DNA of 64,000 bases from Pseudoduganella violacea (GTDB lineage Bacteria > Pseudomonadota > Gammaproteobacteria > Burkholderiales > Burkholderiaceae_D): assembly GCF_014191875.1 (NCBI RefSeq), contig NZ_JACHXD010000008.1, forward strand, positions 186,001-250,000, given 5' to 3'. Positions 1 to 64,000 of the stretch are shown here, in pieces. The notes beneath the pieces were generated by a model. That model saw nothing but the letters and a program-made list of their open reading frames with translations, was not told where the DNA came from and searched no databases. The position numbers and the translations under genes are program-made. Each line of letters opens with the position of its first letter. The first letter of the stretch is position 1.

Positions 1-1
1 G

Positions 2-706
2 CAATTGCTGACCATGATGCAGGATAGCTGCGGCGCCAGCCTGACCGGCTTCGAACTGATGTCGGCTTACTGCCTGGAGCTGGTGGCACGCCATTTCCCG
101 CAATTGCAGCAGCCTTTCGCGCACAAGCATGCGCAATACGTGCTGCTGGAGCTGTCCAGCAGCGAATCGGAAGAACACGCCGTACAACTGCTGGAACGCG
201 GCATCGGCGCGGCGCTGGAGGCTAGCGTCATCGAGGATGCGGCCGTCGCCTCGTCGGTGGCGCAGTCGCTGGCCCTATGGCAGTTGCGCGAGCATATCCC
301 GCTGGCGCAGGCGGCCGACGGCAAGAACATCAAACACGATATTTCGCTGCCGGTGTCGCGCATCGGCGAATACATCGCCCATACCGAGCCGCTGCTGCAG
401 CAGGCGTTTCCAGGCTGCCGCCTGGTGTGCTTCGGGCACCTGGGCGACGGCAATCTGCATTTCAATGTGGCGCCGCCGGCCGGCATTGCCAGCGAAGCCT
501 TCCTGGCGAACCAGGACGCGGTCAACCGCGTGGTGCACGACGCCGTGGTGGCGTTCGGCGGTTCGATCTCGGCCGAACATGGCATCGGCGCGCTGAAACG
601 CGATGAGCTGGCGCGCTATAAATCGCCGGTGGAGCTGAACCTGATGCGCGCCATCAAGGCCGCGCTGGACCCGCTGGGCATCATGAATCCAGGGAAAATC
701 CTATGA
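2..706 (+). CDS. FAD-linked oxidase, C-terminal part (5' truncated by window)
   Basis: This is the last 234 codons of a gene whose start lies before the window; the reading frame is open from base 2. It matches the C-terminal cap/substrate domain of the GlcD/D-2-hydroxyglutarate dehydrogenase family (VAO-type flavoenzymes). Visible hallmarks are the metal/substrate-binding segment GHLGDGNLHFNV (about two thirds through), the later AEHGIG box, and the family's typical ending LGIMNPGKIL. These enzymes oxidise 2-hydroxy acids to 2-oxo acids in the cytoplasm; the exact substrate cannot be told from this part. The stop codon overlaps the next start (ATGA at 703-706), so the two genes are translationally coupled. 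Confidence 0.85.
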   Translation, partial: QLLTMMQDSCGASLTGFELMSAYCLELVARHFPQLQQPFAHKHAQYVLLELSSSESEEHAVQLLERGIGAALEASVIEDAAVASSVAQSLALWQLREHIPLAQAADGKNIKHDISLPVSRIGEYIAHTEPLLQQAFPGCRLVCFGHLGDGNLHFNVAPPAGIASEAFLANQDAVNRVVHDAVVAFGGSISAEHGIGALKRDELARYKSPVELNLMRAIKAALDPLGIMNPGKIL

Positions 707-1134
707 GTCGCCTGTTCTGTGTTCTGGCTGGACTGTGCCTGGCGGCGCAGGTTTCGGCCCAGACCATGCACAAATGCGTGGTCGATGGCAAAACGATGTA
801 TAGCGAAGCGCCTTGCGCCGATGGCCGCGGCACGACGCTGGCCACGCCGCCCGTGCCGCCGCCCGATCCGCAAGCCAAGGCCGAGCTGAAACTCCAGCAG
901 CGCGAGTTGAAGCAGTTGCAGAAAGAGCGCAAGCAGCGCGCAGCCCGGGATGAAGCGGACCTGCAAAGGCATGAGCACCGCGCCGCCGAAAAACGCAAGC
1001 GCTGCGACCGGCTCGCGCTCGACAAGAAATGGGCGGACGAAGATGCCCGCGCCGCCGTCGGCTCGAACGCCGACAAAGCCAGACAACGCGCCCAGCGCAC
1101 CGGCGAAAAGCTGGCGCTGGAATGCCCGCGTTGA
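703..1134 (+). CDS. DUF4124-like secreted protein
   Basis: This 143-residue protein has a signal peptide (MSRLFCVLAGLCLAAQVSAQ) followed by a short beta-rich module, HKCVVDGKTMYSEAPCADG, in which two cysteines flank a K-x-x-YSE-x-PC motif typical of DUF4124 proteins. The remainder, from about residue 60, is very rich in charged residues (QQRELKQLQKERKQRAARDE) and should form a coiled coil. It is probably periplasmic; its role is unknown. It is coupled to the oxidase upstream by an ATGA overlap and overlaps the permease downstream by 13 bp, so all sit in one transcription unit. Confidence 0.75.
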   Translation: MSRLFCVLAGLCLAAQVSAQTMHKCVVDGKTMYSEAPCADGRGTTLATPPVPPPDPQAKAELKLQQRELKQLQKERKQRAARDEADLQRHEHRAAEKRKRCDRLALDKKWADEDARAAVGSNADKARQRAQRTGEKLALECPR

Positions 1135-3722
1135 GTCCCGCGCCCGGCAAGCAGCAGGCCGCCGCGCTGCGGCGCCTGTCGCGCTGGCTGCTGCTGGGCG
1201 AATGGCGCGCCCATCCGCTGCGCGCGCTGATGGCGATTGCCGCCATCGCCGTGGGCGTGGCGCTGGGCTTCGCCATCCACCTGATCAACGGCGCCGCCTT
1301 CAACGAATTCTCCACCGCCATCAGCAGCCTGTCCGGCCAGGCCGATCTGCAGGTCAGCGCCACCGAAGCGTATTTCGACGAAGAGATTTATCCGCGCCTG
1401 GCGCAAAAGCCGGAAGTAGCCGTGGCCTCGCCGGTGTTGCAGCTGGATGCCGTCGTCCCTGGCCAGAAACAGCCGCTGCGCATCATCGGCATGGACAGCT
1501 TCCGTTCGATGTTCATCACGCCAGATCTGCTAGCTGTGCCGGCCAGCGGCGACCCGACCGACAGCATGGCGGCCGACGCCCTCTTCCTGTCCGGCGCGGC
1601 GGAAAGCTGGCTGGGGCCAAAGGCGGGCAGCATGGTCGCCTTCCAGTCCGGCACCCGGCCCGTGGCGCTGCGCTTCGCCGGTTCGCTGCAGCGCGCCCGT
1701 GTCGGCCAGCGCCTGGGCGTGATGGACCTGGGCGCCCTGCAATGGCGCTTCAATAAGCTGGGCCAGTTGTCGCGCATCGACCTGAAACTGCGCGATGGCG
1801 TGGACCGCAAAGCTTTCCAGGCGCAGTTGACGCAGGAACTGCAAGCCGCCTACCCCGGCCGTTTCCGCGTCAGCCAGCCGAACGACGAGAACCAGAATAG
1901 CCGCAACAGTAATCTGAGCCGGGCTTACCGCGTCAATCTCAGCGTGCTGGCCTTGGTGGCCCTGTTCACCGGCGCCTTCCTCGTGTTTTCTACCCAGGCC
2001 CTGTCCGTGACGCGCCGCCGCAGCCAGTTCGCCCTGCTGCGCGTGCTGGGCCTGGAGCGCCGCCGCCTGCTGCGCCAGGTGCTGCTCGAAGGCCTGAGCC
2101 TGGGCATTCTGGGCGCGGCGCTGGGCATCGGCGCCGGCTACGCTTTTGCCGCCGCCGCGCTGCGCTTTTTCGGCGGCGACCTTGGCGCGGGTTATTTCTC
2201 GGGCGTGCAGCCGGCGGCGCAATTCGACCTCGGCGCCGCCATCGTCTACTTCCTACTCGGCGTGGGCGTGGCCTTGCTGGGCTGCGCCGGTCCGGCCTGG
2301 GAAGCGGCGCGCGCCACGCCCGCCGTGGCGCTCAAATCCGGTTCGGACGAAATGGCGCTCAGGCGCCTGGCCAAGGCCTGGCCAGGCCTGGCCTGCCTCG
2401 CGGCGGCCGCGCTGATGGCGCTGGCGCCGCCGGTAACGGAACTGCCGCTGTTCGGTTATCTCTCGATTGCGCTGCTGCTGATCGGCGGCATCTCGTTGAT
2501 GCCGCGCCTGGCCGCCCTCACCTTCCGCCTGGCGCACCGGCGCTGGCAGGCGGCAATGGCCGGCCGCAGCGCACCGCCCGCTGTGCCGACCTTGACCCTG
2601 GCCCGTCTCGCCAATGCCTCGGGACAGGCGGGTGTGGCGCTGGGCGGGGTGCTGTCCAGTTTCAGCCTGATGGTGGCGATGGCCATCATGGTGGCCAGCT
2701 TCCGCGTGTCGGTGGACGACTGGCTGCTGCAGATCCTGCCCGCCGACCTGTACGCCAATGCCGGCGCGGGCAGCACGGCCGGCCTGTCGCCGCAGAACCA
2801 GCAAGCCATCCGCAGCCTGCCGGGCGTGGCGAAAGCTGATTTCATGCGTCTGCGCTCCGTCTCGCTGGCGCCCGACCGCGCCAATGTCATGATTATGGCG
2901 CGCAATATCGATGAAGCCCACCTGGACAAAGCCATGGTGCTGACCAGCGAGGTGCGGGTCCAGCCGGCAGGCCGCAAGCTGCCGCCGGTCTGGGTTTCGG
3001 AGGCGATGGCCGACCTGTATCGGGCCAAGCCGGGTGGCGTGCTGACCCTGCCACTGCAGGGCCGGCCGCATGAATTCTTCGTCGGCGGTATCTGGCGCGA
3101 CTACGCGCGCTCCACCGGCGCGGCGATAATCCAGCTATCCGACTACCGCGCCATCACCGGCGATATGGAAGTCTCCGGCACCGCCATCTGGCTGGAGAAA
3201 GGCGCCAGCGCCGCCACAGTTCAGCAGCACCTGAAAGCCCTGGAGTTCGGCGGCGCGCTGGAAGTCACATCGCCCGGCGAGCTGCGCGCCCTGAGCCTGA
3301 AAATTTTCGACCGCAGCTTTGCCGTCACCTATCTGCTGGAGGCCATTGCCATCGTCATCGGCCTGTTCGGCGTGGCCGCGACCTTCTCGGCCCAGACCCT
3401 GGCGCGGGCGCGCGAATTCGGCATGCTGCGCCACGTCGGCCTGACGCGGCGCCAGATCCTGGGCATCCTGGCGCTCGAAGGCGGCACGCTGACGGCGCTG
3501 GGCATCGCCACCGGCTTTGTGCTCGGTCTGGCCATCAGCGTGATCCTGGTCTACGTCGTCAATCCCCAATCCTTCCACTGGAGCATGCAGATGCACTTCC
3601 CCTGGGCCTTGCTGGCCAGCGTGGCGGGCGCCCTGCTCGTCGCGGCCGCGCTCACCGCCCTGTTCGCAGGCCGCCAGGCCTTGTCGGGCGGCCCGCTGCG
3701 CGCCGTGCGGGAGGATTGGTGA
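1122..3722 (+). CDS. ABC transporter permease, two FtsX domains
   Basis: This 866-residue inner-membrane protein has the MacB/LolC/AttF layout: an N-terminal membrane helix (LMAIAAIAVGVALGFAIHLI), a large periplasmic domain, a three-helix FtsX block around residues 270-400 with SRAYRVNLSVLALVALFTGAF, a second periplasmic stretch, and a final FtsX block (AREFGMLRHVGLTRRQILGI). The long double-FtsX form resembles permeases thought to export lipids, lipoproteins or peptides rather than import solutes. I start it at ATG 1122, giving MPALSPAPGKQ; an upstream extension in the same frame is arginine-rich and implausible. TTG 1131 is an alternative. It overlaps the following gene by one base. No partner ATPase gene lies next to it in the window. 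Confidence 0.85.
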   Translation: MPALSPAPGKQQAAALRRLSRWLLLGEWRAHPLRALMAIAAIAVGVALGFAIHLINGAAFNEFSTAISSLSGQADLQVSATEAYFDEEIYPRLAQKPEVAVASPVLQLDAVVPGQKQPLRIIGMDSFRSMFITPDLLAVPASGDPTDSMAADALFLSGAAESWLGPKAGSMVAFQSGTRPVALRFAGSLQRARVGQRLGVMDLGALQWRFNKLGQLSRIDLKLRDGVDRKAFQAQLTQELQAAYPGRFRVSQPNDENQNSRNSNLSRAYRVNLSVLALVALFTGAFLVFSTQALSVTRRRSQFALLRVLGLERRRLLRQVLLEGLSLGILGAALGIGAGYAFAAAALRFFGGDLGAGYFSGVQPAAQFDLGAAIVYFLLGVGVALLGCAGPAWEAARATPAVALKSGSDEMALRRLAKAWPGLACLAAAALMALAPPVTELPLFGYLSIALLLIGGISLMPRLAALTFRLAHRRWQAAMAGRSAPPAVPTLTLARLANASGQAGVALGGVLSSFSLMVAMAIMVASFRVSVDDWLLQILPADLYANAGAGSTAGLSPQNQQAIRSLPGVAKADFMRLRSVSLAPDRANVMIMARNIDEAHLDKAMVLTSEVRVQPAGRKLPPVWVSEAMADLYRAKPGGVLTLPLQGRPHEFFVGGIWRDYARSTGAAIIQLSDYRAITGDMEVSGTAIWLEKGASAATVQQHLKALEFGGALEVTSPGELRALSLKIFDRSFAVTYLLEAIAIVIGLFGVAATFSAQTLARAREFGMLRHVGLTRRQILGILALEGGTLTALGIATGFVLGLAISVILVYVVNPQSFHWSMQMHFPWALLASVAGALLVAAALTALFAGRQALSGGPLRAVREDW

Positions 3723-4813
3723 TGCGCATCTTATTGGCCCTGCTCCTGCTGTTCGCCAACGCTATCGCATTGACCGCGCCGCCCCAGTTTACGCCGGTCA
3801 CGCCGCTGGCGCCGGGCAAAACCCTGGACTTCCCCCATGATTTCGGCGCGCATCCCGGCTTCAAGACTGAATGGTGGTACGCCACCGGCTGGCTGACCAC
3901 GGCCGATGGCAAGGCGCTGGGCTACCAGGTCACGTTCTTCCGCAGCGCCACCGGCCATGATCCGGATAATCCCAGCCGCTTCGCACCAAAACAGCTGGTG
4001 ATCGGCCATGCCGCCCTGTCCGATCCGGCCATCGGCAAGCTGCTGCACGACCAGCGCAGCGCGCGCGAGGGCTTCGGACTGGCTTTCGCCAAGGAAGGCA
4101 ATACCGACGTCAAGATCGATCACTGGCGCATGCGGCGTGGCGAAGATGGCAATTATCAAGTCGACATTGACGCCGCCGATTTCAGCCTCCATCTGCAGCT
4201 TGCACCCAGCCAGAAACCCCTGCTGCAGGGCGAAAACGGCTTCTCGCGCAAAGGACCGCAACCGCTCCAGGCCAGCTACTACTACAGCGAGCCGCAGCTG
4301 CGCACCAGCGGCAGCATCAAGGCCAAGGATGGGACGGTGCGCGCGGTCAGCGGCGTGACCTGGCTCGATCACGAGTGGTCCAGCCAGGTGCTCGACGAAA
4401 ACGCGGCGGGCTGGGACTGGGTGGGCATCAATCTGGACGACGGCGGCGCGCTGATGGCTTTCCAGATCCGGAGCAAGGGAAAAGACGGCGCAAGTGGTAA
4501 ACTATGGGGCCATGCGACATGGCGCGACGCATCCGGCAGGATCACGCACTATGCGCCGGACCAGGTCAGCTTTACCCCGCAAGCGCGCTGGCGTTCGCCG
4601 CGCACCAATGCCGAGTATCCCGTTGCCACCCAGATCGCCACCGGCAGCACGCTGTGGCAGGTCGCGCCCTTGCAGCAGGACCAGGAGCTGGACTCGCGCC
4701 GCTCGACCGGCTCGGTGTATTGGGAGGGCGCGGTGACGGTCAGCCGCGACGGCAAGCCGGTCGGCCGCGGCTACCTGGAGTTGACGGGCTATGCCCGTCC
4801 GATGAAATTATAA
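3722..4813 (+). CDS. CrtC/AttH-like secreted lipocalin-type protein
   Basis: This 363-residue protein begins with a signal peptide (MRILLALLLLFANAIALTA) and has the hallmarks of the AttH/carotenoid 1,2-hydratase-like lipocalin superfamily: an N-terminal F-K-T-E-WWY-A-TGW motif (residues about 40-50) and a central TWLDHEWSSQ motif. Family members are exported or periplasmic and often encoded with an FtsX-type ABC transporter, as here. The start codon overlaps the permease stop (TGATG), so expression is coupled; GTG 3719 is an alternative start. Which reaction, if any, it catalyses is not established; carotenoid genes are not visible nearby, so a pigment role is unlikely. Confidence 0.8.
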   Translation: MRILLALLLLFANAIALTAPPQFTPVTPLAPGKTLDFPHDFGAHPGFKTEWWYATGWLTTADGKALGYQVTFFRSATGHDPDNPSRFAPKQLVIGHAALSDPAIGKLLHDQRSAREGFGLAFAKEGNTDVKIDHWRMRRGEDGNYQVDIDAADFSLHLQLAPSQKPLLQGENGFSRKGPQPLQASYYYSEPQLRTSGSIKAKDGTVRAVSGVTWLDHEWSSQVLDENAAGWDWVGINLDDGGALMAFQIRSKGKDGASGKLWGHATWRDASGRITHYAPDQVSFTPQARWRSPRTNAEYPVATQIATGSTLWQVAPLQQDQELDSRRSTGSVYWEGAVTVSRDGKPVGRGYLELTGYARPMKL

Positions 4814-4842
4814 AGACGCTTACTAACAATACTGCGAACACA

Positions 4843-6693
4843 ATGAGCAACAGCAACACAGCCAATACGGCCACCAACAACGCAGCGAGCAAGCCGCAGT
4901 CCGAAGCACGCGAATTGGAGAAAGGCAGCCTGGGCGCCCTCAAGGGCCTGGCGCCTTTTCTCAAGCCCTATTTGCGCCAGTTCGTCATGGCCGGCGTCGC
5001 CCTGGTGGTGGCGGCCAGCGCCACCCTGGCCATTCCCTACGCCTTCAAGCAGATGATCGATCTGGGCTTCGGTTCGCACGCGGGCGTGCATAGCGCCGAG
5101 CATGTGAACCTGGTGTTCCTGGCCCTGTTCGCGGTCGCCAGCGTGCTGGCTTTGGCGACGGCGGCGCGTTTTTATACCGTGTCCTGGCTGGGCGAGCGCG
5201 TAACGGCCGATATCCGCGCTGCCGTCTACCGCCACGTGGTGCAGCAAAGTCCTGAATTCTTCGAAACGACGCAGACCGGCGAAGTCCTGTCGCGCATCAC
5301 CACCGACACCACCCTGATCCAGTCGGTGGTCGGCTCCAGCATTTCGATCGCGCTGCGCAATGTGCTGCTCTTCCTGGGCGGCCTGGTGATGCTGTTCGTG
5401 ACCAGCCCCAAGCTTTCCTCCATCATCATCGGCCTGCTGGTGCTGACCGTGCTGCCGATCATGATGTTCGGCCGCCGCGTGCGCAAGCTGTCGCGCGACT
5501 CCCAGGACCGCGTGGCCGACGCCTCGGCCATGGCGGGCGAAATCCTGAACGCCATGCCGACCGTGCAGGCCTTTACCCACGAGAAGCAGGAAACCGCGCG
5601 CTTCAGCGCCTCGGTGGAAGACGCCTTCAAGACCGCGATGAACCGCATTCGCGCCCGCGCCATGCTGACCATGCTGGCCATCGTGCTGGTATTCGGCACC
5701 ATCGTCTTCGTGCTCTGGCTCGGCGCGCACGCTGTGCTGGAAGGCTCGATGACGGGTGGCGACCTGGGCCAGTTCATCCTGTATGCCTCCATCGTGGCGG
5801 GCGCGATCGGTGCCCTGTCCGAGGTGATGGGCGAGGCGCAGCGCGCCGCCGGCGCCACCGAGCGCCTGCTGGAGCTGATCTCGGTGAAGTCCGAAATCCA
5901 GTCGCCCGCGCAACCGCTGGCGCTGCCGCCGCGCGCCGCCAACGGCGCGGCCCTGAGCCTGCATGACGTCAGCTTCTCCTACCCTTCGCGTCCCGAGACC
6001 AAGGCGCTGGCCCAGCTTGCGCTGGAAATCAAGCCCGGCGAGACCGTGGCCGTGGTCGGCCCTTCCGGCGCCGGCAAGACCACGCTGTTCCAGCTCTTCC
6101 TGCGCTTCTACGATCCACAGCTCGGTTCCATCCGCCTCGACGGCGTGGACATCAAGCAGCTCGACCTGGAAACCCTGCGCGGCGCCATCGGCATCGTGCC
6201 GCAGGATACGGTGATCTTCTCGGCCGATGCGATGGAAAACATCCGCTACGGCCGCGCCGACGCCAGCGACGAGGAAGTGATCCAGGCCGCCAAGCTGGCC
6301 GCCGCCCATGAATTCATCGAGCGCCTGCCGAACGGCTACAAGTCCTTCCTCGGCGAGCGCGGCGTGCGCCTGTCCGGCGGCCAGCGCCAACGCATCGCCA
6401 TCGCGCGCGCCCTGCTGAAAAATCCCCCCCTGCTGCTGCTGGACGAAGCGACCAGCGCGCTGGACGCGGAATCCGAGCGCCTGGTGCAAAGCGCGCTGGA
6501 AGCGGCCATGGTGGGCCGCACCACCATCATCATCGCCCACCGCCTGGCGACGGTGCAACGCGCCGACCGCATCATCGTCATGGAAGACGGCAAGATCGTC
6601 GAAACCGGCAACCACCAGTCGCTGGTGGCGCTGGGCGGCATCTACGCCAACCTGGCGGCGCTGCAGTTCCACAACGTCCACGTTACCCATTAA
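4843..6693 (+). CDS. MsbA-like ABC exporter (fused permease/ATPase)
   Basis: This 616-residue half-transporter has an exporter membrane domain (about residues 35-350, six helices) followed by an ATPase domain with Walker A GPSGAGKTT, signature LSGGQRQR, Walker B LLLLDEATSALD and the H-loop IIAHRL. It should homodimerise and flip or export a hydrophobic substrate. The N-terminus is a low-complexity NTANTATNN stretch of about 30 residues. I begin it at ATG 4843; the frame is open further upstream, but that part overlaps the preceding gene and reads as non-protein sequence. It lies 29 bp after the CrtC-like gene, so it may share its transcript. Residue-level features do not separate lipid A flippase from drug or lipid exporters. 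Confidence 0.88.
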   Translation: MSNSNTANTATNNAASKPQSEARELEKGSLGALKGLAPFLKPYLRQFVMAGVALVVAASATLAIPYAFKQMIDLGFGSHAGVHSAEHVNLVFLALFAVASVLALATAARFYTVSWLGERVTADIRAAVYRHVVQQSPEFFETTQTGEVLSRITTDTTLIQSVVGSSISIALRNVLLFLGGLVMLFVTSPKLSSIIIGLLVLTVLPIMMFGRRVRKLSRDSQDRVADASAMAGEILNAMPTVQAFTHEKQETARFSASVEDAFKTAMNRIRARAMLTMLAIVLVFGTIVFVLWLGAHAVLEGSMTGGDLGQFILYASIVAGAIGALSEVMGEAQRAAGATERLLELISVKSEIQSPAQPLALPPRAANGAALSLHDVSFSYPSRPETKALAQLALEIKPGETVAVVGPSGAGKTTLFQLFLRFYDPQLGSIRLDGVDIKQLDLETLRGAIGIVPQDTVIFSADAMENIRYGRADASDEEVIQAAKLAAAHEFIERLPNGYKSFLGERGVRLSGGQRQRIAIARALLKNPPLLLLDEATSALDAESERLVQSALEAAMVGRTTIIIAHRLATVQRADRIIVMEDGKIVETGNHQSLVALGGIYANLAALQFHNVHVTH

Positions 6694-6707
6694 GCGGCTG
6701 CCCGACC

Positions 6708-7805
6708 ATGACCGACGCTGAACTGCGACAGAACTGCCATACGGTGCTGCCCGGCCACCGCCAGCCCACGCCCGCCGAAACCTTCGCGGCCATGGCGGCG
6801 TGGTGCGAGGCCAATCAGGTCGTGCACGATGTGTATGGCGAGGGCGAACTGATTCAGTCCTTCGAACGCAAGGTGGCCGATCTGCTTGGCTTCGAGGCGG
6901 CGGTGTTCTGCATCACCGGCACCATGACCCAGGTCACGGCCCTGCGCTTGGCGTGCGCGGAACGCGGCAGCCGCCTGGTGGCCCTGCATCCGAGCGCACA
7001 TATCCTCAAGCACGAGAAGGGCAACCACCAGTTGCTAGGCCATTTCGATGCGCTGCAACTGGGCGATCCCTTCCGCCCCTTCACGCTGGACGAGCTGCAA
7101 GCCCTGCCCGACCGCCTTGGCGCCGTGGCGCTGGAACTGCCCGCGCGCGAGATCGGCGGCCAGTGCCCGGCGTGGGAAGAGCTGGAAGCGATCAAGGCGC
7201 ACTGCCGCCAGCAAGGCATCCACCTGCATATGGACGGCGCGCGGCTGTGGGAAGCGGCGGCGGGCTATGGCCGTCCCCTCAGCGATGTGGCGGCGGGCTT
7301 CGATTCCGTCTACGTCTCGCTGTACAAGGGCATCGGCGGCCTGGGCGGCGCGCTGCTGCTGGGCAGCGCCGCCTTCGTGGCGCGCGCCCAGGAGTGGTTC
7401 CGCCGCGAAGGCGGCAATATCATCCACCGCACGCCGTATGTGGTGGCCGCCGCCATGCAATTCGATGCGCGCCTGGCGGCGCTGCCGGCCTGCATGCGCC
7501 GCACCGAATGGCTGTATGGCGAGCTGGCCCGCTTCCCGCTGTTCAAGCTGAATCCGGCGCGGCCGCAGGCGAATATGCTGCACATCCACATGCCGGTCAG
7601 CCGTGAACGCGCGCTGGAAATCCGCAACCACATCGCCGAACGGCATGGCGTCTGGCTGTTCAACCGCGCCTCGCATTCAGTGCTGCCGTCGCACAGTTAT
7701 GTGGAATGGTATGTGGGCGACAATATGCTGTCGCTGGCCGACGAGCGCGTGCTGGAAGCCTTGAAGCTATGGCATGCGGCACTGGACGAAGGAGGCCCGG
7801 CATGA
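6708..7805 (+). CDS. ltaE: Low-specificity threonine aldolase-like PLP enzyme
   Basis: This 365-residue fold-type I PLP enzyme matches the threonine aldolase/beta-eliminating lyase family, which cleaves L-threonine or L-allo-threonine to glycine and acetaldehyde. The PLP-binding aspartate is in HLHMDGARLWEA (D176) and the Schiff-base lysine is K207 in VSLYKGIGGLGG. The length is close to the family's usual 330-350 residues, with a slightly longer N-terminus. It starts 14 bp after the ABC exporter and its stop overlaps the helicase start (ATGA, 7802-7805). Assignment to the family is firm; the stereospecificity is inferred only. Confidence 0.85.
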   Translation: MTDAELRQNCHTVLPGHRQPTPAETFAAMAAWCEANQVVHDVYGEGELIQSFERKVADLLGFEAAVFCITGTMTQVTALRLACAERGSRLVALHPSAHILKHEKGNHQLLGHFDALQLGDPFRPFTLDELQALPDRLGAVALELPAREIGGQCPAWEELEAIKAHCRQQGIHLHMDGARLWEAAAGYGRPLSDVAAGFDSVYVSLYKGIGGLGGALLLGSAAFVARAQEWFRREGGNIIHRTPYVVAAAMQFDARLAALPACMRRTEWLYGELARFPLFKLNPARPQANMLHIHMPVSRERALEIRNHIAERHGVWLFNRASHSVLPSHSYVEWYVGDNMLSLADERVLEALKLWHAALDEGGPA

Positions 7806-9301
7806 GCTTCGCTTCCCTGTCCCTGATCGATCCCCTGCTGCGCACGCTGGAAGAACTGGGCTACGACACGCCCACGCCGGTGCAAAAGCAGGCCATTCCC
7901 GCCGTGCTGGCGGGACGCGATCTGCTGGCGGCCGCGCAGACCGGCACCGGCAAGACCGCCGGTTTCGCCCTGCCACTGCTGCAGCGTCTGACCATGGACC
8001 CGGCGCAGGCCGGCGCGCATGCGGTGCGCTGCCTGGTGCTGGTGCCGACGCGTGAGCTGGCGGAACAGGTCTACGAGAGTTTCCGCAAGTACGGCGGCAA
8101 GCTGCCGTTGCGTTCCTACGTCGCTTATGGCGGCGTGCCGATGGAACCGCAGATCGCCAAGCTGCGCAAGGGTCTGGACGTGCTGGTGGCAACGCCAGGC
8201 CGCCTGCTCGACCTGCACCGCCAGGGCGCGCTGCTGCTCGACCAGCTGCAAACCCTGGTGCTGGACGAAGCCGACCGCATGCTGGACCTGGGCTTCTCGC
8301 GCGACCTGGACGCCGTGTTCGCCGCCGTGCCGAAGGCGCGCCAGACCTTGCTGTTCTCGGCCACCTTCTCGGACGCCATCCGTGGCATGGCGGCGGGACT
8401 GCTGCGCGATCCGCTGTCGATCCAGGCCAGTCCGCGCAATACCACGGCCAAGGCGGTCCGCCAGCACGTCATCACCACCGACAAGAAATCCAAGCCGGAG
8501 CTGTTCCTGCACCTGCTGCGCCAGCGCGGCTGGGGCCAGGTCATGGTCTTCGTGAAAACCCGCAAGGGCACCGACCAGCTGGTGGCCACGCTGCAGGCGG
8601 CCGGCGTCAGCGCCGACGCCATCCACGGCGACAAGCCGCAGCCGGCCCGCCTGCGCGCGTTGGAACGCTTCAAGGCCGGACAGGTGCAGATCCTGGCGGC
8701 CACCGACGTGGCGGCGCGCGGCCTGGATATCCAGGCGCTGCCGCTGGTGGTCAATTTCGACCTGCCGACCGTGGCCGAGGACTATGTGCACCGCATCGGC
8801 CGCACTGGCCGCGCGGGCGCCGAGGGCGAGGCCATCTCGCTGGTATGCGCCGACGAAGTGGAGCTGCTGCGCGCCATCGAGACCCTGATCCGCCAGGTGC
8901 TGCCGCGCACTGAGGAAGACGGCTTTGAGGCCGACCACCGCGTTCCCTCCACCGGCACACCGACGGCCCAGGCGGGCGGCAAGCCGCGCTCCGGCGCGGC
9001 CAAGCAAGGCAAGAGCGGCGCCACGGCAAGGCCCGCGCAAGGCGCAGCAGGGGCAAATGGGAAAAGCACTCGCCCAGCGCAGCCACGGCCAGCCAGTCCG
9101 GCTGCCGCCCCGGCGCGCGACAAATCCTTCCCGGCGCGGCCAGCTCGCTCTCAGCCTGGCGGCGTGGCGCGCAGCCAGGCCGGTACGGGCGCCCTCCCGC
9201 AGGGCAAGGTCGTGATGGCAGCGGGACGCGGCGCCAAATCGGCGGCCAAGGCGGCCGCGAAATCGGCCAGTAAAGCCGGCGGACGTCCGCCCAAACGCTA
9301 A
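7802..9301 (+). CDS. rhlE: DEAD-box RNA helicase, RhlE type
   Basis: The 499-residue protein carries the DEAD-box motifs in order: Q motif (PTPVQKQAIP), motif I AAQTGTGKT, Ia PTRELAEQ, motif II DEADRML, motif III SATF, and motif VI HRIGRTGRAG. The helicase core ends at about residue 375; the last 120 residues are a low-complexity Ala/Lys/Arg/Pro tail, usual for RhlE-type enzymes, which probably helps RNA binding. It unwinds short RNA duplexes in the cytoplasm, in ribosome assembly or RNA decay. ATG 7802 is chosen because it overlaps the ltaE stop and begins MSFASLSLIDPLLRTLEELG, which matches family starts; upstream codons overlap ltaE. Confidence 0.9.
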   Translation: MSFASLSLIDPLLRTLEELGYDTPTPVQKQAIPAVLAGRDLLAAAQTGTGKTAGFALPLLQRLTMDPAQAGAHAVRCLVLVPTRELAEQVYESFRKYGGKLPLRSYVAYGGVPMEPQIAKLRKGLDVLVATPGRLLDLHRQGALLLDQLQTLVLDEADRMLDLGFSRDLDAVFAAVPKARQTLLFSATFSDAIRGMAAGLLRDPLSIQASPRNTTAKAVRQHVITTDKKSKPELFLHLLRQRGWGQVMVFVKTRKGTDQLVATLQAAGVSADAIHGDKPQPARLRALERFKAGQVQILAATDVAARGLDIQALPLVVNFDLPTVAEDYVHRIGRTGRAGAEGEAISLVCADEVELLRAIETLIRQVLPRTEEDGFEADHRVPSTGTPTAQAGGKPRSGAAKQGKSGATARPAQGAAGANGKSTRPAQPRPASPAAAPARDKSFPARPARSQPGGVARSQAGTGALPQGKVVMAAGRGAKSAAKAAAKSASKAGGRPPKR

Positions 9302-9311
9302 GAATATGACA

Positions 9312-9329
9312 GGGCCGCCTGCGCGGCCC
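9312..9329 (+). other. Hairpin between rhlE and thyA
   Basis: GGGCCGC, loop CTGC, then GCGGCCC forms a perfect 7-bp GC stem in the 48-bp gap. No T-run follows, so it is not a convincing intrinsic terminator; it may be an mRNA-stability or pause hairpin. Confidence 0.4.
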
Positions 9330-9349
9330 GGCAACACTCGGAGAATTGA

Positions 9350-10321
9350 ATGAAGCAGTATCTGGAACTGATCCAAACCGTAATCGACCAAGGCAGCTGG
9401 CAGGACAACCGCACCGGCATCCGTACCCTGAGCATGCCGGGCGCGATGATGCGCTTCGACCTGAAGGAAGGCTTCCCCGCTGTCACCACCAAGAAGCTGG
9501 CCTTCAAATCCGTGGTCGGCGAGCTGTGCGCCTTCATGCGCGCCTCGCGCAGCGCGGCCGATTTCCGTGCCCTGGGCTGCAAGGTGTGGGACCAGAACGC
9601 CAACGAAAACCAGCAGTGGCTGAACAACCCCTATCGCACCGGCCTGGACGACCTTGGGCCCGTGTATGGCGTGCAGTGGCGCCAATGGCCCGGCTACAAG
9701 CTGCTCGACGCGGACCAGGGCGCGCAGATCGCCGACGCGCTGCGCAACGGCTTCCGCCAGGTCGCGCCGCTGGAGGAAGACGGCATCAAGAAAGTCCTGA
9801 TGTACAAGGCCATCGACCAGTTGCGCGAATGCCTGGACACCATCGTCAACAATCCGTCCAGCCGCCGCATCCTGTTCCACGGCTGGAATCCGGCCGTGCT
9901 GGACCAGGTTGCCCTGCCCGCCTGCCACCTGCTGTACCAGTTCATTCCCAATCCGGGCACCAAGGAAATTTCGCTCTGCCTGTACGTGCGCAGCAACGAC
10001 CTGGGTCTGGGCACGCCATTCAACCTGGCCGAAGGCGCGGCCCTGCTGGCCCTCGTCGGCCGTCTGACCGGCTACACGCCGCGCTGGTTCAGCTACTTCA
10101 TCGGCGACGCCCACATCTACGAAAACCATATGGAGATGGTGCAGGAACAGCTCAAGCGCGAGCCTTTCCCGGCCCCGCGCCTGCTGATCTCCGAGCGCGT
10201 GCCGGACTTCGCCAAGACCGGCAAATACGAGCCGGAATGGCTGGAGAAAGTGGAGCCTTCCGACTTCAGCCTGGAAGGCTATGAGCACCACGCGCCGATC
10301 ACGGCGCCGATGGCGGTGTAA
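9350..10321 (+). CDS. thyA: Thymidylate synthase
   Basis: ThyA converts dUMP and methylene-tetrahydrofolate to dTMP and dihydrofolate. The catalytic cysteine is C192 in [11 protein letters not shown]; the nucleotide-binding region [12 protein letters not shown] and the C-terminal [10 protein letters not shown] ending are clear. At 323 residues it is longer than the 264-residue E. coli enzyme. The extra length lies in an insert between about residues 80 and 160, as seen in one long-form branch of the family. A GGAGA ribosome-binding site sits 8 bp before the ATG. folA, whose product recycles the dihydrofolate made here, lies about 8 kb downstream on the same strand. Confidence 0.95.
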
Positions 10322-10327
10322 GCGCGC

Positions 10328-10954
10328 TTACTCCGGCTGCATCGACGCCACGAGCGCGTGGAAGTATTGCGGCTCGCGGGTTTTGAACAGCTGGAACCAG
10401 GCTTCCAGCGTTGCCGGCTTGAACACGCCAATCAGCGCCAGCACTTCGCGCGTGAATTCCAGCGAGGCCAGACCGGAGGCGGTCACCAGATTCCCATCGC
10501 GCCAAGCCGGTGCATCCTGGTACAGGGCGGCGCCTTCGTAGGATGGGAAGGACGCCGTCAGGTGCTCCTTGTTGTTCGCCGTATGGCGCCGTGCATTCAG
10601 CGCACCGACGCGGGCCAAGCCATCGGCGCCGCCGCAGATGGCGGCGACTTTATGGCCGTCCGCCAGCGCCTTCTTGGCAAAGCGCAGGAAAGCGTCCGCC
10701 TGCGGCTCGCCCCACAGTTCGCTGCCCGGCAGCACCAGCAGATCGCCGTCTTCCAGGTGCAGGGCTTCCAGCACCAGATCGGGCTTGATCTCCATGCCGC
10801 CCATGGTGCGGATGGGCGCGCTGTTCAAGCCAACTTTGAGTATTTCGCATTCGATGCCAGGGTTCTGGAAGAAGCGCTTGCTGTTCAGCTCCGCGGTAAG
10901 CAAACCGATTTCCCAATCCGCCAGAGTGTTCAGAACGGCCAGATAGACTTTCAT
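10328..10954 (-). CDS. DJ-1/PfpI family protein
   Basis: This 208-residue protein has the DJ-1/PfpI (class I glutamine amidotransferase-like) fold. The nucleophile-elbow cysteine is C107 in KVAAICGGADGLARVG, and an N-terminal glutamate (E15 in DWEIG) sits where DJ-1 members hold their partner acid. Family members act as chaperones, glyoxalases, proteases or transcription co-regulators; the sequence does not say which. It is convergent with thyA (6 bp apart). Upstream is the MCP terminator, so it has its own promoter in the gap 10955-11011. Confidence 0.8.
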   Translation of the reverse strand: MKVYLAVLNTLADWEIGLLTAELNSKRFFQNPGIECEILKVGLNSAPIRTMGGMEIKPDLVLEALHLEDGDLLVLPGSELWGEPQADAFLRFAKKALADGHKVAAICGGADGLARVGALNARRHTANNKEHLTASFPSYEGAALYQDAPAWRDGNLVTASGLASLEFTREVLALIGVFKPATLEAWFQLFKTREPQYFHALVASMQPE

Positions 10955-11011
10955 AGCATTCCCTTTGCAAAAAACACACTATAGCCGATTTGCCTAGACC
11001 TCACCGGGCGT

Positions 11012-11035
11012 AAAAAAGGCCGCCCGAAGGCGGCC
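11012..11035 (-). terminator. Rho-independent terminator of the chemoreceptor gene
   Basis: Read on the minus strand: GGCCGCC, loop TTCG, GGCGGCC, then TTTTTT. A 7-bp GC stem with a stable tetraloop and a six-T tail, lying 24 bp after the stop of the minus-strand chemoreceptor gene. Confidence 0.9.
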
Positions 11036-11058
11036 TAAAAGCAGCAGCACAACAACGC

Positions 11059-12819
11059 TTAAAATTCTTCCCAATCCTTTTCGGCGGCCTTCACGCCAGC
11101 GGTGGCGCGTTGGCGGGTTTGCGGCTGGATGGGCGCGGCGGCCGAGGGGGCGGGCAGCGCCGCTGCCTTGGCGGGCCGCGATTTGGCGGCGGCTGATGTC
11201 AATGCTTGCGAGGCGATGACGGCGGCCGCGCTGTAGGTGCGCGCCGCTTCGCCATCGAGCTTGAACACGCTGACGATTTCGCTCAGTCCCTTGGCCTGGT
11301 CCTGCAGGGCGCCCGCCGCCGCCGCGGCTTCCTCCACCAGTGCCACATTCTGCTGGGTGATATCGTCCATCTGGCCGACAGCCTTGTTGATCTGTTCCAG
11401 ACCGTGGGTCTGCTCCTGGCTAGCCTGCGTGATTTCGCCCATGATATCGGTCACGCGCTGGATGCTGGCCACCACTTCCTTCATCGTTTCGCCGGCCTGG
11501 TCGACCAGGCGCGCACCGCTGCCTACCTGGTTGACCGAGTCGTCGATCAGGGTCTTGATTTCCTTGGCTGCGGCGGCCGAGCGCTGGGCCAGGTTGCGCA
11601 CCTCGGTCGCCACCACGGCGAAGCCACGTCCCTGCTCGCCGGCGCGCGCCGCTTCCACAGCAGCATTCAACGCCAGGATATTGGTCTGGAAGGCGATGCC
11701 GTCGATGACGCCGATGATGTCCACGATCTTGCGCGAGGAACTATTAATCGAGCCCATGGTCTCGACCACCTGGGACACCACATCGCCGCCCTTGATCGCC
11801 ACTTCCGAGGCCGATACGGCCAATTGGTTGGCCTGGCGCGCGTTGTCGGCGTTCTGCTTGACGGTGGAGGTCAGCTGCTCCATCGAGGACGCGGTCTGCT
11901 CCAGCGAGGAGGCCTGCTCGCAGCTGCGGTCGGACAAGTCCATATTGCCGGCCGCGATCTGGGCCGAGGCGCTGGAAATGGTGTCGCTGCCCTGGCGCAC
12001 TTCCGCCACGATGGAAGCGAGACTGCCCTTCATCTTGCCCAACGCCTGCAGCAGCGCGCCGATCTCGTTGCGGCTGCGGCTTTCGATGCGGCCGGTCAGG
12101 TCGCCTTCCGCCACGCGCACGGCGATGGTCATGGCCTCACCCAGCGGCACGGAGATGGCGCGCACCAGCACCACGCCGACCGCGCTGCCGATCAGCACAC
12201 CCACCAGCAGCACGCCGATCACGGTATAGCTGGTATTGCGCAGATTGGCCGCCACGCTCTCCTGGTTGGCGACGGCGGTCTGCTCGTTGAATTCGGCCAG
12301 GGCTTTCAGCGCGCCGTCGCCGATGCGGTAGGACGGGTTGATATTCTTGATCAGGATGCCCTCGGCGTCATCCCAGCGATTTTCCTGGATGGCCTGCGCC
12401 GCGGCCTTCACATAACTCACGCCCAGGCCATTGCTTTTGTCGAACCAGTCCTGGGCCATGCGTTTTTCCTGGTCGGTCTTGATGCTGCCCAGATAATGCT
12501 CCCAGCGGCTCGAGGTGCGCGCCGTGATCTCGTCGATCTGGCCGAAGTGCACCGACAAAGGATGGTCATGCAGCTTATGCCATTCCAGTCCCGGATTGTG
12601 CTGCAAGGCTTGCAGGATCTGGCTGCGGCTGGTTTCCATATCCAGCCGGATGGCGTTCCGCTCGGTGACGTTCTTCTGGTCGTGCAGCGTGATGTCCTGA
12701 ATCAGCGATACCGAGTACGAAGAACTATAGCTGCCCAGGGCGCCGATCAGCACCATCATGCCGATCAGGATGCCCAGAGCGCCGATCACCAGGGTTTTGA
12801 TTTTCAGATTCGCTAACAT
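11059..12819 (-). CDS. Methyl-accepting chemotaxis protein with CheR-tether tail
   Basis: This 586-residue chemoreceptor has a first membrane helix at about residues 7-29, a periplasmic four-helix-bundle-type sensor domain (about 30-185), a second membrane helix ([20 protein letters not shown]), a HAMP domain, and a long cytoplasmic signalling coil with the hairpin tip [20 protein letters not shown]. It ends in DWEEF after a flexible Ala/Pro linker. In E. coli receptors an NWETF-type C-terminal pentapeptide docks CheR, so this looks like a functional tether. ATG 12819 is preferred over the upstream ATG because AAAGGAGT precedes it at ideal spacing. The ligand is unknown and no che genes are in the window. 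Confidence 0.9.
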
Positions 12820-12870
12820 GACTACTCCTTTGACATTCAAGGGCGGGCCGCCTGGCCCGCCTCCCGGTTA

Positions 12871-15800
12871 TTACCCTTGCAGATAAAGTTTCTGGAAAAA
12901 GCGGTGCACGCCGGCGCGCAGCTCTTCCACCTGGTCGAACTCGATGTAAGTCACGTCGCACAAATCATCGAGTTCGCGCAGCAGCGTGGTCTTGATGGGC
13001 GCGCCCTGCCACACTAGGAACAGGATAGGAGTCCGGCGGCCTTTGAATATGTGATAGCTCAATTCAAATGCACTGCTCTCGCTCATGCCCACGCGGATGT
13101 TGATCAGCGCGTCGGCCTGCTCCAGCAATTGCAGCCGGTGGCGGCGGAAGTTCTGCGGCGTGAAGGCCTGCTGCTGGCTTTGTTCGAAGGACTGGCGGAA
13201 GGTATCCGCGCTTTCCGCCTGCAAGCCAGTCAGGTAGTCGAATGCATGCGGCAAGCCGTTGGCGCTGTCGATCAATTGCATGATCTCGGCCACCATCGCT
13301 TGCTGCCGCTGGTCGGATTCGGTAAAGGGCTGGCGGATGAAGAGCTTGAGCGGCACGCCGCCCACGGCCCGTTCGCGCCGCGTGGCGCGCCGCTCCGGCA
13401 GCTGCAGCGTGGCCGCCGCCAGATCGGACGGCGCCGGCTGCTGGCGGCCGGCCAGGGCCAGCGCATGGCGCGCGGCGTCGGCGCAGGCATGCATTTCCTG
13501 CAGGGACAGCAGGGTCAGGCGCTCCGCGTGCGGCAAGGCTTCCAGCACCGCCTCCGCCGCCGCGATGGTGGTGAGCAGCACCGCGCCGCTGCCCATCGCC
13601 GCCACGCGCAGCTTGCGCGAGGCGGCGATGGCGCCGCGTTTTTCATCGACCGTGATAATCGCCATGGCAAGCTCCTTGCGCTCCAGCAGAGCCATGATTT
13701 CCTCGTCTTCCAGCGACACCACCGGCACTTCGCCCGCCTCGATCACCATGGCGGTGACGCGGCTGGCGGCGATCTCGAAGCCCGCGCCATACAGATTGCG
13801 CGCCAACGCCACGGCACGCGCCTGGTCGCCGCGCCGCACGCGCAAGTACACCCGGCCCTGGCGCGGCAGGCGCACGCCCGCGCCCAACTGGGCCTTGAAG
13901 AAGGCTTCGCCAAAGGTCGCGCCGCTGCCCATCACTTCCCCGGTCGATTTCATCTCGGGACTGAGGATGGGATCGACGCCGGGGAATTTGGCGAAAGGCA
14001 GCACCGATTCTTTCACGCTATAGCTGCCCAGCACCACCTCGCCGCCGATCTTTTGCTGCGCCAGCAGCTGGCCGGCCATGCAACGCGCCGCGATGCGCGC
14101 CAGTTGCAGGCCAGTGGCTTTGGAAACGAAAGGCACGCTGCGCGAGGCGCGCGGATTCACCTCCAGCACATACACCACATCCTGCATGCGGCCATCGATC
14201 TTGCGCGCCTGCACCGCGAACTGCACATTCATCAGGCCCACCACGTTCAGGCCGTGCGCCAGGCGCTTGGTCTGGCGCTTGATCTCGATCACGGTGGCGG
14301 CGCTCAGCGAATACGGCGGCAGCGAGCAGGCCGAGTCGCCGGAATGGATGCCGGCCTGCTCGATATGCTCCATCACGCCGCCGACCAGCACTTCTTCGCC
14401 ATCGCAGATGCAATCGACATCGACTTCGATGGCCTCGTCCAGGAAGCGGTCCAGCAACACCGGCGAATCGTGGGAAACCTTGACCGCCTCGCGCATATAG
14501 CGCTCCAGGTCCGCCCTTTCATGCACGATCTCCATGGCGCGGCCACCCAGCACGTACGAGGGACGCACCACCAGCGGGTAGCCGATTTCCTCGGCCATGC
14601 GCACCGCATCGGCCTCGTTGCGCGCGGTGCGGTTGGGCGGCTGGCGCAGATCCAGGGTGGCCAGCAGCTGCTGGAAGCGTTCGCGGTCTTCGGCGGCGTC
14701 GATCATATCGGGCGAGGTGCCGATGATCGGCACGCCGTTGGCCTCCAGCTCCAGCGCCAGCTTCAGCGGGGTCTGGCCGCCGTATTGCACGATCACGCCC
14801 TCGGGCTTTTCCAGCGCCACGATTTCCAGCACGTCTTCCAGGGTCAGCGACTCGAAATACAGGCGGTCGGAGGTATCGTAGTCGGTGGACACGGTTTCGG
14901 GATTGCAGTTGACCATGATGGTTTCATAGCCGTCCTCGCGCAGGGCCAGGGCCGCGTGCACGCAGCAGTAATCGAACTCGATGCCCTGGCCGATGCGGTT
15001 CGGTCCGCCGCCCAGCACCATGATCTTGCGCTTGCCGCTGGGCTGGGCCTCGCATTCCTCGTCATAGGTCGAATACATATACGCGGTGCGCGTGACGAAT
15101 TCGCCAGCGCAGGTATCGACCCGTTTATACACCGGGCGCACCTTCAGCGCATGGCGGCGCGCCCGCACATCGTGCTCGCTCACGCCCAGCAGATGGGCCA
15201 GGCGGCGGTCGCCGAAGCCCAGTTGCTTGAGGCGGAACAGCTCATCGCGCTCCAGCGCGGACAGGCGCTGGTTCCGCAGCCATTGCTCGACTTCCACCAG
15301 CTCCTGGATCTGGGCCAGGAACCAGGGATCGATGCGCGACAGGGCCTGCACCTGCACCAGGTTCATGCCCTGGGCGAAAGCCTCGCCCACATACCAGATG
15401 CGCTGCGGGCCGGGCGCCGCCAATTCCTGTTCGATCACATCGCGGCCGGACTGGCTGCCGCGCAGACCATCCAGGCCAACATCCAGGCCGCGCAAGGCCT
15501 TCTGGAAGGATTCCTGGAAGGTGCGGCCCATGGCCATCACCTCGCCCACGGATTTCATCTGGGTAGTCAGGTGCTGGTCGGCGCCGGGGAACTTTTCAAA
15601 AGCGAAGCGCGGCACCTTGGTCACGACATAATCGATGGAAGGCTCGAAGGATGCCGGGGTCTGGCCGCCGGTGATATCGTTCTGCAGTTCGTCGAGCGTG
15701 AAGCCGACGGCCAGCTTGGCCGCCACACGCGCAATCGGGAAGCCGGTCGCCTTCGACGCCAGCGCCGAGGAACGCGAAACGCGCGGGTTCATTTCGATCA

Positions 15801-16689
15801 CGATCATGCGGCCGTCGGCTGGATTCAGCGCAAACTGCACATTCGAGCCGCCGGTGTCCACGCCGATCTTGCGCAGCACCGCCAGCGAGGCGTTGCGCAT
15901 GATCTGGTATTCCTTGTCGGTCAGGGTCTGGGCCGGCGCCACGGTGATCGAATCGCCGGTGTGCACGCCCATCGGGTCCAGGTTTTCGATGGAGCAGACG
16001 ATGATGCTGTTGTCCTTGCGGTCGCGCACCACCTCCATCTCGAATTCCTTCCAGCCCAGCAGGGACTCCTCGATCAGCAGCTCATGCGTGGGCGACAGCT
16101 CCAGGCCGCGCGAACAGATGCTGTGGAATTCCTCTTCATTGTGGGCGATGCCGCCGCCGCTGCCGCCCATGGTGAAGGACGGGCGGATGATGGCCGGGAA
16201 ACCCAGCTTCTGCTGCGCGGCCCAGGCCTCGGCCATGCTGTGCGCAATGCCCGAGCGCGCCGACTCCAGGCCGATCTCGCTCATGGCCGTCTTGAACTTG
16301 GCGCGGTCCTCGGCCATGTCGATGGCTTGCGGCGTGGCGCCGATCAGCTCCACGCCATAGCGTTCCAGCACGCCTTCGCGGTGCAGGTCGAGCGCGCAGT
16401 TGAGCGCCGTCTGGCCGCCCATGGTGGGCAGCACGGCTTGCGGCCTTTCCTTGGCGATGATGCGTGCCACCGTTTCCCAGGTGATCGGTTCGATATAGGT
16501 GGCGTCGGCCATCACCGGGTCGGTCATGATGGTGGCCGGATTGCTGTTGACCAGCACCACCTGGTAGCCCTCTTCGCGCAGCGCCTTGCAGGCCTGGGCG
16601 CCGGAGTAATCGAACTCGCAGGCCTGGCCGATGACGATGGGACCGGCGCCGATGATGAGGATGCGCTTGATGTCGGTACGTTTAGGCAT
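12871..16689 (-). CDS. carB: Carbamoyl-phosphate synthase large subunit with extra C-terminal domain
   Basis: CarB makes carbamoyl phosphate from bicarbonate, ammonia and two ATP for pyrimidine and arginine synthesis. Both ATP-grasp halves are intact, with family signatures such as [12 protein letters not shown] and [18 protein letters not shown] in the first and [11 protein letters not shown] and [18 protein letters not shown] in the second. At 1272 residues it is about 200 longer than the usual 1070-1085. The allosteric MGS-like domain (about residues 940-1070) is diverged: the nucleotide-binding INTT stretch of E. coli-type enzymes reads IITVDEK here. After about residue 1110 comes an additional alpha/beta domain ([13 protein letters not shown] ... 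[17 protein letters not shown]) resembling nucleoside 2-deoxyribosyltransferase-like proteins. It overlaps carA by 8 bp. Confidence 0.92.
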
Positions 16690-17839
16690 TGCGCTGATCC
16701 TCCATCAGGTGAATGAAGCGGTCGAACAGGGGCGCCAGGTCGTGCGGGCCGGGCGACGCTTCGGGGTGGCCCTGGAAGCAGAAGGCCGGACGGTCGATGC
16801 GCATGAAACCTTGCAGCGAGCCGTCGAACAGGGATATATGCGTGGCGCGGCAATTGCGCGGCAGCGATTCGGGATCGACGGCAAAGCCATGGTTTTGCGA
16901 TGTGATCATCACGCGGCCGTTGGTGATGTCCTGCACCGGATGGTTGGCGCCGTGATGGCCGAACTTCATCTTGATGGTACGCGCGCCGGAAGCGAGCGCC
17001 ATGATCTGGTGGCCGAGGCAGATACCGAAGGTGGGAATGCCGATGTCGATCAATTGGCGCGCCGCCTCGATGGCGTAGGTGCAGGGCTGGGGGTCGCCGG
17101 GACCATTGGAAAGGAAGACGCCGTCAGGCTTCAGCGCCAGCGCGGCCTCGGCCCCGGCGCGCGCGGGCAGCACCGTGACGCGGCAGCCGCGCTGCGCCAG
17201 CATGCGCAGGATGTTCTGCTTGACGCCGAAATCGAAGGCCACCACATGGTAGCGCGGCGCTTTCTGCACGCCGAAGCCGGCGCCCAGGCGCCACTCGGTT
17301 TCATGCCACTCGTAAGCCTGCCCGGTGCTGACGGTGCAGGCCAGGTCCATGCCGTTCAGGCCGGGGAAGGCGCGCGCCAGCTGCAGCGCTTCCTGCTCGG
17401 TGCCGCCCGCCACGATGGCCGAGGACTGCGCCCCGCCGTCGCGCAGGATGCGGGTCAGCTTGCGTGTGTCGATGCCGGCGATCGCTACCACGTTCTGCGC
17501 GCACAGCCAGTCCTGCAGGCTTTGACCGCTGCGGAAATTCGAGGCCAGGGCCGGCACATCCTTCACCACCAGGCCGGCGGCGTGGATGCGCGCCGATTCG
17601 CCATCCTCATGATTGACGCCAGTATTGCCGATATGCGGGTAAGTCAGGGTCACGATCTGCCTGCTGTAACTGGGGTCGCTCAGGATTTCCTGGTAACCCG
17701 TCATGGCGGTATTGAACACGGCCTCGCCGCTGGTCCGGCCGGCCGCGCCGATTGCCACGCCACGGAACACCGTGCCATCCGCCAGTGCCAGGTAGGCATG
17801 ATCCGCGCTCGCGGATCGATGCGTGAGAGGATGCTTCAT
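16682..17839 (-). CDS. carA: Carbamoyl-phosphate synthase small (glutaminase) subunit
   Basis: CarA hydrolyses glutamine and channels ammonia to CarB. The N-terminal CPSase small-chain domain ([20 protein letters not shown]) is followed by a class I glutaminase domain with nucleophile C274 in FGICLGHQ and the His/Glu pair H358 and E360 in [10 protein letters not shown]. At 385 residues it is normal length. A GGGAG ribosome-binding site lies 7 bp before the ATG. Its start is divergent from folA, so carAB and folA share the 278-bp region 17840-18117. On the minus strand a short hairpin (GGCAAG, loop, CTTGCC; 17870-17885) lies in the carA leader, but I see no clear attenuator peptide. Confidence 0.95.
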
Positions 17840-18070
17840 TAGTGACTCCCTTCGCGTTTATGCAGTACTGGCAAGGGTTCTTGCCGTTTTCCAAGTTCAT
17901 GAATGCGTGGCCGCGCAGATTCACAATACGTTAGAGAACACAGCATGAAACTCTCGAAAAGTCACCCCGCTGAAAATAGTAGGCGCAACAATAATCACTT
18001 GATATTTCCATGCATCACTTTCGCAACATGGTGTTGAAACAAGCTTCACAGAGTGGAAACAAATCGGCGA

Positions 18071-18076
18071 TATAAT
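18071..18076 (+). promoter_or_regulatory. Probable -10 element of folA in the carA/folA divergent region
   Basis: TATAAT lies 41 bp before the folA ATG. No good -35 stands 16-18 bp upstream; TTCACA at 18045-18050 is 20 bp away. The whole divergent gap (17840-18117) is visibly AT-richer than flanking genes; I see no other assignable site in it. Confidence 0.5.
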
Positions 18077-18117
18077 TGCCTCCCGCGGGTTCATTGCCCT
18101 GTTTAACCTTTACTTAT

Positions 18118-18606
18118 ATGACCCTGCTCACGATCATCGTCGCCACCGACGCCGCCAACGGCATCGGCATCAACAACCGGCTGCCCTGGCACCTGCCGGA
18201 AGACCTGGCGCACTTCAAGCGCCTGACCACGGGCCATGCCATCATCATGGGCCGCAAGACCTTCGATTCGATCGGCCGCCCGCTGCCCAACCGCCGCAAT
18301 ATCGTGGTCACGCGCAATGCCGCCTGGCGCCATGAGGGCGTGGAAGCCGTGCCGTCGCTGGAGGCGGCGCGCCGCCTGCTGCATGGCGAGGCCAAGGCCT
18401 TCATCATCGGCGGCGCCCAGATTTATGCCGAAGCCCTACCCCTGGTGGACCAGATCGAACTGACCGAGATCGGCCAGAGCTTCGATTGCGACGCCTTCTT
18501 CCCGGCGCTGAACAAGAGCGAATGGCGCGAAACCGGCCGCATCAAGCATTGCAGCGATGCCGGCCTGCCTTACTCTTTCCTGACCCTGCGCCGCCAGTCG
18601 GCCTGA
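18118..18606 (+). CDS. folA: Dihydrofolate reductase
   Basis: FolA reduces dihydrofolate to tetrahydrofolate with NADPH. The 162-residue protein has the family's features: IGINNRLPWHLPEDLAHFK with the catalytic acid (E in PEDL), the NADPH-binding IIMGRKTFDSIG and IIGGAQIY motifs. ATG 18118 (MTLLTIIVATD) is chosen because the fold starts there; an open stretch upstream has no family similarity and would place the start on the -10 element. No strong Shine-Dalgarno is visible. It restores the folate consumed by thyA upstream. Confidence 0.95.
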   Translation: MTLLTIIVATDAANGIGINNRLPWHLPEDLAHFKRLTTGHAIIMGRKTFDSIGRPLPNRRNIVVTRNAAWRHEGVEAVPSLEAARRLLHGEAKAFIIGGAQIYAEALPLVDQIELTEIGQSFDCDAFFPALNKSEWRETGRIKHCSDAGLPYSFLTLRRQSA

Positions 18607-18636
18607 TTTTTACTTTTCAACAGAGGATCGCCCCCC

Positions 18637-19257
18637 ATGTCCGGACACGGTTTTCACGTCCACGGCCCGCACGACCACGCCGTGGAGCACGCGGCACACA
18701 GCAGCGACAAATTCTCCGGCAATATCGCCGTGACCACCGCCATCCTGGCCACCATCGGCGCCATGTTCGGCTACCAGGGCGGGGCCACGCAGAACGATGC
18801 GGCCCTGTTCAAGAACAATGCCGCCATCGCCAAGACCGAGGCGGCCAACCGCTGGAATTACTACCAAGCCAAGTCGAACAAGCAGAATCTTGCCGAACTG
18901 GCAATGACGCTGCCGAATGTGGATCCGGAAAAGTACAAGGCCGATGTGGCCCGCTATAAATCCGAGAAGGAAGGCATCAAGAAGGAAGCCGAGGAGTGGG
19001 AAGCCAAGTCCGCCGAGTGGGACAAGAAGTCCGACGCCGCCCTGCACCAGCACCACCAGTGGGCGCTGGCGACGACGGCCGAGCAGATCGCCATCTCCCT
19101 GGCCGCCATCACCCTGCTGACCAGCCGCCGCTGGCTGCAGGGCGCGACCTATGTGGTGGCCGCCGGCGGCATCGCCCTGGGCCTGTTCGCCTGGCTGCAT
19201 GTGGACCCGATCGGGACCCTGCTGGCCAAGTTCGGCGGCGCGGCCGCCGGCCACTGA
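18637..19257 (+). CDS. DUF4337-type membrane protein
   Basis: This 206-residue protein has a His-rich N-terminus (HGFHVHGPHDHAVEH), a first membrane segment around residues 28-48, a long charged helical region with a KYKADVARYKSEKEGIKKEAEEWEAK coil pattern, and two more membrane helices near the C-terminus. This matches DUF4337 proteins, whose function is unknown. The His-rich head could bind metal, which is only an inference. GAGGA precedes the ATG. It is followed by a terminator-like hairpin. Confidence 0.8.
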   Translation: MSGHGFHVHGPHDHAVEHAAHSSDKFSGNIAVTTAILATIGAMFGYQGGATQNDAALFKNNAAIAKTEAANRWNYYQAKSNKQNLAELAMTLPNVDPEKYKADVARYKSEKEGIKKEAEEWEAKSAEWDKKSDAALHQHHQWALATTAEQIAISLAAITLLTSRRWLQGATYVVAAGGIALGLFAWLHVDPIGTLLAKFGGAAAGH

Positions 19258-19343
19258 AACGCTTGCAAATTATTTTCCCGCAGTGCCACATTTTCTGCGA
19301 GAATCCCGTTCTTATTTTTTTGGCGCACCCCAGCGCCCCGCAC

Positions 19344-19381
19344 CGCCCCGGTAAAGCAATCGACCGGGGCGTTCCTCTTTT
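19344..19381 (+). terminator. Terminator-like hairpin just upstream of the decarboxylase gene
   Basis: CGCCCCGGT, 10-base loop, ACCGGGGCG, then TTCCTCTTTT. The 9-bp stem is perfect. It ends the DUF4337 gene or, because the decarboxylase ribosome-binding site (GGAGAC) begins at once after it, could attenuate entry into that gene. Confidence 0.6.
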
Positions 19382-19391
19382 GGAGACTTAG

Positions 19392-21647
19392 ATGAAATTT
19401 CGTTTCCCCATCGTCATCATCGACGAGGATTTCCGCTCTGAAAACACGTCCGGCCTGGGCATTCGCGCCCTGGCCGCCGCGATGGAAAAAGAAGGCATGG
19501 AAGTGCTGGGCGTGACCAGCTATGGCGACCTGTCCCAGTTCGCCCAGCAGCAATCGCGCGCCTCGGCCTTCGTGCTGTCCATCGACGACGAAGAATTCGG
19601 CGGCGGCACGGTCGAGGAAACCGATGCGGCCCTGAAGTCGCTGCGCGCCTTCGTCGAAGAGATCCGCTACAAGAACGCCGACATCCCGATCTATCTGTAC
19701 GGCGAAACCCGCACCTCGCGCCATATCCCCAACGATATCCTGCGCGAGCTGCATGGCTTCATCCATATGTTCGAGGACACGCCGGAATTCGTGGCGCGCC
19801 ACATCATCCGCGAAGCCAAGTCCTATCTGGACAGCCTGTCGCCGCCCTTCTTCCGCGCCCTGGTGCACTACGCCAACGACGGCTCCTACTCCTGGCACTG
19901 CCCCGGCCACTCCGGCGGCGTGGCCTTCCTGAAATCGCCGATCGGCCAGATGTTCCACCAGTTCTTCGGCGAGAACATGCTGCGCGCCGACGTCTGCAAC
20001 GCCGTGGAAGAATTGGGCCAGCTGCTGGACCACACCGGCCCCGTGGCCGCGTCCGAGCGCAACGCCGCCCGCATCTACAACGCCGACCACTGCTATTTCG
20101 TGACCAACGGCACCTCGACCTCGAACAAGATGGTGTGGCACTCCACGGTTGCCCCCGGCGACATCGTGGTGGTGGACCGCAACTGCCATAAATCGATCCT
20201 GCACTCGATCATCATGTGCGGCGCGATCCCTGTCTTCCTGATGCCGACCCGTAACCACCTCGGCATCATCGGCCCGATCCCGCTCGAAGAGTTCAGCATG
20301 GAGAGCATCCAGCGCAAGATCGAGAACAATCCGTTCGCGCGCGACGCCGCCAACAAGAAACCGCGCATCCTGACCATCACCCAGTCGACCTACGACGGCG
20401 TGGTCTACAACGTGGAAACCCTGCGCGAAATGCTGGACGGGAAAATCGACACCCTGCACTTCGACGAAGCGTGGCTGCCGCACGCCACCTTCCACGACTT
20501 CTACAAGGACATGCACGCCATCGGCAAGGACCGTCCGCGCGCCAAGGAGTCGCTGATCTTCTCGACCCAGTCGACCCACAAGCTGCTGGCCGGCCTGTCC
20601 CAGGCTTCGCAGGTGCTGGTGCGCGATTCCGAGTCGGTGCAGCTGGACAAGGACGCCTTCAATGAAGCGTACCTGATGCACACCTCGACCTCGCCGCAGT
20701 ACTCGATCATCGCCTCGTGCGACGTGGCCGCGGCCATGATGGAAGCGCCGGGCGGCACCGCCCTGGTGGAAGAATCCATCCTGGAAGCGCTGGACTTCCG
20801 CCGCGCCATGAAGAAGATCGACGAGGAATGGGGCAAGGACTGGTGGTTCAAGGTCTGGGGTCCGGACAGCTTCGCCGAGGAAGGCATCGGCTCGCAGCAA
20901 GACTGGATCTTCACCGAAGAGAGCAAGGAATGGCACGGCTTCGGCGACCTGGCGCCGGGCTTCAATATGCTCGATCCGATCAAGGCCACCATCGTCAACC
21001 CCGGCCTGTCGCTGGACGGCCAGTTCGGCGAAACCGGCATTCCCGCGTCCATCGTGACCAAGTACCTGGCCGAGCATGGCGTGATCGTGGAGAAGTGCGG
21101 CCTGTACTCCTTCTTCATCATGTTCACCATCGGCATCACCAAGGGCCGCTGGAATACGCTGCTGACCGCGCTGCAGCAGTTCAAGGACGATTACGACAAG
21201 AACGCGCCGATGTGGCGCATCCTGCCGGAGTTCTCGGCCGCCAATCCGCGCTACGAGAAGATGGGCCTGCGCGACCTGTGCCAGCAGATCCACGACTTCT
21301 ACAAGGCTTACGACGTGGCGCGCCTGACCACGGAGATGTACCTGTCCGACATGGTGCCGGCGATGAAGCCATCCGACGCCTTCGCCAAGATGGCGCACCG
21401 CGAAATCGAGCGCGTGGCGATCGACGACCTGGAAGGGCGCATCACCTCCATCCTGCTGACGCCTTACCCGCCCGGCATTCCTTTGCTGATTCCGGGCGAG
21501 CGCTTCAACAAGACCATCGTCGACTACCTGCGTTTCGCGCGCGACTTCAACGAACGCTTCTCCGGCTTCGAGACCGACGTGCACGGCCTGGTCAAGCGCG
21601 AAGTGAACGGCAAGCGCGACTACTTCGTCGACTGCGTCAAGCAATAA
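19392..21647 (+). CDS. Arginine/lysine/ornithine decarboxylase, AdiA-like
   Basis: This 751-residue protein is an inducible-type basic amino-acid decarboxylase of PLP fold type I, with the three-part layout of AdiA (about 755 residues): an N-terminal wing (1-130), a PLP core with Schiff-base lysine K397 in STQSTHKLLAGLSQAS and PLP-binding D358 in LHFDEAW, and the C-terminal domain. Such enzymes make agmatine or cadaverine plus CO2 and consume a proton, which supports acid tolerance. The acidic wing suggests AdiA-like decamer control. No antiporter gene lies beside it, so it may serve polyamine synthesis. Arginine is the more likely substrate, by length and similarity, but lysine is not excluded. 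Confidence 0.85.
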   Translation: MKFRFPIVIIDEDFRSENTSGLGIRALAAAMEKEGMEVLGVTSYGDLSQFAQQQSRASAFVLSIDDEEFGGGTVEETDAALKSLRAFVEEIRYKNADIPIYLYGETRTSRHIPNDILRELHGFIHMFEDTPEFVARHIIREAKSYLDSLSPPFFRALVHYANDGSYSWHCPGHSGGVAFLKSPIGQMFHQFFGENMLRADVCNAVEELGQLLDHTGPVAASERNAARIYNADHCYFVTNGTSTSNKMVWHSTVAPGDIVVVDRNCHKSILHSIIMCGAIPVFLMPTRNHLGIIGPIPLEEFSMESIQRKIENNPFARDAANKKPRILTITQSTYDGVVYNVETLREMLDGKIDTLHFDEAWLPHATFHDFYKDMHAIGKDRPRAKESLIFSTQSTHKLLAGLSQASQVLVRDSESVQLDKDAFNEAYLMHTSTSPQYSIIASCDVAAAMMEAPGGTALVEESILEALDFRRAMKKIDEEWGKDWWFKVWGPDSFAEEGIGSQQDWIFTEESKEWHGFGDLAPGFNMLDPIKATIVNPGLSLDGQFGETGIPASIVTKYLAEHGVIVEKCGLYSFFIMFTIGITKGRWNTLLTALQQFKDDYDKNAPMWRILPEFSAANPRYEKMGLRDLCQQIHDFYKAYDVARLTTEMYLSDMVPAMKPSDAFAKMAHREIERVAIDDLEGRITSILLTPYPPGIPLLIPGERFNKTIVDYLRFARDFNERFSGFETDVHGLVKREVNGKRDYFVDCVKQ

Positions 21648-21658
21648 AGCGGCACATA

Positions 21659-21711
21659 GCCCAGCCCGTGTCCACCTTGGTGCCAGGCACCAAGGTGGAC
21701 ACGGGCTGGGC
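21659..21711. repeat. 26-bp perfect inverted repeat (REP-like palindrome)
   Basis: Arms GCCCAGCCCGTGTCC... and its exact complement, 26 bp each, meet at a single central A (21685). The centre reads TTGGTGCCAGGCACCAA. No second copy is visible in this window. It sits directly after the decarboxylase stop and before a separate terminator, typical of dispersed intergenic palindromes. Confidence 0.85.
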
Positions 21712-21717
21712 CGTGGG

Positions 21718-21747
21718 AGGCAGCCTTCGGGCTGCCTTTTTCTTTTT
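21718..21747 (+). terminator. Rho-independent terminator of the decarboxylase gene
   Basis: AGGCAGCC, loop TTCG, GGCTGCCT, then TTTTCTTTTT. An 8-bp stem with a stable tetraloop and a strong T-run. Confidence 0.93.
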
Positions 21748-21858
21748 CTACTATCAAAAAGATCAGCTTTGTTGCGGCGCACGATTGGGCGTTGCCTCAC
21801 CCCAAGGCACGGCTAGCAATTTAGAATTTTGCGCGTTGCAATATTGTAGAAATTAAAA

Positions 21859-23565
21859 ATGCCCGCGCCCAGTTTTCGCCCGTATAGCATCACGTTCGTT
21901 CTCCTGCTGACCGCCTGCGGCGGCAGCACGGACCGTCCACCCCAGCACGATGAGGCCTTGCCGCCATCCCGCCTGGGCCAGCGCAGCGCCGCCCCGATGG
22001 CGGCCGCCGTATCCATCACGCCCCAGGAGGCCTCACGCTTCCTGGCCCAGGCCAGTTTCGGCCCGACCAGCCAGTCCATCAGCGAAGCAGCCAAGCTCGG
22101 CCCTGCCGCCTGGCTGGACAACCAGTTCGGCAAACCGCAGCGCTACCACCGCAGCTTTGTCGAGGCCCGCAGTACCGGCGGCAAGGCGCTGGACTACTAT
22201 GTGTACGATTCTTTCTGGCAGCAGGCCGTGCGCGGCGAAGACCAGCTGCGCCAGCGCATGGCATTCGCGCTATCGCAAATCTTCGTGATCTCCATGCTGG
22301 ATGATAACGTCGGCGCCAACCCGCGCGGCGTGGCCAGCTACTACGATATGCTGGCCACCCAAGCTTTCGGCAATTTCCGCCAGCTGCTGAAAGCGGTGGC
22401 CCTGCATCCGATGATGGGACTGTATATGTCCCATCTGCGCAACCAGAAGGAAGCGCCGGGCCGTTTGCCGGACCAGAATTTCGCGCGCGAGATCATGCAG
22501 CTGATGTCGATCGGCCTGTATGAGCTGAACCAGGACGGCAGCTTGAAGCTGTCCGGCGGCCGGCCCATCGAAACCTACGACAACGAGGATGTGGCCGGGC
22601 TGGCCAAGGTATTCACCGGCTGGAGCTGGGCCGGCCCGGACAAGGCGGCCGCGCGCTTCTACGGCCGCACCGCGGCCCCGAACCGCGACTGGGAGCCGAT
22701 GCAGCCCTATCCCGAATTCCATTCCAGCGGCAGCAAGCAGGTGCTGGGGCGGAAAATCAGCGACGGCAACCCCTACGTGGAACTGGAAGCCGCGCTGGAT
22801 ATTCTGGCCGCGCACCCGAATGTCGGCCCCTTCATTGGCCGCCAGCTGATTCAACGCCTGGTGACCAGCAATCCCAGTCCCGCCTATGTGGGCCGCGTGG
22901 CGGCCGCCTTCAACAACAATGGCAAGGGTGTGCGCGGCGATATGAAGGCGGTGATCCGCGCCATCCTGCTCGATGCCGAGGCGCGCCGCCCCCCCAGCGG
23001 CAATAGCGGCGGCAAGCTGCGCGAGCCGGTGCTGCGCCTGGCGAACTGGATGCGCGCGTTCAACGCCACATCGAAATCGGGCTACTACCAGATGTGGCAT
23101 CTGGACGATCCGGTGCGCGCTCTGGGCCAGACCGCGATGCGTTCGCCGACGGTCTTCAATTTCTATCGCCCGGCTTACACGCCGCCCAATTCGTCCATCG
23201 CCGCCGCTGGACTGGTCGCGCCCGAGTTCCAGATCACGGCCGAGCCTTCAGTCATCGGCTATCTGAACTATATGCAGTTTGCCATTCCCCATGGTCTGGG
23301 CCGGGACTACGATATCCGCGCCGATTACCGCAACGAATTCCCCCTGGCCATGCAGCCGGAGCAGCTGGTGGAACGGCTCAATCTGCTCTTGCTCAATGGC
23401 GCCATGTCACCGGGCCTGCGCCAGCAGATCGTGCAGGCCGTAAACAATGTGCCCGTGCCGGCCCGCGCCAGCCAGGCGCGCTATATCAGCGACAAACAAT
23501 ATGACCGTGTGCACCTGGCCATCTACCTTGCCATGAGTTCGCCCGAATACCTGGTGCAGAAATAA
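21859..23565 (+). CDS. DUF1800 domain lipoprotein
   Basis: This 568-residue protein begins with a lipoprotein signal ending in the lipobox LLLTAC (cysteine near residue 20), then a DUF1800 domain. Recognisable motifs are ASRFLAQASFGPT near the start, the RQRMAFALSQIFVIS stretch, NFAREIMQLMSIGLYELNQDG in the middle, and a C-terminal AIYLAMSSPEYLVQK end. DUF1800 proteins are nearly always encoded next to a DUF1501 protein, as here (8 bp gap). Their biochemical role is unknown; a cell-surface or periplasmic location is suggested by the lipobox. Confidence 0.85.
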   Translation: MPAPSFRPYSITFVLLLTACGGSTDRPPQHDEALPPSRLGQRSAAPMAAAVSITPQEASRFLAQASFGPTSQSISEAAKLGPAAWLDNQFGKPQRYHRSFVEARSTGGKALDYYVYDSFWQQAVRGEDQLRQRMAFALSQIFVISMLDDNVGANPRGVASYYDMLATQAFGNFRQLLKAVALHPMMGLYMSHLRNQKEAPGRLPDQNFAREIMQLMSIGLYELNQDGSLKLSGGRPIETYDNEDVAGLAKVFTGWSWAGPDKAAARFYGRTAAPNRDWEPMQPYPEFHSSGSKQVLGRKISDGNPYVELEAALDILAAHPNVGPFIGRQLIQRLVTSNPSPAYVGRVAAAFNNNGKGVRGDMKAVIRAILLDAEARRPPSGNSGGKLREPVLRLANWMRAFNATSKSGYYQMWHLDDPVRALGQTAMRSPTVFNFYRPAYTPPNSSIAAAGLVAPEFQITAEPSVIGYLNYMQFAIPHGLGRDYDIRADYRNEFPLAMQPEQLVERLNLLLLNGAMSPGLRQQIVQAVNNVPVPARASQARYISDKQYDRVHLAIYLAMSSPEYLVQK

Positions 23566-23573
23566 GGATAGCC

Positions 23574-25001
23574 ATGACCCCTACTTCTCCGGCACGCCGG
23601 CGCTTCGTTTCGTCCCTGCTGACCTTGGCCGGCGGCGCCGCCACGCCCATGGCCCTGAATCTGGCAGCCATCCATGCCGCTGCCGCCGCCTCGGCCAGCG
23701 ATTACCGCGCCCTGGTCTGCGTCTTTTTGGGCGGCGGCAACGACCATTACAACACCGTGCTCGCCACCGACCGCGCTTCCTGGGCGGCTTACCAGGGCGC
23801 GCGCAATACCGGCGGCGGCATGTCGATCGCGCTGGCCGCACCAGGCCAGCCGGGCGGCGTGCTGCCGCTGACGCCCGCGACGCCACACGCCGGGCGCAGC
23901 TTCGCCCTGCATCCGCAGTTGCCGCAGCTGCGCGGCTTGTTCGATGCCGGACGCGCGGCCGTGGTGGCGAATGTGGGCACCTTGCTGGCGCCGACCAGCC
24001 GCGCCGACTATCTGCGGCGCGGCCCGCTGCTGCCGCCCAAGCTGTTTTCGCATAACGACCAGCAGGCAATGTGGCAATCCTGCCAGCCCGAGGGCGCGAC
24101 GCACGGCTGGGGCGGCCGCCTGGGCGAGCTGCTGGCTTCGGCCAATAGCCAGGCCAGCTTCACCTGCATTTCCACCGCCGGCAATGCCGTCTTTGGCGCG
24201 GGCCGGCTGTTGACGCCGTACCAGATCAGCGCCGAAGGCGCGCTGCCCGTCAACCGCCTCGACCAGCCGCTCTTCGCCAATGCGCGCCATCCGCTGCGGG
24301 CCATCATCAGCAATCCGCACAGCCACCTGTTGGAACAGGAATACGCCGCCGTGATGCGCCGCGCACTGGAGGCGCAAGCCCTGATGGGCGCGGCGTATGC
24401 GCCAGCCGGGCCGGGCGGTGTCCCCAATCCCGGCAACTATTTCAGTCCTGACGCCGGCGCGCCGCGCGTCAACCCATTGGCCGTGCAACTGCACACGGTG
24501 GCGCGCATCATCGCCGGCCGCGCCACGCTGGGCATGCGCCGCCAAGTGTTCTTTGTGCATCTGGGCGGCTTCGACACCCACGATTTCCAGCGCAACCGGC
24601 ATGCCGAGCTGATGGCGCGCCTCGATCATGGCCTGGCGTATTTCGACGGTCTGATGGCGAATCTACGTGGCAGCAATTTGCGCGAGCAGGTCACGCTGTT
24701 CACGGCCTCCGACTTTGGGCGCACCCTGAGCAGCAATGGCGACGGCACGGACCATGGCTGGGGCGCCCACCATTTCGTGCTGGGCGGCGCGGTACGGGGC
24801 CGTAATCTCTACGGGGCCTTCCCGCCCATCGGCCTGGGCCATGACCACGAGGTCGGCCAGGGCGTGCTGCTGCCCCAGTTTTCGGTGGAACAGTATGGCG
24901 CCACGCTGGCCAGTTGGTTCGGCGTCTCCGCCGGCCAGCTCAGCGATATCTTTCCCAATCTGGGTAATTTCAATAGCCGCAATCTCGGCTTCATGGCCTG
25001 A
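23574..25001 (+). CDS. DUF1501 domain protein, Tat-type signal
   Basis: This 475-residue protein has an N-terminal twin-arginine-like signal (ARRRFVSSLLTLAGG) and a DUF1501 domain, a relative of the sulfatase/alkaline-phosphatase fold. Motifs seen are VCVFLGGGNDHYNT near the start, LGGFDTHDFQRNRH in the middle and TASDFGRTLSSNGDGTDHGWGAHH toward the end; the Asp/His residues in these could bind metal. Tat export would suit a protein that folds with its metal in the cytoplasm. It forms an operon with the DUF1800 lipoprotein, ended by the terminator at 25055. Substrate unknown. Confidence 0.85.
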   Translation: MTPTSPARRRFVSSLLTLAGGAATPMALNLAAIHAAAAASASDYRALVCVFLGGGNDHYNTVLATDRASWAAYQGARNTGGGMSIALAAPGQPGGVLPLTPATPHAGRSFALHPQLPQLRGLFDAGRAAVVANVGTLLAPTSRADYLRRGPLLPPKLFSHNDQQAMWQSCQPEGATHGWGGRLGELLASANSQASFTCISTAGNAVFGAGRLLTPYQISAEGALPVNRLDQPLFANARHPLRAIISNPHSHLLEQEYAAVMRRALEAQALMGAAYAPAGPGGVPNPGNYFSPDAGAPRVNPLAVQLHTVARIIAGRATLGMRRQVFFVHLGGFDTHDFQRNRHAELMARLDHGLAYFDGLMANLRGSNLREQVTLFTASDFGRTLSSNGDGTDHGWGAHHFVLGGAVRGRNLYGAFPPIGLGHDHEVGQGVLLPQFSVEQYGATLASWFGVSAGQLSDIFPNLGNFNSRNLGFMA

Positions 25002-25054
25002 TACGGTTGCGGCGGCTCAAAGCCGCGCCAGTCGCCGCGCCTATATTAGGGAGG

Positions 25055-25082
25055 CGCCGCCACACGGCTTGGCGGCGTTTTT
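25055..25082 (+). terminator. Rho-independent terminator of the DUF1800-DUF1501 operon
   Basis: CGCCGCCA, 7-base loop, TGGCGGCG, then TTTTT. An 8-bp perfect stem in the gap before the next gene. Confidence 0.88.
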
Positions 25083-25103
25083 CCAACCCAGGCAGGGGGC
25101 CGT

Positions 25104-26492
25104 ATGGCGCTCGCGGTATGGCTGCACAATGGCGATCCGGCGCAGCCGTCCACGGCCGGCGCGGCGGCCGCGCTGCGCCAGGCACTGCTGCGGGCAGCCG
25201 TGCACGTGCAGGCCCAGCCGCAAGACGGGGGCTATGGCATCGTGGTCTTCGCCCAGGCCGATGCGGCGCTGCTGGAGCGCTTGCGTGCCCTGGCCGCCTC
25301 GGCCTGCGTGCTGGCGGTCGGCTGCGAGCCGCTGAGTCCGGCCACGATGTGGCGTGTGCTGCAAGCCGGCGCCTGCGATGTGCTGCTATGGGCCGACGCG
25401 CAGGCATGCGGCGCGCAAGTGCTGGCCCGGCTGCAGCGCTGGCATGCGGTGCAAGCGCTGCTCGCTTCGCCCGCCGTCAGCGGCTTGCTGGTCGGCGACA
25501 GCCCTTGCTGGCGCGCCCTGCTGCGCGGCGTCGTCGAGGTGGCCGCCTTCACCACCTCCTCCGTCCTGATCACCGGCGAAACGGGCACCGGCAAGGACTT
25601 GATCGCGCAAGCCATCCACCGCCTGAGCGGACTAGCCGGCGAGTTGACCGTGCTCGACTGCTCCACCCTGGCGCCCGAGCTGGCCGGCAGCGAGTTCTTC
25701 GGCCACGAGCGGGGCGCCTTCACCGGCGCCGTGCAGGCGCGCGACGGCGCCTTCGCGCTGGCCGACGGCGGCCTGCTGTTCCTGGACGAGGTGGGCGAAC
25801 TGCCGCTGGCCATGCAAGCGCAGTTGCTGCGCGTGATCCAGGAGCAGAAATACAAACGCCTGGGCAGCAATACCTGGCAGCCCAGCCGCTTCCGCCTGGT
25901 GTGCGCCACCAACCGCGAGCTGGAGGCCGAAGTGGCGCGCGGCGGCTTTCGCGCGGACTTGTATTACCGCATCGCGGCCTGGCGCTGCCGCACCCCGCCC
26001 TTGCGCGAACGGCGCAGCGATATCCTGGCGCTGGCCAGCCATTTTCTGCGCCAGCTGGCCGCTGGCCGCGACTATGCGCTGGACCCGGCGCTGCGCGATT
26101 ACCTGCTGGCGCGCGACTATCCCGGCAATGTGCGCGAACTGCGCCAGACCGTGGCGCGCATCTGGCACCGCCATTGCGGCCCCGCTCCGATCACCCTGGG
26201 CGCCATCCCGCCCGACGAGCGCCCCGCCGGCGAGCCGCCCTGGCCCGACGCGCAATTCATGGCGGCCATCCGCCACGCCCTGGACCGGGGCCAGAGCCTG
26301 GGCCGCATCGGCCAGGCGGCGGCCGACGCGGCCATCCGGCTGGCGCTGGAACAGGAGGACGGCAATAACCAGCGCGCCGCGCTGCGTCTGGGCGTGACCG
26401 ACCGCGCCCTGCAACTGCGGCGCAAGGCCCAGGCCGACAGTGCGAAAACTAGTCCAGATGCGCCAGGCGCAGCAAGTTCCCACCCAGGATGA
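25104..26492 (+). CDS. Sigma-54-dependent activator (bacterial enhancer-binding protein)
   Basis: This 462-residue protein has a complete sigma-54 AAA+ domain (about residues 125-355): Walker A GETGTGKD (158-165), the sigma-54 contact loop GAFTGA (204-209), Walker B LLFLDEVGE (224-232) and the R-finger region FRADLYYRI. A FIS-like helix-turn-helix (NNQRAALRLGVTDRALQLRRK pattern) ends it. The first 115 residues look like a receiver remnant without a phosphoacceptor aspartate pocket or the C-terminal conserved lysine, so phosphorylation control seems lost. It is convergent with, and overlaps by 44 bp, the last gene of the minus-strand cluster that starts from a sigma-54 promoter at 34430, the obvious candidate target. 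Confidence 0.88.
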   Translation: MALAVWLHNGDPAQPSTAGAAAALRQALLRAAVHVQAQPQDGGYGIVVFAQADAALLERLRALAASACVLAVGCEPLSPATMWRVLQAGACDVLLWADAQACGAQVLARLQRWHAVQALLASPAVSGLLVGDSPCWRALLRGVVEVAAFTTSSVLITGETGTGKDLIAQAIHRLSGLAGELTVLDCSTLAPELAGSEFFGHERGAFTGAVQARDGAFALADGGLLFLDEVGELPLAMQAQLLRVIQEQKYKRLGSNTWQPSRFRLVCATNRELEAEVARGGFRADLYYRIAAWRCRTPPLRERRSDILALASHFLRQLAAGRDYALDPALRDYLLARDYPGNVRELRQTVARIWHRHCGPAPITLGAIPPDERPAGEPPWPDAQFMAAIRHALDRGQSLGRIGQAAADAAIRLALEQEDGNNQRAALRLGVTDRALQLRRKAQADSAKTSPDAPGAASSHPG

Positions 26493-27177
26493 GCGCTTCG
26501 TCGCGCGGACGCAATCCCAGCAGGCGGATCTTGTGCAGCTCCAGCGCCGGATGCAGCCAGGGGCCGTCGGAACCGAACAGCAGCTTGTGCGGGCCGGCGC
26601 GGCGCACGGCCTGCCGCAGCAGGTCGAAGCGGCGCACGCCGGCGCTGTCGGCATAAATATTCGCATGCCGCGCCAAATGGTCGATCAGGGCCAGTTGCGC
26701 GGCCCAATCGTCGGCGAAGCTGCCCAGATGCGGCAGGATGAAATTCACGTCCGGGTATTGCTCGGCCAGCAGCTCGGCCACCGCCACCTCACCCACCGGG
26801 TCATACAGCACGGGCAGGCGGAAACGCCGCGCCGCCTCGCATACCTCGCCGCTGATGCGCGCATCGTGGCGATGCACCTTGATGCCGACAAAGCCATAAC
26901 GCTCCACCGCCCGCTGCACCATGGCCGCGATGCGTCCCCGGTCGCGGCGGGCGTGCACAAAGGCGAAGCCCAGCAGGCGCCCGGGAGCGGCGGCCACGAT
27001 CTCCGCCACGGCGGCGTTGGCCAGCGCATAATCCGAATGGAAGCTGGCAAACAGCACGCTGCGGTCGATGCCGGCCCGGGCGGCGCGCGGCAGATAGCGC
27101 GACAGCGCGGTATCGCTGTCCCATGGTCCGCTCAAGCCGTCGCCCGGCCCCGCATGGCAGTGGCAATCGACGATCAT
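26449..27177 (-). CDS. Amidohydrolase-family (TIM-barrel) metal-dependent hydrolase
   Basis: This 242-residue protein fits the amidohydrolase-2 (COG2159-like) group: metal-binding HxH at the very start (MIVDCHCHAG), a barrel-strand motif GFVGIKVHRH, histidine in FILPHLGSFADDW and the final metal aspartate in LLFGSDGPW. The family includes decarboxylases and hydrolases of aromatic or lactone compounds. It is short but appears complete. Its ATG overlaps the stop of the upstream glycine-zipper gene (ATGA), so it is the last gene of the cluster. The substrate is unknown. Confidence 0.8.
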   Translation of the reverse strand: MIVDCHCHAGPGDGLSGPWDSDTALSRYLPRAARAGIDRSVLFASFHSDYALANAAVAEIVAAAPGRLLGFAFVHARRDRGRIAAMVQRAVERYGFVGIKVHRHDARISGEVCEAARRFRLPVLYDPVGEVAVAELLAEQYPDVNFILPHLGSFADDWAAQLALIDHLARHANIYADSAGVRRFDLLRQAVRRAGPHKLLFGSDGPWLHPALELHKIRLLGLRPRDEALILGGNLLRLAHLD

Positions 27178-27731
27178 GTCCAGGTCCCGAAGTGGGGAGC
27201 GTGCTGGCGCAGCGCCTGCAGCAAGGCTTGGCGCACGGCGGCCGGACTGCCGTCACCCTCGCCCGCCGCGCGCGCCGCGCTGCCGGCGATGCGCACGAAG
27301 CGGCGCGCCATTTCAAATTCGCGCTCTTCCATCGCCAGTTCGCCGAACTCCAGCTCCAGCGCCTTGCCCAACGCGCCGCCCAGGGCCGAGCCCAGCGCCG
27401 TCCCGACGCCGGGTATCGGTATCATCGATCCGAGCGCGCCGCCGACAAAAGGCAAGGCCTGCTTGGCCACGCCTTTCAGCACGCCGCCCAGGGGCTTGAC
27501 CGCCTTGCCGATGGCGGAACCGGCTTTCTTCACGCCCTTCCACACGCTCTTGAACACATTGCCCAGGAATTGTTCCAGCTCCGCTTCGCTGGAGACGGAC
27601 AGCAGCTCCATCGCCAGCGCCATTTCCTGCGCTTCGCTGAACAATCTTTCGCTTCGGCCAAATTCCATGATTTCGAAGCCGCCCGCCGCCTTGGCGCGGC
27701 AGGATGGGCAGCCGCAGTCCGATTTGTACAT
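27174..27731 (-). CDS. Glycine-zipper protein with ELLSV-EAELEQFLG module (copy 1)
   Basis: This 185-residue protein has a Cys-rich head (SDCGCPSCRAKAAGG), then the helical module ELLSVSSEAELEQFLG (about residues 38-53), a Lys/Gly-rich link, a hydrophobic glycine-zipper stretch (VGGALGSMIPIPGVGTALGS and on), and a C-terminal charged helix EEREFEMARRFVRIAG. Copy 2 at 33103 shares the same order and the same key residues. No signal peptide is seen. Glycine zippers usually insert in or pack against membranes. GAGGAG precedes the ATG. Length and composition do not match a family I can name. The amidohydrolase follows by ATGA overlap. Confidence 0.75.
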   Translation of the reverse strand: MYKSDCGCPSCRAKAAGGFEIMEFGRSERLFSEAQEMALAMELLSVSSEAELEQFLGNVFKSVWKGVKKAGSAIGKAVKPLGGVLKGVAKQALPFVGGALGSMIPIPGVGTALGSALGGALGKALELEFGELAMEEREFEMARRFVRIAGSAARAAGEGDGSPAAVRQALLQALRQHAPHFGTWT

Positions 27732-27757
27732 GCTGTTCTCCTCGATTAAGTCCAACT

Positions 27758-28537
27758 TCAAGTCCAGATTTCGCCGAGCACTTCCAGTTCCAGCTCGCGC
27801 CGCTGATTGGTCAGCACGCCGGGACTGCTGCGGAACATATCGTCGTGGATGCGGCGCTCGATGGCGCGGCGCTGCGCATCGCCGATGCCGCTGGGCGCGA
27901 TATACACCTGGTGCGCGCTGAGCGGCAATCCCATCATCTGCCCGCACAAGGCATGCTGCTGCAGGCGCCGGCGCAGATTGTCGGTCTGGCCGCTATAGGC
28001 GCGGCGCTGGCCGTTGACGGTGAATTCGATCAGGTAAAAGCCGGCGCCCGCGGTGCGCGGATCGGCCAGCGCGCTGGCCACATTGCCCATGGCGACATAG
28101 CTGGGGCGCTGGGCAGCTGGCAGCCGACCCAGGGTGGCCGCCAGCGTGGGCGGCACCTCATAGCCGTCGTCGTCCTGCGCGTCGTCCGCATAGCCATCGT
28201 CCGGCATGGAAGCCGGTTCCAGCGTGGCATAGGGATCGCGCAAGACATAGCCATACGGGCCATATAGCCAGCTGCCGCCGTAGTCAGGCCTTGGCCGCGG
28301 ATGGCGCTGGCGGAAGCGCGGATGGGGCGCCGGCCAGGGCGGCAGCCGTCCTGGCGCGCGCGGAGCGGAACCGCGTGGACCGGCGGCCAAGCCGCGCGCG
28401 TTGCCTCGGCTGCGCGGCTGGACCAGCGCGCGGCCACCGGCCATGCCGCCGCCCCGTGCCGAGCGCCGTCCATACATCTCGCCTTCCAGCTCCCATAGCT
28501 CCGGTGCGAATGGCAGGGATTCGAATTGCTGATTCAT
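27758..28537 (-). CDS. GIY-YIG domain protein with disordered N-terminus
   Basis: Residues 1-130 of this 259-residue protein are low-complexity, rich in Gly/Arg/Pro, with an acidic patch (DDGYADDAQDDDGYE). Residues 165-245 carry a GIY-YIG-like nuclease fold: GFYLIEF, then AYSGQTDNLRRRLQQH with the family's Y, G, T and R, an acidic residue in ERRIHDD (E227) and N244 near the end. UvrC, homing enzymes and several toxin or restriction enzymes use this fold to cut DNA. In a cluster without other DNA enzymes its job is unclear. Its start overlaps the upstream PLP gene stop (ATGA). Confidence 0.7.
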   Translation of the reverse strand: MNQQFESLPFAPELWELEGEMYGRRSARGGGMAGGRALVQPRSRGNARGLAAGPRGSAPRAPGRLPPWPAPHPRFRQRHPRPRPDYGGSWLYGPYGYVLRDPYATLEPASMPDDGYADDAQDDDGYEVPPTLAATLGRLPAAQRPSYVAMGNVASALADPRTAGAGFYLIEFTVNGQRRAYSGQTDNLRRRLQQHALCGQMMGLPLSAHQVYIAPSGIGDAQRRAIERRIHDDMFRSSPGVLTNQRRELELEVLGEIWT

Positions 28538-29574
28538 GCTAGCTCCTTCATATACGAAACAACAACCATGGCCGCCAGGGCCACCTCCTGCACCGTATGG
28601 TCGGCGCGCAGCAGGAACATCAGCGCCATGCGCCGTCCGGCATCCTGCAGCAGGCACTGCACGCCCCGGCGGCGTAAGGCTTCCTGCAAGCGGAAACCGT
28701 CGCAGCCCGCTGGCAGCACCACGCGCTGCACAGGAAATTCACCGCCTTCGCAGCGCAAGCCGGCCAGCGCCAGGGCGCTGCGAAACTGGCGGCAGCGCTG
28801 GCGCAGCAAGCCACGCAAACCGTCGCCGCAACTGCGGTTCAGCAGCAAGGCACGGCGGCCGGCATTGATCTGCGCCAGCGAGGGCGGGCTGCAATGCAGG
28901 CGCGTGGCGCTGCCGGCCTCAAACCGCTCGATCGCCGGCGCCGGCCCCGCCAGCACGGCCAAGGGCACGCCAAAACCTTTAGCCAGGGAGGCGCCCACCA
29001 GCACCGGCATGCCCTGCAAACGGTGCAAACGCGGCGAACCACCGCCGTGCCGCCCCAGCACGCCCAGAGCCTGCGTATCGTCCAGCACCAGGCAGCCTCC
29101 CATGGCCTGGGCCAGCGCCGCGTACTGCGCCAGCGGCGGCGGCCGCGCCGCGCCCGGCGTGTAGCCATCGGCCAGGATCACGGGCATGCGCCCCCTCTCG
29201 CGGCAATGGCGCGCCGCCCGCCGCGCCGCCGCCAGCGAACCGGCGGCAAACGGCTGTACCTGCATCCTTTCCGGCGCCAGCGCGGCGGCGCAGACAGCGC
29301 CCCAGCGCGCCAGCGGATACGCCCCGCCGTCCACCAGCACCGTGCAGCGCGCGCGCGCCAGCATGCGGAACAGGTCGAAAAACAAATGCAGGGTCGAGGG
29401 CAGCAGACTCGCCGCCGCACAACCCTGCAAGCCTGCCAGCTCACCGGCCAGCTCGCGCGCGCCAGGCGGCTCGGCCAGCGCGGCCGGCTTGCCCAGGCTC
29501 AGTTGCCGCCACGGCGTCAGTTGCGGCGTGGCGTGGTGCATGCCCAGATACAGGGCGCTGCTGAAGTCCGCCAT
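28534..29574 (-). CDS. PLP-dependent enzyme, AONS/aminotransferase class I-II fold
   Basis: This 346-residue protein resembles 8-amino-7-oxononanoate synthase-type PLP enzymes: a VLDDTQALGVLGRHG segment that holds the PLP-ring aspartate (usual form DEAHS-G-lG), and GASLAKGFGVPLAVLAG with the Schiff-base lysine. It lacks an N-terminal part usual in AONS (about 390 residues). I place the start at ATG 29574 (MADFSSALYLGMHH), 8 bp after the upstream gene; the open frame continues upstream but only as overlap. Biotin genes are absent here, so a different acyl/amino substrate is likely. Family call firm, reaction unknown. Confidence 0.72.
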   Translation of the reverse strand: MADFSSALYLGMHHATPQLTPWRQLSLGKPAALAEPPGARELAGELAGLQGCAAASLLPSTLHLFFDLFRMLARARCTVLVDGGAYPLARWGAVCAAALAPERMQVQPFAAGSLAAARRAARHCRERGRMPVILADGYTPGAARPPPLAQYAALAQAMGGCLVLDDTQALGVLGRHGGGSPRLHRLQGMPVLVGASLAKGFGVPLAVLAGPAPAIERFEAGSATRLHCSPPSLAQINAGRRALLLNRSCGDGLRGLLRQRCRQFRSALALAGLRCEGGEFPVQRVVLPAGCDGFRLQEALRRRGVQCLLQDAGRRMALMFLLRADHTVQEVALAAMVVVSYMKELA

Positions 29575-29582
29575 GCCTTGCC

Positions 29583-31784
29583 TCAGGCATTGCGCTGCTG
29601 CTGGCTCAGGCGCTGGCGCAGCAAGACCGAGGGCAAGGTCGAGTCGGCGGCCGCATCGCTCCCATCCACCGATAGATCGACCCCGGTCGCCGCGCGGTAA
29701 GCGTGGATATAGCCCTGCGCCTGCGGACGCCAGAAGCGCGCCCAGTTGAACGCCTGGGTCGACTCGTAGATATCGCTCCAATTGCCGTAGCGGATGGACA
29801 GGAAGAGCTGCTCGCCGAACATCGCCAGGCTGCGAAAGTGCATCACGCTGGTGTCGGTCCAGCCCTGCAGCTTTTTCATCGCATCGACGCGGTCCATCCA
29901 CGGTTCGGGATAGGCCACCATGACCCGCGTCGGCAGGAATTCGCGGAACTCCGGCCGCGCCAACAGCCATTGCTGCATCAGCATTTCGATGCGCGCCGTG
30001 GACGGCAGGTCGCCATACTGGTTATGCGCTCCCTGCGACAAGATCAGGTGCACCTCTTTCAGCGCATTCAGCACGGGGAAGGCGTCGGCCTTCACGGTGG
30101 TGTCGTCGTCCTGCTTGTAGAAGGAAGTCAGGAGACGCAGCAGATGGTGGAAAGCCTCCAGGAACTGCGAGCGGCTGTCGGCCGGACGGAAATGGCGCAC
30201 GGCCTTGCCGTCCAGGCGGATGCCGTAGTGGTGGTCGTACTCGTAGTTGCGGCGCACCACGGTCAGCCGGTGCTGCTCGTCCTGGGTATAGCCCCACAGC
30301 AGATTGTTCAGCGGCCGCAGCATGTCGATCTCGGTATTGGCCAGCGGATCGAGGCCGATGCCCGGCGCGCGCAGGTTCTGGAAACGCTGGGTAATGGCGT
30401 TCATGGTCTGCACCAGCATGCCTTCCTCGTGCCAGTAGGACCAGATCAGCTCCAGCAGGCAGGGATTGGCCAGGCGCTCCTGGATGATGCCGAAGCACAG
30501 GTCGGCCTCATGCTCCATGCCGCTGCTCATGGTGATCGGAATATCGGGCAGCTTGCGGCGGATCACCGCCAGATAGGGCAAGGTCGGCACGCCGTCCACC
30601 GATTCCAGATAGTCGTTGGTCAGCACCTCGGACAGATTGCTGGTGTTGGGGATATCGCGCCGGTCCAGATAGGCGGCATCCTCGGTCGGATCGAAGGCCA
30701 GCGGCGTATTCAGCACGCCGCAATTGACCATGACGAAGGCCTCGGTCGCCGCTTTCAACACGCGGTAAGACTCGGCATCGTTGAAAGGCAGGGCGCGGCG
30801 CAGTTTCAGCGACTGGAAAGCCTTGTTCTTGTTGGGGAAACGGGCTCGTTCGAATTCCGTCAAATCCCCGCCGCCGCCGCAAAACAGCTGGTCGATAAAC
30901 TGCAGGTAATTGTTGAAGGAGAGCGCCTCGGTGCTGTTGCGGATCAGCGTCCACAGCGGCAGGTCTTCGGTCGGCTCGGTCTCGGTGCGGGTCAGCGACA
31001 CGCCCACGGTGCCGCTGATGGGCGAAGGCGGCCGGTCCTCGGCATCGAACTCGCGCAGCAGGGCCAGGGAAGCGGGGGCCGCGGCCAGACCCACGACGGC
31101 GGGGCCGCCGCCCACCGTATGCGCGGCCGGGCCGCCCGCCATGCGGCGCGTGGGATCGTTGTCGCCGCGTCTTGCCAGTTGCAGCAGGCCTTCGAATTTC
31201 TGCGGTCCGGCGCGGCGGACGGTGCTGATGAAGGTAAAGCGCTCGCCGGACCGAGCCACCCAAGGCAGCTTGGGTATCACCTGCACCCGGCTATCGAGCA
31301 CGCGGTCGACGCCATTGAAGCTGACAAGGGCCAACGCCTTGTTGCCGACAAAGCCGCCGCGCGTATTGACCGGCTGACCGTCGCACTCCCACTCGATATC
31401 GACCACGGGGCGGATATCGAGCTCGAAGCAAGCCATTTCGGTGCAACCGGCGCGCACGGTGGCGCAATGGAACAGCACCGGCTCATTTGAGACGAAGGGC
31501 GTCACGTTATCGAAGGCCACGAAGTACACGCCGCTATCCAGATCGGAGAAAGTCAGCTTTCCTTCAAGGCCGGAAAAACCCTCGGCCAGGAAGGTATGGT
31601 TGGCCGGCTCCCAGTTCTGCATCACCTGATCGCTGCAGCCGGCCAGCGCGACACCATGGGCATCGCGCCCCAGATACAGGCGGAAAGCGGCATTTGCCAG
31701 CGGTACCCCACTGCTGCTGTCATGCACGCTGACCTGGATTGCGCCGCGCCTTTCCTTTGCTGCCGCCGCATTCTTGGTACTCAT
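29583..31784 (-). CDS. Large protein of unknown function (733 aa)
   Basis: I do not recognise this protein. No signal peptide or membrane helix is seen. The first 110 residues (IQVSVHDSSSGVPLANAAFRLYL ... LTFSDLDSGVYFVAFDN) look like a prealbumin-type beta-sandwich. Residues about 220-270 are a Gly/Ala/Pro linker. The C-terminal 450 residues are mainly helical, with conserved-looking stretches GMEHEADLCFGIIQERL and YEYDHHYGIRLDGKAVRHF and many His/Asp/Glu that could bind metal. GAGGAG precedes ATG 31784. It lies 14 bp after the HExxH gene and 8 bp before the PLP gene, so it is surely co-transcribed with them. Confidence 0.75.
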   Translation of the reverse strand: MSTKNAAAAKERRGAIQVSVHDSSSGVPLANAAFRLYLGRDAHGVALAGCSDQVMQNWEPANHTFLAEGFSGLEGKLTFSDLDSGVYFVAFDNVTPFVSNEPVLFHCATVRAGCTEMACFELDIRPVVDIEWECDGQPVNTRGGFVGNKALALVSFNGVDRVLDSRVQVIPKLPWVARSGERFTFISTVRRAGPQKFEGLLQLARRGDNDPTRRMAGGPAAHTVGGGPAVVGLAAAPASLALLREFDAEDRPPSPISGTVGVSLTRTETEPTEDLPLWTLIRNSTEALSFNNYLQFIDQLFCGGGGDLTEFERARFPNKNKAFQSLKLRRALPFNDAESYRVLKAATEAFVMVNCGVLNTPLAFDPTEDAAYLDRRDIPNTSNLSEVLTNDYLESVDGVPTLPYLAVIRRKLPDIPITMSSGMEHEADLCFGIIQERLANPCLLELIWSYWHEEGMLVQTMNAITQRFQNLRAPGIGLDPLANTEIDMLRPLNNLLWGYTQDEQHRLTVVRRNYEYDHHYGIRLDGKAVRHFRPADSRSQFLEAFHHLLRLLTSFYKQDDDTTVKADAFPVLNALKEVHLILSQGAHNQYGDLPSTARIEMLMQQWLLARPEFREFLPTRVMVAYPEPWMDRVDAMKKLQGWTDTSVMHFRSLAMFGEQLFLSIRYGNWSDIYESTQAFNWARFWRPQAQGYIHAYRAATGVDLSVDGSDAAADSTLPSVLLRQRLSQQQRNA

Positions 31785-31798
31785 GTCTATCTCCTCAG

Positions 31799-33097
31799 TT
31801 AATCGGAATTCATGCTCCCGCCGGCGCACTGCGCGCTCACTTCCAGCGTGCTGCGCAAGGCCCAGTGCGTGAGCAGGCGCGACAGCAATACGCTTTCATG
31901 CTCGGGACTCAGGCGGCCATTGGCCCGCGCCTGCCCGATCACGGCAAAAACCAGCGTAGGCGGCGCTCGGTACATCAGCCACGGCGTGGCGTTCCAGCGC
32001 AGGAACAGGCTTTCCAGACGCACCGGCTGGCGCGCCCGCACCGTCAGCGCCTCCTGCAGCGAATGGCCGCGCAGGGCCGCCGGCCGGTGCTGCGCCAGCA
32101 GTTCCGCCAACGCCGGCAGGCTGTCGTCCAGCTCACGCAATAGCGTCTGTTCCGCCGCGCTCTGCCCCGCCAGCGGGTAGTAGGATTCCCACAGCCTTTC
32201 GATGCGCCGCCATTGCGGATGCGGATACAGCCTGCGCCCCATGGCGCAACTGAGCTTGACCCGTATCCAGGGCGCGGGATGGGGATCGTCCGCATTCAGC
32301 CGGAATACGAAAACGCGCGGCAGGCTGACCACGCCGATCAGACCCAGGGTGGCCACCACGCCGACCCGCGCCAGCGACCAGAAATCGGCCACCACCTCGG
32401 AAATCCAGCGCTCCCACAGCCGCCACACGCGCGCCTGGCCGGCATGGGCGCCTTGCAAGGCCTGCAGCACCGGCCGCAGCGAGTTGACCAGATCGAGCAA
32501 GGCCGCGCCCTGGTGTCCTACCTCATGGAACAGGGACGAAGCCACGCTGCTGCCGACCATGCGCTCGCGCGGCACCCGCACGATGGCGACCGGATTGTCG
32601 CCGCCGCCAGGCAGGCGGGTGCGGGCGCGCCGGATCGCCGCCCCCGGCCCCCGGTCCAGATAGCAGATGACGGGCGGCGGCCGGTAATAGGCGCCCGGCA
32701 AGGCCAGCGCGTCGGCCGAAGCGACATCCAAGCCGGACAGCCAAACCCCGTTCTTATGCTCGCTGCGCTGCGTGATTACGTCGTTGAACAGGTCGAACTG
32801 GGTCAATGCGGCATTGAAGCGCAGACGCAGCACAGTGAAGCGGCGCTGGGCCTCGGCCGCCGTGGCGCGCTGGGCCTCGGCGCTGCGCAGCCAGGCCAGG
32901 AACTCCTTTACCATGGCGCGCAGCTCGCGCCGCCCTTGCAGCAGATAGCGCTCGATGGCCGATTGCGCCGCTGGCAGCAAGGCCGCCGCCGGCACCATGG
33001 GTTCAATCAGCACAAAGGGCTGCACGCGGGCCAGCCGGGCCAGCAGCGAGCGCGCTTCTTGCGCCAGCATCCACGAGGCGTAGGAGCCGATGGCCAT
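31799..33097 (-). CDS. Putative HExxH zinc metalloprotease
   Basis: This 432-residue protein carries HEVGH at residues 191-195 in SSLFHEVGHQGAALL, the zincin metal-binding helix, and about 35 residues later a WISEVVADFW segment whose glutamate could be the third zinc ligand (the E-x-x-A-D pattern of several gluzincins). A hydrophobic stretch follows (VGVVATLGLIGVVSLPRVF). No signal peptide is visible. The start ATG 33097 is only 5 bp after the copy 2 glycine-zipper gene; the long open frame upstream of it is a shadow. It may process the glycine-zipper proteins of the same operon, which is inference from position alone. Confidence 0.72.
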   Translation of the reverse strand: MAIGSYASWMLAQEARSLLARLARVQPFVLIEPMVPAAALLPAAQSAIERYLLQGRRELRAMVKEFLAWLRSAEAQRATAAEAQRRFTVLRLRFNAALTQFDLFNDVITQRSEHKNGVWLSGLDVASADALALPGAYYRPPPVICYLDRGPGAAIRRARTRLPGGGDNPVAIVRVPRERMVGSSVASSLFHEVGHQGAALLDLVNSLRPVLQALQGAHAGQARVWRLWERWISEVVADFWSLARVGVVATLGLIGVVSLPRVFVFRLNADDPHPAPWIRVKLSCAMGRRLYPHPQWRRIERLWESYYPLAGQSAAEQTLLRELDDSLPALAELLAQHRPAALRGHSLQEALTVRARQPVRLESLFLRWNATPWLMYRAPPTLVFAVIGQARANGRLSPEHESVLLSRLLTHWALRSTLEVSAQCAGGSMNSD

Positions 33098-33102
33098 GGC
33101 TG

Positions 33103-33834
33103 TCAGACGCCGTGCACCACGATATTGCGGCCCTGGCGGGTCCAGCGTCCCCCGCCCCCTGCGCCGCGCTGGCCGCCGGCGGACGCGCCTTGCGCACCGC
33201 CCGCTCCCAAACCACCGCCCTGGGACGCCATGCCCTGCGAACCGCATTGCCCGCCCATGCCACGCCCCTTGCCCAGCAGGCCAGGCGCGTACTTGCGCGC
33301 CGCCGCCGTGGCAGCCGCCTGGGCGATCTGGCGCGGATCGCCGCCCTGAGCCTGCGCGGCGCGGCTGACCGTATCGGAGGCCAGCTTGACGAAGTTGCGC
33401 GCGCCTTCGAATTCGCGGTCCTCGCCGAGGAATTCGCCTTCCGCCTCCAGGCCCAGCGCGCCGCCGGCCGCCGAAGCCAGCCCGCTGCCGATCTTGGCGC
33501 CCAAGGGGCCGCCGAAATACCCGCCGATGGCGCCGCCGGCCAGCGGCAAGGCTTTCTTGGCCACCCCTTTCAGCACGCCGCCCACGGCCTGCCCGACCGG
33601 CGACTTGATGGCCGAACCGACGGCCGATGCGGCCTTGCGCAGGAAGCTGCCGAGGAACTGCTCCAGCTCGGCCTCGTTGGTGACGGACAGCAGCTCGTTG
33701 GCCAGTTCCATTTCCTGCTGCTCGCTCAGCAGCCCGCTCTCGCCGCTCCACTCACCCTGGCCGAACTCGTACTGCTCTGCCTCAAAGCCCATTTCCTGGC
33801 CAAATTCCAGGGTCGTGCGATCAATGTCATGCAT
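33103..33834 (-). CDS. Glycine-zipper protein with ELLSV-EAELEQFLG module (copy 2)
   Basis: This 243-residue protein has an acidic head, the module ELLSVTNEAELEQFLG (about residues 47-62), a long glycine-zipper run (VGGVLKGVAKKALPLAGGAIG and on), a charged helix GEDREFEGARNFVKLASD, and a Gly/Gln/Arg-rich disordered tail. The last residues (RQGRNIVVHGV) may be a distinct sorting or binding end. Order and key residues match copy 1 at 27174. GGGAG lies 6 bp before ATG 33834. No signal peptide. No known family recognised. Confidence 0.78.
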   Translation of the reverse strand: MHDIDRTTLEFGQEMGFEAEQYEFGQGEWSGESGLLSEQQEMELANELLSVTNEAELEQFLGSFLRKAASAVGSAIKSPVGQAVGGVLKGVAKKALPLAGGAIGGYFGGPLGAKIGSGLASAAGGALGLEAEGEFLGEDREFEGARNFVKLASDTVSRAAQAQGGDPRQIAQAAATAAARKYAPGLLGKGRGMGGQCGSQGMASQGGGLGAGGAQGASAGGQRGAGGGGRWTRQGRNIVVHGV

Positions 33835-33878
33835 GATTGGCTCCCAGTGATTAACAACTGCAATGAACAACACTCCAT

Positions 33879-33901
33879 CCGGGGCGGGATGCCCGCCCCG
33901 G
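33879..33901. other. Strong intercistronic hairpin
   Basis: CCGGGGCGGG, 3-base loop, CCCGCCCCGG: a perfect 10-bp stem between the frameshifted first gene and copy 2. No T-run follows on either strand, so it is more likely an mRNA processing or stability element than a terminator. Confidence 0.55.
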
Positions 33902-33909
33902 CCAGTCCT

Positions 33910-34381
33910 TCATCTGCCTCCATGGCGCAGCAGGCCAGGCGCATGGCGCCGCGCCGACTGCATCAAGCCTGAACGCACCCGCGCCGCGGCATCGTCGCCG
34001 GGCGCTGCCAGCGCGTTGCGCGCGGTGTCGAGGGCGAAGCGGGTGAAATGCAGGGCCAGCTCGAATTCCTTGTCCTCGGGGCTCAAGCCTTCCAGCTCCA
34101 GGCCAAACAAGCGCGCGGCCTTCAACTTGGCGTCGCGCGCGCGCAGGGGAAAGACGGCTGCCGCCGCCGGATACAGGGCTTGCAACAAGGGCCGTGCAAG
34201 CGCGCCGCCGGCCCGCCATCCGCGCCAGCTCGGTGAGCGTGGAAGCGATTTCGGCGCCGCTGCGGGCAGCCAGCAGGCGCGCGCCGAAGCCGATTTCGGC
34301 ATCCTCCGCGCGCCAGGAGGCGCCGCCCTCCGGTCCGGACAGTTCCAACTCTGGGTAGTAATCGATCAATCGGCTTGCCAT
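33910..34381 (-). pseudogene. Third glycine-zipper-family gene, frameshifted
   Basis: The first frame from ATG 34381 gives MASRLIDYYPELEL and on to TLTELARMAG, with a CCGGAG ribosome-binding site in place. Near 34205-34215, within a G/C-rich run, it loses sense; the frame one base further on continues as ALARPLLQALYPAAAAVFPL and then GLSPEDKEFELALHFTRFAL, which matches the charged helix of copies 1 and 2 (EDREFEGARNFVKLA). Thus one extra base (or two missing) breaks the gene. It is the first gene after the sigma-54 promoter. A sequencing error in the G/C run is possible, as is a true mutation. Confidence 0.7.
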
Positions 34382-34429
34382 GGCTTGCTCCGGCTGGCGG
34401 GCGGCAACAACCGCCCTCCGCCGCTTAAG

Positions 34430-34445
34430 TGCAAGCGCCATGCCA
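34430..34445 (-). promoter_or_regulatory. Sigma-54 (-24/-12) promoter of the glycine-zipper cluster
   Basis: On the minus strand TGGCATGGCGCTTGCA matches TGGCACG-N4-TTGCW at all but one position, with GG and GC correctly spaced. Transcription should begin near 34419, giving a leader of about 38 bases before ATG 34381. The rest of the gap 34382-34556 holds two hairpins (34500-34549). Confidence 0.75.
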
Positions 34446-34499
34446 TGCACGGCATCAGCAGGAAAGGAAGGGAAAGCCGCGCTGGGCGGCGAAGGGAAA

Positions 34500-34549
34500 T
34501 TCGCCCGCTGGCCTGGCCGGGCGAAATGCGGCGAAGCGGCTTTCGCCGC
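34500..34549 (-). terminator. Two tandem hairpins after the low-complexity protein gene
   Basis: GCGGCGAA/TTCGCCGC (34528-34549, 6-base loop) and TTCGCCCG/CGGGCGAA (34500-34525). They follow the stop at 34557 by 7 bp. T-runs are short (TTT), so termination would be moderate. They may also be part of the upstream control region of the sigma-54 promoter. Confidence 0.5.
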
Positions 34550-34556
34550 CTTGCGC

Positions 34557-35312
34557 TCAGGCTGCGATAACCACCGTCAGCAGGGCGACATAGCCGTCCG
34601 TTGCATTGCCGCTGATGGTAGCGAGCTGCAACGGGTAGCCATCGCTGAAGACATCGTCGGTGGCATAGCTGACCGGGAAAGATGGTGGTGAAAAAGTGTT
34701 GATCAGATTGCCGCTGCTGCCAGCGTTCGGCAAGCCGTTGGCAAGCGCTTTCAAGAAGCTGCTCAATTGCGTGCTGGAGTCCGAGCTATCGCTGCCCAAG
34801 GTCTGCAGCAGGCTTTTGAACGAGATTTCCAGCGTCGTGCTGTCCGATTCCGCCTCGTCCTCGGATGAGGCGCCGCCATCCAGCTTGGAAATCAGGCCTT
34901 GCAGATCGCTGGCCAGCTTGCCGGGGCCGCCGCCCGGTCCAGGTCCACCCGCGCCACCGGGGATGCCGCCCTGGCCTGCTTCGCCATATGGAGGCGGCCC
35001 GCCCTGCACGCCGCCCTGTTCATGCAGGGCCGCCATCAAATCCTGCAAAAAGCCGCCCAAGGCCTGGGCCGCGTTGCTGGTGCCGCTGGTACTGCCGGTG
35101 CTATCCGTACTTTCACCCGTGCTGCTTGCATCCCCGGCGCTGCTGACACCTATCGATTGCAAGGCATCGGCGACAGCGTTCACCAGGCCAGCGCCGTCGG
35201 GAGGCGGCGGCCGGCGCACCGCGACGCCATCCGTACTGCTGTTCTGCGCCGTCTTGCCGGTGTAGGCCAGCTGGCTGGCGGCGCTGCTGGAATTCAGGGA
35301 AGTGATATTCAT
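34557..35312 (-). CDS. Low-complexity Ser/Gly-rich protein of unknown function
   Basis: This 251-residue protein is rich in Ser, Gly, Asp and Pro, with the order MNITSLNSSSAASQ, a RRPPPPDG motif, an ALGGFLQDLMAALHEQ helix, a PPPYGEAGQGGIPGG stretch, a LLQTLGS segment and the helix LSSFLKALANGLPNAGSSGNLINT. Related proteins that I remember end close to GNLINT; here about 47 further residues follow with a different, beta-like character (SDGYPLQLATISGNATDGY). No signal peptide. It follows the Spy-like gene by 22 bp, so it should share the CpxR-box promoter. Confidence 0.65.
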   Translation of the reverse strand: MNITSLNSSSAASQLAYTGKTAQNSSTDGVAVRRPPPPDGAGLVNAVADALQSIGVSSAGDASSTGESTDSTGSTSGTSNAAQALGGFLQDLMAALHEQGGVQGGPPPYGEAGQGGIPGGAGGPGPGGGPGKLASDLQGLISKLDGGASSEDEAESDSTTLEISFKSLLQTLGSDSSDSSTQLSSFLKALANGLPNAGSSGNLINTFSPPSFPVSYATDDVFSDGYPLQLATISGNATDGYVALLTVVIAA

Positions 35313-35334
35313 ACTTTGCTCCTTAACGGTAAAT

Positions 35335-35883
35335 TCAAGGACGTGGCGGCCGCGCCGTCCCGCGCTCTTCGATCTGCTTGCGCTGCTCGGGGGTCAGCAA
35401 GGACAGCAGTTTCTGATCCGTGCGCACTCTTTGCAGCTGCATATTCGCCATCGCTTGTGCCGCGGCCTGCGCCTGCCTGGCCGCCGCCGCGTCGTCATAT
35501 TTGTCGGCCAGGCGCATATCGTGCAGGGCGCGGGCGGCCTTTTCGTGGGCCTTCGCCTGTTCGCGCAGGTACGGCGCCTGGGCGTGCAAAATGGCGAAGA
35601 CCTTGTCCTGCTGCACCTCGCTCAATTGCAAGCCATGCAGAAATGGCGGTTCGCCACGCGGACCGGGACCGCGATGCGACCCACCCGGCGGTGGAAAGCC
35701 CGGTCCTTTCATGCCTCCCTGCTCTTCCGGCAAGCTTTCAAAACCGCCATCGGGGGGGGACATTTCCGGACCACCGCGCTGCATGCCGCGCGGCGGCGCC
35801 TCGCCGGCGGCAAAAGCGCCCAGCGGCAGGGCCAGCGAAGCGGCGAGCGCGAATCCTTGCAAAGCTTGTTTTGTGTTTTTCAT
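35335..35883 (-). CDS. Spy/CpxP-family periplasmic chaperone-like protein
   Basis: The 182-residue protein has a signal peptide (MKNTKQALQGFALAASLALPLGAFAAG), a Pro/Gly-rich region, and a helical domain ending in an LTxxQ motif (SLLTPEQRKQIEERG), the mark of Spy/CpxP proteins. These are periplasmic helpers induced by envelope stress; CpxP also damps CpxA. ATG 35883 is chosen because the signal peptide begins there; the frame is open upstream across the regulatory region. Two CpxR-type boxes lie 73-121 bp upstream, and the divergent neighbour is the CpxR-like regulator, so this should be a Cpx target. Confidence 0.85.
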   Translation of the reverse strand: MKNTKQALQGFALAASLALPLGAFAAGEAPPRGMQRGGPEMSPPDGGFESLPEEQGGMKGPGFPPPGGSHRGPGPRGEPPFLHGLQLSEVQQDKVFAILHAQAPYLREQAKAHEKAARALHDMRLADKYDDAAAARQAQAAAQAMANMQLQRVRTDQKLLSLLTPEQRKQIEERGTARPPRP

Positions 35884-35955
35884 TTGCTTCAGTCCTATGA
35901 GTGGATCGGAGCATCCATTCTCGGCCGGGCAGGTGTAAAGCGCTGTCAGGCAGAC

Positions 35956-36004
35956 GTAAAACCATGTAAAGATGGTCCGCTTCTCCCATGTAAAAGCAGG
36001 TAAA
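35956..36004. promoter_or_regulatory. Two CpxR-type boxes, GTAAA-N5-GTAAA
   Basis: GTAAA at 35956-35960 and 35966-35970 with 5 bp between, and again at 35990-35994 and 36000-36004 with 5 bp between. Both fit the enterobacterial CpxR box GTAAA-N5-GTAAA exactly. A further half-site is at 35935-35939. They lie in the 185-bp region shared by the Spy-like gene and the CpxR-like gene, so both are likely controlled from here. Confidence 0.8.
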
Positions 36005-36068
36005 GCGGAACCGGGGAGCGGGGCTTCTTTGTTATGATGGCCTGATCCCATCCCATGAAAACACGGCA

Positions 36069-36761
36069 ATGAGCAAGGTTCTGTTGATAGACGACGATAT
36101 CGAACTGGTAGGCATGTTCCAGGAGTATCTGGAACAGGAAGGCTTCAGCGTGCGCACCGCCAACGACGGCGACAGCGGCGCGCGCGAAGCGCTCAGCGGC
36201 CAGTACGCCATCGCCGTGCTGGATGTGATGATGCCGCGCATGAACGGCCTGGAAACGCTGCGCCGCATCCGCGCCGCCAGCCACCTGCCGGTGCTGATGC
36301 TGACCGCGCGCGGCGACGATACCGACCGTATCGTCGGCCTGGAACTGGGCGCCGACGATTATGTGGCCAAGCCCTGCACGCCGCGCGAATTGACGGCGCG
36401 CATCCGCGCCATCCTGCGCCGCACCCAGAATACCGGCAACGAGAATAACGCTTCCGTCCAGCCGCTGAGCGTGGGCCAGCTCACCATGTGGCCCGAGCAG
36501 CGCCGCGCCACCTGGGCCGGCAATGCGCTGGAGCTGACCAGCACCGAGTTCAACCTGCTTGAGGTCCTGGCGCGCAATGCCGGCAAGCAGGTCAGCAAGA
36601 GTACCTTGTCGGAACAAGGTCTGGGGCGGCCGATGGCGCGCTTCGACCGCAATATCGACGTGCATCTGAGCAGCCTGCGGCACAAGCTGGGCACCATCGC
36701 CGACGGCCGTTCCTGCCTGCAGACCGTGTACCGCATGGGCTATCAGCTCATCAAGGAGTAG
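36069..36761 (+). CDS. cpxR: CpxR-like OmpR-family response regulator
   Basis: The 230-residue protein has a receiver domain with the acidic pocket DDD (8-10), phosphoacceptor D52 in VLDVMMPRMNG, T79 and K101, then a winged-helix DNA-binding domain (about 130-228; LTSTEFNLLEVLARNAGKQV and FDRNIDVHLSSLRHKLG). The name rests on three things seen together: the adjacent CpxA-like kinase, the divergent Spy/CpxP-like gene, and GTAAA-N5-GTAAA boxes between them. It should sense envelope stress through CpxA. The ATG lies 64 bp beyond the last box, consistent with autoregulation. Confidence 0.85.
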   Translation: MSKVLLIDDDIELVGMFQEYLEQEGFSVRTANDGDSGAREALSGQYAIAVLDVMMPRMNGLETLRRIRAASHLPVLMLTARGDDTDRIVGLELGADDYVAKPCTPRELTARIRAILRRTQNTGNENNASVQPLSVGQLTMWPEQRRATWAGNALELTSTEFNLLEVLARNAGKQVSKSTLSEQGLGRPMARFDRNIDVHLSSLRHKLGTIADGRSCLQTVYRMGYQLIKE

Positions 36762-36765
36762 GCGC

Positions 36766-38202
36766 GTGGGCAGGTTGTTCTGGAAGTTCTTCTTTTCCAT
36801 CCTGCTGGCGCAGTTTGCGGCCACGGTGGCCATCGGTGGCGCGGTCTGGCTCAAGGAACACAACGCGCGCCAGCAAAAGCGGCTGGATCTCGATACCAGC
36901 CCGCCCGCCGAGATGGCCATCGAATCGGCCGTCGCCACGCTGAAGTTCGGCGGCGCCGGCGCGCTGCGCCAGCTGCTGGAGAATATGGACCGCCACCGCG
37001 TGTATGCGGTCGACGACAGCGGCAAGGAGCTGCTGGGCCGCGTCGTGCAGCCGCCGATACTGGCGGAGGCGCGCGCCTTGCTGGGCAAGGGTGACCTGCG
37101 TGTGGTGCGCAAGGTCGCCACGCCGGGCGGCCATCCCTACCTGCTGTTCCTGCCTTCGCGCGAGCATTTTCGCGGCCTGGGCATCGACCTGCCGCCGCTG
37201 ATCGGCCCGCCGGAACGCGCCGTTCCCGGCGGTCCCAATGGCGTGGAGCGGCCGCCTGGCCCGCCCGGTCCGCGCTTCCATCCGCTGACGCCCTTCATTC
37301 CACTGGCGGCGGCAGTCCTCGCCAGCCTTTTATTCGCCGCCCTGCTGGCCTGGTATTTCTCGCGGCCGATCCGCGCGCTGCGCCAGGCTTTCGAGGCTGC
37401 ATCGAGCGGCGACCTGGCGCCGCGCTTCGCGCAAGCGCCCAGCCGCCACGCCGATGAGCTGAGCGATCTGGGACGCGATTTCGACCGCATGACGGCGCGC
37501 CTGCGCAGCCTGATCGACGGCCAGACCCGCTTGCTGCACGACGTCTCGCACGAGCTGCGTTCGCCGCTTGCGCGCCTGCAGGCGGCCATCGGCCTGGCGC
37601 ACCAGCAGCCGGAAAAGATGCGGTCCTCGCTGGAGCGCATCGAAAGGGAGAGCGTGCGCATGGATAAGCTGGTAGGCGAACTGCTCACCCTCTCGCGCCT
37701 GGAAGCGGGCGCCTACAGCCCGGGCAAGGAAGATATCGGCATGGCCGAACTGCTCGACCAGATTCTGGGCGATGCCGAATTCGAAGCGGCCTCGCACGGC
37801 CGCGCCATCACGCAGCAAGGCAATGCCGACGTGCTGGTCAAGGGCCAAGCCGAATTGCTGGCGCGCGCCATTGAAAACGTGGTGCGCAACGCCATCAAGC
37901 ATAGCCCGGTGGGAGAGTTGGTGATTGTGGAACTGGCGGCGCATCCGGAGCAGGCGCCGCGCCAGCTCAGCATCCGCGTGCTGGATCGCGGCCCGGGCGT
38001 GGCGGAAGAGGATCTGGCGACGATCTTCCAGCCCTTCTTCCGCAGCAGCGGCACGCAAAAGGACGTGGAAGGCCACGGCCTCGGCCTGGCCATCGCGCAG
38101 CAGGTGGTGCAGCAGCACGGCGGCAGCATCCAGGCTGCCAACCGCGAGGGAGGCGGCTTGCGCGTGGAAATCCTGCTGCCCGCCCAGCCCCTTGAATATT
38201 GA
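36766..38202 (+). CDS. cpxA: CpxA-like sensor histidine kinase
   Basis: This 478-residue membrane kinase has membrane helices at about residues 8-28 and 175-198 that flank a periplasmic sensor domain ending in a PGGPNGVERPPGPPGP spacer, then HAMP (199-250), phosphoacceptor H262 in HDVSHELRSPLARL, N box ENVVRNAIKHS, G1 DRGPGVAEED and G2 GHGLGLAIAQQ. It starts at GTG 36766, supported by AAGGAG 7 bp before; it is 4 bp after cpxR. It should phosphorylate, and without signal dephosphorylate, the CpxR-like partner. Confidence 0.85.
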   Translation: MGRLFWKFFFSILLAQFAATVAIGGAVWLKEHNARQQKRLDLDTSPPAEMAIESAVATLKFGGAGALRQLLENMDRHRVYAVDDSGKELLGRVVQPPILAEARALLGKGDLRVVRKVATPGGHPYLLFLPSREHFRGLGIDLPPLIGPPERAVPGGPNGVERPPGPPGPRFHPLTPFIPLAAAVLASLLFAALLAWYFSRPIRALRQAFEAASSGDLAPRFAQAPSRHADELSDLGRDFDRMTARLRSLIDGQTRLLHDVSHELRSPLARLQAAIGLAHQQPEKMRSSLERIERESVRMDKLVGELLTLSRLEAGAYSPGKEDIGMAELLDQILGDAEFEAASHGRAITQQGNADVLVKGQAELLARAIENVVRNAIKHSPVGELVIVELAAHPEQAPRQLSIRVLDRGPGVAEEDLATIFQPFFRSSGTQKDVEGHGLGLAIAQQVVQQHGGSIQAANREGGGLRVEILLPAQPLEY

Positions 38203-38205
38203 AGC

Positions 38206-38772
38206 TTAAGCCTTCGGCAGGGTCACGCCGTGCTGGCCCTGGTACTTGCCGTTGCGGTCCTTGTACGAGGTTTCGCAGATTTCGTCCGACTCGAAGAACA
38301 GCACCTGGGCGCAGCCTTCGCCGGCGTAGATCTTGGCCGGCAGCGGCGTGGTGTTGGAGAACTCCAGCGTGACATAACCTTCCCATTCCGGCTCGAACGG
38401 CGTGACATTGACGATGATGCCGCAGCGCGCGTAGGTCGATTTGCCCAGGCAGACCGTCAGCACATTGCGCGGAATGCGGAAATACTCGATGGTGCGGGCC
38501 AGCGCGAAGGAGTTCGGCGGGATGATGCAGACATCGCTTTTCACGTCTACGAAGGAGTTCGAATCGAAGTTCTTCGGATCGACGATGGTGCTGTTGATAT
38601 TGGTGAAAACCTTGAATTCGTCGGCGCAGCGGATATCGTAGCCATAGGACGAGGTGCCGTAAGAGATCACCTTGCGGCCATCGACCATGCGCACCTGGCC
38701 CGGCTCATACGGCTCGATCATTCCGTGTTGTTCCGCCATCCGGCGTATCCATTTATCGCTTTTAATCGTCAT
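38206..38772 (-). CDS. dcd: dCTP deaminase
   Basis: Dcd turns dCTP into dUTP, feeding dUMP for thymidylate synthase. At 188 residues it has the normal length and the family's landmarks: [36 protein letters not shown] (the catalytic glutamate is in PFEPEWEG region) and [13 protein letters not shown]. It is convergent with cpxA, 3 bp apart. Together with thyA and folA it places much of the dTTP route in this window. Confidence 0.95.
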
Positions 38773-38868
38773 CGCAAGGCCATTTTCTCTAGATTGCAGG
38801 GTGGGCGGACGCTTGCGCGCCCGCAGTTTGGCAGCGATTTTACGCGAAAGGCCCGGCTTTGAACATTT

Positions 38869-39714
38869 TTAGCCGGCCAGACTTGCTTCCGGCTGCCCGC
38901 CGCACAGGCTCAGATGCGGGCCAATCAACGCGCAAATCATCTCGCGCGTGGCCTGGGCGGCGGCCGTCGGCGATTCCATCGGGAAGAGATGGCCGCCCGG
39001 CAGCAGGCGGAAATGCTCGCCCACCAGCGCCCGGGTCGCATCCAGGCCAGCCTGGCGGTTTTCCACCGACACCGTGCCGCCGACGAAACCGACCGGCACC
39101 GGGAAATCGCCCGCCACCAGGCTGCCGATATGGTGCGGCAGGCTGCGGTACACGGCCGTTTCGTTTTCGCGGGTGAAGCGCAGTTGCACGCCTTCCGGAT
39201 GCGGCTTCAGGCCAGCCTCGATATAGTCCTGCAACACGCCCGGCGCCCAGGCGGCGAAGATATCCTTGCTGGCGAAGTGCCGCAGGGCCGCGGCGGGGTC
39301 GGGCCAGACATTGCGCCGGCGTGCCGAAAAGCGCGCCGGCGAATAGCGGTCGGCCACCATGGTGCGCTTCAGAAGGCGCCACATCAGGGCGCGCCAGCCG
39401 CCCACCACGGGCGAATCGAGCAGCACCACGCAGCGCACCAGGTCCGGACGCGCGGCAGCGGCCATGAGGCTCAGCATGCCGCCCAGCGAATGGCCGACCA
39501 GGATCACCGGCTCTTCCTTATAGCGCTTCACCAATTCGTCCAGCAGCTCGCGCACCAGCGCGTGCCAGCCATCCTGCACCGGATAGACGGGGTTGTGGGC
39601 GTGCATATCGAGGGCCTGGATGTCGAAGTCCTGGCCCAGCAGTTCAAACAGCTGGCGGTAAGTCCCCGCCGGATAGCTGTTTGCATGCGAAAAATGGATT
39701 TTTGGCTTGCTCAT
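38869..39714 (-). CDS. Alpha/beta hydrolase
   Basis: This 281-residue protein has the alpha/beta-hydrolase nucleophile elbow VGHSLGGMLS and an oxyanion region SHANSYPAGTYRQ near the N-terminus; a catalytic histidine probably lies in LLPGGHLFPMESP near the end. The type is that of small cytoplasmic esterases. No signal peptide. The substrate is unknown. It is not in an operon with dcd (96-bp gap). Confidence 0.82.
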   Translation of the reverse strand: MSKPKIHFSHANSYPAGTYRQLFELLGQDFDIQALDMHAHNPVYPVQDGWHALVRELLDELVKRYKEEPVILVGHSLGGMLSLMAAAARPDLVRCVVLLDSPVVGGWRALMWRLLKRTMVADRYSPARFSARRRNVWPDPAAALRHFASKDIFAAWAPGVLQDYIEAGLKPHPEGVQLRFTRENETAVYRSLPHHIGSLVAGDFPVPVGFVGGTVSVENRQAGLDATRALVGEHFRLLPGGHLFPMESPTAAAQATREMICALIGPHLSLCGGQPEASLAG

Positions 39715-39806
39715 TGTGATGTGTGCGCCCAGCCGTGGCGGGCGGTCTCCTGATTATTATCATTTTATTGTAAGGAGACTAGCCCGGAAATATTGGTAGA
39801 AAGGCT

Positions 39807-39977
39807 CTAAGTTCCCTGCTCCGGCCGCGGCTCGGGCGTTTCTGGCGCATTCGGCTTTTCCACGATGATGAGATGGGTACTCTGCACTTCGCGGTGTTCC
39901 TGCTTCACGACCTGGGTGGCAACCGCTTTCGCTGGAACGACAGGCTTGGGGTGGCGGGGAAAGAGCATGGCCTCACG
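39807..39977 (-). CDS. Possible small protein (56 aa), weak
   Basis: In the 319-bp gap between the hydrolase and comEC, one minus-strand frame from GTG 39977 encodes 56 residues with a protein-like middle (TQVVKQEHREVQSTHLIIVE) and a Pro/Glu-rich end. No ATG, no clear ribosome-binding site and no family match. The rest of the gap is AT-richer (ATTATTATCATTTTATTG) and may hold the hydrolase promoter. Confidence 0.25.
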   Translation of the reverse strand, partial: REAMLFPRHPKPVVPAKAVATQVVKQEHREVQSTHLIIVEKPNAPETPEPRPEQGT

Positions 39978-40033
39978 TGTGAAAAAGTCAAAGTTTCACC
40001 GATGTGGGCGCGGCGGCGCCAATTTCAAGGATG

Positions 40034-42535
40034 CTAAGGTCCGTACCAGTAGCGCGCGTGGCTTTTGCGGTACTCATCGACTTCCATCTTGTCAGTGAAG
40101 CGCAATGTGATGGCGCCGGATTCATCGCTGCGCAGGCGGCGGATGCCATTGGCGGCGTAGCGCGCGTAGACCTCCGGCTTGGGATGGCGGTAGCGGTTGC
40201 GGTAGCCGGTCTGAAAGATAGCGATAGAAGGCTGCACCGCCGCCAGAAACGCCGGCGTGGATGAGGTGCCGCTGCCGTGATGGGGCGCGAGCAGCACGTC
40301 GGCCTGCAACTTCTCTCCCGCACCGCGCAGCAGCTCGGCCTCCTGGTCGGCTTCGATATCGCCGGCCAGCAGCAGCGAGGCATTCCTCGTGCTGACGTGC
40401 AGCACGCAGCTGCGGGCATTGGTCTTAAGCTTTTCGTCGCCGTAGCTGGCGGCGGCAGGATGCAGCACCTCAAAGCGTACGCCATCCCACTGCCAACGTT
40501 GGCCCGCCTCGCAACGCCGGTGCTGGCGCGCCGCATCCAGCACCGCATGCCCATCCGGCAGCGAAGACAGCAGCCAGCGGACGCGCACATTCTGCATCAC
40601 GGTCAGCGCGCCGCCGACATGGTCGGTATCGCTATGGCTGATGAGCATTCCATCCAGCTGGCCGATGCCGCGCGCCCGCAAATACGGCACGATGACGCGG
40701 TTGCCGCCATCGGCGTCGGGCGCATAGGTCGGGCCGGCGTCGTACAGCAGGCGGTGGCCCGAGGTTTCCAGCAGCAGCGCCATGCCCTGTCCCACGTCGA
40801 AAGCAGTCACCTGCAATTCGCCGTCCTGCGGATGGACCGGTTCGGCCGTCAGCAAGGGCAGCCAGCTCGCCAGGCCCAGCCAGCGCGTCGGCCATCCCCT
40901 GGGCGCGAGCAGCCACAGGGTTCCCACTAAAGTCCAGGCGAAGAGCCACCACGGCGGCATGGGGGCGGTCCAGACCGAAAATTCAACGCCGGACAACCAG
41001 CGCAGCCCGGCCGCCAGCACGCGTATGGTTTCGTGCGACGCCAGCAGCAAAGGCCCGGCCAGCGGATCGGGCAGGAAGCTGCCCAGCAGCGCCATGGGTG
41101 TCACGACCAGGCTCACAAGCGGAATCGCCACTGCGTTCGCCACGGGGCTGAGCAGCGAGACCTGGGCAAACAGCAGCATGGTCAGCGGCACCAGGCCCAG
41201 TGTCACGGCGTATTGCGTGTTCAGCGCCTCGCGCAGGCCTTGCCCGATACGCTGGCGGCGCGTCAGCGACGTACCGCGCCGTTTGCGCCGTCTTGCTTCA
41301 CCCGGCGCTAGCAGCCCTGCCCCATCGCCGGCCTGGGCCTCGTTCTTATGAAGAGCGGTCCGTCCCAGCGAGGCATACAGGATGATCGCCACCGCGCCAA
41401 AGGAAAGCCAGAATCCCGGCTGCTGCACGGCCCAGGGATCGAGCAGCACGACAATGCCCGCCGCCAGCGCCAGCACATGGGATACCGCAGTCAAGCGGCC
41501 GCACCACAGTGCCAGCGCGATCACGGACAGCATATACAGCGTACGCTGCGCCGGGACGCCAAAACCGGCCAGCAGCACATACACCAGCCCCGCCAGCCAT
41601 CCGGCGACGGCCGCCAGCTTTTGCGCCGGCAGCAGCAAGGGCAACTGGTGCTGAGTAAAGAAGGAATGCCGCCACAGCCATGAGGCCAGCCAGGCGGCAA
41701 GCCCCGCGATCATGGTGATATGCAGGCCGGAGATGGAGATGAGATGGCTGATGCCCGTGCGGTTGAACACCTGCCAGTCCGCCTGCGGAATGGAACGCTG
41801 GTCGCCCACCACCAGCGCCACGATCACACCGGCATAAGGTTTTCCGTTCAATGTGCGCTGAATCTTGTCGCGCAAAACAGAGCGGCAATACTCAACGACG
41901 TTATGGGCGTTGAAGACAAAGCTGCTCAAAAGCCGCTGGCTGCCATCGTCACGCACATAACCGGTGGCACGCACGCCCTGCTCCAGCAGCCACAGTTCAT
42001 AATCAAAGCCATGCGGATTCGCATTCCCGTGTGGCCGTTGCAAGCGCACCTTAAACCGCCAGCGCTGGCCCGGTTGCACGTCGTCGATCGCATGCGCCGC
42101 GCCGAAACGTCCCGCGTACCATGAAAGGACGATGCGCGGCGGGACGATTGCCAGCGGCAGCGGACGATGGCTGGCATCTACCGCCTCTTCAACGGCGAAA
42201 TTGAAGCGCATGCCGCGCTCAAAGCGATACGGCAGATTGTCGATCACGCCTGTTACGATGAAATCGCGGCCCTCATCAGCTTTCGCCAGCGCCGGCTCCA
42301 GCGCTATCTGCGCTTGCCACCCGGCCCAGAAAAAGCCCAGCAGGCAACCGAAGACGAAGCGTAAAAATGGTCTGCACAACAGCGGCTCGCGCATTGCGCG
42401 TTGCAAGCTTAAAGCCTGCAACAGCAAAGCGAGCAGGCTCGCGGCCAGCATTCCTTCAGCGGCATACGCGGGTAAATCCGACTGCATCTGAAGGACCGCC
42501 GCGCCAGCGATCACACCGAGCAACAAGCTACGCAT
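40034..42535 (-). CDS. comEC: ComEC/Rec2 DNA-uptake channel
   Basis: ComEC carries single-stranded DNA across the inner membrane in natural transformation. The 833-residue protein has N-terminal membrane helices, a DUF4131-type periplasmic/OB part, the competence domain with many helices (HLISISGLHITMIAGLAAWL is a family hallmark), and a C-terminal metallo-beta-lactamase domain with HSDTDHVGG. Length is normal for the full-length form. ATG 42535 has an AAGGGGGG-type ribosome-binding site; GTG 42541 is an alternative. Confidence 0.93.
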   Translation of the reverse strand: MRSLLLGVIAGAAVLQMQSDLPAYAAEGMLAASLLALLLQALSLQRAMREPLLCRPFLRFVFGCLLGFFWAGWQAQIALEPALAKADEGRDFIVTGVIDNLPYRFERGMRFNFAVEEAVDASHRPLPLAIVPPRIVLSWYAGRFGAAHAIDDVQPGQRWRFKVRLQRPHGNANPHGFDYELWLLEQGVRATGYVRDDGSQRLLSSFVFNAHNVVEYCRSVLRDKIQRTLNGKPYAGVIVALVVGDQRSIPQADWQVFNRTGISHLISISGLHITMIAGLAAWLASWLWRHSFFTQHQLPLLLPAQKLAAVAGWLAGLVYVLLAGFGVPAQRTLYMLSVIALALWCGRLTAVSHVLALAAGIVVLLDPWAVQQPGFWLSFGAVAIILYASLGRTALHKNEAQAGDGAGLLAPGEARRRKRRGTSLTRRQRIGQGLREALNTQYAVTLGLVPLTMLLFAQVSLLSPVANAVAIPLVSLVVTPMALLGSFLPDPLAGPLLLASHETIRVLAAGLRWLSGVEFSVWTAPMPPWWLFAWTLVGTLWLLAPRGWPTRWLGLASWLPLLTAEPVHPQDGELQVTAFDVGQGMALLLETSGHRLLYDAGPTYAPDADGGNRVIVPYLRARGIGQLDGMLISHSDTDHVGGALTVMQNVRVRWLLSSLPDGHAVLDAARQHRRCEAGQRWQWDGVRFEVLHPAAASYGDEKLKTNARSCVLHVSTRNASLLLAGDIEADQEAELLRGAGEKLQADVLLAPHHGSGTSSTPAFLAAVQPSIAIFQTGYRNRYRHPKPEVYARYAANGIRRLRSDESGAITLRFTDKMEVDEYRKSHARYWYGP

Positions 42536-42614
42536 TCCCACCCCCCTTGCGTCAACAATAAGGGCGAGTATTGGCTCTGTTCAAAAACGCTCGTTGATGT
42601 ATACCTATCTTTAT

Positions 42615-43667
42615 TTAGAATAGCTTACCGAACAAGCCTTTCAGAGTGGTCTGCTGGTCAGGGCCATAATTTATCAAGATGCGCGTGGCGTCGCATCCGC
42701 TCGCTGCGGGAGCGACCTTGTCCTGCGATTTTAGCCAGCTTACGGTGAGGTCAGTCTCGAAAGCCTTGCCGAATTCCGAGGTCGCGCCATTGCTGGTTCC
42801 CCAGCCGCCCGTCATCATCACGCTTTGCGCTCCGCCCCAGGCTAGAGGATGCAGGCCGTCCCGTTTTTTGGTATTCCCGCAAGTGCTGGCGCCCACAACA
42901 CAGTTCCCGGCCAGCACCTGGGCCAAGGTAGCCTTGCCCGCGGCTACCTGGTCCATGAGCATATAGTTGGCTGGGATGACCAAGTTGTCTCGCGTCGCTT
43001 CGGAAACCAGAATGGCTGCCATGATGTTACCCAACGCATAGGTGGATTGATCGTCGCCCGTTATGCCGCCACCGCCGCCATACACGGCCTGCACGCGGTC
43101 CAGCGTCAGCGGGTTTGACTTCAGCGAATCGGCCAATTCGTACATCTCCGGATAGGTGCTGCCAAAGCAGGTACTGGCGTTGCCATCTTGCTTTCCCCAG
43201 AAGTAGACGTAATTGTTATGCTCGCCACCGAGGCAAGAGCGGTAGTAGATTGCTTTACCCATCGAAAAATAATGTGCGGTCAGACCGGTGCCGTCGCAGG
43301 TCATCTTGACCAGTTGGCGGAATTTAGTCTTGTTTTTGAAGTCGCCAAAATAATTGGTGGCGCCGGGAGGCGTGTTAGGTATTTCCGGATTCACGCCGGT
43401 GCAACGTCGCGGGTTGGTCGGTAAGGCTTGGGGCTGGAGCGCGGTATCGGCATTTTTTTTGTCGAGCGTCGCCTGCAATGCCGCCTGACGCAATACCTCG
43501 CCTGTCGCCAGCAAGGGTGGCGCGGTGGAGCCGATTTTCGCTTTCACTGCAAAACAGCTTCTTCTTTCATCGGCGGCAACGCTTAGCGGCAGTAAGGCCG
43601 TGATGCACAGAGCTGCCAGTCCGACACCGGCGCGCACGCGCCGGCTGCTATGGTAAATGGTTAACAT
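42615..43667 (-). CDS. Secreted protein of unknown function
   Basis: This 350-residue protein begins with a long basic signal peptide (ending in ALLPLSVAADE) and contains at least eight cysteines after it (for example in FAVKAKIG..., RRCTGVNPE, YYRSCLGGEHN, STCFGSTYPE, GNCVVGASTCGNTKK), suggesting disulfides in the periplasm or outside. It has no family I recognise. Its DNA is somewhat less GC-rich than the neighbours. It stands alone between comEC (73 bp away) and tatD; the 130-bp gap on the tatD side shows nothing I can assign. Confidence 0.7.
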   Translation of the reverse strand: MLTIYHSSRRVRAGVGLAALCITALLPLSVAADERRSCFAVKAKIGSTAPPLLATGEVLRQAALQATLDKKNADTALQPQALPTNPRRCTGVNPEIPNTPPGATNYFGDFKNKTKFRQLVKMTCDGTGLTAHYFSMGKAIYYRSCLGGEHNNYVYFWGKQDGNASTCFGSTYPEMYELADSLKSNPLTLDRVQAVYGGGGGITGDDQSTYALGNIMAAILVSEATRDNLVIPANYMLMDQVAAGKATLAQVLAGNCVVGASTCGNTKKRDGLHPLAWGGAQSVMMTGGWGTSNGATSEFGKAFETDLTVSWLKSQDKVAPAASGCDATRILINYGPDQQTTLKGLFGKLF

Positions 43668-43797
43668 ATGATCGCCTCCAGTTGATAGCGCAACGCAGCG
43701 GCGCCGGAATGGAAACCGCCATGCGTCAGATCACGATAGGGCGAACGACACAGTCCAAACTGACAGTTGCTGACATATCCGGCGCTGCCGCTTTTGC

Positions 43798-44610
43798 TTA
43801 TGCGGGCGATACAAATGCAGTCGGCTGCATGCGCGGCAGACTGGCGCAGGCGTTGGCAGCGGTGGCAGATGCGACTTCGCCGATATCGATGCCGCGCAGT
43901 TCGGCCAACACTGCGGCGATGCGCGGAATCTGATCGGGGGAGTTGCGGCCCGGATGAACCCAGGCGGGTGAGATATCGGGCGCGTCCGTCTCCAGCACAA
44001 TGGACGACAGCGGCAATTCGGTCGCCAGGCGGCGAATCTGCAGGGCGCGCGTAAAGGTCATGGCGCCGCCGAATCCCAGTTTGAAACCAACGTCGATAAA
44101 GCCCTGCGCCTGCTGGAAGCTGCCGTTGAAGGCGTGGGCGATGCCGCCCGCCGGCGGAATCTGGCGCACATGCTTGAGCACCTGGTCCTGTGATTTGCGC
44201 ACATGGCAAAGCACGGGCAGGCTGAAGTCGCGGGCAATCTTCAACTGCTCGCGCAGGAAATGGATCTGCTTCTCGCGCATCTGCGGTTCGCACAGCATGG
44301 GGATGAAGAAGTCCAAGCCGATCTCGCCGATCGCCACGTAGCGCGGATCGGCCATGGCCTGTTCGACCTGCTGGCGCATGAAGACCAGATCATCCTCGCT
44401 GGCCTGCGGCACGTAGATGGGATGGATGCCCAGCGCGTAGCAGGCATTCGGCGCAGTATCGGCCAGTTGCTTGACGATGGAGAAGTTGGCCTTCTCCACC
44501 GCCGGAATCACGATCATGTCCACGCCCTGCGCGGCAGCCTGCTTAGCCACGGCCAGCGACTCGGCGCCGAATTCGTGCGCATCCAGATGGCAGTGGGTAT
44601 CGATCCACAT
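43798..44610 (-). CDS. tatD: TatD-family DNase
   Basis: This 270-residue TIM-barrel metal hydrolase has the TatD signatures: MWIDTHCHLD at the start with metal-binding HxH, GEIGLDFF, VLCHVRKSQDQ, GGIAHAFNGS and the final VLETDAPDISP. TatD enzymes are 3'-5' exonucleases or DNA repair/turnover nucleases. The tail PTAFVSPA is slightly longer than usual. Stop-to-start distance to lolD is 9 bp, so it is the last gene of the lol operon. Confidence 0.9.
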   Translation of the reverse strand: MWIDTHCHLDAHEFGAESLAVAKQAAAQGVDMIVIPAVEKANFSIVKQLADTAPNACYALGIHPIYVPQASEDDLVFMRQQVEQAMADPRYVAIGEIGLDFFIPMLCEPQMREKQIHFLREQLKIARDFSLPVLCHVRKSQDQVLKHVRQIPPAGGIAHAFNGSFQQAQGFIDVGFKLGFGGAMTFTRALQIRRLATELPLSSIVLETDAPDISPAWVHPGRNSPDQIPRIAAVLAELRGIDIGEVASATAANACASLPRMQPTAFVSPA

Positions 44611-44619
44611 GGCGGTCTC

Positions 44620-45318
44620 CTAGCCCGCGCGCAAGCCTTCTTCGCTCATGCGCATCATACGGTCGCAGCGCTTGGCCAACTCGGCATCGTGGGTGACGAT
44701 GACGAAGGCCGTGCCGGAAGTGCGCGACAATTCCAGCATCAGCTCGAAAATCTGTTCGGCCGTGGAGTGGTCTAGATTGCCGGTCGGCTCGTCGGCCAGC
44801 ACGCAGGCTGGTTGGGTAACGAGGGCGCGGGCCAGGGCCACGCGCTGGCGCTCGCCGCCGGACAGCTCGCCGGGCACGTGGGTCACTCGCTTGGCCAGGC
44901 CGACGCGCGCCAGCATTTGCTGCGCCTGTTCCTGCGCTTCGGCGCGTTTCACGCGACGTATCATCAGCGGCATGGCGACGTTGTCCAGCGCAGTGAATTC
45001 GGGCAGCAGGTGGTGGAACTGGTAGACAAAGCCCAGCGACTGGTTGCGCAGGTCGCCGCGCGCCGTTTCATTCAGGCTGGCGAAGTCCTTGCCGAGCAGC
45101 GATACGCTGCCGCTGGTTGGCGTATCGAGTCCGCCCAGCAGATGCAGCAAGGTGGATTTGCCCGAACCCGATGCGCCAACGATGGCAACGCGCTCGCCGC
45201 GCCGCACTTCAAAGTCGATGCCCGACAAAACCGGCACCGAATAACTGCCCTGGGTGAAGGTCTTGCCCAATCCCCGGCAAGCCAATACCGGCGCGCCGTT
45301 CATCATTTCATTACTCAT
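44620..45318 (-). CDS. lolD: Lipoprotein-releasing ABC transporter ATPase
   Basis: LolD powers the release of outer-membrane lipoproteins from the inner membrane. The 232-residue protein has Walker [11 protein letters not shown]-loop, signature LSGGERQR, Walker [12 protein letters not shown] and the family-specific [15 protein letters not shown] region. The start ATG 45318 overlaps the lolC/E copy 2 stop by 8 bp; the open frame upstream is overlap. Confidence 0.94.
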
Positions 45319-46579
45319 AGCGCAGCGCCTCCGCAGGTTTGACCCGTGCTGCCCACCAGCTCGGGTAGATGGTTGCAAGGAAGGCCAGCGCAACCGACAC
45401 CACGCCAATCACCGCTACGTCCGGCCAATGCATGTCCGAAGGTACGGTGCTGATGTAGTAAATATCGCTCGACAAGAACTGCACCCCCAATAGTTTTTCA
45501 ATAAACGGTACGATGACATCGATATTCGTGGCGACCAGCACACCACCGGACACGCCTATCAGCGCGCCCAGCACGCCCACCAGCGCCCCCTGGATCACAA
45601 AGATCTTCATGATCGAACGCGGCGAGGCGCCCAGCGTGCGCAGGATGGCGATGTCGGCCTGCTTGTCGGTCACAGTCATCACCAAGGTCGATACCAGATT
45701 GAAGGCGGCCACCGCGACCACCAGCGTCAGCACCACGAACATCATGCGCTTTTCGATCTGCACAGCGCCAAACCAAGTGGCGTTCAGCTGCGACCAGTCG
45801 CGCACCGTCAGGCTGGATGGAACCATGCGCTGCAATTCCTGCGCCACTTCCGGCGCGCGGTGCATATCGGCCAGGCGCAGGCGCAAGCCGGCCGGAGCAT
45901 CGATACGCAGCATTTTCTGCGCATCCTCGATATGGATGAAGGCCAGCGTGGCGTCGAATTCGGGATGGCCGGCGCGGAACAGCGCCGCCACCGTGAAGGA
46001 GCGCATGCGCGGCACCAGGCCAGCCGGCGTGACCGTCCCCTTGGCCAGCGCCATCGTCACCTTGTCGCCCACCGTCACATGCAGGGCACGCGCCAGATCG
46101 ACACCCAGCACGATATTGAACTCGCCGGAACGCAAGGAATTAAAGCTGCCCTGTTTTACCTGCCCGGCCAGATCGGAGACATTCGGTTCCCGCTCCGGCA
46201 GCACGCCGCGCACCACGGCGGGACGCAGCTCGGAGCCGCCGTGCAGCAGCATGGCCTGGGTCTGCACGAAAGGCGCGTAGCCTTTCACTTCGGGATGCTT
46301 GCTCAGCGTCTTGGCCTGTTCCTGCCAGTCCGGCATGCTGCCATCCTTGCTGAATACCTCGACATGAGCCAGCACCGACAGCATATGGTCGGTCACGTCC
46401 TTGCGGAAGCCGTTCATCACCGACAGGATGATAATCAGCGCCGCCACGCCGAGCGCGATGCCGCTCATCGAAATCAGCGAGATAAAGGAGATGAAGCTAT
46501 TGCGGCTGCTGCGTTTTCCGGCGCGCGTGTAACGCAGGCCGACCAGCCATTCATAAGGGAGATTGCGGATCATGCTCAT
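45311..46579 (-). CDS. lolC: LolC/LolE-type permease, copy 2
   Basis: A 422-residue four-helix permease with FtsX domain: first helix in [19 protein letters not shown], a periplasmic domain (about 50-265), and three C-terminal helices ([21 protein letters not shown], then others), ending [14 protein letters not shown]. It recognises lipoproteins together with its paralogue. It is colinear with copy 1 along its whole length and equally long, so the two probably form a LolC/LolE-type heterodimer with LolD. The names C and E cannot be split from sequence here. Copy 1 ends 15 bp upstream. Confidence 0.9.
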
Positions 46580-46594
46580 GGGCTTATGCCTCTA

Positions 46595-47863
46595 TTATTC
46601 GTAGCGCAGCGCGTCAGCCGGCTTGACGCGGGCGGCGGCCCAGCTGGGGTACAGCGTGGCGACCAGGGACAGCGCAACCGCCGTCACGCCGATCACCGCC
46701 ACATCGGGCCAGCTCAGCTCCGATGGCACGGCACTGATGAAATAGATTTCCTTGGACAGGAATTTGAAGCCCAAGACCTGTTCGATGAATGGCACGATCA
46801 CATCCACGTTCGCGGCCAGCAGCACGCCGCCCGCCACGCCGAAGACGGTTCCCAGCACGCCCACCATCGAACCCTGCACCACGAAGATTTTCATGATGGC
46901 GCGTGGAGAAGCGCCCAGGGTGCGCAGGATGGCGATATCCGCCTGCTTGTCCGTCACCGTCATCACCAGCGTGGCCACAAGATTGAAGGCCGCCACCGCC
47001 ACGATCAGCGTCAGAATGATGAACATCATCTGCTTCTGCATGCGCACGGCGGCAAACCAGGTGGCGTTCACCTTGGTCCAGTCGCGTACCATGAAGTCGC
47101 CGTTCAAGGTCTGGCGCAGCTCGAAAGCCACTTGCGGCGCGCGCTGCAAGTCGGCTACACGCATGCGCAAGGCCATGGGGCCAGGCGTTTGCAGCAATTG
47201 CTGGCCATCTTCCAGGCTGATGAAAGCCAGACCAGAATCGAATTCGTTGTGGCCGGCCTCAAACACGCCCGCCACGGTAAAGCTGCGCATGGCGGGCGCC
47301 GCGCCGGACGAGGCCATCGCGCCCTGGGCCAGCGCCATGCCGACCTTGTCGCCGATTTTCACTTCCAGCGCTTTCGCCAGCTCCGCGCCCAACACGATAT
47401 TGAAGGAGCCGGGCTTGAGTTCATTGAAACTGCCCTGCTTTACCTGGCGCGTCACTTCGGAGACGGTGCCTTCCAATTCGGGCAGCACGCCGCGCACGAT
47501 GGCCGGGCGCAGATTGTCGCCGCCATGCACCAGCATGGCCTGCAGTTCGACGAAGGGGGCGGCGCCGCGCACCTCGGGATGCTGTTTGGCCTGGCGCGCC
47601 ACGGCCTGCCAGTCCGGCATGGCACCGCGCATATCGTAGGCTTCCACATGGCCCAGCACCGACACCATGCGCTCCGTGACCACTTTCTGAAAGCCGTTGT
47701 AGACCGACAGCACGACGATCAGCGCGGCCACGCCCAGGCCGATGCCGCTCATCGAGATCAGCGAAATAAAGGAGATGAAGCTATTGCGTCCGCTGCGCTT
47801 TCCGGCGCGCGTGTAGCGCAGGCCGACCAGCCATTCGAAAGGCAGATTGTTAAAAATACTCAT
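46595..47863 (-). CDS. lolC: LolC/LolE-type permease, copy 1
   Basis: A 422-residue permease with the same plan as copy 2: N-terminal helix in [19 protein letters not shown], periplasmic domain, three C-terminal helices and the end WAAARVKPADALRYE. Differences are spread over the periplasmic part (for example MPDWQAVARQAKQHPEVRG against [19 protein letters not shown]), as expected for subunits that have taken different roles. It is the first gene of the operon lolC(1)-lolC(2)-lolD-tatD. In E. coli the order is lolC-lolD-lolE, so the two permeases are not adjacent there. Confidence 0.9.
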   Translation of the reverse strand: MSIFNNLPFEWLVGLRYTRAGKRSGRNSFISFISLISMSGIGLGVAALIVVLSVYNGFQKVVTERMVSVLGHVEAYDMRGAMPDWQAVARQAKQHPEVRGAAPFVELQAMLVHGGDNLRPAIVRGVLPELEGTVSEVTRQVKQGSFNELKPGSFNIVLGAELAKALEVKIGDKVGMALAQGAMASSGAAPAMRSFTVAGVFEAGHNEFDSGLAFISLEDGQQLLQTPGPMALRMRVADLQRAPQVAFELRQTLNGDFMVRDWTKVNATWFAAVRMQKQMMFIILTLIVAVAAFNLVATLVMTVTDKQADIAILRTLGASPRAIMKIFVVQGSMVGVLGTVFGVAGGVLLAANVDVIVPFIEQVLGFKFLSKEIYFISAVPSELSWPDVAVIGVTAVALSLVATLYPSWAAARVKPADALRYE

Positions 47864-47930
47864 GAATCAGAGCCAGCTGAAGACGCGAAGCCCGCAGTGT
47901 GCCATATAAATGTCCGCCCATGGCTTAAAG

Positions 47931-47960
47931 TATAAAGTTTCACCAGAGAAACCCTGACAA
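47931..47960 (-). promoter_or_regulatory. Candidate sigma-70 promoter of the lol operon
   Basis: On the minus strand TTGTCA (47955-47960), 18-bp spacer, TTTATA (47931-47936); an overlapping TATACT could be used with a longer spacer. It lies 68 bp before the lolC copy 1 ATG, in the 138-bp gap that also serves the divergent gene at 48002. Confidence 0.45.
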
Positions 47961-48001
47961 AAGCGGTTTTCCGGCCCGGTGCTATCCACTACAATGGCGG
48001 G

Positions 48002-49021
48002 ATGGCTTCTACCACCGTCGTACTTCCCTTCGCGCTTCCTCCCCCGGAACTGGCAACTGATCTGACCCGCGTTTTGCAGGCGCCCGCGCTGGCGGCCCTG
48101 GTTGCGCGCCACAGCTTGCGTAAATTACACGCTTTCGATCCGGCCGACCGTGTGCTGCCGCACGAAAGCTGGCTGGCGCGCGCGCTCGGCTCGGGCCAGG
48201 GCGCGGCGCCGCTGGCCGCCGCCGCGCTGCGCGGTTTTGGGCTGGAACAGAGCGAGGGCTATTGGTTCATCGTCCACCCGATCCATATCCAGCTGGCGCG
48301 CAACCATCTGCTGATGGCCGATCCACGCCAGTTGCGCCTGGACGAAGCCGATTCGCGCGCCCTGTTCGACGCGGCCCGGCCGTATTTCGAGGAAGTGGGC
48401 AAAACCCTGCTGTATGGCGACGCCGAAACCTGGTTCATGCGCGCCGACGAGTGGAGCGTTTTGCGTACCGCCTCGCCGGATGCCGCCGCCGGCGTCAATC
48501 TGAGCGACTGGATGCCGGAAGGGCCGAATACCCTGGCCTTCCGCAAGCTGCAAAATGAAATCCAGATGCTGTGGCATGAGCATCCGGTCAACCAGGCCCG
48601 CGAAGCGCGCCGCCTGCCGCCCGTGAACTCCTTCTGGATGTGGGGCGGCGCTGCCGCTCCCGCGCCGCAAGCGCCGCTGAAACTGGCAAGCTGCGAATGT
48701 CCGGCATGGCTGGCCGCGCTGGCGCCTGCCGGTGCGCGCGCCGCTTCCGCCGCCAACGTGCTGGCAGCGCCCGACAGCGTGACAGTCCTGGGCCAGCTTA
48801 TCGCGCCCGGCCTGGGCGGCGACTGGTCCGCCTGGCTGCTGGAGATGCAACGCCTGGAACAGGAGTGGTTCGCGCCGCTGCTGGCGGGCGTCAAGGATGG
48901 CCGCATCGGCAATCTGACCCTGATCCTCGGCCGGCGCGACAGCTGGCTGGAAATCCGCACCAATAAACTGGCGCAGCACAAATTCTGGTGCGCGCCCAAG
49001 CTGAAGAATCTGCACACATGA
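48002..49021 (+). CDS. Conserved protein, phosphoglycerate-mutase-related
   Basis: This 339-residue protein resembles a betaproteobacterial family annotated as phosphoglycerate-mutase-like regulatory proteins and usually found beside recJ. I see WFIVHPIHIQLARNHLLM and HPVNQAREARRLPPVNSFWMWGGG-like segments, which are typical of that family, but not a full catalytic metal centre of apPGM enzymes. So catalysis is doubtful. It overlaps the recJ start by 4 bp (ATGA). No signal peptide. Confidence 0.65.
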   Translation: MASTTVVLPFALPPPELATDLTRVLQAPALAALVARHSLRKLHAFDPADRVLPHESWLARALGSGQGAAPLAAAALRGFGLEQSEGYWFIVHPIHIQLARNHLLMADPRQLRLDEADSRALFDAARPYFEEVGKTLLYGDAETWFMRADEWSVLRTASPDAAAGVNLSDWMPEGPNTLAFRKLQNEIQMLWHEHPVNQAREARRLPPVNSFWMWGGAAAPAPQAPLKLASCECPAWLAALAPAGARAASAANVLAAPDSVTVLGQLIAPGLGGDWSAWLLEMQRLEQEWFAPLLAGVKDGRIGNLTLILGRRDSWLEIRTNKLAQHKFWCAPKLKNLHT

Positions 49022-50712
49022 CCCGTATCGCCATTCGTCCCTGCCCTTTCCGCGAATCGGAAATGCTGCGCCAGGGCGGCATCCATCCCGTGCTCGCGCG
49101 CCTGTTTGCGGCGCGCGGCTTGTTCGACCCGAAAGAGCTGTCCAGCGAGCTGGCGGCCCTGATCGCCCCAGCCGGCCTGCTGCATATCGATGCCGCCGCC
49201 GCCTTCCTGGCCGACTCCATCGCCGCCAACAAACGCATGGTGATCGTGGCCGACTACGACTGCGACGGCGCGACCGCCTGCGCCACCGCCTTGCGCGGCC
49301 TGCGCGCCATGGGCGCCGACGTCGACTTCATCGTCCCTAACCGCTTCGAGTACGGCTATGGACTGACGCCGGAAATCGTGGCCCTGACCGCGCGCGAAAA
49401 GACGCCGGACATCATCATCACCGTCGATAACGGCATCGCCAGCATCGAAGGCGTGGCCGAGGCAACGCGGCGCGGCATTGAAGTCGTCATTACCGACCAC
49501 CACCTGCCCGGCGATTCGCTGCCCGACGCGCGCGTCATCGTCAATCCCAACCAGCCGGAATGCGGCTTTCCGTCCAAGCATCTGGCGGGCGTGGGCGTGG
49601 TGTTTTACGTGCTGCTGGCACTGCGCGCCGAACTGCGCCGCCGCGGCGTCTTCGACGCGCAAACCCAGCCCAAGCTGGACAGCCTGCTCGACCTGGTGGC
49701 GCTGGGCACCGTGGCCGACGTGGTCAAACTGGACCCCAACAACCGCATCCTGGTGGCGCAAGGCCTGAAACGCATGCGCGCCGGCCGCATGCAGCCCGGC
49801 GTAGCCGCCCTGTTCCGCGTGGCGGGACGGCAGGCGCGCAGCGCCAATCCCTTCGACCTGGGCTTCGCCCTTGGCCCGCGCCTGAACGCGGCCGGCCGCC
49901 TGGAAGATATGTCGCTCGGCATTGAATGCCTGGTCACGGACGACGAGGACCGCGCCTGGCAACTGGCGCAGGAACTCAACGAGATCAATATCAAGCGGCG
50001 CGAGATCGAGGCGGATATGCAGGATACCGCCATGCTGCATCTGGACGATTTCAGTCCGGCCGACAGCAGCACCATCTGCGTCTTCGATGAATCGTGGCAC
50101 CAGGGCGTGATCGGCATCGTCGCCTCGCGCCTGAAGGAAAAGTTTTACCGTCCCACCATCACCTTCGCTCCGGCGGGCGACGGCTGGATCAAGGGCTCCG
50201 GCCGGTCCATCCCCGGCTTCCACCTGCGCGACGCGCTGGACCTGGTGTCCAAGCGCGCGCCCAGCCTGATCGACAAGTTCGGCGGCCACGCCATGGCCGC
50301 AGGCTTGAGCATCCGCGCCGATGCGCTGGATGCCTTCACCCAGGCCTTCGAAGCCGTGGGCAGCGCCTGGCTCAGCGAGCAGCAGCTGGAACGCGTGGTG
50401 GAAACCGACGGCCCGCTGGATGACAACTGCTACACCACCCAGTTCATCGAGCTGCTGGATGGCCAGGTCTGGGGCCAAGGCTTCGCGCCGCCCGTCTTCT
50501 GCGACGAATTCCGCGTGGTCAGCCAGCGCATCCTCAAAGAGCGCCATTTGAAGCTGCTGCTGGAGAAGAACGGCGCGCGCTACGACGCCATCTGGTTCGG
50601 CCACATCGACTCGCTCGGCGACCGCGCCCGCGTCGCCTTCCGCCTGGACGCCAACGAATACAACGGCGTCACCAAGGTGCAGCTGCTGGTCGAGCATGCC
50701 GAACCTGCCTAA
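49018..50712 (+). CDS. recJ: Single-stranded-DNA-specific exonuclease RecJ
   Basis: RecJ degrades single-stranded DNA 5' to 3' in recombination and mismatch repair. The 564-residue protein has the DHH-family motifs VADYDCDG (motif I) and VITDHHLPG (motif III), the DHHA1 part with GSGRSIPGFHLRDAL and FGGHAMAAGLSI, and the C-terminal OB-like domain. ATG 49018 overlaps the preceding stop. It is convergent with tssG, with no gap between the stops. Confidence 0.95.
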   Translation: MTRIAIRPCPFRESEMLRQGGIHPVLARLFAARGLFDPKELSSELAALIAPAGLLHIDAAAAFLADSIAANKRMVIVADYDCDGATACATALRGLRAMGADVDFIVPNRFEYGYGLTPEIVALTAREKTPDIIITVDNGIASIEGVAEATRRGIEVVITDHHLPGDSLPDARVIVNPNQPECGFPSKHLAGVGVVFYVLLALRAELRRRGVFDAQTQPKLDSLLDLVALGTVADVVKLDPNNRILVAQGLKRMRAGRMQPGVAALFRVAGRQARSANPFDLGFALGPRLNAAGRLEDMSLGIECLVTDDEDRAWQLAQELNEINIKRREIEADMQDTAMLHLDDFSPADSSTICVFDESWHQGVIGIVASRLKEKFYRPTITFAPAGDGWIKGSGRSIPGFHLRDALDLVSKRAPSLIDKFGGHAMAAGLSIRADALDAFTQAFEAVGSAWLSEQQLERVVETDGPLDDNCYTTQFIELLDGQVWGQGFAPPVFCDEFRVVSQRILKERHLKLLLEKNGARYDAIWFGHIDSLGDRARVAFRLDANEYNGVTKVQLLVEHAEPA

Positions 50713-51642
50713 TTAGGCAAGCAGATAGCGAACCTCTCCATACTCTGCACCGGAAAGGAATGAGTCCACACCCAAGCGACTTCCCCGTCCCAGCACTGCG
50801 CCGCGGATATCTTCGCGGCGCAAAGTCAACCTCATCTCACAGCTCAGCAAGCCAAGAGAGAGCTTGCGCACCATCGTTCGCAGAGCCGCCGCACCATCGC
50901 TGCCTGGCAGAAAACGATTGAAATCATCCTGCGTCAGCGGCCCAGCGTGCAGGCGTAAGCGCCGATCGCGGCGCCAGATGCGCTCTCCCAACGCGGCGTT
51001 TTCGCCAAGGACGCAGTTGTCCATGCCAAGACCGTTGCGTGTTTCAGCATTCAAGACTTCCCAACTGCCGGCAAACTGCTCAACACGAAGAGGGATGCCG
51101 AAATGCGCGCTTAGCATCTGGGCCATTGATGCCCCCGAGTTGGACGGCCGACGTAGGATCGCGGCGTAAAAAGCCTGGACTTCGTCTTTCTCAGTTGCGG
51201 CGGCCAGCGCCAGCATTATTTTCAGGAAACCGGTGTCGGATAGCGCTTCCGGGCGGTAGCTGCTCCAGGCCTTGAAGAATAGCGGCAATGCGCGGGCCGA
51301 GAATATCTCGATAAAGGCCTGCGCGCCGTCGTCGTCGTTCATGGCGCCGCGTCCAGCGGCGAGACGCTCGGTGTAGTGCAGCGGCAACGCCCCGCCGACA
51401 CCCAGCATACTCATGAAGGCGGCTGTTAATTCAAGGCTGCCGTCGTCAGCTCGTTTCAGGACTTCGATTTCCGATCCTGGGAAAGCCAGCGATCTACTGC
51501 CCTTACAGTGCAGCGCTGGAGATCCGCAACGAAGCTTGCGGACTTCCAGCAGGCGCATGGCCTGGCTGAATTCATAACGCTGCGGCTCGCTCAGCAGGCA
51601 CTCGATCAGCGCAGGCTCAGGTTTCCATTGCGGGGTGGGCAT
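50713..51642 (-). CDS. tssG: Type VI secretion baseplate protein TssG
   Basis: TssG (ImpH/VasB), 309 residues, is a baseplate wedge protein. Typical segments are the start region LIECLLSEPQRYEFSQAMRLLE, MSMLGVGGALPLHYTE, and a late RLRLHAGPLTQDDFNRFLPG region. It overlaps tssF by 37 bp, so they are coupled. The other T6SS genes (tssBC, tssE, tssH, tssJKLM, vgrG) are not in the window; recJ follows directly. Confidence 0.9.
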   Translation of the reverse strand: MPTPQWKPEPALIECLLSEPQRYEFSQAMRLLEVRKLRCGSPALHCKGSRSLAFPGSEIEVLKRADDGSLELTAAFMSMLGVGGALPLHYTERLAAGRGAMNDDDGAQAFIEIFSARALPLFFKAWSSYRPEALSDTGFLKIMLALAAATEKDEVQAFYAAILRRPSNSGASMAQMLSAHFGIPLRVEQFAGSWEVLNAETRNGLGMDNCVLGENAALGERIWRRDRRLRLHAGPLTQDDFNRFLPGSDGAAALRTMVRKLSLGLLSCEMRLTLRREDIRGAVLGRGSRLGVDSFLSGAEYGEVRYLLA

Positions 51643-53327
51643 CGCAGCAGCTCCTCTCCGGTGGCGGCCGATACAACGGTCAATTGCGTAAAGCTGTTCA
51701 GGTGTACTTGCGTGGCGAGAAAGTGTTCGATTACCTGCGCGAATAAATGCAGGCCACTGCCTGCATAGGAACTTTGATCAAGCGTCATGCGGATAGCGAA
51801 ACCTTGTACCGGCCACGCGCCGTGGCAGTCGCTCAAGGAAGCCTGCGCTGGCTGCCATTCGATGCTGACGATGCCTTCCACTAGCCGTCGCGTACTTGGC
51901 GATTGAACGGGATCGAACAGGGATAATATGGCGGCAAACTGCTGCGCATCCATCCGCTGCAAACCGCGCCCACTGCGGCTTAACAAGGCCAGCAAACGCC
52001 ATTCGTTTTGCGCCTCCAGGGGCGCTGGACGCAGTGGCGACGGCTGGCCAAGTAGTTGCAGACGCTGGCCGGTATCATCGCGCAGGTCGCCGACCAGCCG
52101 TCGTGGCAAATCCGCATTGCAGCAGAGAAGATCGATGGAGGCTGCGGCGCAGCCCTCTCCATCAAGATCGATACTGCCGTCGGACAACGCGATGCGCATA
52201 CCGGAGCGCCCTGCGCATCGATGGGCGATCCAGTACCGTCCTTTCGCCTCTTCCTCGCCATGGCTTTGGCGGAAGAATGGGCGGTAGATATCCACCTTGC
52301 CGCAGGCCGTCGCCATGCGCACCGAGTCAATGGCGAATATCTCGCCGGCCGATGGCGGCAATCCGCTCGGCTCAAGCTCATACTCGCTACGCATATGGGT
52401 CACGCTGATTGGGTTTGCCGCACGTGGAAAGAGATTGACGACAGGTGTGGCGCCAATTCGCAAATTGTCGGCCGACAGAGTTCCAAGCACCTGCGCCGGG
52501 CTCGCCTGGCGCTGCGCGTCGGGCAGCAGCAGATGCAAGATAAGGCGCCGGCCTGGATAGTGGCGCAAGGCGGCGATATCGAGATCGATGAAGTTGAACT
52601 TCTGCGGAAATGAAAAGTATTCCTTCAGGAGGCGTTCCCCCTCGTCCTCGCCGGGACAACGCGGCAGCAAGGCCTCATCCTCCGCGAAGCCTACCGAACG
52701 CAGGGGAATGGATGGAAGTGGGTGCCAAAGCCCGTCCCGGGTTTCCACGTAAGCCAGGCGCGCCTTGAGGAAGAAGGCATCGCGCAAGGCGGCGCAGAAC
52801 GAAGCTTCTCCGTCCAGATATATGCGCAAGCACTCCTGCCCAGATCCCGGCAGCTCCTCGATCGTGATGCTGATGAGGGATGAGAATACCGGCAAATCTG
52901 GCTTGTCCGGCCGGGCCACGTAAGCGGCGGAAGCAATCCGCGCAGGGCTGACGCAAACGTCGTACACGGTGCGGAAGCAGCAAGCCACACTGTCCACCGG
53001 CGCCGACTGCAGCGTTGCGCCACGGGGGAGTGCGGCGCCCTGCCCGTCCAGGCAGACGATGGCGCAGGCAGGAAATGGACGCCAATGCTGTGGATACAGC
53101 ATCTGAAACAAGGCGCTGATGAACCGTGGATAGTCGTCATCGAGGCGCTTGGCGATGCGGGCATTGAGCATGGCCACAGCCTGCGCCAGGCGGTCGGCAT
53201 GGGGATCGACGGCCGCGCCATCATGCGCCAGAGCGCCAGCCAAGCCAGGATAGCGCGCGCCGAACAACGGGCTGGCGTGGCGCAGCGCCAGCAGTTCCCG
53301 CTCCAGATACGGCAGAAGTTGCTCCAT
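51606..53327 (-). CDS. tssF: Type VI secretion baseplate protein TssF
   Basis: TssF (ImpG/VasA), 573 residues, forms the wedge with TssG. Signatures are MEQLLPYLERELLALRHAS with FGARYPGLAGALAH, DDYPRFISALFQMLYPQHW and RLLKEYFSFPQKFNFIDLD. ATG 53327 is chosen for family agreement with GAGGGC ahead of it; the open frame extends further upstream. A complete reading frame suggests it is maintained. It is divergent from the toxin-antitoxin pair. Confidence 0.92.
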   Translation of the reverse strand: MEQLLPYLERELLALRHASPLFGARYPGLAGALAHDGAAVDPHADRLAQAVAMLNARIAKRLDDDYPRFISALFQMLYPQHWRPFPACAIVCLDGQGAALPRGATLQSAPVDSVACCFRTVYDVCVSPARIASAAYVARPDKPDLPVFSSLISITIEELPGSGQECLRIYLDGEASFCAALRDAFFLKARLAYVETRDGLWHPLPSIPLRSVGFAEDEALLPRCPGEDEGERLLKEYFSFPQKFNFIDLDIAALRHYPGRRLILHLLLPDAQRQASPAQVLGTLSADNLRIGATPVVNLFPRAANPISVTHMRSEYELEPSGLPPSAGEIFAIDSVRMATACGKVDIYRPFFRQSHGEEEAKGRYWIAHRCAGRSGMRIALSDGSIDLDGEGCAAASIDLLCCNADLPRRLVGDLRDDTGQRLQLLGQPSPLRPAPLEAQNEWRLLALLSRSGRGLQRMDAQQFAAILSLFDPVQSPSTRRLVEGIVSIEWQPAQASLSDCHGAWPVQGFAIRMTLDQSSYAGSGLHLFAQVIEHFLATQVHLNSFTQLTVVSAATGEELLRCPPRNGNLSLR

Positions 53328-53416
53328 AAGACGCCCTCGAAAGATATTCTGATTCAACATCTCCATACTGGCAGCTGGCGGCACTTAGAATATTGATTTA
53401 CAGCAACAAGACACGC

Positions 53417-53445
53417 TTGCAGACACTCCGGATATGGAGTATAAA
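53417..53445 (+). promoter_or_regulatory. Promoter and operator dyad of the RES-Xre toxin-antitoxin operon
   Basis: TTGCAG (53417-53422), 17-bp spacer, TATAAA (53440-53445). Inside lies the dyad ACTCC-N6-GGAGT (53425-53440), which touches the -10; a bound antitoxin would block RNA polymerase. Confidence 0.55.
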
Positions 53446-53467
53446 GAATTCAGAACCGGAGAAAATC

Positions 53468-53905
53468 ATGTATTCCGCCTATTCCTACCCCAAGAGTGCC
53501 TTTGAACCCAGCTTCCCGGTGGATCTAAATGCCCGGGAAGAACGCGAAAGGCTGTCCAAAACCGCGCTGAAAGGCTTTTTCAAGCTGGTGGCAGCGTGGA
53601 AGCTGCGCGATGAAGATGCGCGCGAATTGCTGGGCGGCCTGTCCAGCAGCTCCTTCTACGAATGGAAGAAGAATCCCGACCGGGTGCTCGAAGTGGACCG
53701 CATCACCCGCATTTCCTACCTGGTCGGCATCTACAAATCGCTGCACATCATTTATGGCGACAAGCTGGCCGACGAATGGGTCTGCCTCGCCAACAAGAAT
53801 ACGATTTTCGGCGGCCGCACACCGCTGGCCTATATGCTGGCCGGCGGCCTGCTCTCGATGCAGACGGTGCGCAAGCTGCTGGACGCGCGGCGCGGAGGGC
53901 TGTAA
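53468..53905 (+). CDS. Antitoxin, Xre-MbcA-ParS (DUF2384) type
   Basis: This 145-residue antitoxin has an N-terminal helical DNA-binding domain (about 25-90; LLGGLSSSSFYEWKKNP) and the C-terminal DUF2384 toxin-binding end (NKNTIFGGRTPLAYMLAGG). RES-Xre antitoxins bind the RES toxin and repress their own promoter. ATG 53468 follows GGAG at 8 bp; the frame is open further upstream but crosses the promoter. The toxin follows without a gap. Confidence 0.9.
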   Translation: MYSAYSYPKSAFEPSFPVDLNAREERERLSKTALKGFFKLVAAWKLRDEDARELLGGLSSSSFYEWKKNPDRVLEVDRITRISYLVGIYKSLHIIYGDKLADEWVCLANKNTIFGGRTPLAYMLAGGLLSMQTVRKLLDARRGGL

Positions 53906-54595
53906 TTGCTGCGCGCCGCCACCCCGCCACTACGCCTGCTGCGGCAATTCGACACCTGCCGCCTGATCCCGTCGCGCTATGCCGATGTGGAGGATTCCGT
54001 TCTCAGCCCGCTAGCCGAGAACGACGCCGAACTCCAGGATCTGTTTGACCTCGATAACGCCACCAATGCGCGCCTGCTGGCCGAACATGGCGGCGCGCCC
54101 GGTATCGGCGTGGGCGAGCTGGTGGACCGGGTTCCCAACTTCCGCATCATCAACGCCGCCTTTACCTATGCGCGGCCGGAAGGCAGCCGCTTTAACGACG
54201 GTGAACGGGGCGCATGGTATTGCGCGTTTGAGGTAGAAACGGCGCTGTCCGAAGTCATCTTCCACAAGACAGTGGAATACGCCGAGATCGAGCGCTTCGA
54301 CGACAGCGTGCGCTATCAGACCATGCTGGCCGATTTCACCGCCGAATTCCATGACATCCGCGGCGAGAAAGCGTATATCGCCTGCCTGGCGCCGGACAGC
54401 TATATCGATTCCCAGCATCTGGCGGCGCAACTGCTGCATGCCGGCTCGATGGGCATTATCTATCCCAGCGTGCGGCGCGAAGGCGGCATCAATCTGGCCT
54501 GTTTCCGTCCCGCGCTGGTGGGGAATGTTCGCAAAGGCCTCTCCTATCGGTTAACATGGGAGGGTTCGCCGACGCCGCGCGTCGAGGCGATTTAA
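53906..54595 (+). CDS. RES-domain toxin
   Basis: This 229-residue protein carries the RES domain: SRFNDGERGAWYCAFEVETA with R, Y and E of the ADP-ribosyltransferase-like active site, the SEVIFH stretch and a C-terminal S-x-R segment (YPSVRREGG). RES toxins degrade NAD+. The start is TTG 53906, directly after the antitoxin stop, with GGAGGG 6-8 bp before; no ATG lies near the fold's start, so TTG seems real. A weak start would hold toxin below antitoxin. Confidence 0.88.
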   Translation: MLRAATPPLRLLRQFDTCRLIPSRYADVEDSVLSPLAENDAELQDLFDLDNATNARLLAEHGGAPGIGVGELVDRVPNFRIINAAFTYARPEGSRFNDGERGAWYCAFEVETALSEVIFHKTVEYAEIERFDDSVRYQTMLADFTAEFHDIRGEKAYIACLAPDSYIDSQHLAAQLLHAGSMGIIYPSVRREGGINLACFRPALVGNVRKGLSYRLTWEGSPTPRVEAI

Positions 54596-54613
54596 CCGAT
54601 TCAAGAGCAAGCA

Positions 54614-54934
54614 ATGCAAACCAAGCCAGAAAAAGACACCGAACTCCGCGACAAAGTTAACCGCGAAACCGCCCGCCTGCCATGGTCGGAGCTGATCAAA
54701 CATTTCGCCGCCGGCACGGTGGTGTGGGTGGCCGACGAGCTGGACCTGGTCGATGTCGCCGTGCGCATCTCCCACGACGACAAGCAGAATATCGCCACCT
54801 GGATGGCCGAAGGCAAAATCGCCAAGGTCAATGATCAGCAGGCGCAGACCTGGCTGGAAACCAATGCCAATCTGTGGGCTTGCGTGGTCAGCCCATTTAT
54901 CCTGGTGCAGCAGGAAAAGCGCAAGGTGCACTAG
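54614..54934 (+). CDS. DUF2288 protein
   Basis: This 106-residue cytoplasmic protein fits DUF2288 (ETARLPWSELIKHFAAGTVVWV and NLWACVVSPFILVQ). No function is known. It is 18 bp after the toxin and may be read through from that operon. Confidence 0.82.
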   Translation: MQTKPEKDTELRDKVNRETARLPWSELIKHFAAGTVVWVADELDLVDVAVRISHDDKQNIATWMAEGKIAKVNDQQAQTWLETNANLWACVVSPFILVQQEKRKVH

Positions 54935-54953
54935 CCGGCGCTACAGCTAAGCG

Positions 54954-55442
54954 TTACGATTTCTTCTGCTTTGGCTGCCGGAAATTAGATTGTCGAACGT
55001 ATTTCTCATACCCGGTGCCATCCTCAATCCCGCTTACCCAATGCCCACTGGATTCAAGAAAAGCAACCATGCAACCAGTTCCCCCATATGGGTAGCCATG
55101 AGGATGAAATACTAGCTTGCATCGACTATCTTCACATGGAATGGAGACAAGCTGGTAGTCTCCATTCAAGAAGGCATCGAGCATCGACTCAAGATGCCAC
55201 TTCGGCGTAAGCATCGCGGGGGAATATCGAATTTCGATGGGCGTGGAAAACCACTCGTCATTCCATTCCTGCGCTTCCTCTGCGGATGGACTCCAGAAAT
55301 AAGATCGGCCTATTCGGCATGAAGCTTCTCCAAGCGATACATCATTTCTTTTGCGACGCCAGCATTGGGAGATCCAGCGAACTTCCTGATGAGAGCAATA
55401 GCATCTGCTGTACCGATATCGGCCAGTGCATGACTGAACCAT
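54954..55442 (-). pseudogene. Small unknown protein, start lost or overlapping
   Basis: A minus-strand frame whose last 115 codons look real (EEAQEWNDEWFSTPIEIRY ... HPHGYPYGGTGCMVAFLESS ... GYEKYVRQSNF). The first 45 codons overlap the broken gene upstream in another frame and have no protein character, and no ATG, GTG or TTG stands near the point where sense begins (about 55307-55325). So its own start seems missing, or it was once joined to the upstream gene. The DNA is AT-richer than the surroundings. It resembles small immunity-type proteins only in size and setting. Confidence 0.45.
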
Positions 55443-55815
55443 TTCGCGATGACCTCAGGCTCGGAACTGGTGTAGTCAAACATCTGAAAATCACCTTCCA
55501 AAATCTGTCGAATATACGGCACACTGGACGGACAACGGAGTTCTTGAATGTCCCGGGAATCTCCTGATGGAGTTCGTGGCCTGGCATCACCAATAATGTG
55601 TTGAGTGCCTCGGCTCTTACCAATGGGGCCTCAATCGCTCGTATAAATTCCAGCAGCGCGTACGAAGCCGCCCAATCATCCGCTTTTATTGCGGCCGCCA
55701 TTTCTTGCGAAATATAGTCATTAACAGCATCAGGGGCAATGCCTGGAATCAGGTCTTGCTTCAACACGTCATTGCTGCGCTCATTCAGGAGTTCCCGTAT
55801 TCGCTTTTCAATCAT
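55310..55815 (-). pseudogene. HEAT-like helical-repeat protein, frameshifted
   Basis: From ATG 55815 the frame reads MIEKRIRELLNERSND to MPGHELHQEI, then loses sense near 55555. The frame that continues it starts with QELRCPSSVPYIRQIL and runs through DYTSSEPEVIAKWFSHALAD to MMYRLEKLHAE. One missing base around 55548-55560 explains both halves. Joined, it is a protein of about 168 residues of HEAT-like helical repeats, a type common among immunity proteins of contact-dependent toxins. Composition is AT-richer than neighbours, which suggests transfer. Confidence 0.65.
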
Positions 55816-55852
55816 CTTTCACCAAATAAGCAAGTCAGTCCCGCTATCTTCA

Positions 55853-56398
55853 TCACGGTTCGGGTGTTTGGTGGCGCAGGGCATGCGCCGCTTCCTTCAT
55901 ATAGATTTCGTACTGGGCTTCATTGCGCTCAAAACCCATGCTGCCTTCGCGCAGGGCCAGTGCCATTTGCAGCATGGCTCCGGGATGCTCCAGCGCTGCC
56001 GCTTGTTCGATCCAGCGCCGCGCCGCCGTTTCGTCGCGGCGGACACCTTCTCCGCTCAAAAGCATATTCGCGTATAGGAACATAGCCTGCGCCACCCTGC
56101 CCTGCGACGCTTTCTCCAGCCAGCGCGCGGCGGCGGCGCTGTCGCCCGCCACGCCCATGCCGTTGCGGTACATCAGGCCCAGATAGTAGGCTGCTGCGGC
56201 ATCCCCCTCTTCCGCCGCAACCTTCAACAGGGAAAAGGCGCGCGGCCAGCCTGCGGGCGAAGCTGCCGGGCCGCGCAGCAGCGCCCGGGCTTCATCCAGC
56301 GCAGCGATTGCGCTTGGGGCGGCAGGTGCTGCAAGCGCGGTGGCATGGGCCAGACCTGCGCTGGCGGCAAGCAGCAGCGCTGCAATGCGCTCTTTCAT
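55853..56398 (-). CDS. Secreted Sel1-repeat protein
   Basis: This 181-residue protein has a signal peptide (MKERIAALLLAASAGLAHATALA) and three Sel1-like repeats (for example AAAAYYLGLMYRNGMGVAGD and AQAMFLYANMLLSGEGVRRD). Such repeats act as protein-binding scaffolds in the periplasm. Its ATG overlaps the stop of the nucleotidase gene (ATGA, 56395-56398), so they are coupled. Partner unknown. Confidence 0.85.
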   Translation of the reverse strand: MKERIAALLLAASAGLAHATALAAPAAPSAIAALDEARALLRGPAASPAGWPRAFSLLKVAAEEGDAAAAYYLGLMYRNGMGVAGDSAAAARWLEKASQGRVAQAMFLYANMLLSGEGVRRDETAARRWIEQAAALEHPGAMLQMALALREGSMGFERNEAQYEIYMKEAAHALRHQTPEP

Positions 56399-58401
56399 TT
56401 CGACAGGTCGATAGCGTACAGGGCGAAGCCTTTGCCCATGCCGTCATCGGTTTGCAGCTGTGTGATGTGGTCCAGGCCTGCGGCGCGGGCCAGGTCCAGC
56501 TTCTCCGGCGCGGAATGGAAGACGACCGGGCCTTTGGTCTGCAGCTTGCTGAAGCGCCAACTGCGGGAGCTGCCGTTACTGGCTCGGTTCAAGCCTTTCG
56601 CCGCCTGGATATAGGCGATCAGGATTTCGCGGTTATTGTCCGGCGCGGCGAAGATGGTTTTGCTGCCGTCCAATCCGGGGAAGCCGCCACCGCCGCTGGC
56701 GCGGTAGTTATTGGTGGCGACCAGGAATTCCTGCGATGGATTGAGCGGCTGGCCTTGGTAGCTCAGCTTTTTCACGCGCTGGCCGGCGGGTTGGCTCAGG
56801 TCGATTTCGTAGCTCACATCGGGACTGCTCAATACGTCGAAGTTATAGCTTGGGTAGCCGGTGTTGACCAGCTCCTGCGGCGTCGCCAGCTTGGGATCGA
56901 TGGTGTTGAAGCGCTCGGCGGAACGCTCCAGCCATGCTTTCAGGCCCGCGCCGTCGACCTTCACGCCGTATAGCGCGTTGGGATACAGGTACAGGTCAGC
57001 CGCGTTATTCAGCGCCACGCTGCCCGCCTTCACGTCCGTGTAGTCGCTGACGCCCGCCGTGCCGGCCTTGAATGGGGAGGACACCGACAGCACCGGCAGC
57101 CGCGCCAGTTCCGGCATATTCGCCTTCACATGCTTTTCCAGATAGGCGGCCTGCGCCTGATTCACGATCTGGATGGCGCTGACATCGCCCACATCGGCGA
57201 AATAGGTACTCATGCGGAAATCGGTCGTACCAACCGGCGTTTGCACATATTTGATGGTGGCGGCGTGTTCGGCGGCGATCAGCGGCGCGACTGCCGGATC
57301 GGCTTCCACATAACGCTTGTCGCCAGTCTGGATCGGACGCGCTTCCACCGTGGTGGCGCCGCGCTCGACGCTCCAGCCCTTGCCGTCATGGCGCAGACGC
57401 AGGGCGATCACGCCCAGGTGCTTACCCCACAGGTTCGCCATCACGGTCGGCACGCCATTGACCGTGCCCTTCACCTTATCCACGCCGGGCAGATTGAATT
57501 GCGGCACAGTGCTGGTGGCGTTGGGGAAGACTTGGTGCGAGTGGCCGATCAACATGGCGTCCACGCCCGGCACTTGCGACAGATACCAATTGCCGTTTTC
57601 CATGGTCGGAGAATAGGGGCTGTTATCCAGGCCGCCGTGCGAAATCGCCACCACCAGATCGGCGCCGTGGGCGCGCATCTCGGGAATGTATTTCCGTGCC
57701 GTTTCGCGCACGCCTTCGGTATAGATGCGCCCTTCCAGCCAGCGCTTGTCCCAGGTCAGGATGGTGGGCGGCGCAAAGCCGATGATGCCCACCTTCAGCG
57801 CCAGCTTGAGCGGCTTGCCATCCGGGCCGGTTGCGGTGATCTGCTTGTCGATGATGTGATAGGGCTTGAACAGCGGCTGGCGCGTTTTCACGCTATACAC
57901 ATTGGCCAGCACCTGCGGGAAGGCAGGACCGGCGCAGCGCGGCTTGGCCGGGTCCACGCTGTCCACGTCAAAGCGGTTGCCCGTCACCTGGCTCAGATAC
58001 GCCAAACCGTAATTGAATTCGTGGTTGCCGATGCCGGCGCCCTCCACGCCCAACTGGTTCATCACTTTGTAAATCGCCAGCGTCTGATCGCAGGCCAGCG
58101 GCGCGACCAGCGCCTGGTAATCAGCCAGCGCCGTGCCCTGGATGGTGTCGCCATTGTCGAGCAGCAGGGTGTTGGCGAATTCGGCGCGCGCCTGGCGGAT
58201 CAGCGTGGCGGTGCGTTCCAAGCCGATCGATGGTTCCGGCGCCAGCTTGTAATAGTCGTAGCTCGCCACGTTAGCGTGCAGGTCGGTGGTCTCCAGCAGG
58301 GCCAGCGTGGTTTCGCTGCCAGCCGGAACCGGCGATGGCGTCAGCGTCGAGCAGGCCGACAGGAGCAGGGGCAGAACGGGAAGGCAGGGTAGGAGGCGCA
58401 T
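56395..58401 (-). CDS. cpdB: CpdB-like 2',3'-cyclic nucleotidase / 3'-nucleotidase lipoprotein
   Basis: This 668-residue protein has a lipobox (LLLSAC, cysteine 17) and then the metallophosphatase domain with LLETTDLHANV, DNGDTIQGTALADY, GNHEFNYGL and GHSHQVFP metal motifs, followed by the 5'-nucleotidase C-terminal domain. CpdB enzymes release nucleosides and phosphate from extracellular 2',3'-cyclic and 3'-nucleotides. E. coli CpdB is soluble in the periplasm; the lipobox here implies anchoring. Length matches CpdB (about 650). Confidence 0.88.
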   Translation of the reverse strand: MRLLPCLPVLPLLLSACSTLTPSPVPAGSETTLALLETTDLHANVASYDYYKLAPEPSIGLERTATLIRQARAEFANTLLLDNGDTIQGTALADYQALVAPLACDQTLAIYKVMNQLGVEGAGIGNHEFNYGLAYLSQVTGNRFDVDSVDPAKPRCAGPAFPQVLANVYSVKTRQPLFKPYHIIDKQITATGPDGKPLKLALKVGIIGFAPPTILTWDKRWLEGRIYTEGVRETARKYIPEMRAHGADLVVAISHGGLDNSPYSPTMENGNWYLSQVPGVDAMLIGHSHQVFPNATSTVPQFNLPGVDKVKGTVNGVPTVMANLWGKHLGVIALRLRHDGKGWSVERGATTVEARPIQTGDKRYVEADPAVAPLIAAEHAATIKYVQTPVGTTDFRMSTYFADVGDVSAIQIVNQAQAAYLEKHVKANMPELARLPVLSVSSPFKAGTAGVSDYTDVKAGSVALNNAADLYLYPNALYGVKVDGAGLKAWLERSAERFNTIDPKLATPQELVNTGYPSYNFDVLSSPDVSYEIDLSQPAGQRVKKLSYQGQPLNPSQEFLVATNNYRASGGGGFPGLDGSKTIFAAPDNNREILIAYIQAAKGLNRASNGSSRSWRFSKLQTKGPVVFHSAPEKLDLARAAGLDHITQLQTDDGMGKGFALYAIDLSK

Positions 58402-58543
58402 GCTTAATTAATAACAGCCGGTTACAGGATGGTCAGCATGATACGCAGGGCTGCGGGCCAGAACAAGGCGCCAGCCCCCTGCCCGACCGACAGTCAAGTA
58501 TTTAGGACCGGAAACTACCATTTCTTACAGGTTTGATCCCGAC

Positions 58544-58584
58544 TGTCGGAAAATCTTACATTTTATATGTAGGAAAAAATTACA
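58544..58584 (+). promoter_or_regulatory. Tandem dyads, candidate enhancer sites for the sigma-54 promoter
   Basis: Two 17-bp copies, TGTCGGAAAATCTTACA (58544-58560) and TGTAGGAAAAAATTACA (58568-58584), 24 bp apart; each has TGT...ACA symmetry and is followed by TTTTAT or TTTTTAT. A third, decayed copy may lie near 58507. They sit about 65-105 bp before the expected start of transcription, where enhancer-binding proteins act. Confidence 0.65.
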
Positions 58585-58623
58585 TTTTTATAAGTAGTTG
58601 ATCCTAAAAAAGAGACATGCAGA

Positions 58624-58639
58624 TGGCACGTCTCTTGCT
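58624..58639 (+). promoter_or_regulatory. Sigma-54 promoter, exact consensus
   Basis: TGGCACGTCTCTTGCT equals the consensus TGGCACG-N4-TTGCW with no mismatch. Transcription should begin near 58650, about 58 bases before the GTG start at 58708. The rest of the 306-bp gap (58402-58707) also has to serve the divergent cpdB gene; I see no clear sigma-70 site for it. Confidence 0.85.
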
Positions 58640-58707
58640 CGGGAGGCCCCCGGCGCGTTGTTTAAAACGCCATCTTTCAGGCACATCTATTTCCGAGAGG
58701 GTTCCTT

Positions 58708-59655
58708 GTGACCATACTTAATCTATTACGCAAAAAGGCTTGTAACTATCTTTTACCAGCCGCGCTGATCGCTGCCGCCTTACCCGGGCAGGCAGCAGTA
58801 ATCAATCTCTCCGCCGCCACCAGTTCCGTGGCGGTCGGCCAAAACTTCAATGTGGACTTCCGCATCAGCGGCTTGACTGGCGCCTTGGGCGACTCGCTCA
58901 GCGGCTTTGACCTGACCGTGCTATTCGACTCCAAAGTCCTGCAACTGACCGGTTTCAGTTTCATCGATTCCAATGGCGCGAATCAGCTCGACTTGGCCGA
59001 AGCCGCATCCTTCGGTTTTCTCGGCGATGCGAAGGTATCCGGCAACCTTATCGATGTCTTCGGCTTATCGGGCAATAGCGCCCTCGTGCTGGACTCCGCC
59101 CAAACCGACGCCTTCCGCTTCCTGAGCCTGAACTTCAAGGCGCTGGCGCCCAGCGCAGGCGCGGTAGTCAAACTCGACACAGTTGACCTTGATATGTTGT
59201 TCATCGATAGTGGAGCCGGCTACCTCCCTATCAGCTTTGACAACGAAGGACTGGAGATCGCCATCGGCCAGAACACCCAGGTGCCAGAACCCGGCACTTT
59301 GCTGTTGCTGCTGGCTGCCCTACCCGCATTGCTCCTGGCGCGCCGCCGTGGCGCGGCTGCTCTGGTCTTGAGCGCCGGTCTGGTCGCCACCGTGCCTGCA
59401 TCGGCCAAGCAGCCAGCACCGGCCCAGGCCAGCAAAGACGCTTCCGCCCCCGCCGCCAAAGCCGGCGATGCCGTCAACGGGCAAATCCTGGAGATCAAGG
59501 GCCAGCGCGCCCAGATCCGCTTGAGCAATGGCAGCGTGCAGTGGGTGTCGCTGGATGCCCCGGTCGGCAATCTGCTGGTCGGCGCCAAGATCAGCGGCAA
59601 GCTGGTACAGGGCGGCGACACGCTGCGCCTGACCAATATCTCCATTTCCAACTGA
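58708..59655 (+). CDS. Cohesin-like protein with internal PEP-CTERM signal
   Basis: The 315-residue protein has a signal peptide (about 1-30), then a cohesin-like beta-sandwich (31-187; VINLSAATSSVAVGQNFNVD and LSGFDLTVLFDSKVLQLTG fit the family's start and strand pattern). At 192 begins VPEPGTLLLLLAALPALLLA with RRR at 212-214: a complete PEP-CTERM sorting signal, normally the last 25 residues of a protein. Here about 100 residues follow: a second hydrophobic segment, a Lys/Ala/Pro linker with an AxA site, and a small beta domain (GQILEIKGQRAQIRLSNG). Start GTG 58708 follows GAGAGG. First gene of the sigma-54 operon. Confidence 0.85.
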   Translation: MTILNLLRKKACNYLLPAALIAAALPGQAAVINLSAATSSVAVGQNFNVDFRISGLTGALGDSLSGFDLTVLFDSKVLQLTGFSFIDSNGANQLDLAEAASFGFLGDAKVSGNLIDVFGLSGNSALVLDSAQTDAFRFLSLNFKALAPSAGAVVKLDTVDLDMLFIDSGAGYLPISFDNEGLEIAIGQNTQVPEPGTLLLLLAALPALLLARRRGAAALVLSAGLVATVPASAKQPAPAQASKDASAPAAKAGDAVNGQILEIKGQRAQIRLSNGSVQWVSLDAPVGNLLVGAKISGKLVQGGDTLRLTNISISN

Positions 59656-59679
59656 CGGCCATCCTTTTCGGAGCTAATA

Positions 59680-61128
59680 ATGCGATTGAATATCACAGCG
59701 CTCTGGCTGGCGTTGGCGGCATCGTTTGCCGCCGCGCCGGCACTGGCGCAGACCACGTCCCCCTTCACCCCGCCCGAGGAAAAACTCGGCATCTATGTCG
59801 CCAATTCCGGCCCCGGCCTGGATACCGGCTGCACCTATCGCGGCGGCGGCCCCCTGCTGATCAAGATTCCCGTCCCCAAGGTCGTCAACGACAAGCAGTT
59901 GAACCCGGACGGCACCCTGGCCGACGCGGCCAAACTGGTGAGCAATGGCGTGCTGTCGGCCCAGGCCACGATCCGCTTCCCTGTGTACGATATCGATGAT
60001 AAGGCGCAAAATCCCGGCATCGCGCCTGAACTGGACCGCGTAAGCTTCAACGGCAAGTTCAAGAAAACGCTGGAAGGCTTTAACAACACCTGGACCGACG
60101 ACAGCATCATCGTGCCGATCGAAGAATTGAAGTTCGGCCAGGACAACGAGCTGCGCATCGATATCGACACCGGCAACACCACGGAGGAATGGTGCATGGC
60201 CGTGGACTGGGTTTCCATCGAATTCGAAGCCACGCCGCCCTATGTGCTGGCGCATGGCATCTGGGCCGACCGCGGCACCTGGGATGAGGGCGAGTCGCCC
60301 GGCGTGCTGGCCGCGCTGGAAGAACGCGGCGTGCTGGTTGACCGCTGGTCGCTGGGCGTGGCGCAGAACGGCAACGGTTCGGTGGCGGCCAACGCGGCCG
60401 AGCTGAATACCCATATCACCGACTACCTGAAACCGCTGAAAGCCGACAAGGTCCATATCATCGCCCACAGCAAGGGTGGCCTGGACTCGCAGGGCTTGCA
60501 GGCGCTGGGACCGGAGTTCGAGATCGTCTCTCTGTCCACGCTCTCCACCCCGCACCGCGGCAGCGTGGCGGCCGACCTCTCCATCATCCAGAAAACCACG
60601 GCCGACGACCTGGTCGCCCGGGGCGACGATCCCGGTGGCCTGGCTGCCGCCTACATCGATGGCTGGACTTTTGGACAAGGGCCGCAACTGCCCGGCCTGC
60701 GCGACCTGACCACCTATGCGGCAACGGCGGCCATCTCCACCGGCCAGCGCGGCAACATCCCCGGCACCTATACCTTTGGCGCCAACGCCGACTTGAATCA
60801 CGATGACCTGCTGACCGATAACGAGATGGATCCCTATCCCGGCATTTCCCACCGCGCGCTGGAACGGGCATGGCGCGTGCTGCGCACTTTCCAGGAGGCG
60901 ACCATGACGCTGACCACGGTGCCAGGCCATATCTGGGGCACGCGCACGGTGCTGACCTACACCACCGTGCTGACGCCCGAACCGCAGGCAAACGATATAG
61001 TCGTCACGGAGAATTCGGCCAATCCCGGCTACGGCACGCCGCTGGGCAATAGCGGGGCCAATCACAATACGGTACGCAGCGTGGGCAACGTCAATACCGC
61101 CCTCGACACCACGATCCCACTCAAATGA
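59680..61128 (+). CDS. Secreted alpha/beta hydrolase (lipase/PGAP1-like)
   Basis: This 482-residue protein has a signal peptide (ending ALAQTTS), a beta-rich N-terminal domain (about 30-185), then an alpha/beta-hydrolase domain: oxyanion AHGIWADRGTW (191-201), nucleophile S264 in IIAHSKGGLDS (a G-x-S-x-G variant with H and K around the serine), and STPHRGS. The type resembles extracellular lipases and PGAP1-like esterases. A possible catalytic histidine is in TTVPGHIWGTR. It follows the cohesin gene by 24 bp and overlaps the dockerin gene by 4 bp. Confidence 0.82.
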   Translation: MRLNITALWLALAASFAAAPALAQTTSPFTPPEEKLGIYVANSGPGLDTGCTYRGGGPLLIKIPVPKVVNDKQLNPDGTLADAAKLVSNGVLSAQATIRFPVYDIDDKAQNPGIAPELDRVSFNGKFKKTLEGFNNTWTDDSIIVPIEELKFGQDNELRIDIDTGNTTEEWCMAVDWVSIEFEATPPYVLAHGIWADRGTWDEGESPGVLAALEERGVLVDRWSLGVAQNGNGSVAANAAELNTHITDYLKPLKADKVHIIAHSKGGLDSQGLQALGPEFEIVSLSTLSTPHRGSVAADLSIIQKTTADDLVARGDDPGGLAAAYIDGWTFGQGPQLPGLRDLTTYAATAAISTGQRGNIPGTYTFGANADLNHDDLLTDNEMDPYPGISHRALERAWRVLRTFQEATMTLTTVPGHIWGTRTVLTYTTVLTPEPQANDIVVTENSANPGYGTPLGNSGANHNTVRSVGNVNTALDTTIPLK

Positions 61129-62792
61129 AGAGAACCGCGATGAAGACATTTATCACCTTGCTGTCAGCGGCACGATCGGCGCTTAGCCGCTTGTGGGCGC
61201 TGCTTTTCCTGTTTGCGCTGGCTTGCGGCCTGTCCGCCGCCCACGCGCAAAGCGTGCCGGTGGCGGTGAATACGCCGGTCACGGTCACGGGCAATATCGC
61301 GCCCGGCGCCACCTCGCTGGATATTCCCTTCAATGTCGGCGGCGCCGATGGCCTGCGCTTCGACCTGATCGTACCGGTCAATGGCGCCACCCTGAGCCTG
61401 ATCGATCCGAACGGCAAAGTCGCCATCGGCCCGCAGGATTCGCGCCTGAGCTTTGAACCAGGCAGCGGCCGCACGCCGCCGTTGCCGGGCGGCGTGTTCA
61501 CCGGTGCCGAACTGGCCAATCCCGCCGATGGCGTTTGGATTCTGCGCGTCAGCTTCCCGGCCGCGCCGGTCAAGACCGTGGCCCTGGGTACGGTGTTTGC
61601 CCGCTCGCGCTATCAGGTCGGCATCGCCATCGAACGCACTACCCTGCTGGCTGGGGAAGACGTGGGCGTGGGCCTGCTGGTGCTGGACAATGGCCAGCCG
61701 ATCAAGGCGCTGACGCCAAGCATCGCCATCGGCTCCGCTGCGGCGCAAGCCGCGCTGGATAACGGCCAGGGCGCGGATGGACTGGCGAATGACGGCGTGT
61801 ACAGCGTCGACCATACTTTCGCCGTCGCCGGCACGTTCGACATCGTCGGCAAGGTAACCATTCCCACTGCGAAGGGACCGATCCAGCGCAACGCCAGCGC
61901 CCAGGTCAAGGTGGTGCCGCCGCAACTGCAAAGCCAGGGCATCGACCTGCTGACTCAACGCGGCGCGAACAACTGCGTCAGCGGCCTGCAGGTGAATATC
62001 GGCTTCAATGTGCTGAAAGCGGCGCGTTATTCGACCCTGGTGCGCCTGGCCGCGTCGAACGGCAAATACATCGACGTGCGCAAGGCTGGCAGCTACCAGC
62101 TTGGTCCCGTCACCGTATCGGCCAGCTACAGCGCGGCCGACCTGAAGGCCAAGCTTGGCAGCGACGGTCCTTTCCGCGTCAGCCAGATCGATACCCTGGA
62201 ACTGGGCGCCGACGAATTCACGCTGGCCTTCCGCAAGCGCGATGCCGGCGTGTTCAACGTCAATCTGTCCGACCTGTGCGCGGGCGCCATCGAACTGCAA
62301 AAGCAGCTCAGCGTGACGCCGGTGCTGCAGGACGGCTATATCGCCTCCTTCAAGCTGGCCTTCCCGGTCAAGGTGCGTTCGGCTGGCTTCTACCAGATCT
62401 CCTTCAAGGTGGTCGGCCCGAACGGCGAGGACATCGCCCTGCTCAACGCTTCGCGTTCGCTGCAGGCTGGCGACAATCTGGTGGAGGCGACCCTGGCGTC
62501 CGACAAGTTCCAGACCGTCGATGGCCCCTACCAGGCGATCTCGCTGGTGGTGGTGCAAGGCGCCAACAGCGCCCGCCTCACCAATATGGGCAGCACCGAC
62601 AGCTACTCGCGCTGGCAGTTCTATCCGAAAAAGGCCGGTGATCTGGATGGGGATGGCGTGGTTGGACCAGCTGATGTAAGCTTGATCACGCAGCAGCGCG
62701 GCGCCGCCCTGAAACCGGGCGACCGCCGCGACATCAACCGCGACGGCGTCATTGACCTGCGCGACGCCCGCGCATTGCAGCAACTGCGCTGA
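61125..62792 (+). CDS. Secreted multi-domain protein with C-terminal dockerin
   Basis: The 555-residue protein has a signal peptide (about 1-42, ALACGLSAAHAQS), a pre-peptidase-like beta domain (about 45-160), Ig-like parts with a CARDB/choice-of-anchor feel (to about 500), and a type I-like dockerin at 502-555. Its two calcium loops are canonical: D506-x-D508-x-D510-G...D517 and D536-x-N538-x-D540-G...D547. Dockerins bind cohesins, and a cohesin-like protein is two genes upstream. The start ATG 61125 overlaps the hydrolase stop. No catalytic motif is seen, so it may be an adaptor or binding protein. Confidence 0.85.
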   Translation: MKRTAMKTFITLLSAARSALSRLWALLFLFALACGLSAAHAQSVPVAVNTPVTVTGNIAPGATSLDIPFNVGGADGLRFDLIVPVNGATLSLIDPNGKVAIGPQDSRLSFEPGSGRTPPLPGGVFTGAELANPADGVWILRVSFPAAPVKTVALGTVFARSRYQVGIAIERTTLLAGEDVGVGLLVLDNGQPIKALTPSIAIGSAAAQAALDNGQGADGLANDGVYSVDHTFAVAGTFDIVGKVTIPTAKGPIQRNASAQVKVVPPQLQSQGIDLLTQRGANNCVSGLQVNIGFNVLKAARYSTLVRLAASNGKYIDVRKAGSYQLGPVTVSASYSAADLKAKLGSDGPFRVSQIDTLELGADEFTLAFRKRDAGVFNVNLSDLCAGAIELQKQLSVTPVLQDGYIASFKLAFPVKVRSAGFYQISFKVVGPNGEDIALLNASRSLQAGDNLVEATLASDKFQTVDGPYQAISLVVVQGANSARLTNMGSTDSYSRWQFYPKKAGDLDGDGVVGPADVSLITQQRGAALKPGDRRDINRDGVIDLRDARALQQLR

Positions 62793-62800
62793 AAGGATGA

Positions 62801-63109
62801 ATGAGCCGCCGACATGCCCCAGCCATGGCCGCCATCGCCACCGCGGCCTATTTCGTGCTCAGTATCGGCGCGCTGCGCGCCTTCGCCCCCGATTTGCCGG
62901 CGGAACTGGAGCAGGTACTGGGCATGCTGGCGGCTCCCGCCTTAGTGCTCCTGCTGGTGTGGAACCCGATTCTGCATCCGCTGGGGCTGGCCTCCGGAGA
63001 ATGGGTGATGGCGCCAAACGGCGCCATCACCCTGCTCATCATCGCCCTCTACTCCGCCCTTGCCTACGGCCTGGTGCGCCTGATCTGCGGCCCAGCGCCA
63101 TCGCGCTGA
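62801..63109 (+). CDS. Small membrane protein
   Basis: This 102-residue protein has about three hydrophobic segments (AIATAAYFVLSIGALRAF, LAAPALVLLLVWNPILHPLG and AITLLIIALYSALAYGLVRLI). AAAGGA-type ribosome-binding site precedes ATG 62801, 8 bp after the dockerin gene, so it closes the sigma-54 operon. No family recognised; a role in anchoring or export of the assembly is only inferred. Confidence 0.65.
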   Translation: MSRRHAPAMAAIATAAYFVLSIGALRAFAPDLPAELEQVLGMLAAPALVLLLVWNPILHPLGLASGEWVMAPNGAITLLIIALYSALAYGLVRLICGPAPSR

Positions 63110-63243
63110 CCTGGGCAACTCTTCATATCTCAATGTCTTTTCAAGCCGGCCGCAATGGCTATCCGGACAATATGGCCTACTTAACAAGCGATGCGGCATG
63201 GCACCCCGGTCGTTTCCAGGCTGCGCAGCCCGCGGCGCTAGGG

Positions 63244-63249
63244 TATAAT
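63244..63249 (+). promoter_or_regulatory. Probable -10 element of prfB
   Basis: TATAAT, 36 bp before the prfB ATG, in the 176-bp gap after the small membrane protein. No good -35 is seen 16-18 bp upstream. Confidence 0.45.
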
Positions 63250-63285
63250 CCAAGGTTTGATTTCACCATAGAAGACTAGAAGATC

Positions 63286-64000
63286 ATGGAAGCTGAACGC
63301 ATCAATTCCCTCTCCGCCCTGCTCGCCGATCTGACGACGCGCGAAGCCGAACTTCGGAGGTATCTTTGACTTCGATAAGAAGTCGGAGAAACTCGAACAA
63401 CTGAACGCCGAGCTGGAAGACCCGGCGGTCTGGAACGACCCGAAACGCGCCCAGGACATGGGCCGCGAAAAGAAAGCGCTGGAAGGCGTGGTCCTGACCC
63501 TGATCAAGGCCGATAACGACCTGCGCGACATGAACGACCTGTTCGCCATGGCCAAGGAAGAAGGCGACGGTGACACGCTGGAGTCGGTCGCGGGCGACGT
63601 GTCCGAAATCCAGAAAGTCATCGAATCGATGGAATTCCGCCGGATGTTCAACAATCCGATGGACCCGAACAATTGCTTCATCGACATCCAGGCCGGCGCC
63701 GGCGGCACCGAAGCCCAGGACTGGGCCTCCATGCTGCTGCGCCAGTACGTGCGCTATTGCGAGCGCAAGGGCTTCAAGGTCGAGATCATGGAACAGTCGG
63801 ACGGCGAGGTGGCCGGCATCAAGACCGCCACCCTGAAAATCGAGGGCGAATACGCTTACGGCCATCTGCGCACCGAAACCGGCGTGCACCGCCTGGTGCG
63901 CAAGTCGCCGTTCGACAGCGCCAACGGCCGCCATACCTCGTTCACCTCGCTCTTCGTCTATCCCGAAGTGGATGATTCGATCGAGATCGAGATCAACCCG
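63286..64000 (+). CDS. prfB: Peptide chain release factor 2, programmed +1 frameshift (3' cut by window)
   Basis: RF2 ends translation at UGA and UAA. Frame 1 from ATG 63286 runs 27 codons to an in-frame TGA (63367-63369). The site reads CGGAGG TAT CTT TGA C: an internal Shine-Dalgarno, the CTTT slip and a UGA in weak context, as in most bacteria. After +1 slippage the frame goes on from GAC (63368) as [19 protein letters not shown], and later shows [11 protein letters not shown] and the stop-codon-reading SPF motif in [13 protein letters not shown]. The GGQ part lies beyond the window. RF2 shortage favours slippage, so the protein controls itself. Confidence 0.96.

Follow-up and report, generated by a model that had tools for sequence, protein, structure and literature searches.

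Three adjacent genes in a 64,000-nucleotide stretch of Pseudoduganella violacea DNA (the window) raise the question of whether a cohesin that carries an exosortase sorting signal could serve as the receiver for a dockerin protein encoded in the same operon. Judging from the sequences, we think it probable that it does, the two proteins together making a display unit of one socket and one plug. This reading is based on a predicted fold, sequence motifs, linkage within the genus, correlated divergence, two linked losses and one gene fusion. In the mechanism we propose, the cohesin of gene 1 would be exported by Sec, and its exosortase signal would pass it to the cell envelope or the exopolysaccharide layer; the C-terminal dockerin of gene 3 would bind this cohesin with calcium, the binding would retain the secreted gene 3 protein at the envelope, and the gene 2 hydrolase may act at the same site. 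Related genomes would reuse the device on unrelated cargo, each pair having its own matched version.

The operon and its modules

Table 1. Features of the operon, positions counted from the first nucleotide of the window
Feature	Position	Strand	Description and basis
Gene 1	58708..59655	+	ORF, 315 aa, GTG start; orthologues aligned full-length
Predicted cohesin domain, gene 1 residues 30-190	58795..59277	+	AlphaFold2, Foldseek, VIA, leave-out profile
PEP-CTERM motif, gene 1 residues 191-214	59278..59349	+	PF07589, TIGR02595
Second hydrophobic stretch, gene 1 residues 215-233	59350..59406	+	Hydropathy, alignment A7
Small C-terminal domain, gene 1 residues 251-315	59458..59652	+	Conserved in window protein and five orthologues
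Gene 2, alpha/beta hydrolase	59680..61128	+	ORF, 482 aa; Pfam Abhydrolase_6
Gene 3, multi-domain beta-sandwich protein, dockerin at end	61125..62792	+	ORF, 555 aa; choice_anch_X, AlphaFold
Dockerin type I domain, gene 3 residues 504-555	62634..62789	+	Pfam, 2y3n_B, leave-out profile
Calcium loop 1, gene 3 residues 506-517	62640..62675	+	Sequence and alignment A2
Calcium loop 2, gene 3 residues 536-547	62730..62765	+	Sequence and alignment A2

The three genes (Table 1) share the + strand, with a 24-nt gap between genes 1 and 2 and a 4-nt overlap between genes 2 and 3. A promoter and terminator scan of the window gave signal near chance level, and no tRNA was found there. Gene 1 encodes, in order, a signal peptide, a cohesin, an internal PEP-CTERM motif, a second hydrophobic stretch and a small C-terminal domain, and can be aligned along its whole length with orthologues in G047, G021, G044, G012 and Massilia sp. 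ZL223. Its first domain, originally read from the sequence as cohesin-like, is predicted to have the cohesin beta-sandwich fold. The AlphaFold2 model, a predicted rather than solved structure made from an alignment of four sequences, has a mean pLDDT of 76.5 and a pTM of 0.75; its best 43 Foldseek matches against the PDB are cohesins or scaffoldins, and VIA aligns it with 2vo8 over 129 residues (Z 14.2, rmsd 2.8). The possibility that this domain folds as something other than a cohesin was thus checked by structure prediction, and a cohesin fold came out. Pfam Cohesin scores gene 1 at 16.7 bits (E 0.0087), under the cut-off of 24.1, and a phmmer search of the PDB with gene 1 alone found no cohesin. 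We do not attribute the weak Pfam score to chance, since, besides the predicted fold, a leave-out profile of 30 relatives, with the window protein and three orthologues excluded, scores the gene 1 cohesin at 44 bits, where 500 shuffles reached 8.6 at best, and a profile restricted to the other cohesin class gives it 25.4 bits against 12.8 for the best shuffle. L123 and L124, at 2.1 and 2.7 bits, are missed by the class II cohesin profile, for which the best shuffle scored 12.8. PDB cohesins are matched at an E value of 5.6e-21 by profile A1, in which the window domain is itself included.

The PEP-CTERM signal attributed to the first gene holds up as a motif: VPEPG, a hydrophobic stretch and arginines score above the cut-off with both PF07589 (21.3 bits; cut-off, 20.7) and TIGR02595 (21.6 bits; cut-off, 16). 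Its position departs from what the name implies, since 101 residues follow it, in the same layout in the five orthologues, whereas classical substrates carry the tag at the C-terminus; most paired cohesins elsewhere end soon after the motif. The second hydrophobic stretch, with a hydropathy of 1.3-1.8 in the window protein and the five orthologues, is signal-peptide-like and ends in an A-x-A site at a position conserved in alignment A7, and the protein may be cleaved at this site. In line with the suggested link to exosortase, the window's genome (G000) has two Exosortase_EpsH matches above the cut-off; a cohesin-dockerin pair is present in G266, where an exosortase match is absent. One paper describes the PEP-CTERM sorting system as exopolysaccharide-associated (PMC1569441), and another reports a part for a PEP-CTERM gene in floc formation (PMC9850573). 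Both would suit a different outcome, possible if rather doubtful, in which the pair binds and the cohesin is then released into the exopolysaccharide matrix, so that the complex is a matrix component; this is compatible with the binding step of the display reading.

A secreted hydrolase had been noted in the middle of the operon, and an Abhydrolase_6 protein (Pfam, 4.6e-06) does lie between genes 1 and 3; it has no dockerin match. It begins with a hydrophobic stretch and would be secreted, and its AHSKGG motif, in which S264 is the likely nucleophile, is invariant in all four aligned sequences, the window's included. Gene 3 contains a choice_anch_X domain (1.1e-06; 28.3 bits, cut-off 25), and a Pfam scan found no glycoside hydrolase domain in it. 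Its AlphaFold model is beta-rich (mean pLDDT 74.4, pTM 0.44), with pLDDT below 50 from residue 489 on, the dockerin region included. The best 50 Foldseek rows are complement or alpha-2-macroglobulin-like chains and a DUF4785 protein, at TM 0.14-0.30 by query length, a general resemblance only. Dockerin_1 scores gene 3 at 22.7 bits in hmmscan (cut-off, 22.9) and at 25.6 bits, above the cut-off, in the genome search; a leave-out profile gives 48.2 bits (best of 500 shuffles, 10.6). The original prediction of a dockerin with two full calcium loops at the end of the third gene is confirmed by a match to the PDB dockerin chain 2y3n_B (E 3.1e-06) and by the loop residues, D506/D508/D510/D517 and D536/N538/D540/D547, which place D or N at positions 1, 3, 5 and 12 of both loops.

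Linkage and co-divergence of cohesins and dockerins

A search for cohesin-dockerin neighbours in other PEP-CTERM genomes had been proposed, and when it was run such pairs recurred. Of 74 genomes of the genus, 37 carry a pair, defined here by a dockerin within 5 kb on the same strand. Nearly all short or fused cohesins (44/46) adjoin a dockerin, the unpaired ones being G014:C11 and G012:C163, the C-terminus of which looks like a secretin tail. Conversely, 45/46 dockerin matches, among those listed by an A2 search that scored the best candidates per genome (up to 86), adjoin a short or fused cohesin; the remaining one is a deletion scar. PF00404 gave 59 matches. Three of these are without a nearby A1 cohesin (G016:C128, in a 12,833-aa ORF; G066:C5; G120:C12), and 42/42 of the remainder have a cohesin within 5 kb once 14 matches confined to the profile's second half are set aside. 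These half matches, which start at profile position 19 in 13 cases and at 32 in one and whose ORFs measure 341-481 aa, were not counted as dockerins; one of them (L133) was rejected on a scan showing a glycerophosphodiester phosphodiesterase, and the other 13 were discarded by profile span and length only. With cohesin and dockerin paired so regularly, the role of the pair is directly testable in the genus.

Cohesins in long ORFs behave differently: none of nine in the 74 genomes, and none of 21 long-ORF PF00963 matches, lies near a dockerin. One of them, L132, is a secretin that carries a cohesin at its C-terminus, the other long cohesins being classed by ORF length only. Such a secretin might read the dockerin as a secretion tag, the PEP-CTERM cohesin being a chaperone or decoy. 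We regard this as very improbable: the window's genome does have two long-ORF cohesin genes, L132 among them, and in G063 and G065 an ORF with a cohesin and, by eye, an STN-like domain lies directly upstream of the pair, but the long-ORF cohesins are those unlinked to dockerins, and G055 and G043 have long-ORF cohesins and no dockerin match.

We compared 59 pairs, which are loci selected for having both partners; the set excludes class loci L228 and L230 as well as the second dockerin of G016:C85. The loci behind profiles A1 and A2 had themselves been picked up via dockerin or cohesin matches, which makes the profiles circular in this sense; the leave-out tests and Pfam and NCBIfam scans of the paired cohesins served as checks. 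With the fusion set aside, 58 of the paired cohesins were scanned; at E <=0.1 Pfam PEP-CTERM recognises 51 of them and Pfam Cohesin 46. In 57/59 partners the dockerin ends no more than 20 residues before the C-terminus, and a motif pattern found a PEP-CTERM-like tail in none of the 58 non-fused partners, of which L216 is cut off before its C-terminus. At E <=0.01 Pfam Dockerin_1 matches 3/10 partners in one set and 7/8 dockerin candidates in another, and it does not match the N-terminal dockerin of L216 or the second dockerin protein of L218; dockerins without this match rest on profile A2.

The cargo falls into about 15 BLAST groups, formed by single linkage, so that wrong joins or splits may occur (GDSL was joined with NHL according to Pfam). 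Among 18 scanned dockerin candidates elsewhere, eight have an enzyme-type domain over the cut-off, and no glycoside hydrolase is among these; the Glyco_hydro_2_N match of L217 falls under the cut-off. Repeated pairing with many secreted proteins, several of them enzymes, suggests a clip-on means of holding proteins at the cell surface. To see whether the dockerin takes the place of an anchor, we looked for reprolysin-cargo homologues that end in PEP-CTERM. Among the best three candidates per genome in 300 genomes there were at least six homologues, and five of the seven stretches read extend past the DNA retrieved; one homologue (G102:C3) stops close to the expected start of the dockerin and has neither dockerin nor PEP-CTERM.

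Distances between cohesins correlate with those between dockerins across the 59 pairs (r 0.89; 0/5000 permutations), and when partners are swapped within genomes the true pairing ranks best of 384. With one pair per cargo group the correlation persists over 15 groups (r 0.67; 0/20,000 permutations) and is weaker over the seven genus-only groups (r 0.57; 267/20,000). Co-divergence alone is not proof of contact, since neighbouring genes share inheritance. It is conceivable, if unlikely, that the linkage reflects history only, with the dockerin capping the C-terminus, stabilised by calcium, and the PEP-CTERM cohesin binding another target, such as matrix polysaccharide. Calcium loops can by themselves serve as folding caps, and numerous dockerin matches beyond the genus lack a nearby cohesin, both of which fit such a reading. 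Yet about 15 cargo groups retain a matched cohesin and dockerin despite their differing cargo, and the long-ORF cohesins share the profile but not the linkage. The loss in G058 also weighs against it: at the operon's place in this genome there is no cohesin or hydrolase match and the third gene terminates before the dockerin, so that both modules are gone. In G050 only a 24-codon dockerin scar is left of the three genes. Elsewhere, one 1022-aa ORF fuses a cohesin-PEP-CTERM protein with dockerin cargo.

Pairs outside the genus

Outside the genus the link between cohesin and dockerin is much weaker. We scored the best 14-15 (A1) or 25 (A2) candidates per genome in samples of the order and the class. 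In the order sample, the window's own modules excluded, 6/14 short-ORF A1 cohesins are paired with a same-strand dockerin among the matches listed, and two of the eight unpaired (G102:C31 and G102:C35) are cut by contig ends. Among the matches listed for 21 dockerin places, six are paired, one has a weak cohesin (G102:C26) and 14 are without, seven of these 14 being in ORFs of 6,939-14,056 codons. The class sample gave 16 short-ORF cohesin matches at 15 loci, ten of which have a dockerin among the matches listed (custom profile, E <=0.01). In G098 a dockerin-like protein adjoins a PEP-CTERM protein with no recognised cohesin. These dockerin counts lower the odds for a general display system. 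It is about an even question, in our view, whether the order, and perhaps the class, has modular display in which every short exosortase-tagged cohesin is encoded together with a single dockerin cargo, to which it is specific, the cargo being swapped while the matched pair is kept, with the pair fused in some lineages or the dockerin carried on giant RHS-repeat proteins.

Comparison with known systems

Like the cellulosomal pairs of clostridia and Ruminococcus, the present pair combines a predicted cohesin fold with a dockerin of duplicated calcium loops, and the top PDB matches of the two modules are PDB cohesins and dockerins. It differs from a cellulosome in several respects. A scaffoldin has several cohesins, whereas gene 1 has one, and no multi-cohesin scaffoldin was found in the window's genome, where A1 has one match and PF00963 has two, each of the two being the sole cohesin match of a long ORF. 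Cellulosomes can be attached to the cell by anchor proteins that have cohesin and SLH domains, or by sortases, according to the available text of PMC9012536, whereas a PEP-CTERM tag takes that place here. Finally, cellulosomal dockerins are borne by plant-polymer hydrolases, whereas gene 3 has no cellulase domain.

Cohesins and dockerins outside cellulosomes are the subject, reportedly, of Peer et al. 2009. Archaeal pairs from Archaeoglobus fulgidus and ANME share this non-cellulosomal setting. In the available text of the papers, archaeal versions are reported to bind (PMC9012536), the A. fulgidus pair has been employed for display on E. coli (PMC9705933), and the function of non-cellulosomal modules is described as not known or not evident from presence alone (PMC5244752, PMC9012536). 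Unlike the present operon, archaeal pairs are not described there as having an exosortase-tagged cohesin beside each dockerin cargo, and some ANME proteins carry as many as five cohesins where gene 1 has one. Cohesin, dockerin, Proteobacteria and a sorting signal appear together in the available text of PMC5244752 and PMC5817068. In the open-access literature that we searched, we found no paper joining PEP-CTERM with dockerin, with or without cohesin, and for exosortase with dockerin or cohesin only the ANME review PMC5244752.

The cargo itself resembles NCBIfam choice-of-anchor X proteins, with which gene 3 shares a domain above the cut-off, but those proteins carry a direct sorting signal where gene 3 has a dockerin as its C-terminal module. 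We know of no job for most exosortase substrates. If the display reading is true, anchoring a socket would be a concrete one, and matched cohesin-dockerin pairs could act as orthogonal clips for surface display. The operon has what is seen in PEP-CTERM/exosortase substrates, namely a motif that both Pfam and NCBIfam score over their cut-offs, and exosortases in the genome; it differs from them in that the protein bearing the tag is predicted to be the receiver of a second protein.

Domains and layout of the three-gene unit

Despite a Pfam cohesin score of 16.7 bits, under the cut-off of 24.1, the identity of the gene 1 product as a cohesin is supported by a leave-out profile, by matches in the PDB and by its predicted fold. 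Against the profile, which was built from 30 relatives and leaves out the window protein and three orthologues, gene 1 scores 44 bits (the highest of 500 shuffles reaches 8.6), and PDB cohesins are the first matches of the cohesin family profile (E 5.6e-21). We show that residues 30-190 have a predicted cohesin fold in an AlphaFold model made from an alignment of only four sequences (mean pLDDT 76.5, pTM 0.75; pLDDT below 50 at residues 58-72); the best 43 Foldseek matches to the model are all cohesins or scaffoldins, and a VIA comparison with 2vo8 gives Z 14.2 and rmsd 2.8 over 129 residues. The dockerin of gene 3 aligns with two loops that carry the usual acidic positions, has dockerin chain 2y3n_B as its top PDB match (3.1e-06) and scores 48 bits against a leave-out profile (best shuffle, 10.6); this region comes out unresolved in the AlphaFold model.

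A domain scan places a 2',3'-cyclic-nucleotide phosphodiesterase gene upstream of the trio on the opposite strand. The gene downstream encodes a protein of 102 aa in which hydropathy marks three hydrophobic stretches, and beyond it lies a gene that we take to be prfB. The same operon is present in Massilia sp. BJB1822, Massilia sp. ZL223 and Rugamonas sp. CCM 8940, and the window probably comes from this group (Oxalobacteraceae).

Features of the window and of related loci (L-handles, DNA stretches)
Feature	Position	Strand	Remark
Three-gene unit	window 58708-62792	+	ORF reading
Gene 1		+	315 aa; first of unit
Gene 2, hydrolase		+	482 aa; begins 24 nt past gene 1
Gene 3		+	555 aa; start overlaps end of hydrolase gene by 4 nt
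Signal-like stretch 2, small conserved domain	window 59350-59652		after PEP-CTERM
Dockerin-like protein, genome G098	L137:1421-2824
PEP-CTERM protein, genome G098	L137:2892-3632
Secretin with cohesin, G000:C17	L132:2172-4493
Fused protein	L244:2428-5496		1022-aa ORF
RHS-repeat/teneurin-like proteins	L216:1-4539; L218:6117-11000

Linkage within the genus and beyond it

Cohesin and dockerin genes are linked in the genus. The cohesin family profile (A1) and the dockerin family profile (A2, applied to at most 86 candidates per genome) gave 55 and at least 46 matches, respectively, across 74 genomes, at least 37 of which carry a pair. At least 44 of the 46 short or fused cohesins have a dockerin within 5 kb on the same strand and, among the matches listed, 45 of 46 dockerins adjoin such a cohesin, the exception being a 24-codon scar in G050, while none of the nine long-ORF cohesins has one of these dockerins as such a neighbour. 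Of the 45 pairings listed, 38 have the cohesin on the downstream side, with a median gap of about 126 nt between matched stretches; the other seven comprise five of the window type, one fusion and one second dockerin in G016. The rough chance of a dockerin neighbour is 0.0008 per cohesin, orthologous pairs not being independent, and ten genomes tested each hold 35-85 PEP-CTERM matches (E up to 1).

A Pfam dockerin search of the genus in which all candidates were scored agrees with this linkage: a cohesin lies no more than 5 kb from 37 of 59 matches, and the closest one came from PF00963 in 26 cases and from the window-protein search in 11. Seventeen of the other 22 were set aside (14 cover only the second half of the profile, and three have no A1 cohesin nearby); for the last five the cohesin was found by the family profile.

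Among the matches listed, 6 of 14 short cohesins are paired in the order sample and 10 of 15 short-cohesin loci have a dockerin in the class sample. The 21 order-sample dockerin places listed, excluding that of the window, comprise six paired, one with a weak cohesin, seven in giant ORFs and seven others unpaired. Outside the genus the link is thus much weaker: strict one-to-one pairing characterises this genus and loosens to a tendency further out. We note dockerin-like segments within ORFs of about 10,000-14,000 codons in G016:C128, G099:C2, G128:C44 and C69, G191 and G230. In G098 a protein with PEP-CTERM, not scored as a cohesin by A1, comes after a dockerin-like protein and is perhaps another kind of receptor. 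Some tails outside the genus are VPLPA-like or unrecognised.

Linked loss is seen in two cases only. In G058 the interval between the phosphodiesterase and 102-aa genes has no match to cohesin or hydrolase and the third gene ends ahead of the dockerin, and elsewhere this genome keeps a dockerin pair of reprolysin length (about 1000 aa); in G050 the whole trio is missing except for the scar. We note that this remnant (24 codons, L142) lies between 668-aa and 101-aa genes, the rest of the trio being missing. Since both genomes retain the 102-aa gene, it probably does not belong to the unit.

Cargo and matched divergence

The putative anchor lies with the cohesin: 51 (Pfam) and 49 (NCBIfam PEP_CTERM) of 58 paired cohesins match PEP-CTERM at E up to 0.1, and by motif pattern none of 58 non-fused partners has such a tail, the sequence of L216 stopping short of its C-terminus. 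The dockerin is the end of the protein in 57 of 59 partners. Exosortase matches occur in 97 of 250 order-sample genomes and in six of the seven that have a pair (all except G266).

The 59 partners fall into about 15 groups by BLAST. A Pfam scan found an enzyme-type domain above cut-off in 8 of 18 dockerin candidates (M12B protease, metallophosphoesterase, C39-like peptidase, C25 peptidase, lactonase-type propeller and three GDSL lipases), the others having FG-GAP repeats, NHL repeats, an IgGFc-binding-like domain, Ig-like domains or nothing named. In L216, an RHS-repeat protein, profile A2 places the dockerin N-terminally. We also note that in L216 and L218 the A2 dockerin is near the N-terminus of giant RHS-repeat/teneurin-like proteins with a PEP-CTERM cohesin adjoining, and that in G016:C85 (L123) a single PEP-CTERM cohesin lies between two dockerin matches; there one socket may serve two cargoes.

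Cohesin and dockerin distances are correlated (r 0.89, 59 pairs, 0 of 5000 permutations; genus only, r 0.905, 44 pairs), also when each cargo group contributes a single pair (r 0.67, 0 of 20,000; seven genus-only groups, r 0.57, 267 of 20,000). When partners were exchanged within each of the seven genomes that have two or three pairs, the real arrangement ranked first of 384. Part of the correlation reflects co-inheritance of neighbours, but matched pairs across unrelated cargo are not readily so explained.

Proposed processing, other cohesins and known systems

The PEP-CTERM of gene 1, above cut-off in both Pfam and NCBIfam, is internal rather than terminal. Arginines, another hydrophobic stretch, an A-x-A site and a small domain come after it in that order, in the window protein as in five orthologues; the Rugamonas orthologue has AEP where others have PEP. 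We infer a hairpin whose first element would be the site of exosortase cleavage and whose second would serve signal peptidase, a double cut that would yield two exported products, so that one ORF may be the source of two exported proteins. The order in the fused protein L244 is similar, with FG-GAP repeats and a dockerin replacing the small domain. This ORF joins cohesin, PEP-CTERM, second hydrophobic stretch, FG-GAP repeats and A2 dockerin, and head-to-tail assembly is conceivable.

L132 encodes a secretin with a C-terminal cohesin domain, and L144 (G000:C3) is a second long-ORF cohesin gene; as such cohesins are unlinked to dockerins, theirs probably has another use. In L109 and L110 (G063 and G065) an ORF with a cohesin and a part that is STN-like by eye lies directly upstream of a dockerin-cohesin pair, and is a possible second receptor.

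For the pair itself, we infer binding, cleavage and cellular location. No exosortase-tagged, cargo-swapping cohesin-dockerin form was found in the open-access literature searched; the type of interaction is already known, according to PMC9012536 and PMC9705933, from cellulosomes and archaea.
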